Part shown: positions 1-41,434 of the stretch, in pieces | Layout of the letters: each line of letters begins with the position of its first letter | How positions within the stretch are numbered: position 1 is the stretch's first letter | Assembly: GCA_024398365.1 (NCBI GenBank) | Contig: JAKSJG010000011.1 | Coordinates: 1-41,434 of the forward strand | Source: Bacteroidales bacterium | GTDB taxonomy: Bacteria; Bacteroidota; Bacteroidia; Bacteroidales; UBA932 | Direction of reading: 5' to 3' | Length of the DNA: 41,434 nucleotides | The notes under the pieces: generated by a model | What the model was told of the DNA's origin: nothing | What the model saw: only the letters and a program-made list of their open reading frames with translations | The model's database searches: none | Made by a program: the position numbers and the translations under genes

Positions 1-96
1 TCTGTCGTGGATGCGATGAACCAGACCGGTCACGATATCCCGTCGCTCTACAAGGAGACCAGCCTCGGCGGCCTGGCCCGCGAATTCAAGGAATAA
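1..96 (+). CDS. L-serine ammonia-lyase, C-terminal fragment
   Basis: The window opens inside a reading frame of 31 codons that ends in TAA at 94-96. The visible tail, containing the run YKETSLGGLA, resembles the extreme C terminus of the iron-sulfur L-serine ammonia-lyase (serine dehydratase, SdaA-type), which converts L-serine to pyruvate and ammonia in the cytoplasm. Only the tail is visible, so catalytic cysteines cannot be checked. The stop codon abuts the stop codon of the convergent outer-membrane gene with no base between them. The identification rests on one short motif and is moderately secure. Confidence 0.6.
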   Translation, partial: SVVDAMNQTGHDIPSLYKETSLGGLAREFKE

Positions 97-2889
97 CTAA
101 TGATTAAATCTATAGATGAATCGCGCTAATATATAGCTGTTGACGCCGTTGTATTGGGTGATTGATCGCTTCTCGGAAGTGAATGAGCGTGTGATGTTAG
201 GCAGCTGATGCAGAACATCGCACGCTTCTATTTTGAAGGTAGCCTTCTTCTTGAGTCCGACCTGGGACAGGGAAAGGTTCAGAATATGGTAGTTGCGGTT
301 GAATTCGGCATAAGCGAAACCACGCTGGGCCGTAAGGGCGTATGTGGTGGTCAGGCGCATCTTCCATGGGAAAATGAACAATGCCGTGACTCCGGTACCA
401 AGGGTGTAGGGCTGCTGGTTCATATTCGGACGGAGAAGGGACTTCTCGTCGGTAGCTTCTCCGCGAAGTGACATGGTTAGTTCCAGCCAGTCATTGCGGT
501 AATTGCCCTCAAAGCTTTCCTTGATCATGGCGCGTGTGGCCGTGTTAATCTCGTCAGCCTTGAGCTTGCTGTTGTAGAGATAAGCGACATTGTTGTCGTA
601 TCTTCCGCTGAGATGCTCGCTGATCGAGAAACTGCCGTCACCGAAAGTCTTGTTGTAAACCAGAGACCCCGATGCGTTCCACTTTCCATTGATATTCATA
701 GGCGTGACGGTCCTTCCGCCGCTTTCCGGGTCGTAGATTGTGGAGTTGCTGATGCTGTTCTGGTACAGATTGAATGTGGCGTTGCAGATCAGGCTGTTCT
801 GCTTCTTGATGTTGGATCTGTTATATTGCAGATTTGCGGTATGCGTTGTGGTGGTCTCGAGATCAGGGTTGCCGATGTGCTGGTAGAGAGGATTGGTGCC
901 GTTGGACACGGGCATCAGGTCATACACTGACGGACGTGCCGGCGAGGTCTTGTATGTGAATGAGAGCTTCTTGCTCTTCTTCGGCTTGAATTCCAAACGT
1001 ATATGAGGGGATACGGTGAGCAGCGGCGTTATGTGGGTCTGCAGTTCGCCGTCCTCATAATATTCGAGCCTTGTCACGGGCCTGCGCATCACTTCACCCA
1101 AGGTGAAGTTGAATTTTTTCCTGACATAGCGTATGCTCATCTGGTGATATACCGAACCGGAGGTGAATACGGCGTCGGAACTGAAAGCGTCCTGATGACA
1201 GGCGGCCAGGTCGGACGGGAGGGAGGCGAGCATTGTCGTGCGGCGTCTGAAACCCGCCACGCTCCATCCGCTTTCAGCAAGGTCATAGACGTCGCGGATG
1301 TTGTGCGTGCGGCTGTGGTCGTAGCGCAGGGTGGTCTGGAAGTGGAAGCCCTTGCCAAGCGGCTCATTGTAAGATATCTGGGAGAACCAGCTGCGTATGT
1401 CCGAGTTGCTGCCGGTGTACATCTTGCGTGACAGTGACGAGTCAGGATTGCTCTTGTATCTGTAGTATCGTGTGTAATAATCAGTGCCCTGGTCAGTGAT
1501 GTTGCTTGTCATTGTTCCGCCGGCAATGAAGCTTATTGTGCGGCCCTTCTTTTTGGGGAAACGATAGGTTAAATGAATGTCAGCGGTGCCGCTGTATTTG
1601 CGGGTGATATTGTTGCTGTAGTTGTTGGTGCTGGTCTTGATGATATCGCGGATCTCCTCATCGCCGAGACCTTCCGGATCCGACATGTAGTTGCCTCCGA
1701 TGGTGTGTGAGAAGCTGTCGGAGATGGTGGAGTTGAATTTCGGCTTGGAGAGGATTGTAATCTGTGATGTAGGATTCCATTCCAGTGTGAAATCACCCTT
1801 CGGCGTGTTGCCGTTGTTTATGCTTTCACCGTTTGAAGTGGTGAAATAATTGCCGCTGGAGACGATGTGCTCGGCTTCGGAGTCGGACGTGGACTCCTTG
1901 TGGTTGCCATTGTAGTGCACGTTACCGTTAACCTTGAATGTCTTGCTCTTCGAGGTGAAGGTGAAGCCGCCTTCACGCTTGTCGTTATTGCCTCCTGAGC
2001 CGCCTCCCAGCTGCGTGCGGCTGGCATCGTTCATGGATATGTTACCATTGAGATTGTTGGCGCCGGCCATTATGGTGCGCTGGTAGTCTTTCTTGATTTT
2101 GTTGGCATTGAGGCGGGCTGTATATCGCTGATCCGTACCATAGCCTGTATTGATATTGCCTTTCCAACCCTCCAGCATATCCTTCTTGATCTTAATGTCC
2201 AGCACCGGTACTTCCTCTCCGTCATCTATGCCCGTGATGCGGGCGAAATCTGACTCTTTCTCGTAGGCATGTATCTTCTCGATCATATCAGCACTCAGGC
2301 TCTGGAGTCCTGCGCGTATGTTGCCTGCAAAGAAATGCTCGCCGTTGATCAGCAACTCGGAGATCGGGCGGCCCTGGAGCATTATGGTTTCACCCTGGAT
2401 CTCGAGTCCCGGGATCTTCTTCAGCAGATCCTCAAGCATAGCATCCTCGCTCAGTCGCATCGCCGCCGGGTTGTAAACCACTGTGTCCGCCACGACTGAT
2501 GTGATCGGGGCCTGTGCAGTGACCTTGGCGCTTTCTAGCACCTCGGAATCCAGCGCCAGGCGTATGTCTGACAACTCCATTCCGCCGGCAGAGTGGGTGA
2601 GGTGTATGTTGCGGTATTCGGTGGTGAAGCCGAGACAGGAAATCTTGACAATATAGTCTCCGGCATTGGCGCGCAGCGTGAAATGTCCGTCATTGTCAGT
2701 GACAGTACCCACTACGGAAGCGCTGTCGCGTACGGAAAGCAACTGTATGGCGGCCTGAATGACAGGCAGCGAAGTGTCTTCTTCGAGAATGGTTCCTGAC
2801 AGGGGGAGAGGTACCTGGGCGGACGAGAAACTATATATAAAAAGTGCAGCCAGAGCTGCAATTATCTTCGATTTGTTCTTTTTTCTCAT
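97..2889 (-). CDS. outer-membrane beta-barrel protein with CarboxypepD_reg-like N-terminus (TonB-receptor-like)
   Basis: Predicted 930-residue outer-membrane protein. I start it at ATG 2889 (MRKKNKSKIIAALA), not at the upstream in-frame ATG at 2910, because a signal peptide starts there and ends near FSSAQ, and because a -7 element lies directly upstream. After the signal peptide comes a carboxypeptidase-regulatory-like beta-sandwich (about residues 28-120: GTILEEDTSLPVIQAAIQL, then GDYIVKISCLGF). A plug-like segment follows (LEDLLKKIPGLEIQG), then a long beta-rich barrel ending in the aromatic strand ILARFIYRFNH. This architecture matches the outer membrane beta-barrel family (OMP_b-brl_3) related to SusC/TonB receptors. 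No TonB box or SusD-like partner is visible, so the ligand is unknown. It is monocistronic, divergent from the metallopeptidase gene. Confidence 0.85.
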   Translation of the reverse strand: MRKKNKSKIIAALAALFIYSFSSAQVPLPLSGTILEEDTSLPVIQAAIQLLSVRDSASVVGTVTDNDGHFTLRANAGDYIVKISCLGFTTEYRNIHLTHSAGGMELSDIRLALDSEVLESAKVTAQAPITSVVADTVVYNPAAMRLSEDAMLEDLLKKIPGLEIQGETIMLQGRPISELLINGEHFFAGNIRAGLQSLSADMIEKIHAYEKESDFARITGIDDGEEVPVLDIKIKKDMLEGWKGNINTGYGTDQRYTARLNANKIKKDYQRTIMAGANNLNGNISMNDASRTQLGGGSGGNNDKREGGFTFTSKSKTFKVNGNVHYNGNHKESTSDSEAEHIVSSGNYFTTSNGESINNGNTPKGDFTLEWNPTSQITILSKPKFNSTISDSFSHTIGGNYMSDPEGLGDEEIRDIIKTSTNNYSNNITRKYSGTADIHLTYRFPKKKGRTISFIAGGTMTSNITDQGTDYYTRYYRYKSNPDSSLSRKMYTGSNSDIRSWFSQISYNEPLGKGFHFQTTLRYDHSRTHNIRDVYDLAESGWSVAGFRRRTTMLASLPSDLAACHQDAFSSDAVFTSGSVYHQMSIRYVRKKFNFTLGEVMRRPVTRLEYYEDGELQTHITPLLTVSPHIRLEFKPKKSKKLSFTYKTSPARPSVYDLMPVSNGTNPLYQHIGNPDLETTTTHTANLQYNRSNIKKQNSLICNATFNLYQNSISNSTIYDPESGGRTVTPMNINGKWNASGSLVYNKTFGDGSFSISEHLSGRYDNNVAYLYNSKLKADEINTATRAMIKESFEGNYRNDWLELTMSLRGEATDEKSLLRPNMNQQPYTLGTGVTALFIFPWKMRLTTTYALTAQRGFAYAEFNRNYHILNLSLSQVGLKKKATFKIEACDVLHQLPNITRSFTSEKRSITQYNGVNSYILARFIYRFNH

Positions 2890-2897
2890 ATATATTG

Positions 2898-2905
2898 CAA
2901 ATATA
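2898..2905 (-). promoter_or_regulatory. -7 element TATATTTG of the outer-membrane barrel gene
   Basis: On the minus strand this is TATATTTG, a perfect match to the Bacteroidota sigma-ABfr -7 consensus TAnnTTTG. Only 8 nt separate it from ATG 2889, so the 5' leader would be just a few nucleotides long. No convincing -33 TTTG is seen. Confidence 0.5.
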
Positions 2906-2920
2906 ATCAATAAAAATTGG

Positions 2921-2928
2921 TATCTTTG
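2921..2928 (+). promoter_or_regulatory. -7 element TATCTTTG of the metallopeptidase gene
   Basis: Perfect TAnnTTTG match 35 nt upstream of ATG 2964. It is divergent from the barrel-gene promoter, whose -7 element lies 15 bp away on the other strand, so the two promoters share DNA. Confidence 0.6.
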
Positions 2929-2963
2929 AATAATAATTACACTTTTGATAAAGTTATAGGATC

Positions 2964-3830
2964 ATGAGACTCGACGGAAGAAGAGAAAGTACAAACGTAG
3001 ATGACCGCAGAGGCAGCACAGCCAGGACGGTCGGAGGCATCGGTATCGGTGGTGCAATCATAGTAGGACTCATCACTTTGCTTATGAACGGCGGCAACCT
3101 TGGGCAGGCTATTCAGACAGCCAGTTCAATGGCGGGCCAGCAGCAGAGCGCCAGCCAGCCTTATCAGCCAACGGCTGAGGAAGAGGAGCTCGCAACGTTC
3201 GCGAAGCAGATCCTCGCCGGAACCGAAGACGTGTGGACAGAGATATTCAGGCAGTACGGCAAGACATACTATCCTCCTAAGCTAGTGCTTTTCACAGATG
3301 CAGTGCAGTCCGGATGCGGCGGAGCAAGCGCTTCCAGCGGTCCTTTCTACTGCAGTGCCGACCAGTGCGTATATCTTGACCTCTCATTCTTCTCTTCAAT
3401 GAAGGAGCAGCTTGGCGCAGACGGAGATTTCGCGTATGCGTATGTCATTGCGCATGAAGTCGGACACCACGTGCAGTATCTGCTCGGCACGCTGCAGGAG
3501 GCACATCAGCAGATGAGCCGCAGCAGCGAGAAGATCAGCAACCAGATCAGCGTGCGCCTCGAACTTCAGGCAGACTTCTATGCAGGAGTATGGGCAAACA
3601 ACGACAACAAGATGTTCCGCTCACTTGAGGCCGGTGACATTGACGAAGGCATGGCAATTGCATCCAAGATCGGCGATGACTATCTCCAGAAGAAAGCTTA
3701 TGGCCGCACCATACCTGACTCATTCAACCATGGTACTTCAGATCAGCGTTCACGCTGGCTCAAGAAAGGCCTCTCATCAGGCAATATCCAGCTCGGTGAC
3801 ACATTCTCACCTGACTACAGATCACTTTAA
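2964..3830 (+). CDS. neutral zinc metallopeptidase (YpfJ-type, membrane anchored)
   Basis: 288 residues. The N-terminal MRLDGRRESTNVDDRRG stretch is typical of the YpfJ/neutral zinc metallopeptidase family (PF04228). It is followed by a hydrophobic glycine-rich segment (about residues 22-42) that probably anchors the protein, then a Gln/Ser-rich linker. The zinc site HEVGHHVQ is intact (His164, Glu165, His168), and a downstream LELQAD motif supplies the likely third ligand. Length is normal for the family. Physiological substrates of this family are not established. The next gene begins 3 nt after the stop, suggesting one transcript with the TIGR04076, OmpA-like and small membrane genes. Confidence 0.9.
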   Translation: MRLDGRRESTNVDDRRGSTARTVGGIGIGGAIIVGLITLLMNGGNLGQAIQTASSMAGQQQSASQPYQPTAEEEELATFAKQILAGTEDVWTEIFRQYGKTYYPPKLVLFTDAVQSGCGGASASSGPFYCSADQCVYLDLSFFSSMKEQLGADGDFAYAYVIAHEVGHHVQYLLGTLQEAHQQMSRSSEKISNQISVRLELQADFYAGVWANNDNKMFRSLEAGDIDEGMAIASKIGDDYLQKKAYGRTIPDSFNHGTSDQRSRWLKKGLSSGNIQLGDTFSPDYRSL

Positions 3831-3833
3831 AGC

Positions 3834-4136
3834 ATGAAAACAGTCAAGATAACAGTTCTCAAGAAGGTCTTTCATGCAGACCTCGCTGAGAAATACGAAA
3901 ACCAGATAGAGCACGCCTGCGACCTTCAGGAAGGTCAGGTCTTCTATTCAGTGGAAGGCTGCAGACCTGAGGGCTTCTGCGAATCCGCATGGGACTGTCT
4001 CATCAGCTTCGTGCATGTCCTTGCATGCGGCGGCGGCAACTTCTACGACGGCTGGATGAAGGATCCCCACAGTGCGGTGATCTCATGCAATGACGGCATA
4101 CGTCCCGTAAGCTTTCTGGTTGAAACAGTTGAATAA
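3834..4136 (+). CDS. TIGR04076 family protein
   Basis: 100-residue soluble protein that fits the TIGR04076 family of small cysteine-containing proteins: opening MKTVKITVLKKVFHADLAE, then FCESAWDCL, then a C-terminal DGIRPVSFLVE. It has five cysteines (C-DLQEG, GC-R, FC-E, DC-L and AC-GGG among others), which could reflect metal or redox chemistry, but no function is established. It starts 3 nt after the metallopeptidase stop and is followed after 32 nt by the OmpA-like lipoprotein gene. Confidence 0.8.
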   Translation: MKTVKITVLKKVFHADLAEKYENQIEHACDLQEGQVFYSVEGCRPEGFCESAWDCLISFVHVLACGGGNFYDGWMKDPHSAVISCNDGIRPVSFLVETVE

Positions 4137-4168
4137 TTCATTATTAACCTTTTAATATTTTCCAGACA

Positions 4169-4870
4169 ATGAAAAAGACCATTACAGCTCTCATGTGCGC
4201 AGTACTCGTTCTCTCAAGCTGCGGCAACATGTCAAATCTCGCAAAGGGCACTGCTATCGGTGGTGAAGCCGGCCTCGCAGTAGGCGCTATTGCAGGTGCT
4301 ATCGCATCCAAGGTTACTCACAGCGAAAATGCAGGCAAGAACGCTGCAATCGGTGCAGCTATCGGAACTGCAGTAGGTGCTGGTGTAGGTGCTCTCATCG
4401 GCAACAAGATGGATAAGAAGGCTGAGGAAATGGCAGCACTCGAAGGTGCTCAGGTTGAGATCATCAAGGACGCCAACGACCTCGCAGCCATCAAGGTTAC
4501 TTTCGACAGCGGTATCCTCTTCGCTACAGACAAGGCTGACCTCAACAAGGCATCAAAGGACGCCCTCACAAAGTTTGCTGCCAGCATGACTGACATGAAG
4601 GACACTGACGTTGCCATCTACGGTCACACAGACAACACAGGTAGCGCAGCAGTTAACGAGAGACTCTCTCTCCAGCGTGCACAGTCAGTTGCTGACTTCC
4701 TCAAGGGCAAGGGCATGGAAAACAAGATGACTGTTGAAGGCAAGTCTTTCAACGAGCCTGTTGCTGACAACAGCACAGCTGAAGGCCGCAAGCAGAACCG
4801 CCGCGTAGAGGTGTTCATCTCTGCTAACCAGGCTATGATCCAGGCTGCTGAAGACGGTACCCTCAAATAA
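4169..4870 (+). CDS. OmpA-family lipoprotein with glycine-zipper region
   Basis: 233 residues. The signal peptide ends in lipobox LSSC (Cys18), so this is a lipoprotein. Residues about 26-85 form a glycine-zipper segment (repeats of GxxxG/AxxxG type, such as AIGAAIGTAVGAGVGALIG) expected to insert into or pack against membrane. The C-terminal half is an OmpA-like peptidoglycan-binding domain: IYGHTDNTG, then NERLSLQRAQSVADFL, then EGRKQNRRVEV. It probably tethers the outer membrane to the wall. Codon use is strongly biased towards a few codons, as expected for a highly expressed gene. Confidence 0.92.
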   Translation: MKKTITALMCAVLVLSSCGNMSNLAKGTAIGGEAGLAVGAIAGAIASKVTHSENAGKNAAIGAAIGTAVGAGVGALIGNKMDKKAEEMAALEGAQVEIIKDANDLAAIKVTFDSGILFATDKADLNKASKDALTKFAASMTDMKDTDVAIYGHTDNTGSAAVNERLSLQRAQSVADFLKGKGMENKMTVEGKSFNEPVADNSTAEGRKQNRRVEVFISANQAMIQAAEDGTLK

Positions 4871-4872
4871 TC

Positions 4873-5145
4873 ATGGGAAGTTTCAGCATCTGGGAAGTTC
4901 TGTTCCTGCTTTGCTTTGCGTGCAGCTGGCCGTTCTCCATCGCCAAGTCCCTCCGCACAAAGGTGGTGACCGGCAAGAGCCCGCTGTTCATGACGCTTAT
5001 CATACTTGGCTATATTTTCGGAATCATCCACAAGGTCAATTATGATTTCAACTGGGTAGTATATCTGTACGCGTTCAATGCACTTATGGTGCTTACTGAC
5101 CTTGTACTGTATTTCTATTACTCAAGGCATCCGCACGGCAAGTAG
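4873..5145 (+). CDS. small three-helix membrane protein, possibly PQ-loop/SemiSWEET-like
   Basis: 90 residues with three hydrophobic stretches (about 6-22, 37-53, 60-82). The pattern WPFSIAKSLRTKVVTGKS between helices 1 and 2 resembles the PQ-loop/SemiSWEET layout in size and position, but the diagnostic PQ is replaced by PF, so transport activity is uncertain. It begins 2 nt after the OmpA-like gene stop, so it is almost certainly cotranscribed with it. A strong hairpin terminator follows. Confidence 0.75.
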   Translation: MGSFSIWEVLFLLCFACSWPFSIAKSLRTKVVTGKSPLFMTLIILGYIFGIIHKVNYDFNWVVYLYAFNALMVLTDLVLYFYYSRHPHGK

Positions 5146-5167
5146 GAAGCATCAACTTCTACAAATT

Positions 5168-5200
5168 AAAACTCCAGCCCTCGAAAGGCTGGAGTTTTTT
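5168..5200 (+). terminator. intrinsic terminator after the metallopeptidase-OmpA operon
   Basis: A 12-bp stem (AAAACTCCAGCC pairing with GGCTGGAGTTTT) with a 7-nt loop, running into TTTTTT. It starts 22 nt after the stop at 5145. The A-rich left flank could give weak termination on the other strand. It directly abuts the next promoter. Confidence 0.9.
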
Positions 5201-5202
5201 CA

Positions 5203-5210
5203 TATATTTG
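5203..5210 (+). promoter_or_regulatory. -7 element TATATTTG of the C45-like hydrolase gene
   Basis: Perfect TAnnTTTG only 3 nt past the terminator U-run and 8 nt before ATG 5219, predicting a leader of only a few nucleotides. The -33 position falls inside the terminator hairpin and shows no TTTG. Confidence 0.5.
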
Positions 5211-5218
5211 TAAGGTAT

Positions 5219-6349
5219 ATGAAACGACTGATAACCATACTCTCTTCTGTCCTTGCCCTGACATCCTGCCATCAGGATAAATCCGACAGGGAAGGACATA
5301 TATACGACGAAGACGGAGTCACCGTCATCGACCTTCACGGCAGCTGGCATCAGATGGGCCGTCAGTACGGCCTGCTGGCTAAAGAGCGTATGGCAGACGT
5401 ACTGAATTACATTGATGGGAAGATTGGCGACAGAGCCGGAAAAAAGGCAGAAGCCGCAGATATTGCAGACAAGCTGTATTCCAACTATCCTGAGCATCTC
5501 AAGGATTTCTTCGCAGGCGTCAGCGCCACTTCCGGACTCAGCCTCGAGCGTGTCAAGCTCTGCAACGCGGTCGAGTACATCGAGGGCACATTCTTCTGCT
5601 CAGCATTGTCCGTATGGGACGGATATGCCAGTGACAAGCTGATATTCGGGCGCAATTATGACGCTGCGAGCTATGCGGAGATTGACAGGGACATTGTAGT
5701 GACTGTCTATCACCCCAAGGACGGTATTCCCGCTGCAACCGTGGGATATGCGGGTGAGATATATTGCGTCAACGGACTGAATGCCAAGGGCATATTCATC
5801 GAACTGAACAACGGCATGCCATCCGCCGGTTGGGATATCCACTGGGAAATGTGCCCGGGTACGACGCAGCTGTTCGAGCTGCTTTTCTCAGCCGCCGGCA
5901 TGGACGACGTTGACCGCTTCTTCGCGGAAAACAACAGTTTCGCATCCTTCATAATCGGCGTGGCTGACAAAAACGAGGCCCGGTCTTACGAATGGTGCTT
6001 TGACGGTGCCAGAAGAGGGGATATGGCGACTCCTGATGGAATGATGGCGGCCGCCAACCATTATGTCAATGGCGGATGGCCGTTCGTCTGCCCGACAAAT
6101 GAAGACAGCTGGAATTCCATCACACGCCGTTGCAATCTTGTCAATCTTGCAGAGACTTACAAGGGAGGCATTGACGTGGAGCGGATGAAGGAGATCATCA
6201 GTACTCCGATCGCTGAAGGCGGGCCGAAGCACGATCTGTTGCGCTATCAGATCGTGACAGTACCGGAAGACCTTGTGATGCACATCAAGTTGCCGTGCAA
6301 CGGCAGATGGTCTGCAATTGACATGAAGAAATATCTTAAACAAAAGTAA
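5219..6349 (+). CDS. C45-like (Ntn-hydrolase) acyltransferase/hydrolase lipoprotein
   Basis: 376 residues from ATG 5219. The longer open frame upstream runs through the terminator and promoter and is rejected; at 5219 a signal peptide with lipobox LTSC (Cys17) begins. The mature protein has the acyl-CoA:6-aminopenicillanic-acid acyltransferase (peptidase C45) layout: a helical N-terminal part with GSWHQMGRQYGLL, then EGTFFCSALSVW followed by IFGRNYDAA. Cys127 is the expected nucleophile. In this family it becomes N-terminal after autoproteolysis, so the product should mature into two chains. The substrate is unknown; amide or acyl transfer on the cell surface or in the periplasm is the inference. 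A choloylglycine-hydrolase-type enzyme is the alternative. Confidence 0.75.
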   Translation: MKRLITILSSVLALTSCHQDKSDREGHIYDEDGVTVIDLHGSWHQMGRQYGLLAKERMADVLNYIDGKIGDRAGKKAEAADIADKLYSNYPEHLKDFFAGVSATSGLSLERVKLCNAVEYIEGTFFCSALSVWDGYASDKLIFGRNYDAASYAEIDRDIVVTVYHPKDGIPAATVGYAGEIYCVNGLNAKGIFIELNNGMPSAGWDIHWEMCPGTTQLFELLFSAAGMDDVDRFFAENNSFASFIIGVADKNEARSYEWCFDGARRGDMATPDGMMAAANHYVNGGWPFVCPTNEDSWNSITRRCNLVNLAETYKGGIDVERMKEIISTPIAEGGPKHDLLRYQIVTVPEDLVMHIKLPCNGRWSAIDMKKYLKQK

Positions 6350-6361
6350 TTCCGGCCAACT

Positions 6362-6607
6362 ATGGGAGACAATTACCGCAAATCTTACGACCGCAGTTCG
6401 TACAATACTGACGAGAGGCGCAAGAATGTTCCTGAAGCAGAGATCAATAAAGGCGGCAAGGGCAGGATCATACTCATTGCACTGATGATCCTGGTCGGCA
6501 TCGTGATAAAACTTTGGCCTGATTCAGCCCCGCGCGGCGAGGAACTTGTCAAGAAGATATACGAATGGGTATCCGTACAGCCTCTGAAATACAATGAAGG
6601 CAAATAA
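6362..6607 (+). CDS. small single-pass membrane protein of unknown function
   Basis: 81 residues: a charged, Tyr/Arg-rich N-terminal half, one hydrophobic helix (about residues 34-50, RIILIALMILVGIVIKLW) and a short acidic tail. No family is recognised. It starts 12 nt after the hydrolase stop, so it is probably cotranscribed. Composition and codon use look like the neighbours. Confidence 0.6.
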   Translation: MGDNYRKSYDRSSYNTDERRKNVPEAEINKGGKGRIILIALMILVGIVIKLWPDSAPRGEELVKKIYEWVSVQPLKYNEGK

Positions 6608-6611
6608 TGAC

Positions 6612-6619
6612 TATATTTG
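6612..6619 (+). promoter_or_regulatory. -7 element TATATTTG of the GNAT gene
   Basis: Perfect TAnnTTTG, 20 nt before ATG 6640, in the gap between the small membrane protein and the acetyltransferase. Confidence 0.6.
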
Positions 6620-6639
6620 TAAATCATATATAGATATTT

Positions 6640-7218
6640 ATGATTGAGATCCGAATCCACGAGATTAACGATATATTCTCCAAATACGCTCTGAAGGCGG
6701 ACAGACTGTATTTCAGCGCTTTCCCGCGCATAGAACGTCATTCGCTGGTCGAACTGCACGGCGCCGCTTCCAAGGACCGTGCTGATTATCTGGCATTCAC
6801 CGATGAGGGTGACGGCAACCCTGTGCCGAAGTTCCTCGGACTTGCATACGTGATCGTCCGCGGAGACGTTGCGTTCCTGCTATATTTCGCCATCGCGCAG
6901 AGGCTGCGCAATTCCGGCTACGGTGCGGCCATCCTTGATCTTCTGCAGAAGAAGTATGAAGGGCTTGACCTTGTACTGCTCATAGAGAGTCTCGAGCAGA
7001 AATGCAATAATATGGAGATGCGCAAACGCCGCAAGCAGTTCTATCTCGCAAACGGCATGCGTGAGACCGGCCTTACTCAGCTGACAGCCGGCAACGAGGC
7101 CATCTATGAGATTCTCAACCACCGCGAGAACTTCGATCTGGAGGCATACAAGGCCATGATCGCCGACTATCCGTTCAAGAGCAGTCTCGAGGATGTAGTT
7201 GAGACAAAATCCTTATAA
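6640..7218 (+). CDS. GNAT family N-acetyltransferase
   Basis: 192 residues. The acetyl-CoA-binding motif A is visible as YFAIAQRLRNSGYGAAILDL (about residues 86-105), preceded by the beta4 strand and followed by VLLIESLE. The segment MRKRRKQFYLANGM matches the usual motif B (FYxxxGF-like). The acceptor substrate is not predictable. It is followed after 3 nt by the glycerophosphodiesterase gene, so the two are probably cotranscribed. Confidence 0.8.
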   Translation: MIEIRIHEINDIFSKYALKADRLYFSAFPRIERHSLVELHGAASKDRADYLAFTDEGDGNPVPKFLGLAYVIVRGDVAFLLYFAIAQRLRNSGYGAAILDLLQKKYEGLDLVLLIESLEQKCNNMEMRKRRKQFYLANGMRETGLTQLTAGNEAIYEILNHRENFDLEAYKAMIADYPFKSSLEDVVETKSL

Positions 7219-7221
7219 CAT

Positions 7222-8187
7222 ATGAAACGTTTCCTACTTCTCGCCGTCCTGGCGATGTCGCTGCTGTCCAACGGCGCGTACGGACGCAGTCCAAAGTATG
7301 CAAACCGCGCTGAGATGATTGCAGCCCAGATACATGACCCTCAGTCAAAATACGTTGTGGTTGTGTGCCACCGCGGCGACTGGCGCAGCTACCCGGAGAA
7401 CAGTGTGGAGGCCATCGCATCCGTTGCCACCATGGGCGGCGACATGGCTGAGATTGACCTGAAGATGACCAAGGACAGCGTCTTGGTGCTTTCGCATGAT
7501 GCAACGCTGGACCGTTGCACTACCGGCAGCGGCAAGATCAGTGACTATACATACGCGGAACTGCTTCAGTTCGACCGCAAGGACCACAAGGGCAATGTGG
7601 TGAAGGGCATGCACATCGCTACTCTTCGCGAAGGCCTTGAGGCTGCAAAGGACAAGATATGCGTAAATGTCGATCAGGGATACGAGTTCTACGAGCAGGT
7701 GCTCGCCATCGCAGAGGAACTTGGTGTGACTGACCAGATTCTGATAAAGGGTTCGCGTCCTATAGACGTGGTGGCCGCTCACGAGTCTGCGCACAGGCAC
7801 AATACCATGTATATGCCGGTCGTCACGCTGAGCGCGCAGTCCGGACGCGAGCTGTTCAAGTCATACATTGACCGCGGAGTGACGCCTCTGGCATACGAAC
7901 TCTGCTGGAAGGCCGGGCAGGATGACCTTTTCCTTGACGCCGTGGCCAAGATCAAGGCGCAGAACAGCAAGGTATGGGTAAACACCCTCTGGGGCTCGAT
8001 CTGCGGCGGCGATGACCGCGCTGATGCAGCCGCATTCAAGACGGGCGATCTTGACTACGTATATGGCAGACTGCTTGACAACGGCGTGTCAATGATACAG
8101 ACTGACCGTCCGGCTCTGCTGATCAAATATCTGCAGGAGAAGGGCAGACATCCTGAATTCAGGAAAGGAAGAATAAGATTCAAGTAG
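7222..8187 (+). CDS. secreted glycerophosphodiester phosphodiesterase family protein
   Basis: 321 residues with a signal peptide (MKRFLLLAVLAMSLLSNGAYG). The GDPD active site is present: HRGDW with His50, PENS, the metal ligands EID (Glu77, Asp79), and SHDATLDRCTTG with the second catalytic His92. Family members hydrolyse glycerophosphodiesters to glycerol-3-phosphate plus an alcohol; here in the periplasm, so scavenging of phospholipid head groups is the likely role. It is convergent with cysK, with 7 nt between the stops. Confidence 0.88.
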   Translation: MKRFLLLAVLAMSLLSNGAYGRSPKYANRAEMIAAQIHDPQSKYVVVVCHRGDWRSYPENSVEAIASVATMGGDMAEIDLKMTKDSVLVLSHDATLDRCTTGSGKISDYTYAELLQFDRKDHKGNVVKGMHIATLREGLEAAKDKICVNVDQGYEFYEQVLAIAEELGVTDQILIKGSRPIDVVAAHESAHRHNTMYMPVVTLSAQSGRELFKSYIDRGVTPLAYELCWKAGQDDLFLDAVAKIKAQNSKVWVNTLWGSICGGDDRADAAAFKTGDLDYVYGRLLDNGVSMIQTDRPALLIKYLQEKGRHPEFRKGRIRFK

Positions 8188-8194
8188 GAGAGAC

Positions 8195-9100
8195 CTAGTC
8201 TCCGAACGGGTCGAACATAGTTGTGCTGAGGTATTTCTCGGCGCGGTCCGGGAACACCACTACGATGTTTCCGGATTTTATTTTCTCCGCGGTGCGGACG
8301 GCAGCAAGCATGGCTGCTCCGCTGCTCATGCCGGCGAATATGCCTTCCTTGGCTATGAGCTGGCGGGCCATCTCGATGGCTTCCTCGCTTTCGACCATCT
8401 CCTGGACATCGATCAGGTCAGGGTTGTAAATCTGAGGGACGATGGCTTCCTCCATGTTCTTGAGACCCTGGATGTAGTGGCCCTTGATAGGCTGGGCGCA
8501 GACTATCTTGATGTTCTGGTCCATTATCTTGAGGAATTTGGTAAGACCCATGAGGGTGCCGGAGGTGCCGATGGCGCCGACGAGGTAGTCGATCTTGCCT
8601 TCGCACTGCTGCCAGATCTCAATGGCTGTGCTCTTGTAGTGGGCCATGTAGTTGCCGGCGTTAGTGAACTGGTCCGGCATGAAGTATTTCTCAGGGTTCT
8701 CGTTGACGAGTTTGTGGGCGAGGCGGATGGCTCCGTCGGTGCCCTGGTCGGCAGGGGTGAGGATGACTTTTCCGCCGTAGGAACGGATGATTTTGCGGCG
8801 CTCGATGGAGACTGCGGAGCTCATGACAATCTCGACAGGGTAACCTTTTACGATGCCGGCGATGGCGAGGCCTATGCCTGTGTTGCCTGAGGTCGGCTCG
8901 ATGATGGTCTTGCCAGGGTAGAGTTTGCCTTCTTTTTCGGCCTGCTCGACCATGGCAATGGCGATGCGGTCTTTGATACTTCCCGTTGGGTTGAAGCCCT
9001 CAAGTTTGGCGTAGATGTTAACGTCTGGGTTGGGGCACAGCTTGTTGATGCGCACCATCGGGGTATTACCTATCGTCTTGAGAATGTTTTCCGCTATCAT
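8195..9100 (-). CDS. cysK: cysteine synthase A (O-acetylserine sulfhydrylase)
   Basis: 301-residue PLP enzyme that makes cysteine from O-acetylserine and sulfide. The PLP lysine is in NPTGSIKDRIA (Lys43), the phosphate-binding loop is PTSGNTGIG, and a GTSGT loop follows later. The C terminus ends in MFDPFGD. Length is normal for CysK/CysM, and CysM is the alternative. It sits on the minus strand downstream of an AsnC regulator and beside metY and thrA, so the block concerns sulfur amino acids. A hairpin element lies between it and the regulator gene. Confidence 0.9.
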   Translation of the reverse strand: MIAENILKTIGNTPMVRINKLCPNPDVNIYAKLEGFNPTGSIKDRIAIAMVEQAEKEGKLYPGKTIIEPTSGNTGIGLAIAGIVKGYPVEIVMSSAVSIERRKIIRSYGGKVILTPADQGTDGAIRLAHKLVNENPEKYFMPDQFTNAGNYMAHYKSTAIEIWQQCEGKIDYLVGAIGTSGTLMGLTKFLKIMDQNIKIVCAQPIKGHYIQGLKNMEEAIVPQIYNPDLIDVQEMVESEEAIEMARQLIAKEGIFAGMSSGAAMLAAVRTAEKIKSGNIVVVFPDRAEKYLSTTMFDPFGD

Positions 9101-9122
9101 CTGTTTCCAATTTTAAAGCCTG

Positions 9123-9130
9123 CAAAAATA
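9123..9130 (-). promoter_or_regulatory. -7 element TATTTTTG of cysK
   Basis: On the minus strand TATTTTTG matches TAnnTTTG and lies 22 nt upstream of ATG 9100. This suggests cysK has its own promoter instead of read-through from the asnC-like gene. Confidence 0.55.
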
Positions 9131-9169
9131 CAAAATAAAAATAAAAGAAAATACGTATAATCTACGCTT

Positions 9170-9339
9170 GAGCGCAATGCTGTTTCGAAAACGAATACAT
9201 CTCGCTCAGGTCGCGAGGGTGTTCACAGCGGGCATATAGATGCCCGCGGCCCGAGCAGCAGGGCTTCAGCCCGCCGGTGATTACAACTTATGCCGCATTC
9301 GCTCGACTGTATTCGTTTTCTCCACTATGCATTGCACTC
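9170..9339. repeat. ~170-bp hairpin-forming intergenic element
   Basis: The stretch 9101-9364 holds no gene. Within it, GAAAACGAATACA (9187-9199) is repeated inverted as TGTATTCGTTTTC (9308-9320). The arms extend outward imperfectly to GAGCGCAATGC (9170-9180) and GCATTGCACTC (9329-9339). Internal hairpins include GCGGGCAT...ATGCCCGC and GGGCT...AGCCC. The interior is GC-rich while the flanks are AT-rich. It has no coding content and could be a MITE-like element or a structured 3' region of the regulator mRNA. Confidence 0.6.
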
Positions 9340-9364
9340 ATATTGGATATTATTAGAGATATTA

Positions 9365-9832
9365 CTAGACATATATTCCGTAGCCCTGTTTGATTTCCTT
9401 CATGACGAAGGTGGAAAGGATGGAGCCGATGGACTCGACGGTGCCCAGGACATTGATGATGAAATCGTTGTAGTATTTCATGTCCGGGGCGTAGATCGTG
9501 AGTATGTAGTCGAACTCGCCGGCGACATTGTAGCAGGCGGAGACTTCTGGAATATTGCGTATCACCGAGACGAAATCCTTGGCTATGTCGCGGTTCATTT
9601 GCTTCAGCTTGACACTGCAGAATACCATCAGCCCGCGGCCCATCTTGTCCGGATCTAGAACGGCTGTATATTTCTTGATATAGCCCTCGTTCTCCAGACG
9701 CCTGATGCGCTCGAATACCGGAGTGGTGGAGAGGTTGACCTTCGCCGCGATCTCGCGTGTCGTCATCTTTGCATCGTCCTGAAGGCATCTCAATATCTTC
9801 AGGTCCATTTCGTCCAATGTGCTCGTGTTCAT
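9365..9832 (-). CDS. Lrp/AsnC family transcriptional regulator
   Basis: 155 residues starting at ATG 9832 (MNTSTLDEMDLKILRCL). The longer in-frame extension to 9910 would cover the promoter region and is not used. Residues 5-60 form the AsnC-type winged helix-turn-helix (DEMDLKILRCLQDDAKM, then TTREIAAKVNLSTTPVFERI). Residues about 65-150 form the RAM/ligand-binding domain with VSACYNVAGEFDYILTIYA. It is divergent from metY, and by position probably controls metY-thrA and itself in response to an amino acid such as methionine or cysteine; the ligand is an inference. Confidence 0.9.
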   Translation of the reverse strand: MNTSTLDEMDLKILRCLQDDAKMTTREIAAKVNLSTTPVFERIRRLENEGYIKKYTAVLDPDKMGRGLMVFCSVKLKQMNRDIAKDFVSVIRNIPEVSACYNVAGEFDYILTIYAPDMKYYNDFIINVLGTVESIGSILSTFVMKEIKQGYGIYV

Positions 9833-9907
9833 ATTTAATAAGCGGAAAAATATTCTTTTTAGCCGGCTATTCGCAGTAAAATATTTCAAATATTCTAATT
9901 TAGTCAG

Positions 9908-9915
9908 CAAAAATA
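9908..9915 (-). promoter_or_regulatory. -7 element TATTTTTG of the AsnC-type regulator gene
   Basis: Minus-strand TATTTTTG, about 75 nt upstream of ATG 9832. Twenty nucleotides upstream of it begins the palindrome at 9936-9947, which would cover its -33 region. Confidence 0.5.
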
Positions 9916-9935
9916 GAAATTATTTCCAAACTTCA

Positions 9936-9947
9936 CCGAATATTCGG
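9936..9947. promoter_or_regulatory. palindrome CCGAATATTCGG, candidate AsnC/Lrp operator
   Basis: A perfect 12-bp palindrome in the divergent promoter region of the regulator gene and metY. It lies 20 nt from the regulator's -7 element and 19 nt from metY's, so it covers the -33 region of both. AT-rich AATATTT words recur around 9885-9900, as often seen near Lrp/AsnC sites. Operator function is inferred from position. Confidence 0.5.
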
Positions 9948-9966
9948 AAAATTTCCAACGTTTGAG

Positions 9967-9974
9967 TAAATTTG
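9967..9974 (+). promoter_or_regulatory. -7 element TAAATTTG of metY
   Basis: Perfect TAnnTTTG, 20 nt before ATG 9995. It probably drives metY, thrA and the C69 peptidase gene together. Confidence 0.65.
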
Positions 9975-9994
9975 TGGCATTATATAATTGAATC

Positions 9995-11281
9995 ATGACA
10001 CAGAAAATCGATACCCTTTGCGTACAGGCCGGATACCAGCCTAAGCGCGGCGAACCTCGCCAGATGCCTATCATCCAGAGCACAACATTCAAGTATGAGA
10101 CCAGCGACCAGATGGGCCGCCTCTTCGACCTTGAGGATGCAGGCTACTTCTACACACGTCTCCAGAATCCTACCAACGATATGGTGGCAGCCCGCATTGC
10201 AGCCCTCGAGGGCGGCGTGGGTGCGATGCTCACCTCATCAGGACAAGCTGCGAACTTCTTCGCCTGCTTCAACATCTGCGAGGCCGGCGGACACATTATC
10301 AGCACATCCAGCATCTACGGCGGTACATTCAACCTGCTTGACACCACCATGCGCAAGATGGGCATCGACATCACATTCATCGATCAGGAAGCCTCTGACG
10401 AGGAATTCGAAGCAGCCTTCAAGCCTAACACCAAACTTCTCTTCGGCGAGACCCTGACCAATCCGAACGTCCGCGTCCTCGACATCGAGCGTCTCGCGAA
10501 GATCGCACACAAGCATGGTGTGCCTTTGATCGTAGATAACACGTTCCCGACACCGGTCAACTGCCGTCCGTTCGAATGGGGAGCCGACATCGTCACCCAT
10601 TCAACCACCAAATACATGGACGGACAGGGCGTGCAGGTAGGCGGCTGCATCGTTGACAGCGGCAACTTCGACTGGATGGCACATGCAGACAAGTTCCCGG
10701 GCCTCTGCACTCCTGATGCATCATACCACGGCCTCGTATATGCCGAGAAATTCGGCAAGGCCGCATATATCACAAAGTGCACAACTCATCTGATGCGTGA
10801 CCTCGGCTCCATCCAGGCTCCGCAGAACGCGTTCTACCTCGGCCTCGGCCTGCAGACACTGCACGTCAGGGTGGCACGCCACTGCAGCAGCGCCCAGACA
10901 GTCGCTGAATTCCTCCAGAACCATCCTGCTGTGAAGTGGATCAACTATCCTGGACTCAAGGGTGACAAGGAATACGAGCGTGCTCAGAAATATCTTCCTA
11001 ACGGCTCATGCGGCGTGATGGCATTCGCCCTCAAGGGCGACAGGGATTACGCCAACAGATTCATGGACGCCCTCAAGCTCATCACCATCGAGACCCACGT
11101 GGCAGACTGCCACACCTGCATACTGCACCCGGCATCCCATACACACCGTCAGCTCTCAGACGAGCAGCTGCTCGAGGCCGGCGTAGCACCGGATCTGATG
11201 CGTCTCAGCATAGGACTTGAGGCTCCTGAGGATATCATTGAAGATATCAAGAATGCAATCGCAATAGCAGACAACAAATAA
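9995..11281 (+). CDS. metY: O-acetylhomoserine sulfhydrylase / aminocarboxypropyltransferase
   Basis: 428-residue Cys/Met-metabolism PLP enzyme. The PLP lysine lies in HSTTKYMDGQG (Lys206). The opening TLCVQAGYQP, the block SSGQAANFFAC and the ~430-residue length fit the O-acetylhomoserine sulfhydrylase (MetY) branch; cystathionine gamma-synthases and methionine gamma-lyases are shorter (~390). The reaction is O-acetylhomoserine plus sulfide to homocysteine, the direct-sulfhydrylation route to methionine. thrA follows 22 nt downstream and supplies homoserine. Confidence 0.9.
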   Translation: MTQKIDTLCVQAGYQPKRGEPRQMPIIQSTTFKYETSDQMGRLFDLEDAGYFYTRLQNPTNDMVAARIAALEGGVGAMLTSSGQAANFFACFNICEAGGHIISTSSIYGGTFNLLDTTMRKMGIDITFIDQEASDEEFEAAFKPNTKLLFGETLTNPNVRVLDIERLAKIAHKHGVPLIVDNTFPTPVNCRPFEWGADIVTHSTTKYMDGQGVQVGGCIVDSGNFDWMAHADKFPGLCTPDASYHGLVYAEKFGKAAYITKCTTHLMRDLGSIQAPQNAFYLGLGLQTLHVRVARHCSSAQTVAEFLQNHPAVKWINYPGLKGDKEYERAQKYLPNGSCGVMAFALKGDRDYANRFMDALKLITIETHVADCHTCILHPASHTHRQLSDEQLLEAGVAPDLMRLSIGLEAPEDIIEDIKNAIAIADNK

Positions 11282-11303
11282 CAAAGATTTCCGAACTACA
11301 GAT

Positions 11304-13730
11304 ATGCACGTTCTCAAATTCGGCGGTACATCCGTCGCCAACGCTGAAAATATGTCCAGGGTCGTGTCCATTGTCTCTAAGGCAATGGAGGATGACCGCA
11401 CCATACTCGTATCATCAGCCATCAGCAAATGCACAGACACTCTCATCGAGATAGGTCACAGGGCCGCCCGCAAGGACGCCAGCTATGCTGAACTCATAGG
11501 TAGCCTCCAGCAGCGCCACAATGACATCATTGCCGAATTCCTTCCGCCGGACAGGTGGAAGAAGGTCATGGATGACTGCGATGCGATATTCAGCAACATA
11601 CGCGGCATCGCGCAGGGTGTCTGCCTCCTCGGCGAGCTCAGCCCGCTCAGCCTGGACGCCATCCAGGGCTGCGGCGAACTGCTCTCCACGACCATCCTGG
11701 CCGCCAAATTCGACACTCTCGGAGCCTCATACAAGTGGGTTGACTCCCGTGAGATATTCAAGACCACCGTTGCCGCAGGCAAGAATGTCCTTGACAACGA
11801 GGCCACGAAGGCCAATATCAAGGCCATGGTGGACAACAATCCGGACGTGCAGCTGTTCATTGCGCAGGGCTTCATCGCATCCGATGCCAAGGGCCGCATG
11901 ACCACTCTCGGCCGCGGCGGTTCCGACTACACGGCTTCGGTATTTGCCGTAGGCAGCGGCGCGAAGCAGCTCCAGATCTGGACCGACGTGTCCGGTATGA
12001 TGACGACCAACCCGAAGATCGTGCCGTCAGCGCATCCTATCGAGCATATCTCTTATCGCGCAGCTCTCGAGCTCTCGCACTTCGGCGCGAAGGTCATCTA
12101 TCCGCCGACCATTCAGCCGGTGGTCTCCGAAGGCATTCCTATCTATGTGAAAAACACCTTCAGGCCGCATGACTTCGGCACTCTGATTGAGAAGGAGCCG
12201 CCGTACAATGCGGACAATTTCATAGGCCTGTCCAATTCCGACAACATCGCGCTGCTCTCACTTGAAGGCAGCGGCATGGTCGGCATCCCGGGCTTCTCCA
12301 GCCGTCTCTTCGAGACCCTCGCACGCCACGACGTGAACATCATCCTGATCACCCAGGCTTCCTCTGTGCACACCATGTGCATCGCAGTCTCCGAGGCTGA
12401 TGCCGAAAAGGCAAAGGCCGCTGCAGACAGCACCTTCGCATACGAGATTGCCCTCGGCAAGCTCAATCCGCTCAAGGTGGAGAAGGGGTACTCCATTGTC
12501 TGCCTGGTCGGCGACAATCTGCTCAACCAGGTCGGTACCACGGGCAGGATGTTCGCGGCACTCGGCCGCGAGCGTATCAACATACGCGCGACTTCACAGG
12601 GCTCTTCCGAGCGCAACATATCCGTCATCGTACCGTCCACAAGCGTGGAGGAGGCAATACGCGCGATACATCACGAATTCTTCGACCGCAATTCGGAGAA
12701 GGTCATCAATGTATTCCTGACAGGTTGCGGCACAGTTGGCGGCTCTCTGCTCAAGCAGATCGCGGCCAACGCAGATGCCATCGCAGCCCGTAACGGCAAG
12801 CGCGTGAAGCTCGTCGGACTTGCAGACTGGCAGCATTATGTCATCGACAAGAACGGCCTGGACGCCGCTACGGCTGTCGGACTCCTTCCTGAAGGCGCCT
12901 CATCAGAGAACAATGGCTTCGTGGAAGCCCTGAAGGGCATTTCATTGGAAAATTCAGTCTTTGTGGACTGCACCGCAAGCAAGGATATCGCAGCACAGTA
13001 TCCGGTGCTCTTCAGACACGGATATTCGGTTGTGGCATGCAACAAGATCGCCTTCGCCGCACCTTACGCCGAATACAAGGCAATGAAGGACGAGGCGGTG
13101 CGCTGCGGAGTATCTGTACGCTACGAGACCACGGTCGGCGCAGCACAGCCTATGGTGGAGACAGTCACCCGTACCGTCAACGCCGGCGATGAGATAGAAC
13201 GCATCGAGGCGATACTTTCCGGTTCGCTCAACTATATCTTCAGCTCATACAAGGGAGCCGAAGGGCCTTCATTCGCGCAGATTGTCGATAAGGCACGCGA
13301 ACTGGGCTACACAGAGCCGGACCCGGGCATAGACCTCAGCGGACGCGACGTACTGCGCAAGATCATCATACTCTCGCGCGAGGCGGGACTTCCTCTTGAC
13401 GAGGCCGACGTGGAGCAGAAAGAGCTTCCGAAGCCTGAGGACGAAGCTGCATTCCGCAAGCTCTATGATGCTGCAGCAGCGGAAGGGAAGAAGCTCAGGT
13501 TCATCGCATCACTTGTCAAATCCGACGCCTCCGGCAGCTGCAACGGCTACAAGGCGGCCATCGGTCTCCGCGCCATAGGCGAAGAGCATCCTTTCTACAA
13601 TCTTAACGGTTCGGACAACAGCGCAATGTTCCAGACTGCGTTCTATCCTTCACCACTGGTGGTCAAGGGTGCCGGCGCAGGCGGGCCGCAGACCGCATCC
13701 GGACTTCTCAACGACATTTTATCATTATGA
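11304..13730 (+). CDS. thrA: bifunctional aspartokinase / homoserine dehydrogenase
   Basis: 808 residues. The N-terminal aspartokinase domain (about 1-290) opens with VLKFGGTSVANAENM and carries TTLGRGGSDYTAS. Two ACT-type regulatory segments follow (about 315-460, including ATSQGSSERNISVIV). The homoserine dehydrogenase domain starts at VFLTGCGTVGGSLLKQI (about 470), with VACNKIAFA, the GSLNYIFSSY block and ELGYTEPDPGIDLSGRDV. It makes aspartyl phosphate and reduces aspartate semialdehyde to homoserine, feeding threonine and methionine. Its stop overlaps the next start by 4 nt. Confidence 0.95.
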   Translation: MHVLKFGGTSVANAENMSRVVSIVSKAMEDDRTILVSSAISKCTDTLIEIGHRAARKDASYAELIGSLQQRHNDIIAEFLPPDRWKKVMDDCDAIFSNIRGIAQGVCLLGELSPLSLDAIQGCGELLSTTILAAKFDTLGASYKWVDSREIFKTTVAAGKNVLDNEATKANIKAMVDNNPDVQLFIAQGFIASDAKGRMTTLGRGGSDYTASVFAVGSGAKQLQIWTDVSGMMTTNPKIVPSAHPIEHISYRAALELSHFGAKVIYPPTIQPVVSEGIPIYVKNTFRPHDFGTLIEKEPPYNADNFIGLSNSDNIALLSLEGSGMVGIPGFSSRLFETLARHDVNIILITQASSVHTMCIAVSEADAEKAKAAADSTFAYEIALGKLNPLKVEKGYSIVCLVGDNLLNQVGTTGRMFAALGRERINIRATSQGSSERNISVIVPSTSVEEAIRAIHHEFFDRNSEKVINVFLTGCGTVGGSLLKQIAANADAIAARNGKRVKLVGLADWQHYVIDKNGLDAATAVGLLPEGASSENNGFVEALKGISLENSVFVDCTASKDIAAQYPVLFRHGYSVVACNKIAFAAPYAEYKAMKDEAVRCGVSVRYETTVGAAQPMVETVTRTVNAGDEIERIEAILSGSLNYIFSSYKGAEGPSFAQIVDKARELGYTEPDPGIDLSGRDVLRKIIILSREAGLPLDEADVEQKELPKPEDEAAFRKLYDAAAAEGKKLRFIASLVKSDASGSCNGYKAAIGLRAIGEEHPFYNLNGSDNSAMFQTAFYPSPLVVKGAGAGGPQTASGLLNDILSL

Positions 13731-15475
13731 GACAGATCATCCGCACTCTGCTCTGCCTGATGGCAGTGGCGCTTTTCACCTGCCGTATGCCGGCTGATGC
13801 CTGCACGGCGGTCTATATCGGACGCAATTGTTCCGCTTCCGGCAATGTCATCATTGCCCGCAGCGCAGATTCTCACAATTTTCTGAGGCATATCGAGATC
13901 GTTCCGGCACAGAAGGGAAAGCCCGGCAGGGTGATAAAGGACATGGACGGCTTCGTCTGGTCCCTGCCGGATGACACATACAAATACGTAGGCGTGCCTT
14001 ATGCCGACATCGTTGACATAGGACATTACGCCTCTGCCGTGACCAACGAATGCGGTCTGGCCATATCGGCAACTGTGACAGGCTACAACTGTCCGGCCGC
14101 GAAGGCAGCCGACCCGAACGTGCCTGACGGCATAAGTGAGAAGACCCTGCCAAGTATTCTTGCAGCCTGCTGCAGGACTGCGAGGGAGGCAGTCGAACTC
14201 ACAGCACGCATCGTTGACGAGAAAGGCAGCAGCGAGCAGAACGTGGTGATGATGGCTGACGCCAATGAAGCCTGGTATATGGAGATATACAGCGGCCATC
14301 AGTACTGCGCCGTGAAGATGCCGGAAGACCTTGTCGCCGTATTGGGCAATGAATTCATGCTCGGCACAGTGGAGGGCGGCGATGACAGCCTCATCTGCTC
14401 AGAAGGCCTGTTCAGCATTCCGGAAGCGAAGGGATTCGCCGTCAAGGAGGCTGACGGCAGGATGAACCTGAGCCGCACCTATATGGGCGACGGGAGGTAC
14501 TACGACTTCTCGCACATGCGCACCTGGCGCGGACATCAGCTGCTTGCGCCGGCCACGGCCGGCAAATACAACGCGAAGAAGGCCTATCCGCTGTTCTTCG
14601 CACCGGAAGGCAAGGTATCCCTCGCGCAGGTGATGTCACTGTTCCGCGACCGCTACCAGGGCACGCAGTATGATCCGGATGTCAACGGACGCCAGGACAT
14701 ACGAGTGATAGGCGAGGAGGAGCAGGGTATGGTGCACATCATCGAGGTCTATGACAACGTCCCAGCAGAGATGGCATGCGTCACATGGCTCACCCTTTCC
14801 GAGGCGGCATACGCGCCATTCATCCCGATTTCCAACGCCATCATTGACTGCGACAGGAGATATTCCCACGAAGTGACCCGTTTCGGCTATGACTCATCCT
14901 CAGCCACAATGCTCTACAAGAGGCTTAATTCGCTCTGCGCACAGAAGCGCCAGCTGTACGGTCCCAATGTACGCAAGTATTGGGAAGCCGTTGAGTCGCA
15001 TCTTATCGAAGAGATGCCGAAGGTGCTTGCAGAAGCGGCCTCAGGCAAATACGGCAAAGCCTGTCTTTCATCATATTGCAGGTCGCTGCAGGTGGAAGCT
15101 CTGAGCGATGCTCAGCGCATCTTTGACGAACTGACCTGGTATATGGTGAACAACACCTACACATATACCTACGATTACAGCTTCGAGACACTGAAGGATA
15201 CCAAGGCTGCAGATGCTGCGCCTTTCGACCCACTCTGCGATGTCGAACGTTTCGCCAAATGGGCGGGATGGAAGTCCGACGGTCTCACATTCACTTCAGC
15301 TGACGGTGCGAGTGTCATCTTCGAGACTTCAAACGGTCATAAGAATGACAGCGGCAGCATCTCCTTCAACAGCCGCGACGGTTTCAATTACCGCATAGAC
15401 GGCCGCGTCGAATCCATCGACGGCAAGCTCTATGCTCCTGTCACCGCCCTAGTCAGGGTGGGAATGATCAAGTAG
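13727..15475 (+). CDS. C69 family dipeptidase (secreted)
   Basis: 582 residues. The signal peptide ends ...MPADA, leaving Cys26 (CTAVYIGRN) as the new N-terminal residue, the expected Ntn nucleophile of peptidase family C69 (PepD-type dipeptidases). Family blocks follow: GNVIIARSAD, TNECGLAISATVT, VMMADANEAWYMEIYSG, and a conserved RTWRGHQLL. It probably degrades dipeptides in the periplasm. The start codon overlaps the thrA stop (ATGA), so translation is coupled to an amino-acid biosynthesis gene, an unusual partner that may only reflect operon drift. Confidence 0.88.
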   Translation: MRQIIRTLLCLMAVALFTCRMPADACTAVYIGRNCSASGNVIIARSADSHNFLRHIEIVPAQKGKPGRVIKDMDGFVWSLPDDTYKYVGVPYADIVDIGHYASAVTNECGLAISATVTGYNCPAAKAADPNVPDGISEKTLPSILAACCRTAREAVELTARIVDEKGSSEQNVVMMADANEAWYMEIYSGHQYCAVKMPEDLVAVLGNEFMLGTVEGGDDSLICSEGLFSIPEAKGFAVKEADGRMNLSRTYMGDGRYYDFSHMRTWRGHQLLAPATAGKYNAKKAYPLFFAPEGKVSLAQVMSLFRDRYQGTQYDPDVNGRQDIRVIGEEEQGMVHIIEVYDNVPAEMACVTWLTLSEAAYAPFIPISNAIIDCDRRYSHEVTRFGYDSSSATMLYKRLNSLCAQKRQLYGPNVRKYWEAVESHLIEEMPKVLAEAASGKYGKACLSSYCRSLQVEALSDAQRIFDELTWYMVNNTYTYTYDYSFETLKDTKAADAAPFDPLCDVERFAKWAGWKSDGLTFTSADGASVIFETSNGHKNDSGSISFNSRDGFNYRIDGRVESIDGKLYAPVTALVRVGMIK

Positions 15476-15500
15476 AGAAGCTGACGTGGCAGTCAGGCCA

Positions 15501-16979
15501 CTACTTTACATCGTCTGCAGCATTGATGAGGCTCCAGTAGAGAATCTGGGCTGCATCCTCGAGGGTTGATGGTTCCTGGATCTCCCAGCTGTCGCGAGGA
15601 TCGTGATAGAAGTTGTTTCCGCCATAGGCGGCGAAATCAACTGCCGGATAACTGGCCTTCATGAATACAGATCCGTCGGTGCGGGGGCGGGTGCGGAAGA
15701 ATGTCTTGTAAACCCAGAGGTATCTGTGTACATACTGAGAGTTGGCCGTTCTCACGTAGTCAGCGAGTTCAGGCATGTCATATCTGTAGCCCACTTGGAA
15801 TTTAGGTCCGATTCCGATCTGCTCGAGGTTGATGATGATCTTTGTCTTGTCCTTGGGGATGATCGGATGTTCGGTGTAATATGTACTTCCTGACAATCCG
15901 GCTTCCTCTCCGTCGATGCTCATAAGGACTATGCTTCTGCGCGGCTTCACCTTGCTCTTGGCGAGCGCTTCGGCAACACCGAGGATTGCTGCCGTGCAGG
16001 AGAGGTTGTCATTTGCTCCGGCGATATGATAAGGATTCATTCCGAGGTGGTCCAGGTGCGCAGCAAGGATGACATATTCGTCCTTGAGTACAGGGTCGCT
16101 GCCAGGGATCACACCGAAGATGTTGTATCCCTTTGCATCAGGATTGTAGGTGGTGGTCATCTTGACCTTAGCGTTGATTCCTGTGGCGAATGACGCAGGT
16201 TTCTGAGTCTTCTTGATCTCTTTCATCGTGGCGTGGTAGTCCTTGCCGACCTTGTTGAATATCTGGCATGCTACGGTGTCCTTGATGAATGCGTAGATGA
16301 ATGACGGGTCGTACGAGCCGTTAGGGCCTGCAGCCCAGTTATAAATCATGCCGATGGCTCCGTGCTTGACGGCGTTGGCCATCTTGCTCTGATGGAATGT
16401 GTGAGGATACCATTTTGCGATGGATGCGGAGTCTTTGCCGGTATTGGGTGTCTCGCCTGCGATAAGGACAATCTTGCCGCGAACGTCGATATTCTCGTAA
16501 TCATCGTATCCGAGCTCGGGAGCGGTGACGCCATAGCCGGCGAATACTATCTCGGCATCAGCCAAACCGTTTGCGGAAGTGCCGCCGGCATACCATTCCT
16601 TAGCCCATTCGAGCTTCTTGCCGTCAATCTTGACATAGCATTTTCCAGTGATTTCGACGCCCGGATGGTGCGGATATACCTGGCAGTAGCCCTGTGTGCC
16701 CGGGAGCGAATCCAGACCGAATTCGGAGAACTTGCCGCATACAAAATCAACTGCACGCTTCATTCCCTTGGTGCCCACGAGACGACCCTGGTAAATAGTG
16801 GAGTCGGAGAGGTGCTTCACGTAATTGAAGAGCTTGTCACCTTTGATATTGTCAAACATCGCGTCCAGATAAGCGCGGTCGCGTTTGGACACGGTCTGCG
16901 CAGAGGTTGCGGGTTGCGATGACAGCAGCACTGCGGAGAGTGCCAGCGCGCGGAAAAGAGCTTTGAAGATTGATTTCAT
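15501..16979 (-). CDS. M28 family zinc aminopeptidase with PA domain (secreted)
   Basis: 492 residues with a signal peptide (cleavage near ATSAQ). A protease-associated domain lies at about 125-290, inserted before the catalytic part. The M28 zinc ligands are recognisable: AAHLDHLG (HxD), GANDNLSC (bridging Asp), DGEEAGLSGS (Glu-Glu), NLEQIG (Glu where Asp is most common) and FYHDPRDS (final His). It probably removes N-terminal residues from peptides outside the cytoplasm. It converges on the C69 peptidase gene; a GTGGC/GCCAC stem spans the 25-nt gap. Confidence 0.9.
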   Translation of the reverse strand: MKSIFKALFRALALSAVLLSSQPATSAQTVSKRDRAYLDAMFDNIKGDKLFNYVKHLSDSTIYQGRLVGTKGMKRAVDFVCGKFSEFGLDSLPGTQGYCQVYPHHPGVEITGKCYVKIDGKKLEWAKEWYAGGTSANGLADAEIVFAGYGVTAPELGYDDYENIDVRGKIVLIAGETPNTGKDSASIAKWYPHTFHQSKMANAVKHGAIGMIYNWAAGPNGSYDPSFIYAFIKDTVACQIFNKVGKDYHATMKEIKKTQKPASFATGINAKVKMTTTYNPDAKGYNIFGVIPGSDPVLKDEYVILAAHLDHLGMNPYHIAGANDNLSCTAAILGVAEALAKSKVKPRRSIVLMSIDGEEAGLSGSTYYTEHPIIPKDKTKIIINLEQIGIGPKFQVGYRYDMPELADYVRTANSQYVHRYLWVYKTFFRTRPRTDGSVFMKASYPAVDFAAYGGNNFYHDPRDSWEIQEPSTLEDAAQILYWSLINAADDVK

Positions 16980-17001
16980 AACTTTGCTTTTAACTTCTCT
17001 A

Positions 17002-17009
17002 CAAATGTA
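17002..17009 (-). promoter_or_regulatory. -7 element TACATTTG of the M28 peptidase gene
   Basis: Minus-strand TACATTTG, 22 nt upstream of ATG 16979. Only one base separates it from the plus-strand -7 element of ridA, so the two promoters are back to back. Confidence 0.6.
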
Positions 17010-17010
17010 C

Positions 17011-17018
17011 TAAATTTG
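17011..17018 (+). promoter_or_regulatory. -7 element TAAATTTG of the ridA operon
   Basis: Plus-strand TAAATTTG, 26 nt before ATG 17045. Its upstream half lies inside the M28 promoter, so polymerase binding at one should interfere with the other. Confidence 0.6.
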
Positions 17019-17044
17019 CCATAATTATAACAATATACATTAGT

Positions 17045-17419
17045 ATGAAAAGAACTATCGCAACTCCAAATGCTCCGGCTGCCATCGGTCCATACTCACA
17101 GGCAGTTGAACTCAACGGAACTCTCTTTGTATCAGGCCAGCTCCCTGTAAACCCGGCAGAAGGCACAATGCCTGAATCCATCGAGGACCAGACACGTCAG
17201 GCTCTCACCAATATAGGCGCCATCCTCGCAGAGGCTGGACTCTCATTCAATGACGTTGTGAAGACCTGCGTGCTTCTCGATGATATAGCAAACTTCGGCG
17301 CAATGAACGCCGTCTATGCTGAATTCTTCCCACAGGACAAGCCTGCACGCGTTTGCTACGAAGTTGCGGCTCTCCCTAAGGGTGCGAAGGTTGAAATCGA
17401 CGCTATCGCCGGAAAGTAA
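17045..17419 (+). CDS. ridA: RidA family reactive-intermediate deaminase
   Basis: 124 residues, full length for RidA. It has PAAIGPYSQAVELNG, FVSGQLPVNP, and the signature DIANFGAMNAVYAEFF with PARVCYEVAALPKGAKVEIDAIA. The Arg in PARVCYEV and the terminal Glu are the residues that bind the substrate carboxylate and water. RidA hydrolyses 2-aminoacrylate and related imines released by PLP enzymes such as serine dehydratase and cysteine synthase, both encoded in this window. Its stop overlaps the next start by one base. Confidence 0.93.
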   Translation: MKRTIATPNAPAAIGPYSQAVELNGTLFVSGQLPVNPAEGTMPESIEDQTRQALTNIGAILAEAGLSFNDVVKTCVLLDDIANFGAMNAVYAEFFPQDKPARVCYEVAALPKGAKVEIDAIAGK

Positions 17420-18156
17420 TGAAACTGTTCAAGTCGTTGTTCGGCACTGCAGCGGTAGCCGCTGCCTGCTCCTCAACCCCCGGTTTCCCTTCAGAGTGCT
17501 TCCAGACTCCGGCAGGTGAGAAACTCACTGTATATCTGATCAACCACGGCTCCATAGCCTTCTCCTACAAGGGCATGTCCATTCAGATTGACCCGGTGGC
17601 GGAGATGGACGGCAAGCGATTCGATTATGCCTCCTTCCCGAAGGCTGATTATATCTTCGTCACTCACGACCATTATGATCACCTTGACGCCAAGGCGATA
17701 GAGACTCTCTCCAAGGACGAGACCCTCGTCGTGCTCAACGGTACAGGCTGGGAGAAACTCCGCTCCGGCAAGGTGCTCAACAACGGTGACCACCTCGAGC
17801 TTGCCGAAGGCGTGTTCGTCACAGCCGTCCCTGCATACAACAACACTGAGGACCACATGAAATTCCATCCTCAGACCCGCAACAACGGCTATATCTTCGA
17901 GTTTGACGGCATGCGCGTCTATGTGTCAGGTGACACAGAAGACATAGAGGAGATGGCCGAGTTCGGCAAGATGCATGTGGCCTTCCTTTCAACAAATCAG
18001 CCATACACGATGACACCGCAGCAGTGTGCACATGCCGCAGCGATGCTCGATCCTGACACTGTCATTCCATACCACCTCGGCGACACCGACTTCCAGGCGC
18101 TCAAGGATGCGCTCTCCGGATTCAAGGATGTACGCCTTCACGAAGAATTGAGATAA
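17419..18156 (+). CDS. UlaG-like metallo-beta-lactamase-fold hydrolase, lipoprotein
   Basis: 245 residues. The N terminus is a short lipoprotein signal with lipobox AAAC (Cys17). The metallohydrolase part resembles the UlaG/YtnP branch of the MBL fold: LINHGSIAFSYKGMSIQIDP, the metal motif THDHYDHLD, and YVSGDTE with a later PYHLGD. Substrate is unknown. The one-base overlap with ridA shows coupled translation. Confidence 0.82.
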   Translation: MKLFKSLFGTAAVAAACSSTPGFPSECFQTPAGEKLTVYLINHGSIAFSYKGMSIQIDPVAEMDGKRFDYASFPKADYIFVTHDHYDHLDAKAIETLSKDETLVVLNGTGWEKLRSGKVLNNGDHLELAEGVFVTAVPAYNNTEDHMKFHPQTRNNGYIFEFDGMRVYVSGDTEDIEEMAEFGKMHVAFLSTNQPYTMTPQQCAHAAAMLDPDTVIPYHLGDTDFQALKDALSGFKDVRLHEELR

Positions 18157-18158
18157 TT

Positions 18159-18728
18159 ATGAAAAAGTCATTGATTATCGCAGCTGCACTCGTTCTCGCA
18201 GCTGCCTGCACACCTGAGAAGGATGCATTCCAGCTTGCGCTGGAGAACGCAATCGCCGAAAAGTACGGTGAGGGCACCAAGGTTCGCATCGAAATCTGCG
18301 AGCGCGTGGACAGCACCACATTCGGCCAGGAACTCGAATACCGCCAGAAGGTATTTGACCTCCGTCTGGCCCAGAACCAGAAGCTGCTCGTGAAGTATCG
18401 CGACCAGGGCAAGCCAAACGCCGCACAGATGAAGCGCGAGGCCATTCTTCATGACAACGAGGTCATCGAAGGCCTGGCCCGCATGCATGACGAGCTCGGA
18501 GCAAAGCTCGATGAGATCGCATACTACGATTACCGTTTCAGCGGCAGAGTTACTCTCAACGGATCATCAAAGGAGCTGAAGGACTACTACGCCACAGTCA
18601 CACCGGAAGGCGAGGTCATGAACTTTGACGCCCACCAGAAGTATCTCCACAAGCCTATGGGGCATATCATCCCTGGCTATGTCGAGCTCGTGAAGGGCGA
18701 AGACGCTGAAGAAAGCGTGGAGCAGTAG
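18159..18728 (+). CDS. lipoprotein of unknown function
   Basis: 189 residues with signal peptide and lipobox AAAC (Cys17). The mature part is mostly charged and helical (ELEYRQKVFDLRLAQNQ, REAILHDNEVIEGLARMHDEL) with a short beta-rich end. No family is recognised. It follows the MBL gene by 2 nt and precedes the ABC-F gene by 7 nt, so all four genes from ridA are likely one transcript. Confidence 0.7.
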   Translation: MKKSLIIAAALVLAAACTPEKDAFQLALENAIAEKYGEGTKVRIEICERVDSTTFGQELEYRQKVFDLRLAQNQKLLVKYRDQGKPNAAQMKREAILHDNEVIEGLARMHDELGAKLDEIAYYDYRFSGRVTLNGSSKELKDYYATVTPEGEVMNFDAHQKYLHKPMGHIIPGYVELVKGEDAEESVEQ

Positions 18729-18735
18729 GCGAGAG

Positions 18736-20514
18736 ATGGCCAGCTATCTCCAGATAGAGAACATATCCAAGTCTTACGGACCGAAGGTCCTGTTCGAGAA
18801 TATCGGCTTCAATATCAATGAGGGCGACAAGATAGCTCTTGTCGCTCCCAATGGAGCCGGCAAGACATCGCTCATGCGCATCTTGGCCGGCAAGGACAAG
18901 TCCGACTCGGGAGGCAAGATACTCTTCCTCAAGGACATATTGATAGCCTTCCTGGAGCAGGATTACGACTATGACCCGCAAGCGAGCATCATCTCGCAGA
19001 TCGAGGCGCACAGCGCTGACCTGACTTCCGGCTTTGACGCCGAACGCAGGGCGGAATACCTGCAGAAGGTGCGCGAGACGCTCAGCAACTTCCGCCTGCA
19101 TGACACATCCATGAAGATGTGCGAACTCTCCGGAGGCGAGGTGAAACGCGTCGCTCTGGCTGAAGTTCTGGCGCTGGGCGCGGATTTCCTGATAATGGAC
19201 GAGCCGACCAACCATCTGGACATAGATGCCATAGAGTACCTCGAATCCTATCTGGGACGCAGCCGCTGCACGCTGCTGATGGTGACGCACGACAGGTATT
19301 TCCTGGACAGGGTGTGCAATATCGTGATGGAGCTCGACCGCGGTGCGGTATACCTCTACCGCGGCAATTACCAGAACTATCTCGAAAAGCGCGACGAGCG
19401 CATTAGCAACTACAACGCGCAGACCGACAAGGTCCGCAATCTGCTGCGCCGCGAGCTGGAGTGGATACACGCGACTCCTTGCGCGCGCACGGGCAAGGCA
19501 CAGTACCGCATCAACGCATTCCACGAACTCAAGGACCGTGCGGAGCAGGTTTACCGCACGAAGCAGATGTCGCTCGACGAGGTGCAGAGCTCTTCGCGTC
19601 TGGGCACCAAGATCATAGACTGCAAGGACCTCAGCTGCTTCTACGGGGACGACTGCTACCTTGACAATTTCAATTACAAATTCCAGCGCCGCGACAAGAT
19701 AGGCATCGTCGGACGCAACGGAGTCGGCAAATCGACCTTCATCAACCTGATGACCGACAGCCTCGACTCATCAGCGCGTGTCACGGGCGAGATTGAGCGC
19801 GGAGCATCGCTCAACATAGGTTATTACCGCCAGAGCGGCATTGAGTTCAAGCCGGGGGAGACCGTGCTGGACATAGTGGGGGACACGCGCCTGCTGGAGC
19901 AGTTCCTCTTCCCGCACGACATGTGGACCACGCGCGTCGAGAAGCTTTCCGGCGGCGAGAGACGGCGCCTCTACCTGCTTACGGTGCTTAAGCAGCAGCC
20001 GAACCTGCTCATACTCGACGAGCCTACCAACGACCTTGACATCGTGACCCTGAACATCCTGGAGGAATATCTCAAGGAATTCAAGGGTTCGCTGATGATC
20101 GTGTCCCACGACCGCCATTTCCTGGACAGGATAGTGGATCACCTGCTGGTATTCTGCGGCGACGGCGTGGTGAAGGATTTCATAGGCAATTTCAGCGAAT
20201 ACCGCTCATATATCAAGGATTATGAGGCCAAGGCTGCCGCCGAATCCAGGGCTGCGGCCGCAGCGGAACCCAAGGCCGGCAAGACGCAGAACCTGCCTCA
20301 GAAGAAGAAACTCAGCTACAAGGACCAGCGCGAGCTGGACATGCTCGAGAAGGAGCTTGCCGCCCTGGCTGAGGAGAAGGCGGAACTCGAGTCGCAGATC
20401 GCATCCGGTTCGCTGGATTACCAGGCCCTTCAGCGGGCATCCGGACGGATAGGGGAGATCATCTCCCTGACGGACGAGAAAGAGATGCGCTGGCTGGAGC
20501 TTTCGGACATTTAA
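18736..20514 (+). CDS. ABC-F family ATP-binding protein (Uup/EttA-like)
   Basis: 592 residues, no membrane segments, two ABC domains. Domain 1: Walker A APNGAGKTS, signature LSGGEVKRVALAEVL, Walker B FLIMDEPTNHLD. Domain 2: Walker A GRNGVGKST, signature LSGGERRRLYLLTVL, Walker B LLILDEPTNDLD. A charged linker separates them, and a C-terminal coiled coil (about 525-575, LEKELAALAEEKAELE) resembles Uup. ABC-F proteins act on ribosomes; Uup-like members also bind branched DNA. Known antibiotic-resistance members belong to other branches, and nothing here suggests resistance. Confidence 0.9.
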   Translation: MASYLQIENISKSYGPKVLFENIGFNINEGDKIALVAPNGAGKTSLMRILAGKDKSDSGGKILFLKDILIAFLEQDYDYDPQASIISQIEAHSADLTSGFDAERRAEYLQKVRETLSNFRLHDTSMKMCELSGGEVKRVALAEVLALGADFLIMDEPTNHLDIDAIEYLESYLGRSRCTLLMVTHDRYFLDRVCNIVMELDRGAVYLYRGNYQNYLEKRDERISNYNAQTDKVRNLLRRELEWIHATPCARTGKAQYRINAFHELKDRAEQVYRTKQMSLDEVQSSSRLGTKIIDCKDLSCFYGDDCYLDNFNYKFQRRDKIGIVGRNGVGKSTFINLMTDSLDSSARVTGEIERGASLNIGYYRQSGIEFKPGETVLDIVGDTRLLEQFLFPHDMWTTRVEKLSGGERRRLYLLTVLKQQPNLLILDEPTNDLDIVTLNILEEYLKEFKGSLMIVSHDRHFLDRIVDHLLVFCGDGVVKDFIGNFSEYRSYIKDYEAKAAAESRAAAAAEPKAGKTQNLPQKKKLSYKDQRELDMLEKELAALAEEKAELESQIASGSLDYQALQRASGRIGEIISLTDEKEMRWLELSDI

Positions 20515-20527
20515 TTAGCTGACAGTC

Positions 20528-21091
20528 ATGATACCATCAGGAGTATATAAGTTTCTTTTGAAGACAATGGGCTGGAAATGCGAGGGCGAGAAGGTCGCTG
20601 ACCGCAACTGCATCTACCTGCTTGCGCCGCACACCAGCATCTGGGATTTTGCCATAGGCTTCATGTACTACCGCGCCCAGGGCGGCCACCTGAAGGTGAT
20701 GATCAAGAAGGAGGCGTTCTTCTTCCCGGTCAATCTGCTGCTTCGCTCCATGGGCGGCTTCCCTATAGACAGGTCCAATCCGCAGAGCACCATCAAGAGC
20801 CTGATACGTGCCATGGAGGACAACAAGGACGGATATTTCCACCTGACAATATGTCCTGAGGGCACTCGCAAGGCTGTACGCAAATGGAAGACCGGCTTCC
20901 ATACCATCGCAAAGGCCACAGGCGCGCCTGTATATCTCACATATATCGATTTCGGACGGAAGCGTGTCGGCATCCTGCCGGGCCGCATCGAACTCACTGA
21001 CAACGCCCGCGCCGACATGGACCGCATCCAGGCCATCTACGCACAGCAGCACTTCACCGGCCTGCATCCCGAAGGTTATGTGACAGAATAG
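20528..21091 (+). CDS. 1-acyl-glycerol-3-phosphate-type acyltransferase
   Basis: 187 residues of the PlsC-like superfamily. The catalytic HX4D is HTSIWD (in LLAPHTSIWDFAIGF); the glycerophosphate-binding blocks are MGGFPIDR and CPEGTRK. Unlike typical PlsC it has no clear N-terminal membrane helix, and its short form with APHTSIWDF matches the MlaE-independent lysophospholipid acyltransferase-like group. The acyl acceptor is uncertain. It starts 13 nt after the ABC-F gene. Confidence 0.82.
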   Translation: MIPSGVYKFLLKTMGWKCEGEKVADRNCIYLLAPHTSIWDFAIGFMYYRAQGGHLKVMIKKEAFFFPVNLLLRSMGGFPIDRSNPQSTIKSLIRAMEDNKDGYFHLTICPEGTRKAVRKWKTGFHTIAKATGAPVYLTYIDFGRKRVGILPGRIELTDNARADMDRIQAIYAQQHFTGLHPEGYVTE

Positions 21092-21133
21092 ATATTTTGC
21101 CAAATTTCCTTTGGGGAATACGCGCGAAATAAG

Positions 21134-21141
21134 TATTTTTG
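21134..21141 (+). promoter_or_regulatory. -7 element TATTTTTG of the DUF1846 gene
   Basis: Perfect TAnnTTTG, 20 nt before ATG 21162. It supports that start over the longer open frame that begins at 21111. Confidence 0.6.
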
Positions 21142-21161
21142 TAACCCGTAATATTCATATC

Positions 21162-22625
21162 ATGAAATACGGGTTCGACAACGAGAAATATCTCAAAATT
21201 CAATCAGAGCACATCAAGGAACGCATCTCCCAATTCGGCGACAAGCTGTATATGGAGTTTGGCGGCAAACTTTTCGACGACCATCACGCCAGCCGCGTGC
21301 TGCCCGGCTTCGAGCCTGACAGCAAGCTCAAAATGCTGATGCAGCTCAAGGACGACGCCGAAATTGTCATTGTCATCAGCGCTGTCGATATTGAGAAGAA
21401 CAAGATCCGCGGCGACCTCGGCATCACCTACGACGTCGATGTCCTCCGCCTCAGGGATGAGTTCATGTCCAGAGGCTTCCTCGTAAGCTCCGTTGTCATC
21501 ACCCACTACAATGGCCAGTCCAGTGCCGTATCCTACCGCAACAAGCTCAAGAGACTAGGCATCAAGACATATTTCCATCACACCATCGAGGGCTATCCTG
21601 AAAACGTCGCTCTCATTGATTCAGAGGAAGGATTCGGCAAGAACGATTACGTCGAGACCAAGCGTCCTCTGGTGATCGTCACAGCTCCGGGCCCGGGCAG
21701 CGGCAAGATGGCGGTCTGCCTCAGCCAGCTTTACCAGGAAAGCAAGCGCGGCATCAAGGCGGGCTACGCCAAATTCGAGACCTTCCCTATATGGAACCTT
21801 CCGCTCAAGCATCCGGTACACCTCGCATACGAGGCTGCGACCGCTGACCTGAACGATGTGAATATGATAGACCCGTTCCATCTCGAAGCGTACGGAGTCA
21901 CCACAGTCAACTACAACCGCGACATCGAGATCTTCCCGGTGCTCAACGCCCTGTTTGAAGGCATTTACGGCGAAAGCCCGTACAAGTCCCCGACAGACAT
22001 GGGTGTCAATATGATAGGCTACTGCATCAGCGATGACGAAGTGTGCCGCGAAGCCGCAAAGAATGAGATTATCCGCCGCTACTACACGTCTCTCGGCAGA
22101 TTCGCCGAAGGCGCATGCGAAGAGGGCGAAGTCAACAAGATCGCTCTCTTGATGAAGCAGGCGGGCATCACTACCGATTACCGCAAATGCACAGTGGAGG
22201 CCCGCAAACGCAAGGAGAAGTCAGGCGTGCCATCCGCAGCCATAGAGCTCGCTGACGGCACCATCATCACCGCGGAGACCAGCTCGCTGCTCGGTCCGAG
22301 CGCGGCGCTGATACTCAATGCCGCCAAGCATCTTGCCGGTATCGACCATGATATCAAGCTGATTCCGCAGAGCATGATAGAGCCTATTCAGAAGACAAAG
22401 GTGTCCTTCCTGCACGGTCATAACCCGCGCCTGCACACTGATGAAGTGCTGGTGGCTCTCTCAATGCTCAGCACCACTGACGAGAATTGCCGCAAGGCGC
22501 TTGACTGCCTGCCGCAGTTTGACGGCTGTCAGGTACACACCACAGTCATGCTCAGCGAAGTTGACCGCAAGATATTCAAGAAACTCGGCGTCGGCGTAAC
22601 CTCAGACCCTGTCCTCAAGAAATAA
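21162..22625 (+). CDS. DUF1846 domain-containing protein
   Basis: 487 residues from ATG 21162 (MKYGFDNEKYLKIQSEHI), the usual start and near-usual length of DUF1846. Blocks typical of the family are visible: QFGDKLYMEFGGKLFDDHHASRVLPGF, then DIEKNKIRGDLGITYD. At about 170-185 lies APGPGSGKMA, which looks like a P-loop with Met in place of the usual Ser/Thr. The family's reaction is not known to me. Cytoplasmic; followed by the TauE-like gene after 9 nt. Confidence 0.88.
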   Translation: MKYGFDNEKYLKIQSEHIKERISQFGDKLYMEFGGKLFDDHHASRVLPGFEPDSKLKMLMQLKDDAEIVIVISAVDIEKNKIRGDLGITYDVDVLRLRDEFMSRGFLVSSVVITHYNGQSSAVSYRNKLKRLGIKTYFHHTIEGYPENVALIDSEEGFGKNDYVETKRPLVIVTAPGPGSGKMAVCLSQLYQESKRGIKAGYAKFETFPIWNLPLKHPVHLAYEAATADLNDVNMIDPFHLEAYGVTTVNYNRDIEIFPVLNALFEGIYGESPYKSPTDMGVNMIGYCISDDEVCREAAKNEIIRRYYTSLGRFAEGACEEGEVNKIALLMKQAGITTDYRKCTVEARKRKEKSGVPSAAIELADGTIITAETSSLLGPSAALILNAAKHLAGIDHDIKLIPQSMIEPIQKTKVSFLHGHNPRLHTDEVLVALSMLSTTDENCRKALDCLPQFDGCQVHTTVMLSEVDRKIFKKLGVGVTSDPVLKK

Positions 22626-22634
22626 ACCTGCCTG

Positions 22635-23363
22635 ATGGACACGACCACCATATTGCTTCTGGCCGCGTTCGCATTCGGCGGCAGCTTCATTCAGAGGGTG
22701 ACGGGCTTCGGCTTCGGTGTCTTCATAATGACGGTGCTGCCTTTTCTCATGCCAAGCTACGGTGAAGCCACGGCGCTTTCCGGCCTGCTGGCCATAGTCT
22801 GCGCACTTGCCACCGGCATCAAGCTGTTCCGCCACGTGCCATGGAAGAAGCTCTGGCTGATACTGGCCGCCTTTCTGGTGACATCATTTTTCTCGATACG
22901 CTTCGTATCCTCCGTCAATGACGGTATCATGAAGCACGTGCTGGGCGGCCTGCTGATAGCAATCAGCATCTATTTCTTCTTCATCGGGGACAAAATCAAG
23001 ATGAAGCCGAATGTGCCGGTACAGCTGACCATGGGTACGCTTTCCGGCTTCATGGGCGGTCTTTTCGCCATGCAGGGGCCTCCTGCAGTGATTTATTTTC
23101 TGGCCTGTACCGACACCAAGGAGGAATATATCGGCATCTGTCAGTGGTATTTCATCATAGGCAATATCATGATGACCTGCTTCCGCGCGGCAAACGGCTT
23201 CATCACGCCGACGGTATGTCGCGGCTGGCTCATCGGTATTCCGGCAGTCATACTCGGCCTGCTTCTCGGCGCCCGCGTATGCAATCGCATGCCGATAGGC
23301 ATCATCCGCAAATGCGTCTATGCCTACATGGCCTTCAGCGGCCTCCTGGCGCTTCTATCGTAA
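22635..23363 (+). CDS. TauE/SafE family sulfite/organosulfur exporter-like permease
   Basis: 242 residues with seven or eight hydrophobic helices and no signal peptide. The opening GGSFIQRVTGFGFGVFIM and the mid-protein repeat TMGTLSGFMGGLFAMQGPPAVIYFL are the paired TauE/SafE motifs. The family moves sulfite, sulfoacetate or related anions, but the direction and substrate here are unknown. It is convergent with rarA, 30 nt apart, with no obvious terminator. Confidence 0.88.
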   Translation: MDTTTILLLAAFAFGGSFIQRVTGFGFGVFIMTVLPFLMPSYGEATALSGLLAIVCALATGIKLFRHVPWKKLWLILAAFLVTSFFSIRFVSSVNDGIMKHVLGGLLIAISIYFFFIGDKIKMKPNVPVQLTMGTLSGFMGGLFAMQGPPAVIYFLACTDTKEEYIGICQWYFIIGNIMMTCFRAANGFITPTVCRGWLIGIPAVILGLLLGARVCNRMPIGIIRKCVYAYMAFSGLLALLS

Positions 23364-23393
23364 ACTTCTTAGTACTAGCTGGCCCGAACCCCG

Positions 23394-24692
23394 CTACTTT
23401 TCGTAATCGTATTTTGGCCAGTGGGAGATGAGGCGCTTGCGGATATCCTCTTCGCGGGTGTTGGGACCCGGCTCGTAGAAGCGTGTGCCCTCAAGGCCAG
23501 AAGGGAGGAATTCCTGGTCCACGAAATTGCCTTCGAAAGCGTGGGCATACTTATAGTCCTGCGCGTAGCCGAGCTCCTTCATCAGCTTGGTAGGGGCATT
23601 GCGCAGATGCAGCGGCACAGGAGGGAGCGAATCACCGCGGTTGACAGCCTCCAGCGCAGCGTCAATGGCGCAAATGACCGAATTGCTCTTCGGCGAGGTC
23701 GCGAGATATATGCAGGTCTCGGAGAGTATGATGCGGCTCTCAGGCATACCGATCTGATGCACGGCGTTGAAGCAAGCCTGGGCGAGCAGGGCGGCGTTCG
23801 GGTTGGCGAGGCCGACATCCTCGGAGGCGAGAATCAGCATCCTGCGGGCGATGAAAAGCGGATCTTCGCCGCCGGCCAGCATCCTGGCCATCCAGTACAG
23901 AGCACCGTTCGGATCGCTGCCGCGTATGCTCTTGATGAAAGCCGAGATGATATCGTAATGCTGCTCGCCGTTCTTGTCATAGAGAGCGATGTTTTCCTGC
24001 AGGCAGTCCGTCACGGTACTGTTGTCTATCACGATATCGGCGTCATCCGCAAATGATGAGACGACGATCTCCAGCACGTTGAGCAGCTTGCGGGCGTCGC
24101 CGCCGCTGAAGCGGAACAAAGCCTCTTTTTCCTTGATGACGATATTGCGCGAAGCGAGGTATGCGTCACGCTGTAAAGCACTCTGCAGCAGCGAGTCCAA
24201 GTCCGCCACCTCAAGTGATTTGAGAACATATACCTGACAGCGGGAGAGGAGCGGTGTGATGACCTCGAAGGATGGGTTCTCGGTGGTCGCGCCAATGAGG
24301 GTGATGACGCCGCTCTCCACGGCTCCGAGCAATGCGTCCTGCTGAGCCTTGTTGAAACGGTGGATCTCGTCTATGAAAAGTATCGGCGTACCCTTCGAGA
24401 ATACGCTGCTGCGGCTTCGGCGGGCATTTTCGATGACTTCGCGGACATCCTTGACACCCGAGCTGATGGCGGAGAGAGTATAGAATTCGCAGTTGGTCTG
24501 ATTGGCTATGATGCGCGCAAGAGTGGTCTTGCCGACGCCCGGAGGGCCCCAGAGAATGAAAGAGGAGACCTTGCCGGTCTCAATCATTTTGCGTATGACG
24601 GCACCCGGTCCGACCAGATGGCGCTGCCCCACATATTCATCGAGATTCTTCGGTCTCAGCCTTTCCGGCAGCGGTATCAGAGGTTTATCCAT
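23394..24692 (-). CDS. rarA: replication-associated recombination protein A
   Basis: 432-residue AAA+ ATPase (RarA/MgsA) acting at stalled replication forks. Walker A is GPPGVGKTT (about 49-57), Walker B/DExx is ILFIDEIHRFNKAQQDALL, sensor 1 region is IGATTENPSFE. The C-terminal tetramerisation part contains SIRGSDPNGALYWMARML and ASEDVGLANPNAA, which are hallmark RarA blocks. Full length. It is divergent from the surface lipoprotein genes at 24.9 kb. Confidence 0.95.
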   Translation of the reverse strand: MDKPLIPLPERLRPKNLDEYVGQRHLVGPGAVIRKMIETGKVSSFILWGPPGVGKTTLARIIANQTNCEFYTLSAISSGVKDVREVIENARRSRSSVFSKGTPILFIDEIHRFNKAQQDALLGAVESGVITLIGATTENPSFEVITPLLSRCQVYVLKSLEVADLDSLLQSALQRDAYLASRNIVIKEKEALFRFSGGDARKLLNVLEIVVSSFADDADIVIDNSTVTDCLQENIALYDKNGEQHYDIISAFIKSIRGSDPNGALYWMARMLAGGEDPLFIARRMLILASEDVGLANPNAALLAQACFNAVHQIGMPESRIILSETCIYLATSPKSNSVICAIDAALEAVNRGDSLPPVPLHLRNAPTKLMKELGYAQDYKYAHAFEGNFVDQEFLPSGLEGTRFYEPGPNTREEDIRKRLISHWPKYDYEK

Positions 24693-24723
24693 AAATAAAC
24701 ATTTATAAACGTTTACAGATTGA

Positions 24724-24731
24724 CAAATTTA
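24724..24731 (-). promoter_or_regulatory. -7 element TAAATTTG of rarA
   Basis: Minus-strand TAAATTTG, 31 nt upstream of ATG 24692. Confidence 0.6.
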
Positions 24732-24775
24732 TGAATTTTGTCCCATTGGCAAGTGATTTTGTCAGAAATAAAACC

Positions 24776-24783
24776 TATATTTG
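24776..24783 (+). promoter_or_regulatory. -7 element TATATTTG upstream of the fimbrillin-like/amidotransferase gene
   Basis: Perfect TAnnTTTG, but 159 nt before the preferred start codon at 24943. The transcript would therefore carry an unusually long leader compared with the other genes here. Confidence 0.55.
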
Positions 24784-24942
24784 GAAAAAAGTAAACTCGA
24801 TTGCATTTGCTCTGACTGCCATCATGGCTGCAGCCTGCGCATTTCGGACGGCAACGTCACTGCTCCGCAGGATAGAGCGTTCCAACGGCATCGTTTACCG
24901 GATTTCCATTTCATAGGAACAACATTACATAACTTCATTAAC
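24784..24942 (+). other. long 5' leader with a signal-peptide-like reading frame
   Basis: This untranslated stretch contains an open frame (24731-24916) whose middle, KKVNSIAFALTAIMAAAC, looks like a lipoprotein signal with an AAAC lipobox and then stops after about 27 more codons. No ATG precedes the hydrophobic part within the predicted transcript; the only ATG (24823) would give a 30-residue peptide. It may be a relic of a lost lipoprotein 5' end, a leader peptide, or chance. No riboswitch fold was recognised. Confidence 0.35.
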
Positions 24943-27708
24943 ATGAGCAGACGATTAATTTTTACATTCCTTTTCGCATCCTTGGCTCTTTGTGGATGCA
25001 GACAGGACAGTGATGACCTGCTACGTAATGCGAAAACCTTCACTGGCGTCATAGAAGGCCAGGAGGTTCGTACTTATCTTTCGCCAGACGGCGAATCATA
25101 TCACGTATATTGGAAAGCTGGAGACAGGATAGCCATCAAGGGCGACACCGGCATGGCGATATACGAAGCTACTTCCGGTGATTCCAACTCAACCGAATTC
25201 AAAATGGTTTCAGGAGACTTGCTGAAATCGGGGCCTTATACCGCTTATTATCCGGAATCGGCGGAGGAGTCATTCTCAGCTGTCCAGGAATATGCAGAAG
25301 GCACGGCATCATACATACCGATGATGGCCGTATCCGACAATGAGACCCTTTCCTTCAAGAATCTCGGCTCAATCATCCGGCTTGGAGTCAAGACCTCAGG
25401 CGTGACAGTCAAGAGCCTTTATCTGTCAGCGGACCAGCCTCTTGCCGGAAAGTTCACAGTCTCTGAAAATGCCGCTGTCATTTCGGAGGGCACAGGCATT
25501 GTAGTCAACTGCGGAGACGGGATTTCCTCAAGTGACACAGCAGTTCCCGTGTTCGTCTCAATACCGGCCGGTTCATACACGAATCTTTATGTGACGGCAT
25601 ACTCGGCTGACGGCAGGGAATCCACACTGCCTGTCAGAGGCGACGGAAAGCTCACAGCACAACGTTCAAAGTGGTACGAAATTGATCTGGCATTCGAAAC
25701 CTTTGTCGAGAGCAGGTCATTCGACAATATAGATGCAACTCTTGAGAGCGATCCGTATTCCGATGGCAAATGGGCAGCCGGTGATGCGGTATGTTTCTTC
25801 GAAACGGGACGCGAGGGCAGGATATTCGAACTCGATCCTTCATCCGCTGGCACGGACAATGCCCGTATCATCAATGAGAAAGTTGGCGCGGGATGCGCAG
25901 TCTGGCCTGCATCAGCCGCATCCGGCAATCCGATGGCCGGCATGGCTCTCCCGATCAGTCTGCCTGAGACACAGGCGTATGTATCGAACGGAGTGTCAAG
26001 GGATGCAATGGTCAAGGTATCCGGAATAGGATCCGAAGGCACCATGGCATTCAAGAATATCAACGGCATACTCCAGATATGCATTGACGGCATTCCGGGA
26101 GTATCCGAAGTGCGTCTCACCACTCTCGGCAAAGAGGCGCTCTGGGGAGAGGCTACAGTTGACGTATCATCGGATGATCCGAAGGTATCCTTCGCATCGA
26201 CAGCGGATGAATTCCGCACGATAGTGCTCAAAAAGGCTGCAGCCCCGGCAAACAACGGAATATCCGGCAACGAATGGTTCGTCATAGGCGGCAGCGCGAC
26301 AATTACGGACGGCCATTTCGACGGCGTACAGGCGGATGCTTCCAATACATTCCGCTTCGCAGTACCTGCCGGATCGCTGTCACAGGGTTTCAGGATCACG
26401 GTCATCGATGCCCATCAGGGATTCATGCAGAAAGAGTTTCCGGGCGTCACGCTCACACGCGGCGCAGTCACCGATGCGGGCACGATGGCATACACGGACC
26501 AGTCGGAGGTTATCGGCCGCACTGATGTGCCTAACAAGGCCTATTACAAGGACATATTCATGGACAGCGGCATTGAACTCAGCCAGAACCCTACAATGCC
26601 GATAGAGACTTACCTCAATCTCAAGCTGGAGCACATACTGGCATCGAACAACACCACCGGCAAGAACCGTCAGCAGACACTGTTCTGCGGAAGCACAAGC
26701 GACCTTAACGGAGTCCTCCTTTATCCGGACGGTGCGCCGCGCTTCAGGATGATGTATGTGAGCGGAGGCGGTTCCAATGCTCACGGACTGTCGCTTGAGA
26801 CCACCGGCCGCGAAGCGGTACGCAGATTCTTCAACGCCGGCGGATGCTATGTCGGATCCTGTGCCGGTGCATATCTCTCGACACACGGAGTATATAACTA
26901 TTCCGTATCATATTCAGAAGGCTTCTTCGGCCTCTGGCCAGGCATTGTTTACCGCACTTCTACGGATAATGTATATCTTGCCCAGGACATACCGACGGAC
27001 AGCCCGCTGCTCAAATACTATGACTTCGGCGGAGACTTCCACGTGGATTCGGTACGCCATCATAACGGACCGTATTTCGCAGAATACTATCTCGTTCCCG
27101 GTACCGAAGTGCTCTCCAGATTTGATGCACCGTCATATAGGTTCGATGGCGAACCAGGTGTGATCGCGTACAAGGAAAATCCGTTCAAGGGGCGTGTCAT
27201 CGCCATCGGAAGCCATCCGGAGCAGGTGGCATACGGCGAGAATCTGGAATTCATGGCCGCAATCGCCAAATACGCCCTGGACGGCTTCGGCGTCGCACGT
27301 CTGAAAGCTGTCCTGCGCAATGGTCAGACCAGGATGATGGACAAATCGACAAAGGAAAATGATCCTGCATACACAATGATCGGCGATCTCCAGTGCCACC
27401 ACTTTGCATTTGCATTGCCGGAAGGGGCACGGGACATCAACATCACGATGCGCACCGATTCAAAATTCAACCTCAGCCTGCGTCTGGCAAAGGACACCTA
27501 TGCTTTCCGGGAGGATGCTGAATACCGCGTCGAGAACACATCTTCAACGAAGAAACTGCACTTCGATTCGCTGCCTGCGGGCATCTGGTACATCGGTGTC
27601 CAGTGCGAAGACACTGTGACTGCGACCAAGAACACCAACCAATATGATTATACCAATACCGAAGTCCTTAACGGAGTTCCGTATTCAATATCAATTAACT
27701 GGAAGTAG
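24943..27708 (+). CDS. lipoprotein: two fimbrillin-like modules + class-I glutamine-amidotransferase-like (BPL_N-type) domain
   Basis: 921 residues from ATG 24943. Signal peptide with LCGC (Cys19), followed by acidic RQDSDD, which resembles the Bacteroidota surface-export signal. Residues about 30-255 form a fimbrillin-like module (YWKAGDRIAIKG, YTAYYPES, FVSIPAGSYTNLYVTAYS); residues about 260-520 form a second, divergent one (FRFAVPAGSLSQGFRI). Residues about 530-790 match the BPL_N/class-I amidotransferase fold: MYVSGGGSNAH, nucleophile elbow GSCAGAYL with Cys640, and GSHPEQ with His758 and Glu760, so the triad looks intact. A beta-rich tail (about 800-921) resembles a PPC-type domain. The substrate is unknown; cell-surface hydrolysis is inferred. 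The DUF285 gene follows after 12 nt. Confidence 0.8.
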   Translation: MSRRLIFTFLFASLALCGCRQDSDDLLRNAKTFTGVIEGQEVRTYLSPDGESYHVYWKAGDRIAIKGDTGMAIYEATSGDSNSTEFKMVSGDLLKSGPYTAYYPESAEESFSAVQEYAEGTASYIPMMAVSDNETLSFKNLGSIIRLGVKTSGVTVKSLYLSADQPLAGKFTVSENAAVISEGTGIVVNCGDGISSSDTAVPVFVSIPAGSYTNLYVTAYSADGRESTLPVRGDGKLTAQRSKWYEIDLAFETFVESRSFDNIDATLESDPYSDGKWAAGDAVCFFETGREGRIFELDPSSAGTDNARIINEKVGAGCAVWPASAASGNPMAGMALPISLPETQAYVSNGVSRDAMVKVSGIGSEGTMAFKNINGILQICIDGIPGVSEVRLTTLGKEALWGEATVDVSSDDPKVSFASTADEFRTIVLKKAAAPANNGISGNEWFVIGGSATITDGHFDGVQADASNTFRFAVPAGSLSQGFRITVIDAHQGFMQKEFPGVTLTRGAVTDAGTMAYTDQSEVIGRTDVPNKAYYKDIFMDSGIELSQNPTMPIETYLNLKLEHILASNNTTGKNRQQTLFCGSTSDLNGVLLYPDGAPRFRMMYVSGGGSNAHGLSLETTGREAVRRFFNAGGCYVGSCAGAYLSTHGVYNYSVSYSEGFFGLWPGIVYRTSTDNVYLAQDIPTDSPLLKYYDFGGDFHVDSVRHHNGPYFAEYYLVPGTEVLSRFDAPSYRFDGEPGVIAYKENPFKGRVIAIGSHPEQVAYGENLEFMAAIAKYALDGFGVARLKAVLRNGQTRMMDKSTKENDPAYTMIGDLQCHHFAFALPEGARDINITMRTDSKFNLSLRLAKDTYAFREDAEYRVENTSSTKKLHFDSLPAGIWYIGVQCEDTVTATKNTNQYDYTNTEVLNGVPYSISINWK

Positions 27709-27712
27709 GAGG
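27707..27712 (+). promoter_or_regulatory. Shine-Dalgarno AGGAGG of the first DUF285 lipoprotein gene
   Basis: AGGAGG lies exactly 8 nt before ATG 27721 and overlaps the stop codon (TAG) of the preceding gene. Strong SD sites are rare in Bacteroidota; the same AGGAGG-N8-ATG occurs at the second DUF285 gene. Confidence 0.7.
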
Positions 27713-27720
27713 GATACACT

Positions 27721-29619
27721 ATGAACAAATCATATATTACTATTCTGGCATCGGCGCTGATGCTTGTATCCTGCAGCGAAAGCGGCTTGAATCCGGAGGA
27801 CAGCTCTATCCGCTGCACTGTGGAGAGCATTTCCACAAGAACATCTCTCGTCAACAACGATGGCAGATACGATATCCATTGGGAGCAGGGAGATATTGTT
27901 GCCGTCAAAAGTGATGCCGGCACAACACTCTACGTGACATCCGAGAGCGGCACCACGACAGCCAGTTTCTCCAAGAAATCCGGCAATGACCCGGCAGGGG
28001 AAATCTTCACGGCATATTATCCGCAGGAGCTCGCGGACGGATACCTTCCTTCTGAACAGAATTACCGCTCAAACAACATATATCATTCTCCGATGATAGC
28101 GTCAGCGACCGGTACAGACTTTCAGTTCAGGAATATCTGCGGCATCTTGAAGCTCAACCTCACCACCGCCGAAAGCAACGTTAAGGTCACATCTATCGAA
28201 CTGATGTCCGATGTCGGGCTCAGCGGTGATTTCTCCATCGTTGACGGAGCGGCTGTCGTTTCAGGGGCAAAGGGCATTAAGCTGAACTGCGGCATGGGAG
28301 TGTCGATATCCGCCGACCCGAGGCCGTTCCATTTCTCCGTTCCGGCGGGGGACTACACCAATTTCACAATCATAGTCAGGACATCGGACCACAGGGCTGT
28401 CACGGCATCGCTCAGGAGCGGATCGGTATTCGAGGTGAAGCGTTCGCAGATCTGTGAACTCAATATGAATCTTGCTTCGTTTGAAGACATATCAGCAGGA
28501 GAGGGCCGTGCCATCCTGATGAACGGCACTGAAGTCAATGAGCGCATCAAGGAGCTTTCAAGCTCCACCGCGAGAGTATCGACCATGAACTCCACATTCA
28601 AGAAAATCGAGTTCAAGACAGGATGCTTCGACAAAGCAGGAGTGGACATCAGCGACCCTTCTTCAGAAGTTCCGGTATATGCGTCGCTGAAGAACAATGT
28701 CGTGACTATTTATACACCGGCAGCCGAACTTTACACCAATGAAAGCCCGGCATATATGTTCTATTATATGAGCGGCGTGACGGAGATCGTCAACCTGAAA
28801 GCGCTCAATACTGAGAACGGAGTCTATTTCAACAATATGTTCCATATGGGCGACTCGCTCTCAAAAGTCACTAGCCTTGACCTGAGCAACTTCAACACAA
28901 GCAAGGGCTTCAACTTCAAGTCGATGTTCAACAGCTGCTCGAGCCTTACAGAACTCGATGTCAGCAACTTTGACACATCCAACGGATCCTATTTCAGCTT
29001 TATGTTCGACGGATGCATGAACCTCAAGTCATTGGACCTCAGCAATTTCAATACTTCAAAGGCAATCACCATGGAGTATATGTTCAGGGACTGCCAGGCT
29101 CTCGAGTCCATCAATCTGTCTTCATTTGACACGCAGAACGTAAACTGTACAAAGTATATGTTCTGCCGCTGCAAATCCCTCAAGGAGCTTAACATCGACA
29201 GTTTCACCTGTCCTAAGGTCAACAATACCTCTTATATGTTCAGCACCATGGAAAGCATTGAGGTCATCAGTATGAAGAACTTCAGTTTCAAGAGCATCAC
29301 GACGTCCGACAACATGGAGTATATGTTCTACAATGAGCCGAACCTCAAGGAAATATACTTCGGAGAGGATGCATGCCCGATCGGCGCAAAGCTTACGCCT
29401 TCAAGCTTCTTCCTAAGCAAGGCCAATGCCATGGGATTCAGGACAGCCTCCAATACCGGCAAACTTGACATCTGGTGCTCATCAGAGACGGCCAAGTGGC
29501 TTGCGAAGACCAACCTGCGCTGGATAAACAGCGGATATAACGGTCAGACAAAGATCCCGGTAACATTCCATGATTATCAGACCGGTGCCTCAATCAAAGT
29601 AACTTGGTCAGCGAATTGA
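27721..29619 (+). CDS. fimbrillin-like / DUF285 (BspA-type repeat) surface lipoprotein
   Basis: 632 residues. Lipobox LVSC (Cys18) is followed by acidic residues. A fimbrillin-like module spans about 30-260 (IHWEQGDIVAVKSD, FTAYYPQEL, FHFSVPAGDYTNFTI). A bridging beta region comes next. About six DUF285 repeats of 24-25 residues follow at about 378-540, each of the form LDLSNFNTSK...MFxxCxSL. The tail ends FHDYQTGASIKVTW. BspA-type repeats are linked to adhesion and host or polymer binding, so a surface binding role is likely but unproven. It is close in architecture to the lipoprotein at 38687-40666. The helicase gene overlaps its end by 16 nt. Confidence 0.85.
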   Translation: MNKSYITILASALMLVSCSESGLNPEDSSIRCTVESISTRTSLVNNDGRYDIHWEQGDIVAVKSDAGTTLYVTSESGTTTASFSKKSGNDPAGEIFTAYYPQELADGYLPSEQNYRSNNIYHSPMIASATGTDFQFRNICGILKLNLTTAESNVKVTSIELMSDVGLSGDFSIVDGAAVVSGAKGIKLNCGMGVSISADPRPFHFSVPAGDYTNFTIIVRTSDHRAVTASLRSGSVFEVKRSQICELNMNLASFEDISAGEGRAILMNGTEVNERIKELSSSTARVSTMNSTFKKIEFKTGCFDKAGVDISDPSSEVPVYASLKNNVVTIYTPAAELYTNESPAYMFYYMSGVTEIVNLKALNTENGVYFNNMFHMGDSLSKVTSLDLSNFNTSKGFNFKSMFNSCSSLTELDVSNFDTSNGSYFSFMFDGCMNLKSLDLSNFNTSKAITMEYMFRDCQALESINLSSFDTQNVNCTKYMFCRCKSLKELNIDSFTCPKVNNTSYMFSTMESIEVISMKNFSFKSITTSDNMEYMFYNEPNLKEIYFGEDACPIGAKLTPSSFFLSKANAMGFRTASNTGKLDIWCSSETAKWLAKTNLRWINSGYNGQTKIPVTFHDYQTGASIKVTWSAN

Positions 29620-32423
29620 TCCATAGCACAGGCCTTCCGGCCGTTGAGATTGCGGACGAAGTCAATGAGACTCTCGTCCGCAATTCCTGTGTAGTTGTGA
29701 CTGCGCCTCCGGGTGCCGGCAAATCCACTGTCCTGCCACTGACAATTTTGGATGGCGCTGCCGAGGCGGGCAAAGTCATTGTCCTCGAACCCCGCAGGAT
29801 CGCAGCAAGGCAGATTGCCGAACGTATGGCATTCCTCAGTGGAGACGCCGTCGGCGGCACAGTGGGCTACCGTGTCCGTTTCGAGAGCCGTGTGAGCGCC
29901 GCGACACGCGTGGAAGTCCTCACCGAGGGCATCCTGACAAGGATGATAGTGGATGACCCGACCCTTGACGGCGTATCCGTCCTGATCTTCGACGAATTCC
30001 ACGAACGCAGTCTCAACTGCGACCTTGCATTGGCGCTGGCGCTACGGACGCAGCGCATCATCCGTCCCGACCTGCGCATCGTCATCATGTCCGCGACGAT
30101 TGAGGCCGAAGACATTTGCCGCAAGCTGAATGCGCCTCTGGTGCAGTCTGCCGGGCGTCTGTTTCCTGTAGAGAATATATATTGCGAGCCGTGCGACATG
30201 CGCGAGGCCGCCCGCGACGTGGCCCGGACGGTGCTGCGCGCGCTGAGGGAGCAGGAGGGTGACGTGCTGGCGTTCCTGCCCGGCGAGAATGACATCCGCC
30301 GCTGCGCTGAAATGCTCGCCGAATCTCTCGGCGGCGATGATGGTGCCACCGTCCGCATCTGCCCGCTTTACGGGATGCTGCCTTTCGAGCAGCAGAACAG
30401 CGCTCTCAGGCCGGCGGCGGCAGGCGAACGCAAAGTAGTGCTCGCCACACCCATAGCGGAGACGTCGCTGACCATCGAAGGGATACGCTCGGTCGTTGAC
30501 AGCGGCTTATACCGCCGGCAGATAGCCGATCCGCAGAGCGGTCTGGGGCGGCTCGAGACCTCGCAGATCAGCATGGACATGGCCCGCCAGAGGGCCGGCC
30601 GCGCCGGACGACTCGGCCCCGGCGTATGTTACAGACTCTGGCAACAAAGCGACGAGACTCGCATGAGGCCCTGCCGCGTACCCGAAATACTGGAGGCCGA
30701 TCTGGCCCCGATGATGCTTCAGATTGCCGCCTGGGGCGGCTGCGCGGCATCCGAACTGGACTGGATGAGTGCTCCTCCTGCAGGCGCCATGGCCAAGGCC
30801 ACATCCCTGCTGCAGCTACTGGGTTCCCTCGATGAGAAGGGCCTGGTCACCGCTCACGGCCGCCGCCTGGCTGCCATCCCTTGCCATCCGCGCATCGCCA
30901 ATATGCTCTGCGGCGCCGGCGCCGGGACTGACGGTCAGGCTTCCGCCAGTTCCGGCAGGGGCGGTGCCGGGACTAGCGTTCCCGCTCCAGACGGAGTATC
31001 AGCTCCGGCCGCTTCTGCCGGTCCAATGTCTTCAACCAGCTCCCGCGGTCCGGCCCTGGAAGCCTCGCAGGCCCTTGCAGCGGACATTGCTGCCCTGCTG
31101 GACGAACGCGACCCGATGGCCCGGGACACTGCGGACACTGACATCAGCCTGCGTCTGAACGAACTCCGCAGGCAGCGGTCCTCGCGTCACCCGCAGGCTC
31201 GCTGGAACAATATCATCAAGGGAGCGCAGCAATATCTCAAGCTGCTGCATGTCCCTGAAAACAACGATACCGTAAGCGGGTATGAGGTCGGTGCGCTGCT
31301 AGCCACAGCCTATCCGGAGCGCGTCGCAAGACAGCAGAAGGAAGGCTGCGGGCATTTCCTGCTGGCCAATGGGGAGACAGCCCTGGTGGACAGGCAGGAT
31401 TTGGTGGCTGCCTACGACTGGATAGCCGTCGCCAATATGAATTCCGCCAAAGGCGGGGAGGGGCGCATCTTCCTGGCGGCGCCGCTCGATCCCGGGACCG
31501 TGCCGGAACTCATCCGCAGCCGCGACCGCCTCTCCTGGGATGCTCGCAAGGGAGCCGTCGTGGCGGTGCGCGAGCGCAATATCGGCTGCCTCAACCTTGA
31601 TTCGCACCCGCTGGCGAATGTCTCCGCCGATGCCGTTCTGCAGGTCCTCTGCGAGGCTGCGCCCAAATACGGCCTGACTATGTTCGATTTCTCCGATGAT
31701 GTGGCCAATCTCCAGAGGCGTGTCGCCTGCGTTGCCGCATGGCATCCCGAGCTCGGCCTGCCGGACCTCTCCACAGATGCGGTGCTAGCATGCGCAGACC
31801 ACTGGCTGCCAGGCTTCTACGCAGGAGGAGGTGCTCTCTTATCTGGAGGGGGGACTTTCGCAGCTGGACGCAGTAATCTCTCATCCAGAGCTGGTGCCGG
31901 TTCATCCGGAGGTGGAGCTCTCTCATCCGGAGGTGAAGCTTTCGCAGCCAGAGGTGGGGCAGGTTCAGCCGGAGCGTCAGGCTCAGCTCCTCTCTCGGCT
32001 TCTCTCTCGGCGGCGTCGGTCGCTTCGCTTCGCCGCATCGATCTTTGTGCAGCGCTCTGGTCATTGCTTGACTACGAACAGCAGCGCTCTGTTGACCGCA
32101 TCGCGCCGCGGCACATCGAAGTGCCTTCCGGCAGCCGCATCCCAGTCGAATACCGCCAGGGCGCCGAAAATCCCATTCTGCGCGTGCGCATACAGGAATG
32201 CTTCGGCATGGCTGACTCGCCGCGCGTGGACGGAGGTGCGCGCCCTGTGCTGCTGGAGCTCCTTTCGCCAGGCTTCAAGCCGGTGCAGCTCACCGGCGAC
32301 CTGCGCAGTTTCTGGAGCGAAGGCTATTTCGAGGTCCGCAAAGAACTCCGCCGCCGCTACCCGAAGCACTTCTGGCCTGACAACCCGCTCGAATCCGAGG
32401 CCCGCCGCGGCGTCCGCAAATAA
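29604..32423 (+). CDS. hrpB: ATP-dependent RNA helicase HrpB with low-complexity insertions
   Basis: 939 residues. Start is TTG 29604 or TTG 29616; no ATG lies near, and both overlap the upstream stop region. Motif I is APPGAGKST, motif Ia EPRRIAARQIAERMA, motif II IFDEFHERSL (the DEFH variant usual for HrpB), motif III MSATIEAE, motif VI QRAGRAGRLGPGVCYRLW. The C-terminal HrpB_C domain ends KHFWPDNPLESEARRGVRK. Two Gly/Ala/Ser-rich inserts are atypical: about 435-490 and about 735-795, the second encoded by a 21-bp minisatellite. Its cellular role in bacteria is poorly defined. It may be cotranscribed with the surface lipoproteins. Confidence 0.9.
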   Translation: MVSELIHSTGLPAVEIADEVNETLVRNSCVVVTAPPGAGKSTVLPLTILDGAAEAGKVIVLEPRRIAARQIAERMAFLSGDAVGGTVGYRVRFESRVSAATRVEVLTEGILTRMIVDDPTLDGVSVLIFDEFHERSLNCDLALALALRTQRIIRPDLRIVIMSATIEAEDICRKLNAPLVQSAGRLFPVENIYCEPCDMREAARDVARTVLRALREQEGDVLAFLPGENDIRRCAEMLAESLGGDDGATVRICPLYGMLPFEQQNSALRPAAAGERKVVLATPIAETSLTIEGIRSVVDSGLYRRQIADPQSGLGRLETSQISMDMARQRAGRAGRLGPGVCYRLWQQSDETRMRPCRVPEILEADLAPMMLQIAAWGGCAASELDWMSAPPAGAMAKATSLLQLLGSLDEKGLVTAHGRRLAAIPCHPRIANMLCGAGAGTDGQASASSGRGGAGTSVPAPDGVSAPAASAGPMSSTSSRGPALEASQALAADIAALLDERDPMARDTADTDISLRLNELRRQRSSRHPQARWNNIIKGAQQYLKLLHVPENNDTVSGYEVGALLATAYPERVARQQKEGCGHFLLANGETALVDRQDLVAAYDWIAVANMNSAKGGEGRIFLAAPLDPGTVPELIRSRDRLSWDARKGAVVAVRERNIGCLNLDSHPLANVSADAVLQVLCEAAPKYGLTMFDFSDDVANLQRRVACVAAWHPELGLPDLSTDAVLACADHWLPGFYAGGGALLSGGGTFAAGRSNLSSRAGAGSSGGGALSSGGEAFAARGGAGSAGASGSAPLSASLSAASVASLRRIDLCAALWSLLDYEQQRSVDRIAPRHIEVPSGSRIPVEYRQGAENPILRVRIQECFGMADSPRVDGGARPVLLELLSPGFKPVQLTGDLRSFWSEGYFEVRKELRRRYPKHFWPDNPLESEARRGVRK
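31818..31985 (+). repeat. 21-bp in-frame minisatellite inside hrpB
   Basis: Eight degenerate 21-bp units encode seven-residue repeats such as SSGGGAL, SSGGEAF, AARGGAG and YAGGGAL. DNA words like TCATCCGGAGGTG recur at this spacing. The length, 168 bp, keeps the reading frame. It lies between the helicase core and the HrpB_C domain, in what should be a linker. Confidence 0.75.
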
Positions 32424-32763
32424 TTCTGCTTCGATGATGGCACCTCATCCGGTTGAATCATAACTTACTTTATCAGCATAGCCCACCTGGTTGACGGCTG
32501 CCACGGATTCACCGCCGTCCACGAGGGTGAAAGTACCCTTTGTCGTGACATCGGCGAGCATCTACGCCTTTGCCTTGATGCATGGCATTCCTCAGCGGGG
32601 ACGCTGTCGGCGGCACGGTGGGCTACCGCACCAATCCGATCCTCAAGCTGAACAGCTTCTTGCATGCGCTCTTACTCTCTTACACCCGTGCGCTGTTGTG
32701 CCGTTGCGCTCATTTGCCCTTGCGCGTAAGTGCCTGCCTGCCAGTCTGTCCGCCTTCGCGCCG
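32424..32763. other. gene-free stretch with coding relics
   Basis: No intact gene is supported here. It contains a 48-bp copy of part of hrpB (32582-32629). On the minus strand, a 38-codon frame (32445-32561) reads like protein sequence (TTKGTFTLVDGGESVAAVNQ) but has a stop codon directly before its ATG. The stretch ends where the first 108-bp palindromic element begins, so it looks like decayed DNA next to a mobile unit. Confidence 0.5.
32582..32629 (+). pseudogene. 48-bp hrpB fragment (residues 75-90 equivalent)
   Basis: Encodes MAFLSGDAVGGTVGYR, identical to HrpB residues 75-90 (29826-29873). The five base differences are all at third codon positions and silent. Similarity stops abruptly on both sides. 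It is therefore a remnant of a second, once-functional hrpB copy or a captured fragment. Confidence 0.75.
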
Positions 32764-32871
32764 GTGGCACCTAACCGTCTGACTATCTGGCATTTCAACG
32801 GGTACCACCTGCGCAAAATCGTGCAGGTGACATACTAGCAATAGCCTATGGCACAGCGGTTTAAGTGACAC
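32764..32871. repeat. 108-bp palindromic element, copy A
   Basis: Starts GTGGCACCTAA and ends TTAAGTGACAC. The central hairpin (CACCTGC/GCAGGTG) is at 32806-32829, exactly 42 nt from each end. The last 11 bp overlap the 3' end of the RAYT-like gene and supply its stop codon. The loop reads CAAAATC, opposite in sense to that expected from the arms and from copy B. Confidence 0.85.
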
Positions 32872-33781
32872 GGCGATTGAGGTGCAGAAACTTCCTCAAT
32901 TGTTTGCGAGTGGCTCCTGTGGCAGTGGCAAGAGTTTTATACACACTGTTAAGTTCCTCTGAATCAATTGTTTCAAAATTCACATTGGCAGGATAACCAA
33001 GCTTCTTGAGCACTTTTACCATTTCGGCATATTTGCCATAATCATCCCAGTCGTCCTCAATATCATATTCGCTGCCGCTGGTGCTTTCAATCGCAGCCAG
33101 GGCATTCTCATAATTATCGAATCTCTTTTCAAGCTGATCATAATCAATTATCCGATACCGAGATACAATATAATCTATCAGCTGTTCAGTCTCTGCTGGA
33201 TTCAGCCCGTCAAACAGCTGGTCAATCAGATCATAATTGATTGGATAGCCATGGTCATTGTAATAATCCACCAATTTCAATGCTCTGGTCAATCGTCTGG
33301 AGCATTTGGAGCGAACTGCCGGAAGTGAATACGGATGATCTGAATACCTGTATGCCAGAAGATTCCATCGATAATCCATTGCCTTCGGACAAATATTGCC
33401 AATAACGGGATTGTTGAAAATGTAAATCAGGCTTGACACGGCAGTCTTAACCACGACCTTCGGGGCGCCTCCGAAACGAGGCTTGAACAAGGAGCCATGC
33501 CGCTGATGATAATGATTGTATTCCTGAGCAAATTCTGACTCCAGACGGCAGATCAGCATAGAAACAACATCCTTCTTACCGTCTATGAATAGAATGTGAT
33601 AATGGTTGATCATCAGGCAGAACGCTGATACTTTCAACCTATATTTCCGAAGCAAAACTGAAAGCCGGCAGATGAAAACCAGGCAATCCTTATAACTGTA
33701 GAAAATGCAGAAGCCATATATGCCTTTACTGCATGCGTGGTATGGCGCACCATCCACGAAGCGACGTTGTCTTCCCTTCAT
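32861..33781 (-). CDS. REP-associated tyrosine transposase (RAYT-like, IS200/Y1 HUH superfamily)
   Basis: 306 residues. The N-terminal half has the Y1/REP-associated transposase layout: RFVDGAPYHACSKG, then VSAFCLMINHYHILF with the HUH-type pair His60 and His62, then FAQEYNHYHQRHGSLFKPRFGG, where Tyr88 or Tyr91 is the expected catalytic tyrosine. The rest (about 130-306) is a charged helical extension, perhaps a DNA-binding domain. Related proteins nick single-stranded DNA at hairpins. It is one gene, not a full IS200/605 with TnpB. It is AT-richer than the neighbouring genes, suggesting a different history. Its stop codon lies inside palindromic element A. Confidence 0.85.
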   Translation of the reverse strand: MKGRQRRFVDGAPYHACSKGIYGFCIFYSYKDCLVFICRLSVLLRKYRLKVSAFCLMINHYHILFIDGKKDVVSMLICRLESEFAQEYNHYHQRHGSLFKPRFGGAPKVVVKTAVSSLIYIFNNPVIGNICPKAMDYRWNLLAYRYSDHPYSLPAVRSKCSRRLTRALKLVDYYNDHGYPINYDLIDQLFDGLNPAETEQLIDYIVSRYRIIDYDQLEKRFDNYENALAAIESTSGSEYDIEDDWDDYGKYAEMVKVLKKLGYPANVNFETIDSEELNSVYKTLATATGATRKQLRKFLHLNRRVT

Positions 33782-33863
33782 ATCTATTTCACAAAAATGT
33801 CGTAAGACAAAAATAGAAACTTCTTTTCATAAAGCAATCAACACTGGAATCTAATTTATACGC

Positions 33864-33971
33864 GCGGCACTTAAGCACCTAATTATCAGCGATATCGACC
33901 CATGTCACCTGCGCGATTTGACGCAGGTGGCATACAGGCAAAGCGCTATGGCACAGGGATTTAGGTGCCAC
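33864..33971. repeat. 108-bp palindromic element, copy B
   Basis: Starts GCGGCACTTAA and ends TTAGGTGCCAC. The central hairpin (CACCTGCG/CGCAGGTG) is at 33906-33929, again 42 nt from both ends. It lies 82 nt upstream of the RAYT-like start codon, so it may overlap that gene's promoter. The gap 33972-34087 that follows holds nothing recognisable. Confidence 0.88.
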
Positions 33972-34087
33972 GATGGCAAGCCGCCCCAATCGTGCGACAG
34001 ACAGGGTAAGGCCTGCAAAACCGGCAAATGAAGCGATATGAACAGGGAATTTGACAGGATGTCTGTATAGGAAGTGATAATTATAGC

Positions 34088-34095
34088 TAATTTTG
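34088..34095 (+). promoter_or_regulatory. -7 element TAATTTTG of the FKBP gene
   Basis: Perfect TAnnTTTG, 27 nt before ATG 34123. It includes the TTG codon at 34093, arguing against an upstream start there. Confidence 0.6.
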
Positions 34096-34122
34096 CTGAA
34101 CAGTCACCAGCAGAATCATAAC

Positions 34123-34539
34123 ATGTTCAAGAAAGCAAAAGAAAAGAAGGCGCAGTACAAGCTCGCCAACGAGAAGTTCCTGGAGCAGAAAGCGCAGGAA
34201 GAGGGGATAGAGGCCCTTGAGAGCGGCATTTTGATGCGCTGCATCGAGAAAGGCACGGGAGAGCGCAGGCCGCAGCTCAATGACGTGGTGTCGGTGTACT
34301 ACACCGGCAGTCTCATAGACGGCACGGTGTTCGACACTACGGACGGGCAGGATTATCCTGCGGCCTTCAAGGTACGCGACCTGATTGTCGGCTGGCAGGC
34401 GGCGCTGCTGCGCATGCATGCCGGCGACAAGTATGAGATATTCATTCCTGCCAAATACGCCTACGGCTCAATGAAGCTCGACGACATCCCCGCCAACAGC
34501 ACGCTGGTGTTCACTCTGCAACTGGTGCGCATACATTGA
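34123..34539 (+). CDS. FKBP-type peptidyl-prolyl cis-trans isomerase
   Basis: 138 residues from ATG 34123 (MFKKAKEKKAQYKL), cytoplasmic because no signal peptide is present. After a charged helical N-terminal segment (about 1-40) comes a single FKBP domain: DVVSVYYTGSLIDGTVFDTT, VGWQAALLRMHAGDKYEIFIPAKYAYG, then STLVFTLQLVRI. The active-site aromatic residues are mostly kept (YYTG, VFDTT, YAYG), so isomerase activity is plausible. Bacteroidales usually carry secreted FKBPs with such N-terminal helices, so the absence of a signal is worth noting. Confidence 0.9.
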   Translation: MFKKAKEKKAQYKLANEKFLEQKAQEEGIEALESGILMRCIEKGTGERRPQLNDVVSVYYTGSLIDGTVFDTTDGQDYPAAFKVRDLIVGWQAALLRMHAGDKYEIFIPAKYAYGSMKLDDIPANSTLVFTLQLVRIH

Positions 34540-34568
34540 GTGCTGTTGCACCAATCAGCAATATTGTC

Positions 34569-34576
34569 TAAATTTG
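34569..34576 (+). promoter_or_regulatory. -7 element TAAATTTG of pyrC, predicting a leaderless mRNA
   Basis: Perfect TAnnTTTG ending only 4 nt before ATG 34581. A -33 TTG lies at 34546-34548, 20 nt upstream, the usual spacing. Transcription should start at or next to the A of the start codon. Confidence 0.65.
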
Positions 34577-34580
34577 GGAT

Positions 34581-35936
34581 ATGAATTACCTGATTAAAAA
34601 CGCCTCCGTTGTCAACGAGGGGAAGGTCTTCGAAGCCGACGTACTGGTGGCGGAAGGTCTGATTGCGGCTATTGGCAGCGGTCTGGAGTCGAACAGCAAA
34701 GCCTCAGGCGCACATATCATAGACGCGCGGGGCAAGTACCTGATACCCGGCGTCATCGACGAACACGTGCATTTCCGGGATCCGGGCCTGACGCAGAAAG
34801 CGGACATTTTCACGGAGAGCCGTGCGGCCGTGGCCGGCGGAGTGACTTCGTTCATGGACATGCCCAACACCGTACCGCAGACCGTCACCCGCCAGCTGCT
34901 CGAGGAAAAGTTCGCAATGGCCTCCGAGAAATCCCTGGCCAACTATTCCTTCTATTTGGGAGCCACCAATGACAATCTGAGCGAGGTCCTTGGCATGGAC
35001 AAGTCTGCCGTTTGCGGCATCAAGCTCTTCATGGGTTCGAGCACGGGCAATATGCTGGTGGACAGCGACGGTGCGCTGGAAGCACTATTCCGCGAAGCGC
35101 CGTGCCTCATCGCGGCCCACTGCGAGGACGAGGCGACTATCAGGCAGGATACGGCGCGCTGCAAGGAACTGGTCCAGGCGGGACAGCTGCCTTCCGACGC
35201 GACGATACATCCGCTCGTGCGCAGCGCAGAGGCCTGCTACAGGTCCTCCTCACGTGCCGTGGAACTGGCCGCCCGTACCGGCGCGCGCCTGCACATCATG
35301 CATATCTCGACCGCAGCCGAGCTGAGCCTCTTCCGCAACGACATTCCGCTGGCGGAGAAAAGGATCACAGCCGAGACCTGCCCGCACTATCTGTATCTGG
35401 CACAGGAGGATTACGCGGAGCTGGGATTCGGCATCAAATGCAACCCTGCCATCAAGACGCAGGACGACCGCGCGGCACTGCGCAAAGCCCTCTGCAGCGG
35501 CCTGATCGACACCATAGGCACGGACCACGCGCCGCATCTGAAGGAAGAGAAATTCACCGGCGACTATTTCACCAGCAAATCCGGCTTCCCGTCCATTCAG
35601 CATAGCCTCGACATCATGCTGGAGCTCGTGCGGGAAGACGTGCTGACGCTGCCCCAGGTCGTGCAGCTGATGTGTCACAATCCGGCTACGCTCTACGGCA
35701 TCGACCGCCGCGGCTTCATCCGCGAAGGCTGGCACGCTGACCTGGCTCTCGTGGACACAGAGTGCAGCAAGACCCTCGCCGACGCGACAGAGTTCTCCAA
35801 ATGCGGATGGACACCTTACGCTGGCCGCACATTCCACTCCAGGGTCACCCACACCTTCGTCAACGGCAATCTCGTCTTCGAAAACGGCATTTTTCACGAC
35901 GACAGCCGTGGTGAACGTCTGCGATTCAATAATTGA
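34581..35936 (+). CDS. pyrC: dihydroorotase
   Basis: 451-residue amidohydrolase closing carbamoyl-aspartate to dihydroorotate in pyrimidine synthesis. Zinc ligands HVH (His62, His64, in IDEHVHFRDPG), the carboxylated-lysine position GIKLFMGSSTG (Lys148) and the catalytic Asp315 (GTDHAPHLKEEK) are visible. The start MNYLIKNASVVNEG fits the family exactly, which matters because it leaves almost no leader. The 108-bp repeat array begins 29 nt after its stop. Confidence 0.92.
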   Translation: MNYLIKNASVVNEGKVFEADVLVAEGLIAAIGSGLESNSKASGAHIIDARGKYLIPGVIDEHVHFRDPGLTQKADIFTESRAAVAGGVTSFMDMPNTVPQTVTRQLLEEKFAMASEKSLANYSFYLGATNDNLSEVLGMDKSAVCGIKLFMGSSTGNMLVDSDGALEALFREAPCLIAAHCEDEATIRQDTARCKELVQAGQLPSDATIHPLVRSAEACYRSSSRAVELAARTGARLHIMHISTAAELSLFRNDIPLAEKRITAETCPHYLYLAQEDYAELGFGIKCNPAIKTQDDRAALRKALCSGLIDTIGTDHAPHLKEEKFTGDYFTSKSGFPSIQHSLDIMLELVREDVLTLPQVVQLMCHNPATLYGIDRRGFIREGWHADLALVDTECSKTLADATEFSKCGWTPYAGRTFHSRVTHTFVNGNLVFENGIFHDDSRGERLRFNN

Positions 35937-35965
35937 TTTTTGCCGCCGCTTCCTCCCGCGTGAGC

Positions 35966-36331
35966 GTGGCACTTAAATCCTTGCCGCACAGAGGCTTAGC
36001 ATAGTGGCACCTGCGCAAAATCACGCAGGTGGAGCTAGGCGATTACGCTGATAACCAGAGCATTAAGTGCCACGAAGCCGCGACAAAGATACCTGTGGCA
36101 CTTAAATCCCTGCAGCACAGAGGCTTAGCATAGTGCCACCTGCGCAAAATCACGCAGGTGGTACTGGGTGATTGCACTGATAATCAAGTCGTTAAGTGCC
36201 ACGAAGCTGCGACAAAGATACCTGTGGCACTTAAATACCTGCCGCACAGAGGTTTAGCATAGTGCCACCTGCGCAAAATCACGCAGGTGGTACTGGGTGA
36301 TTGCACTGATAATCAGAGCATTAAGCGCCAT
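35966..36331. repeat. tandem array of three 108-bp palindromic elements (129-bp period)
   Basis: Copies are at 35966-36073, 36095-36202 and 36224-36331, separated by a conserved 21-bp spacer (GAAGCYGCGACAAAGATACC-T type). Each starts GTGGCACTTAA; the first two end TTAAGTGCCAC, the third TTAAGCGCCAT. Central hairpins CACCTGCG/CGCAGGTG with loop CAAAATCA are at 36008-36031, 36137-36160 and 36266-36289. Copies differ from each other at roughly 9-14 of 108 positions by eye. The array lies between convergent gene ends (dihydroorotase and a HAD phosphatase), the usual place for REP/BIME repeats. Relative to copies A and B it is inverted. Confidence 0.92.
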
Positions 36332-36380
36332 GAAGCCGCGACAAAGGTGCAACAAAGCGCCACGGGGATGCCACGCGGCG

Positions 36381-36416
36381 GAAAGGCAGGAAAGGCAGAA
36401 AAGGCAGGAAAGTCAG
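36381..36416. repeat. four tandem 9-bp repeats (GAAAGGCAG type)
   Basis: GAAAGGCAG, GAAAGGCAG, AAAAGGCAG and GAAAGTCAG run without interruption between the palindrome array and the stop codon of the HAD gene. It is non-coding, probably slippage-prone. Confidence 0.7.
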
Positions 36417-36420
36417 GAGC

Positions 36421-37068
36421 CTACAGGATAAAGCCGAGAAGCTCCGGGAGGGTGTCGGCAATGTAGGCGGGCGAGGCTGTCTGCAGCTGTGCGCGGGACT
36501 GGTTGCCCCAGGTCACGCCGCAGGTGTCGCAGCCTGCAGCATTGCCCATCAGAAGATCGTAGTTGGCGTCACCGACTACCAGCACATCCTTCGCATCCAG
36601 GCTGAAGCGTTCCAATATGAGATTGACCATATCGGGCGCAGGCTTGTGGTTGGCCACGTCCTCGGCTCCGCAGAACATCTCAAAGTAATGGTCTATGCCC
36701 AGCTTTTCCGCCAGCAGTTCGAGGCTCTGGTGGCTGCGCGAGGATGCTATTGACATCCTGACGCCAGCCTCGTGCAGGGTATGAAGCATTTCCGGCACAC
36801 CGGGGAATGCCACTATGCCGGGGATGGCAATGCTGTTGAACAGACGGCGGTAGATGACCACCGCGCTGTCGGCCTCCGCATCGCTAAGGGTGGGGACGGC
36901 CTTCAGGAAGCCGTCCTTGAGCATCAGACCGATGGTCGAAGATATGACGGTCTCGCCGGGATCCGGGATGCCCATCTCGGCGAATGTAGCCTGGAAGGTC
37001 TTCACGATGCCGGTATTGGTGTCGCCAAGAGTGCCGTCGAAATCGAAGATTACGTAACTGTATGCCAT
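36421..37068 (-). CDS. HAD-superfamily phosphatase (phosphoglycolate-phosphatase-like)
   Basis: 215 residues from ATG 37068, one base after the stop of the DUF2461 gene; an earlier in-frame ATG would overlap that gene. HAD motif I is FDFDGTLGDT, motif II is in MSIASSRSHQSLELL, motif III is the Lys in NHKPAPDMV, and motif IV is VVGDANYDLLMGNAAG. The C1 cap inserted after motif I is helical, as in phosphoglycolate phosphatase or beta-phosphoglucomutase relatives. Substrate is unknown. Motif IV has DANYD where DxxxD is expected, which is consistent. Confidence 0.85.
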   Translation of the reverse strand: MAYSYVIFDFDGTLGDTNTGIVKTFQATFAEMGIPDPGETVISSTIGLMLKDGFLKAVPTLSDAEADSAVVIYRRLFNSIAIPGIVAFPGVPEMLHTLHEAGVRMSIASSRSHQSLELLAEKLGIDHYFEMFCGAEDVANHKPAPDMVNLILERFSLDAKDVLVVGDANYDLLMGNAAGCDTCGVTWGNQSRAQLQTASPAYIADTLPELLGFIL

Positions 37069-37069
37069 A

Positions 37070-37753
37070 TTACTGTTCCTCACGGACATAGGCTATCGCC
37101 CTGTTGACATATTCCTTGAATGGCATGGCGCTCTCGAACATGGCCAGCAGGTCCTTCTCGAAGCTCTTGGACAGGACTTTCCTGGTATCCGGCACATAGG
37201 TCAGACAGAAGTTCTTCAGCTTGAGGTATTCTGCATTCGGGCTGTCGGCAGGGAAGCCCGCAGGGACCTTCTTGAGGCTCTGGCCGGAGTCAATGGCAAG
37301 GCGCGGGTCTGCGCTCCTGACCACGCGGTCGAATTCGTCGCCGCCGTACTCGATGTCCTCGCGAAGCACCTTGACCACCTTGGGGTCGCACATATAGTCG
37401 CCTATGGCCACCATATGGCTGCCTTCCCAGCCGCTGCTCTTCGAGGCGCTGATCTGGAAATAGTATCCGCAGTTGCCGGCCTTCTTGCCACCGGGCGCAA
37501 TGAAGGCGCCGAAATGGCATTTGTAAGGTTCCTTGTTCTTCGAGAAACGCACGTCACGGTAAATGCGGTAGGTGCAGTCCTTGACGGTCAGGGGACCTAT
37601 GCTGTCGTCAAATTTGCGTATTCCTTCGATGATACGGGTCACGAAGGCCTCGAATTCAGCACGGACTCTGGTATAGTCGGCCTTGTGCGCGTCGAACCAG
37701 GTCTTGTTGTTGTTCTCGCTGAGCTGTTCGAGGAAGGATATTATCTCTTTCAT
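37070..37753 (-). CDS. DUF2461 domain-containing protein
   Basis: 227 residues matching the TIGR02453/DUF2461 family. It opens with FLEQLSENNNKTWFDAHKADY; further blocks are CTYRIYRDVRFSKNKEPYK and GYYFQIS...SHMVAIG. The function of the family is not known. It sits between two HAD phosphatase genes with gaps of 2 and 1 nt, so all three are one transcript, hinting at a metabolite-repair or housekeeping setting. Confidence 0.88.
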   Translation of the reverse strand: MKEIISFLEQLSENNNKTWFDAHKADYTRVRAEFEAFVTRIIEGIRKFDDSIGPLTVKDCTYRIYRDVRFSKNKEPYKCHFGAFIAPGGKKAGNCGYYFQISASKSSGWEGSHMVAIGDYMCDPKVVKVLREDIEYGGDEFDRVVRSADPRLAIDSGQSLKKVPAGFPADSPNAEYLKLKNFCLTYVPDTRKVLSKSFEKDLLAMFESAMPFKEYVNRAIAYVREEQ

Positions 37754-37755
37754 GA

Positions 37756-38409
37756 TTATCTGTCAAATATCAGGTCTTCGAGGGCGTCAATAGTATCTAC
37801 AATGGTATCGGCAGCGCTGAGGCTGGACCTGTCGCGGTAGCCCCATGTAACACCGACAGAGCGCACTCCGCCATTGACGGCAGTGGCCATATCCACCTCG
37901 GTGTCACCGATATAAAGGGCATACGCCGCTTCAACCCCGGTAGTCTCGAGTATCTGGTGTATCACGCTCGCGTCAGGCTTGAGAGGCACTCCGGGACGGT
38001 TGCCGTAGATGGCGTCGAAGCGGATAGCGGGGAAGACCTTGGCGATGATCTTGTCGGCTCCTTCCTGGAATTTGTTGGTGGCGACGGCTATCTTGATGCC
38101 GGCCTGCTTGAGGTGCGCGAGGAGTTCGGGCATGCCGTCATAAGGCTTGGTATATACGTCGATGTGGTCGGTATAGTAACGCTCGAAGATGGGCAGGGCA
38201 GTATCTATCACGCTCCTGTCGCCCTTGAGATGCTCAGGCAGGGCACGGGTGACCAGCATGCGGACGCCGTTGCCGACCATTGCGGCGTATTCATCCATTG
38301 TGTGGAGGGGATAACCGCAGCGCTCCATCGCGAAATTGACAGCTGTCCCGAGGTCTTCGATGGTATTGATCAGCGTTCCGTCCAGGTCAAATATTATGAG
38401 TTTTGTCAT
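37756..38409 (-). CDS. phosphoglycolate phosphatase-like HAD hydrolase
   Basis: 217 residues. HAD motif I FDLDGTLINT, motif II IAVATNKFQEGADKI, motif III Lys in VPLKPDASVIHQ, motif IV YIGDTEVDMATA, and VGVTWGYRD near the end. This spacing and the VGNGVRMLVTRAL cap segment resemble Gph, which removes phosphate from 2-phosphoglycolate. It is the first gene of the three-gene operon; only an imperfect -7 element (TATCTTCG on the minus strand, 38432-38439) is seen upstream. Confidence 0.88.
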   Translation of the reverse strand: MTKLIIFDLDGTLINTIEDLGTAVNFAMERCGYPLHTMDEYAAMVGNGVRMLVTRALPEHLKGDRSVIDTALPIFERYYTDHIDVYTKPYDGMPELLAHLKQAGIKIAVATNKFQEGADKIIAKVFPAIRFDAIYGNRPGVPLKPDASVIHQILETTGVEAAYALYIGDTEVDMATAVNGGVRSVGVTWGYRDRSSLSAADTIVDTIDALEDLIFDR

Positions 38410-38456
38410 CGAATCAAGCTAATAACATATGCGAAGATACACTTTATTTGTATCTA

Positions 38457-38663
38457 ATATCCCAGTTGGCCCTAGCTGCGCAGGTATGCATTGCCGAAAC
38501 TTCGCTTCGACGCAAGCGTCTCCGCTCTCCCTTCCCACAGTCTTCTTCGTCATCGCTTCGCGATAACTCGTATCCTGCGGGCCCCTCCCTCTGGCATGCC
38601 GAGGGCGGCTATGGTTTCGGACAACGCATATCCTGTCTCCGCTTTACGGGCCAACTGGGATAT
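38457..38663. repeat. ~207-bp inverted-repeat element (MITE-like)
   Basis: The 277-nt gap 38410-38686 holds no gene. ATATCCCAGTTGGCCC (38457-38472) is repeated perfectly inverted at 38648-38663. Pairing continues inward imperfectly (GCATTGCCGAAAC against GTTTCGGACAACGC). The middle contains small hairpins (GACGC-AA-GCGTC, ATCGC-TTC-GCGAT). It could fold as one long hairpin between two same-strand genes, possibly a non-autonomous element or terminator. No clear target-site duplication. Confidence 0.75.
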
Positions 38664-38686
38664 AGTCCTGATTATTGTTACTATGT

Positions 38687-40666
38687 TTACCAGGTAGCTG
38701 AGAGAGGCTCGCCGGTTACCATGTCAACGAACTGGATGTCAACGGTAGGCTGGCCTTCGGTACCGAACTTCACCCATCTGAAAGCGCCGACTCCGGTAGC
38801 CCAGTCTGCAATATTCTGGGTAGTGTGGATGATGAGCTTGCCAGTGGTGTTGCAGAGGCAGGTTCTGTTATTGGCAACTGTCTGTGTCTTGGCAACCACG
38901 AGGAAGTTAGTGTAAACCGTATTAGGCTTTGAACCGAAATTCGGGTTAAGCCAGAGTTCTTCAAGTGCGCCAAGCTGGTTCATCATACTGCTGACACCGG
39001 TTATTACCCTTTCACCAGTGGAAATAGTTGTTACGGTGAATTTCGAACCGTCAAATCCGGAAAGATCAAGCATCTTGACTTTGTAGCAGCTATTGAACAT
39101 ATTTGCGCAGGTAGTTGCCACTGGGGTCTTGAATGACGATACGTCAAGCTTCAAGAGGTTCTTGCAGTAATAGAACATATATGAGAACGTAGTCACCTTC
39201 TGAGTATCGAAGCTGCTCAGGTCAAGTTCGGTGAGGCCCCAGCAGTGATAGAACATATAGGTCATGGTGGTGACGTTGCTTGTGTTGAACTTGCTCAGAT
39301 CTACGCTCTTGAGAGAGTTGCAGTTGCAGAACATATGGTTCATGTAGATTGCATTCTTCGTGTCGAAGCTGCTCAGGTTGACCTTCTCGAGATTCCATGC
39401 GGTATTGAACATGGATGCGAAGTTGGTAACGTTGCTGGTGTTGAAGCTGCTCAGGTCGAGTTCCTTCAATGCCAGATTGCCGGTTACCACTGCCGTATTG
39501 GTCTCGTTGTTGAAGTAGAACATCTTGGACATATTGGTGGTCTTCGAAGTATTGACTGCAGCGAGATTGTCAAATCCTTCGAGGCTGCACAAGTATGCGA
39601 ACATAGAGGTTGCGTTTTCGTTCATGTAGAGGACCTTCGCAGGGGTGCTGACGGTCACGACGCTCTTGTCGGCATTGGCCTTGACATAGATCTTGTTGCC
39701 TGACTTGCTATCCTGGATCTCAGTACCTTCGGTGCTTGAGTCCTCTGTAACGAAAGCGATGGTCTTGATCTTCTTGTCAATGACTGTCTCGCTTGTGATG
39801 GCGGCAGGGTCGTCGGCCACGAGCTTCTTGAGCGTGGTATTGAATACGATGCCGGCAGGGAGGATGGCTGTTTCATCCTTCTTGCTGACCACGGTCAGAG
39901 GAAGGGTATAGAGGCCGTTGGCCAATATCTCGGTGGCACTTTCCCTGGTGATTATCATTCTGCCGCCGTCGGCGCAGAAAATGGTGATCTGGAGGTCAGT
40001 GTAGTTGCCATCAGGCACTGCTACGCAGAATGAAGTAGCCTCGGTGCTGCTGAGAGCCACGCCCTCGCCGCAGTCCAGAGTGGCGGTAGGTTCTTCGTTG
40101 GAGAGTATGGTGGCGCACTGTCCGTCATAAGTGACGAAAGTGCCGGCCATGCCGTATTCCTCCGAAGTCACGCTGATGCCGGTGACGGCAGTCTCGCCCT
40201 TGAGCTGGAACTCGATCACGCCGCAGATGTTATTGAAGGAGAGGGAAGTGGTTCCGCTCTCGGCAAACATAGGCGCGTTGAGAATGCCAGCGCTGTAAGT
40301 CTGCTTTGCCGGGATCACGCCTTCGCCTGTCAGGGCGTCATAGCAGCATCCGTAAGTAGCATAGTATTGGCCGTCGATCAGCTCAGGATCGGCGTCCGCT
40401 TCATTCTTCTTGGTGAATGTGGCACGGGAAGCGTCGGAAGCGTCCGGTGTTGCAACGTACGCAACGCCGTTGATGGTGATCTCATCACCGGCCACCCAGT
40501 TGACCTTGCCGGCAGTTGTGGCGTCCAGGGCCGTCCTTGTGGCGTCACCTATCTTTGCGGTGAATACCAATGAGTCTCCCTCAGAAGATGAAAAGTCTTC
40601 TCTTGCGCAGGATGCGGAGAGGAAGATGGCTGCAGTGAGCAGCAGGAATTTTGCGATGTTCTTCAT
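38687..40666 (-). CDS. fimbrillin-like / DUF285 (BspA-type repeat) surface lipoprotein, second copy
   Basis: 659 residues from ATG 40666 (MKNIAKFLLLTAAIFLSASC, lipobox SASC, Cys20); the longer frame upstream overlaps the small gene and is rejected. A fimbrillin-like module spans about 25-265 (NWVAGDEITING, YYATYGCC, FCVAVPDGNYTDLQI). About six DUF285 repeats are at about 395-540, for example LDLSSFNTSNVTNFASMF. The C terminus FVDMVTGEPLSATW resembles that of the 27721 lipoprotein. Likely exported to the cell surface as an adhesin-type binder. It is preceded by a strong SD and a 46-codon gene. Confidence 0.85.
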   Translation of the reverse strand: MKNIAKFLLLTAAIFLSASCAREDFSSSEGDSLVFTAKIGDATRTALDATTAGKVNWVAGDEITINGVAYVATPDASDASRATFTKKNEADADPELIDGQYYATYGCCYDALTGEGVIPAKQTYSAGILNAPMFAESGTTSLSFNNICGVIEFQLKGETAVTGISVTSEEYGMAGTFVTYDGQCATILSNEEPTATLDCGEGVALSSTEATSFCVAVPDGNYTDLQITIFCADGGRMIITRESATEILANGLYTLPLTVVSKKDETAILPAGIVFNTTLKKLVADDPAAITSETVIDKKIKTIAFVTEDSSTEGTEIQDSKSGNKIYVKANADKSVVTVSTPAKVLYMNENATSMFAYLCSLEGFDNLAAVNTSKTTNMSKMFYFNNETNTAVVTGNLALKELDLSSFNTSNVTNFASMFNTAWNLEKVNLSSFDTKNAIYMNHMFCNCNSLKSVDLSKFNTSNVTTMTYMFYHCWGLTELDLSSFDTQKVTTFSYMFYYCKNLLKLDVSSFKTPVATTCANMFNSCYKVKMLDLSGFDGSKFTVTTISTGERVITGVSSMMNQLGALEELWLNPNFGSKPNTVYTNFLVVAKTQTVANNRTCLCNTTGKLIIHTTQNIADWATGVGAFRWVKFGTEGQPTVDIQFVDMVTGEPLSATW

Positions 40667-40674
40667 TGTCCTTT

Positions 40675-40680
40675 CCTCCT
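40675..40680 (-). promoter_or_regulatory. Shine-Dalgarno AGGAGG of the second DUF285 lipoprotein gene
   Basis: On the minus strand AGGAGG sits exactly 8 nt before ATG 40666 and 2 nt after the small-gene stop, the same spacing as at the 27721 gene. It fixes the start at 40666. Confidence 0.75.
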
Positions 40681-40682
40681 GA

Positions 40683-40823
40683 TTAATTGTATAACCATCC
40701 GTCAGAGAAATCCTTCGGATCATAGTTCTGGGTGTTGCCGCTGGCGCAGAACACCGACTGCGAGCAGATATCCACGACATCCGTCACAGGTGAAGTGTAC
40801 ACTTCGCTAGATGAATATTTCAT
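40683..40823 (-). CDS. 46-residue cysteine-containing small protein upstream of the DUF285 lipoprotein
   Basis: ATG 40823 gives 46 residues, ending 16 nt before the lipoprotein start. The composition resembles small Bacteroidales proteins often found beside fimbrillin-like genes: Y.SP.T.VVDI.., then SVFCASGN, then an acidic, Trp-containing end (DPKDFSDGWLYN). No signal peptide or membrane segment is seen. It has two cysteines, in DIC-S and VFC-A. Translation could be coupled to the lipoprotein through the SD that directly follows its stop codon. Function is unknown; a role in lipoprotein expression or a secreted peptide are both guesses. Confidence 0.6.
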   Translation of the reverse strand: MKYSSSEVYTSPVTDVVDICSQSVFCASGNTQNYDPKDFSDGWLYN

Positions 40824-40909
40824 GATAAGTTTGATATTATTGTGTTTTCGGAAATGATTGACGCGGCGGGCCGCATTGCCTGTAAAGTTAAGCAATAAAA
40901 CTCAAATCC

Positions 40910-40934
40910 ACCGATACTTTGGTCAACTATCGGT
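40910..40934. promoter_or_regulatory. inverted repeat ACCGATA-N11-TATCGGT in a divergent promoter region
   Basis: Two 7-bp arms separated by 11 nt between the divergently transcribed small gene/DUF285 lipoprotein and the small lipoprotein at 40969. It could be an operator or an mRNA hairpin in the long leader of the minus-strand transcript. Confidence 0.4.
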
Positions 40935-40951
40935 TATTTTGTGTATCTTGG

Positions 40952-40959
40952 CAAAAATA
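40952..40959 (-). promoter_or_regulatory. -7 element TATTTTTG, candidate promoter of the small gene/DUF285 operon
   Basis: Minus-strand TATTTTTG matching TAnnTTTG, about 128 nt upstream of ATG 40823. It implies a long leader containing the inverted repeat at 40910-40934. It is the only good match found upstream. Confidence 0.35.
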
Positions 40960-40968
40960 TTCAATGAT

Positions 40969-41358
40969 ATGAAGAGACTATGCATAATACTGCTTCTGCT
41001 TGCGTCGCTGACTCTGTCATCCTGCACCACGACATACCGCGTGTATGCGGATGACGCTCTGATCACTTCGCTCATAGGCCGCAGCAGCACCGACGTAGTT
41101 TACCAGCTCGGCACTCCGGCCAATACATTCAACTATCCGGGAGGCTACGTGATGAGCTTCGTCGGCACTGACAGGGTATTCAATTACAACAAAGCCGTAG
41201 GGCAGAGGCCAGTCCTGGACCTCTACTTCGACTCCGACAACATCTGCCGCAACGCCAAGGTCAAGGACACCGCACCGGTGCGCGAATACAGTCCGACCAA
41301 GACCGCATGGCTCCTGACCGCCCTTGACTGGCTTCAGTGGCTCAGCTGGTGGTGGTAG
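40969..41358 (+). CDS. small lipoprotein, possibly BamE/SmpA-like fold
   Basis: 129 residues from ATG 40969 (MKRLCIILLLLASLTLSSC, lipobox SSC, Cys19); the frame extending upstream to 40858 crosses the intergenic region. After the lipobox come YRVYADDALITSLIGRSSTDVVYQLGTPA and a YPGGYVMSF strand, resembling the SmpA/BamE pattern of a short helix pair followed by strands. It ends in a tryptophan-rich LDWLQWLSWWW that could associate with membrane. Identification as BamE is not claimed. Confidence 0.65.
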   Translation: MKRLCIILLLLASLTLSSCTTTYRVYADDALITSLIGRSSTDVVYQLGTPANTFNYPGGYVMSFVGTDRVFNYNKAVGQRPVLDLYFDSDNICRNAKVKDTAPVREYSPTKTAWLLTALDWLQWLSWWW

Positions 41359-41375
41359 TAAATAATCAACCCGAG

Positions 41376-41434
41376 ATGACACAAGAACCACAATTACATA
41401 TTTCGCAGCGCGGTCTGGAGATGCCCGAGTCGCC
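41376..41434 (+). CDS. N-terminal fragment, probable PLP-dependent aminotransferase
   Basis: ATG 41376 opens a frame running off the window after 19 complete codons (MTQEPQLHISQRGLEMPES). The ISxRGLEMPxSP pattern is what I associate with class-I PLP-dependent aminotransferases of Bacteroidales. It starts 17 nt after the small lipoprotein stop. Too little is visible for certainty. Confidence 0.4.
   Translation, partial: MTQEPQLHISQRGLEMPES

Follow-up and report, generated by a model that had tools for sequence, protein, structure and literature searches.

The window analysed here, a stretch of 41,434 nucleotides from a Bacteroidales bacterium, carries a RAYT-like gene of the Y1/HUH type and five copies of a palindromic element (Table 1). 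The source organism is a gut bacterium. The initial annotation, made from the sequence alone, had described five copies of 108 bp apiece, each with a 24-nt central hairpin lying 42 nt from either end, and both claims were borne out in 5/5 copies. As it had also proposed, two copies bracket the Y1/HUH gene, and direct reading shows that the last Val and Thr codons of the gene, together with its stop codon, come from the element tip. The remaining three copies form a tandem array between a convergent amidohydrolase gene, which we take to be dihydroorotase-like, and a HAD-like gene.

Table 1. Positions of the RAYT-like gene, the element copies and their parts within the window.
Feature	Position	Strand	Length	Remarks
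RAYT-like Y1/HUH gene	32861..33781	-	306 aa	NHYH at 59-62; YIFNNP with Tyr120
Element copy 1	32764..32871	+	108 bp	42-24-42; 3' of RAYT gene, overlaps its last 11 nt
Element copy 2	33864..33971	-	108 bp	Upstream of RAYT gene
Element copy 3	35966..36073	+	108 bp	Opens tandem array
Element copy 4	36095..36202	+	108 bp	
Element copy 5	36224..36331	+	108 bp	
Tandem array	35966..36352			Three 129-bp units (copies 3-5), each element plus 21-bp flank
Left arm dyad of copy 4	36110..36120			Columns 16-26; degenerate in copy 4
Central hairpin of copy 4	36137..36160	+	24 nt	Family-specific
Right arm dyad of copy 4	36177..36187			CTGATAATCAA

The central block of the window elements reads CACCTGC..GCAGGTG. 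The 11-bp terminal inverted repeat that had been proposed stands as a consensus, but is not exact in each copy (83.3% of cells paired, 12 copies). When modelled as folded single strands of DNA, nine copies, the five of the window among them, were stabler than shuffled sequences, with z-scores of -2.4 to -6.6. The central hairpin was present in the best fold of eight of these and, for copy 5, in the centroid only. Across the 12 copies of the window family, pairing was no better than in shuffles and no compensatory change was found in the tips. A search of Rfam with positions 32000-37000 gave no match at E ≤ 1, indicating that the element is not a described RNA family.

At least 23 elements occur in the organism's own genome, of which 16 measure 108 bp and seven 106 bp. 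These adjoin all three RAYT paralogues (3/3), the third having 106-bp elements on both sides. When the whole genome was searched with model R1, each of the five window copies was recovered at E 3.1e-16 or better, copy 2 being scored on both strands; the model was built from 12 copies including these five, and 11 of its 23 places lie outside that set. Copy 4 alone, used as the query, also retrieves the family.

The protein shows the hallmarks of the HUH Y1 (TnpAY1) superfamily, namely an HUH motif and a single catalytic tyrosine: H60, H62 and Y120 are invariant in alignments of 26 and 49 proteins. The Y---NP signature of RAYT/TnpAREP (class 2) is present as YIFNNP, in which Y120 and N124 are invariant and P125 nearly so. 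Against Pfam Y1_Tnp (PF01797) the window protein scored 18.3 bits, the gathering cut-off being 23, and all 26 aligned members matched at E ≤ 0.1 (best 7e-11). The equivalog cut-off of NCBIfam NF047646 (80 bits) was reached neither by the window protein (30.7 bits) nor in any of the 40 genus genomes. No confident Pfam domain was found in the long C-terminal region, and the best E-value in PHROGs was only 0.086. A search of PDB sequences with the single window protein gave no relevant match; the family profile weakly matched (E 0.0037 to 0.11) the transposase-labelled chains 2xo6, 2xm3, 2xma, 2ec2 and 2f4f as well as TnpArep 4er8. The pattern of an IS200/IS605 insertion sequence, several near-identical transposase copies per genome (a mean of 4.8 copies at 99.4% identity in subclass 1.1; PMC6006769), is not seen: this genome has three diverged paralogues, the other two being 56% and 48% identical to that in the window.

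We assessed the association of gene and element at 46 close RAYT loci of the genus, defined as matches at E ≤ 3.3e-38 with weaker matches and the split fragment G021:C33 excluded; one, L040, is interrupted by a contig end. A strict symmetry scan, with groups assigned by hand, found elements on both sides of 16 loci, on one side of six and at none of 24. It was rejected as a census because it misses odd-length and diverged elements. Its labels were clustered on the RAYT tree, the 24 'none' loci requiring 8 changes compared with a shuffled mean of 15.7. With model R2 in its place the 'none' loci fell to four: an element lies within 400 bp at 42/46 loci, on both sides at 28, and four have no R2 match within that distance. 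Among the 32 loci that contributed no sequence to R2, elements flanked both sides at 15, one side at 13 and neither at four. R2 matches also occurred in 77 of 80 RAYT loci from named genomes with 1.5-kb flanks, a set overlapping that of the genus.

Co-occurrence followed the same pattern. Elements were held by 23/23 genus genomes with a close RAYT against 5/17 without, and by 26/26 family genomes against 33/173, the genomes being related and hence not independent samples. The E limits for a close RAYT (1e-20 in the genus, 1e-50 in the family) were set after the tables had been seen; many genomes counted as lacking one are incomplete and some have a more distant RAYT. Certain genomes without a close RAYT hold many elements (G015, G022, G145). 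Of 295 genomes drawn from the order, one (our own) had a close RAYT and three (our own and two weak cases) had elements. Only the best candidates per genome were scored (98 in the genus, 19 in the family, 13 in the order) and the candidate filters were stricter in the family and order searches, so that absence of an element is not proof. Two patterns had been named in advance as damaging to the proposed link, elements that are widespread without the transposase and RAYT genes that usually lack flanking elements, and the data largely speak against both: in the genus, elements are much rarer where a close RAYT is missing, and most close RAYT genes have an element nearby. The REP-RAYT link is well supported.

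Comparison of families revealed a modular build. The analyses of arms, tips, length and upstream/downstream similarity covered 84 of 126 RAYT loci (46 + 80). Of 312 matches the best 150 were used, which come from 84 places and comprise 78 different sequences; pairing in stems and tips raises the R2 score, and the elements it picks lean that way. Among these best 150 matches, element length is constant within each family and ranges over about 104-110 bp in the class, so that 'exactly 108 bp' holds for the window family and not for the class. The arms follow TAA-N4-CTGATWATCAG-N4-TTA in the families examined, with CTGATWATCAG as the consensus of the dyad, while the tips and hairpin vary with the neighbouring RAYT. 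T2 is found in 147/156 arms and G3 in 131/156, and TG..CA ends are frequent. Among the matches listed, the tips of many families are GTGG..CCAC; others have CTGGAG, CTGCAA, GTAATT, GTTCC and so on.

Paired changes were counted in alignment A3, comprising 26 elements of 106 bp. Of the 38 elements in the set, from which loci L051, L040, L041, L061 and L056 had been removed by hand, two of 104 bp (L029) are in neither A3 nor A2, a mixed-length alignment of 36 whose stem was gapped and which was left out of these counts. Two-sided changes across families were seen at 13/13 stem pairs and 7/8 tip pairs, with 132 two-sided-change cells against 38.4 in shuffles, a value reached in 0/500. The covariation lies between families and not within the window family. 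Elements upstream and downstream of the same RAYT matched at 0.77 versus 0.47 in the hairpin and 0.76 versus 0.48 in the tip (0/5000 permutations; 19 loci, elements within 420 bp of the gene). Mirrored columns of the arm block paired no more than in shuffles (z -2.0 to 1.3); a hairpin in this block was rejected, and the block looks like a dyad that is read as sequence. Two further candidates were set aside: repetition of the tip within its own hairpin as a guide, for which the excess was weak (12, 8 and 57 of 2000 shuffles for 6-, 7- and 8-mers), and built-in stop codons, which were no commoner than in shuffled sequence.

Terminal inverted repeats and frequent TG..CA ends would also be expected of MITEs whose terminal repeats match those of an unrelated double-strand (DDE) transposon. 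However, no target duplication was visible by eye in the listed element flanks, the tips and hairpin follow the RAYT, and a conserved central hairpin with constant arms is unexpected in a MITE; we consider this origin very improbable.

It is in Proteobacteria that REP/RAYT systems are best characterised. Like a REPtron (RAYT/TnpAREP plus REP), the present system combines an HUH/Y1 gene with a dispersed palindromic family of its own that flanks it, and enzyme and repeat co-evolve. It differs in its 104-110-bp elements with constant arm dyads, its protein of about 306 aa and its score below the NCBI equivalog cut-off; unlike the canonical REP, a 20-40-nt hairpin, the listed elements have a hairpin foot other than GT[AG]G, and GTGG occurs instead at some tips. 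In TIRYTs, terminal repeats that are long or doubly palindromic stand on either side of a RAYT-like gene (Di Nocera 2013, PMC3733652). TIRYT/TIRtron systems (subclass 2.1) resemble ours in that the RAYT-like protein is greatly extended at its C-terminus and its gene lies between long inverted repeats, partly self-complementary and in some cases members of dispersed families. Their Y motif differs, and their described motif, GGGGWSAS, is not the tip of the listed elements; the descriptions used here make no mention of a fixed geometry or shared arm motif, and they give a C-terminal HTH (DnaA_C, HTH_23 or HTH_28), compared with HTH_23 in 3/26 aligned members here (E ≤ 0.1, best 0.0049).

Could the element simply belong to a recognised RAYT subclass, as a longer REPIN or double-foot REP? 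Quentin 2018 (PMC6006769) describes Bacteroidetes TnpAREP (subclass 2.6) with atypical flanking structures, copies elsewhere in the genome, the motifs NH[LIV]H, WQ and YIH[QN]NP and proteins averaging 179 aa. Subclass 2.4 has NH[IFV]H, WQ and YIxNNP, a mean of 194 aa and long or double-foot REPs (5' GT[AG]G, 3' C[TC]AC). The many GTGG..CCAC tips resemble this double foot and YIFNNP fits the Y motif of 2.4, while our system shares with 2.6 its phylum, atypical flanking structures and copies elsewhere. However, the window protein departs from 2.6 in NHYH, in an F at the W-motif position (alignment by eye), in YIFNNP and in its 306 aa, and from 2.4 in the HUH residue, W motif and length; tips other than GTGG are also present. 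As in REPINs, the element is symmetric and extragenic, occurs also in tandem arrays with flanks, and is envisaged as mobilised in trans by a RAYT, as the proposed REPIN model has it. REPINs nevertheless have conserved, inverted end REPs and a less conserved spacer (Bertels and Rainey 2011), whereas here constraint extends over the ends, the arms and the central stem alike, the stem being conserved within families and covarying between them. We regard the reading as a longer element of 2.4 or 2.6 as unlikely. The suggestion of an undescribed REP-RAYT class survives in part, flanking structures with Bacteroidetes TnpAREP and with RAYT-like genes having already been published in the two studies cited (PMC6006769, PMC3733652).

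Away from the RAYT loci, we examined 41 dispersed copies, picked from among the best-scoring matches of five genomes. Identity was 0.37 at spacer positions, 0.85 at functional positions and 0.90 in the stems, the conservation of functional positions being biased upwards by that choice. Dispersed copies lay at convergent gene ends in 19/33 cases against 7/55 background pairs, with genes taken from simple longest-ORF calls; some copies, such as L166 and one L172 copy, which share flanks, possibly represent a single site present on two contigs. Several copies have orthologues in other species, a sign of long-standing, stable sites more than of mobility today. From one species to another, the same gene end may carry a different element family or an ordinary terminator. 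At site A, an ordinary terminator-like hairpin occupies the same gap in 4/12 genomes without the element, one of which (G032) has a protein 99.6% identical to that of the element-bearing G017; at site B this is so in 4/16. Elements may, on these sequence patterns, double as terminators.

Such replacement, together with the preference for convergent ends and the functional positions retained by diverged copies, raises the possibility that the elements are host-maintained bidirectional terminators or chromosome-structuring sites, the RAYT being a mere neighbour or domesticated binder and mobility unimportant today. This would leave unexplained both the match of tip and hairpin to the neighbouring RAYT family and the co-occurrence of element and RAYT, and the window family hairpin lacks the T-run needed by a terminator. 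We regard it as a serious possibility, though one with less than an even chance.

Our best reading is that one family of Bacteroidales harbours a TIRYT-like single-strand system of the REP/RAYT type, and we consider it probable that the elements are cognate substrates of a RAYT/TnpAREP-type HUH nuclease, placed and kept at gene ends. The window gene would encode a divergent single-strand nuclease of this type, and the elements would be its non-autonomous substrates, built of three modules: short tips at the ends, a hairpin in the centre and a dyad-symmetric arm block that stays constant. The protein would recognise the hairpin once it has folded in single-stranded DNA, probably on the lagging strand, and would cut and join at the tips, so that copies landed at gene ends. 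There they would be kept, in many cases where two genes converge, and the A/T-flanked hairpin of many families could stand in for an ordinary bidirectional terminator. The sequences directly show the anatomy of the elements, their association and co-variation with the RAYT, their dispersal and placement, and the conservation of their functional positions; binding, cleavage, strand transfer and termination are activities that we infer from sequence. A more elaborate version, which we put forward tentatively and rather doubt, has a large set of mutually specific nuclease-element pairs on one scaffold. Here the arm dyads would be read as duplex by a dimer, either a host factor or the C-terminal region of the RAYT, swappable hairpins and tips would set the specificity of each pair, and the elements would be mobile bidirectional terminators that displace ordinary ones at gene ends while the resident RAYT holds them to its own sequence type.

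Many more matched enzyme-element pairs of this plan occur in related species, which suggests that they form a branch of their own within REP/RAYT systems, its elements frequently lying at gene ends in the place of ordinary transcription terminators. A single bacterial family offers many naturally varied pairs, with tips and hairpin differing from enzyme to enzyme against nearly constant arms and geometry, so that RAYT-element recognition becomes mappable by natural variation. Likewise, with elements placed at convergent ends, and other families or an ordinary terminator found in that position elsewhere, it can be tested directly whether such repeats serve their host.

Direct reading of the sequence bore out the initial annotation of five palindromic elements, each of 108 bp and each with a 42-24-42 layout in which a central 24-nt hairpin lies between two arms ending in tips. 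Copies 1 and 2 do bracket a gene resembling the REP-associated Y1/HUH transposases (RAYTs), and the tip of copy 1 completes that gene, encoding the final Val and Thr and the TAA stop. Copies 3 to 5 form a tandem array with a unit of 129 bp. Two large DUF285 proteins, which we take to be BspA-like, flank the region.

Elements, RAYT-like genes and other features located in this analysis
Feature	Sequence	Position	Strand	Remarks
Copy 1	window	from 32764		
Copy 2	window	from 33864		
Copy 3	window	from 35966		
Copy 4	window	from 36095		
Copy 5	window	from 36224		
RAYT-like gene	window	32861-33781	-	306 aa, between copies 1 and 2
DUF285 protein	window	27721-29619	+	
DUF285 protein	window	38687-40780	-	
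RAYT paralogue	C3, own genome (the window's RAYT)			elements both sides
RAYT paralogue	C48, own genome			element one side; contig ends 188 bp upstream of gene
RAYT paralogue	C23, own genome			elements both sides, 106 bp
Second tandem array	L001 (G000:C65), own genome	1771-2331		three 108-bp elements, 225-228-bp spacing including flanks
Element after 643-aa gene	C13, own genome	2370-2475		
CCATTGG palindrome	L048 (G022)	about 1209-1316		

The window protein matched REP_Tyr_transpos (NCBIfam; 2.4e-7, 30.7 bits) and Y1_Tnp (Pfam; 0.0025, 18.3 bits) under the cut-offs of 80 and 23, respectively; the NCBI cut-off for REP_Tyr_transpos was reached in none of the 40 genus genomes. In the family alignment each of the 26 proteins matched both Y1_Tnp (E<=0.1, with 7e-11 the best) and REP_Tyr_transpos (E<=0.001, with 1.8e-17 the best), and the two histidines and the tyrosine were invariant in alignments of 26 and of 49 sequences. 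Given these matches and invariant residues, and scores under the cut-offs, the protein is by sequence a HUH Y1 protein, RAYT-related but divergent. No confident Pfam domain was found in its C-terminal half, where 3 of the 26 family members gave a weak HTH_23 match.

The own genome, a 1.94-Mb draft (79% complete), encodes three RAYT paralogues, the other two being 56% and 48% identical to that of the window, and every one (3/3) adjoins an element. At E<=0.01 a model of the window's element family (R1), built from 12 copies, matched 23 places there, of which 16 measure 108 bp and 7 measure 106 bp. Stem and tips scarcely vary among the 12 copies, and their pairing therefore did not exceed that of shuffled sequences. 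This genome also holds a second tandem array.

A simple centre-symmetry test of the DNA next to 46 close RAYT genes from the genus gave many palindromes with scores of 27-36 of 50; 37,600 control positions inside these genes, coding sequence being an imperfect control, never exceeded 25. Elements of different RAYT loci share a common plan and differ in sequence. Among 26 elements of 106 bp, two-sided changes affected 13/13 stem pairs and 7/8 tip pairs, with 132 two-sided change cells against 38.4 +/- 5.1 in shuffles (reached in 0/500). A generic model across families (R2) placed an element within 400 bp of 42 of the 46 genes (28 on both sides, 14 on one, 4 on none); 14 of these loci contributed sequences to R2, and the 32 that gave none yielded 15, 13 and 4, respectively. 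Of the 38 loci possessing an upstream element, 16 have it centred 117-124 bp ahead of the start codon. A set of 80 RAYT loci taken from named genomes (best 80 of 122, overlapping the genus set) gave R2 matches at some point in 77; of the 80 records, 79 are labelled Bacteroidales or Bacteroidia, many of these being ruminant-gut assemblies, and one Ruminococcaceae. Upstream of a distant RAYT-like gene at L048 lies a palindrome of other build (repeated CCATTGG, 36 of 50 symmetric), perhaps another element class. The related RAYT genes at L031 and L056 lie near TTTCTGTCC..GGACAGAAAG-type hairpins (repeated at L031) in place of standard elements, possibly shortened forms.

Within the genus, RAYT (E<=1e-20) was present in 23 of 40 genomes and elements in all 23, against 5 of the 17 remaining (G015, G022, G039, G028, G029; Fisher 1.1e-6). 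Across 199 family genomes, elements occurred in 26/26 with RAYT at E<=1e-50 and 33/173 without (p 1.5e-16), 7 of the 33 having at least 10 matches; counts cover the best-scoring candidates of each genome and, the genomes being related, these probabilities are a guide only. In an order-wide sample of 295 genomes, RAYT (E<=1e-30) was confined to the own genome, and elements to it and, weakly, two others. The drafts G015 and G145 hold many elements, and a close RAYT was not found in their contigs; a contig may be missing, or the elements may have outlived the enzyme.

By analogy with related systems, the hairpin would be recognised in single-stranded DNA, cleavage would fall at the tips and the element would insert near gene ends. 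The nearest described systems, as far as the accounts consulted extend, are the Bacteroidetes subclass 2.6 with atypical structures (Quentin 2018, PMC6006769) and the TIRYT genes, whose repeats are long or doubly palindromic (Di Nocera 2013, PMC3733652). REPINs, as summarised in PMC3116915, are likewise symmetric but built differently. The element geometry was not found in titles and opening abstracts on RAYT/REP in Bacteroidetes, Bacteroidales or rumen, REPIN, TIRYT or REPtron, although supplements may list single cases. With subclass 2.6 and TIRYT so near and the geometry absent from those titles and abstracts, the system, initially proposed as a possibly undescribed class, is on these sources best regarded as a new form of an already described type of system.

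The arm consensus (156 arms of 78 distinct elements, 104-110 bp) reads TG at positions 2-3, TAA, N4, CTGATWATCAG, N4, TTA, then the hairpin. This block is dyad-symmetric; covariation of its mirrored positions was not found (z -2.0 to 1.3). The first six tip positions covary across the element (z 5.5-10.3, R2 itself favouring paired tips). The two elements flanking one gene, upstream and downstream, resembled each other more closely than did elements of different genes in hairpin (0.77 versus 0.47) and tip (0.76 versus 0.48), values reached in 0/5000 permutations, and scarcely at all in the arms (0.53 versus 0.50); the best hairpin match was the own partner in 15/19 loci. Tip similarity (rho 0.62) and hairpin similarity (0.38; 0/2000 permutations each) followed protein identity, and arm similarity did so with rho 0.25 (22/2000), all for 25 related sequences. 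Specificity therefore probably resides in the tips and the hairpin, with the arms probably serving as a shared scaffold.

The 41 best-scoring dispersed copies from five genomes were 58-92% identical within one genome. Over 174 within-genome pairs, identity was 0.85 in functional columns, 0.90 in stems and 0.37 in spacers (0.25 expected by composition). Convergent genes surrounded 19 of the 33 copies with both neighbours callable, against 7 of 55 element-free neighbouring gene pairs (p 2e-5). Some copies are common to species at matching sites (L178/L185, L179/L188, L184/L189, L187/L203, L171/L176); at L187/L203 the stem changed from GCTTGCG to GGTTGCG, or the reverse, on both sides together. 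Dispersed copies thus appear old and constrained. The loops of the orthologous L178 (G017) and L185 (G015) are reverse complements of each other, yet their arms keep the same orientation, as would result from a flip of the hairpin in place.

A conserved 643-aa gene, present in 35 genomes (30 loci fetched, 28 usable, two cut by contig ends), is followed 4-70 nt past its stop by an element in 12/28 loci, the own genome included; these elements belong to several families unrelated to one another and stand at differing offsets. Of the 16 other loci, 4 carry a terminator-like hairpin there. After a second gene, an element stood in 3/15 loci and a terminator-like hairpin in 4/12 others, with a terminator-like hairpin in G032 and an element in G017 at the same place (proteins 99.6% identical). 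Although the window's element family lacks the T-run expected of a terminator, the occupation of the same slot by different element families or terminator-like hairpins suggests that elements may have repeatedly arrived at, or been replaced at, gene ends and may serve there as terminators.
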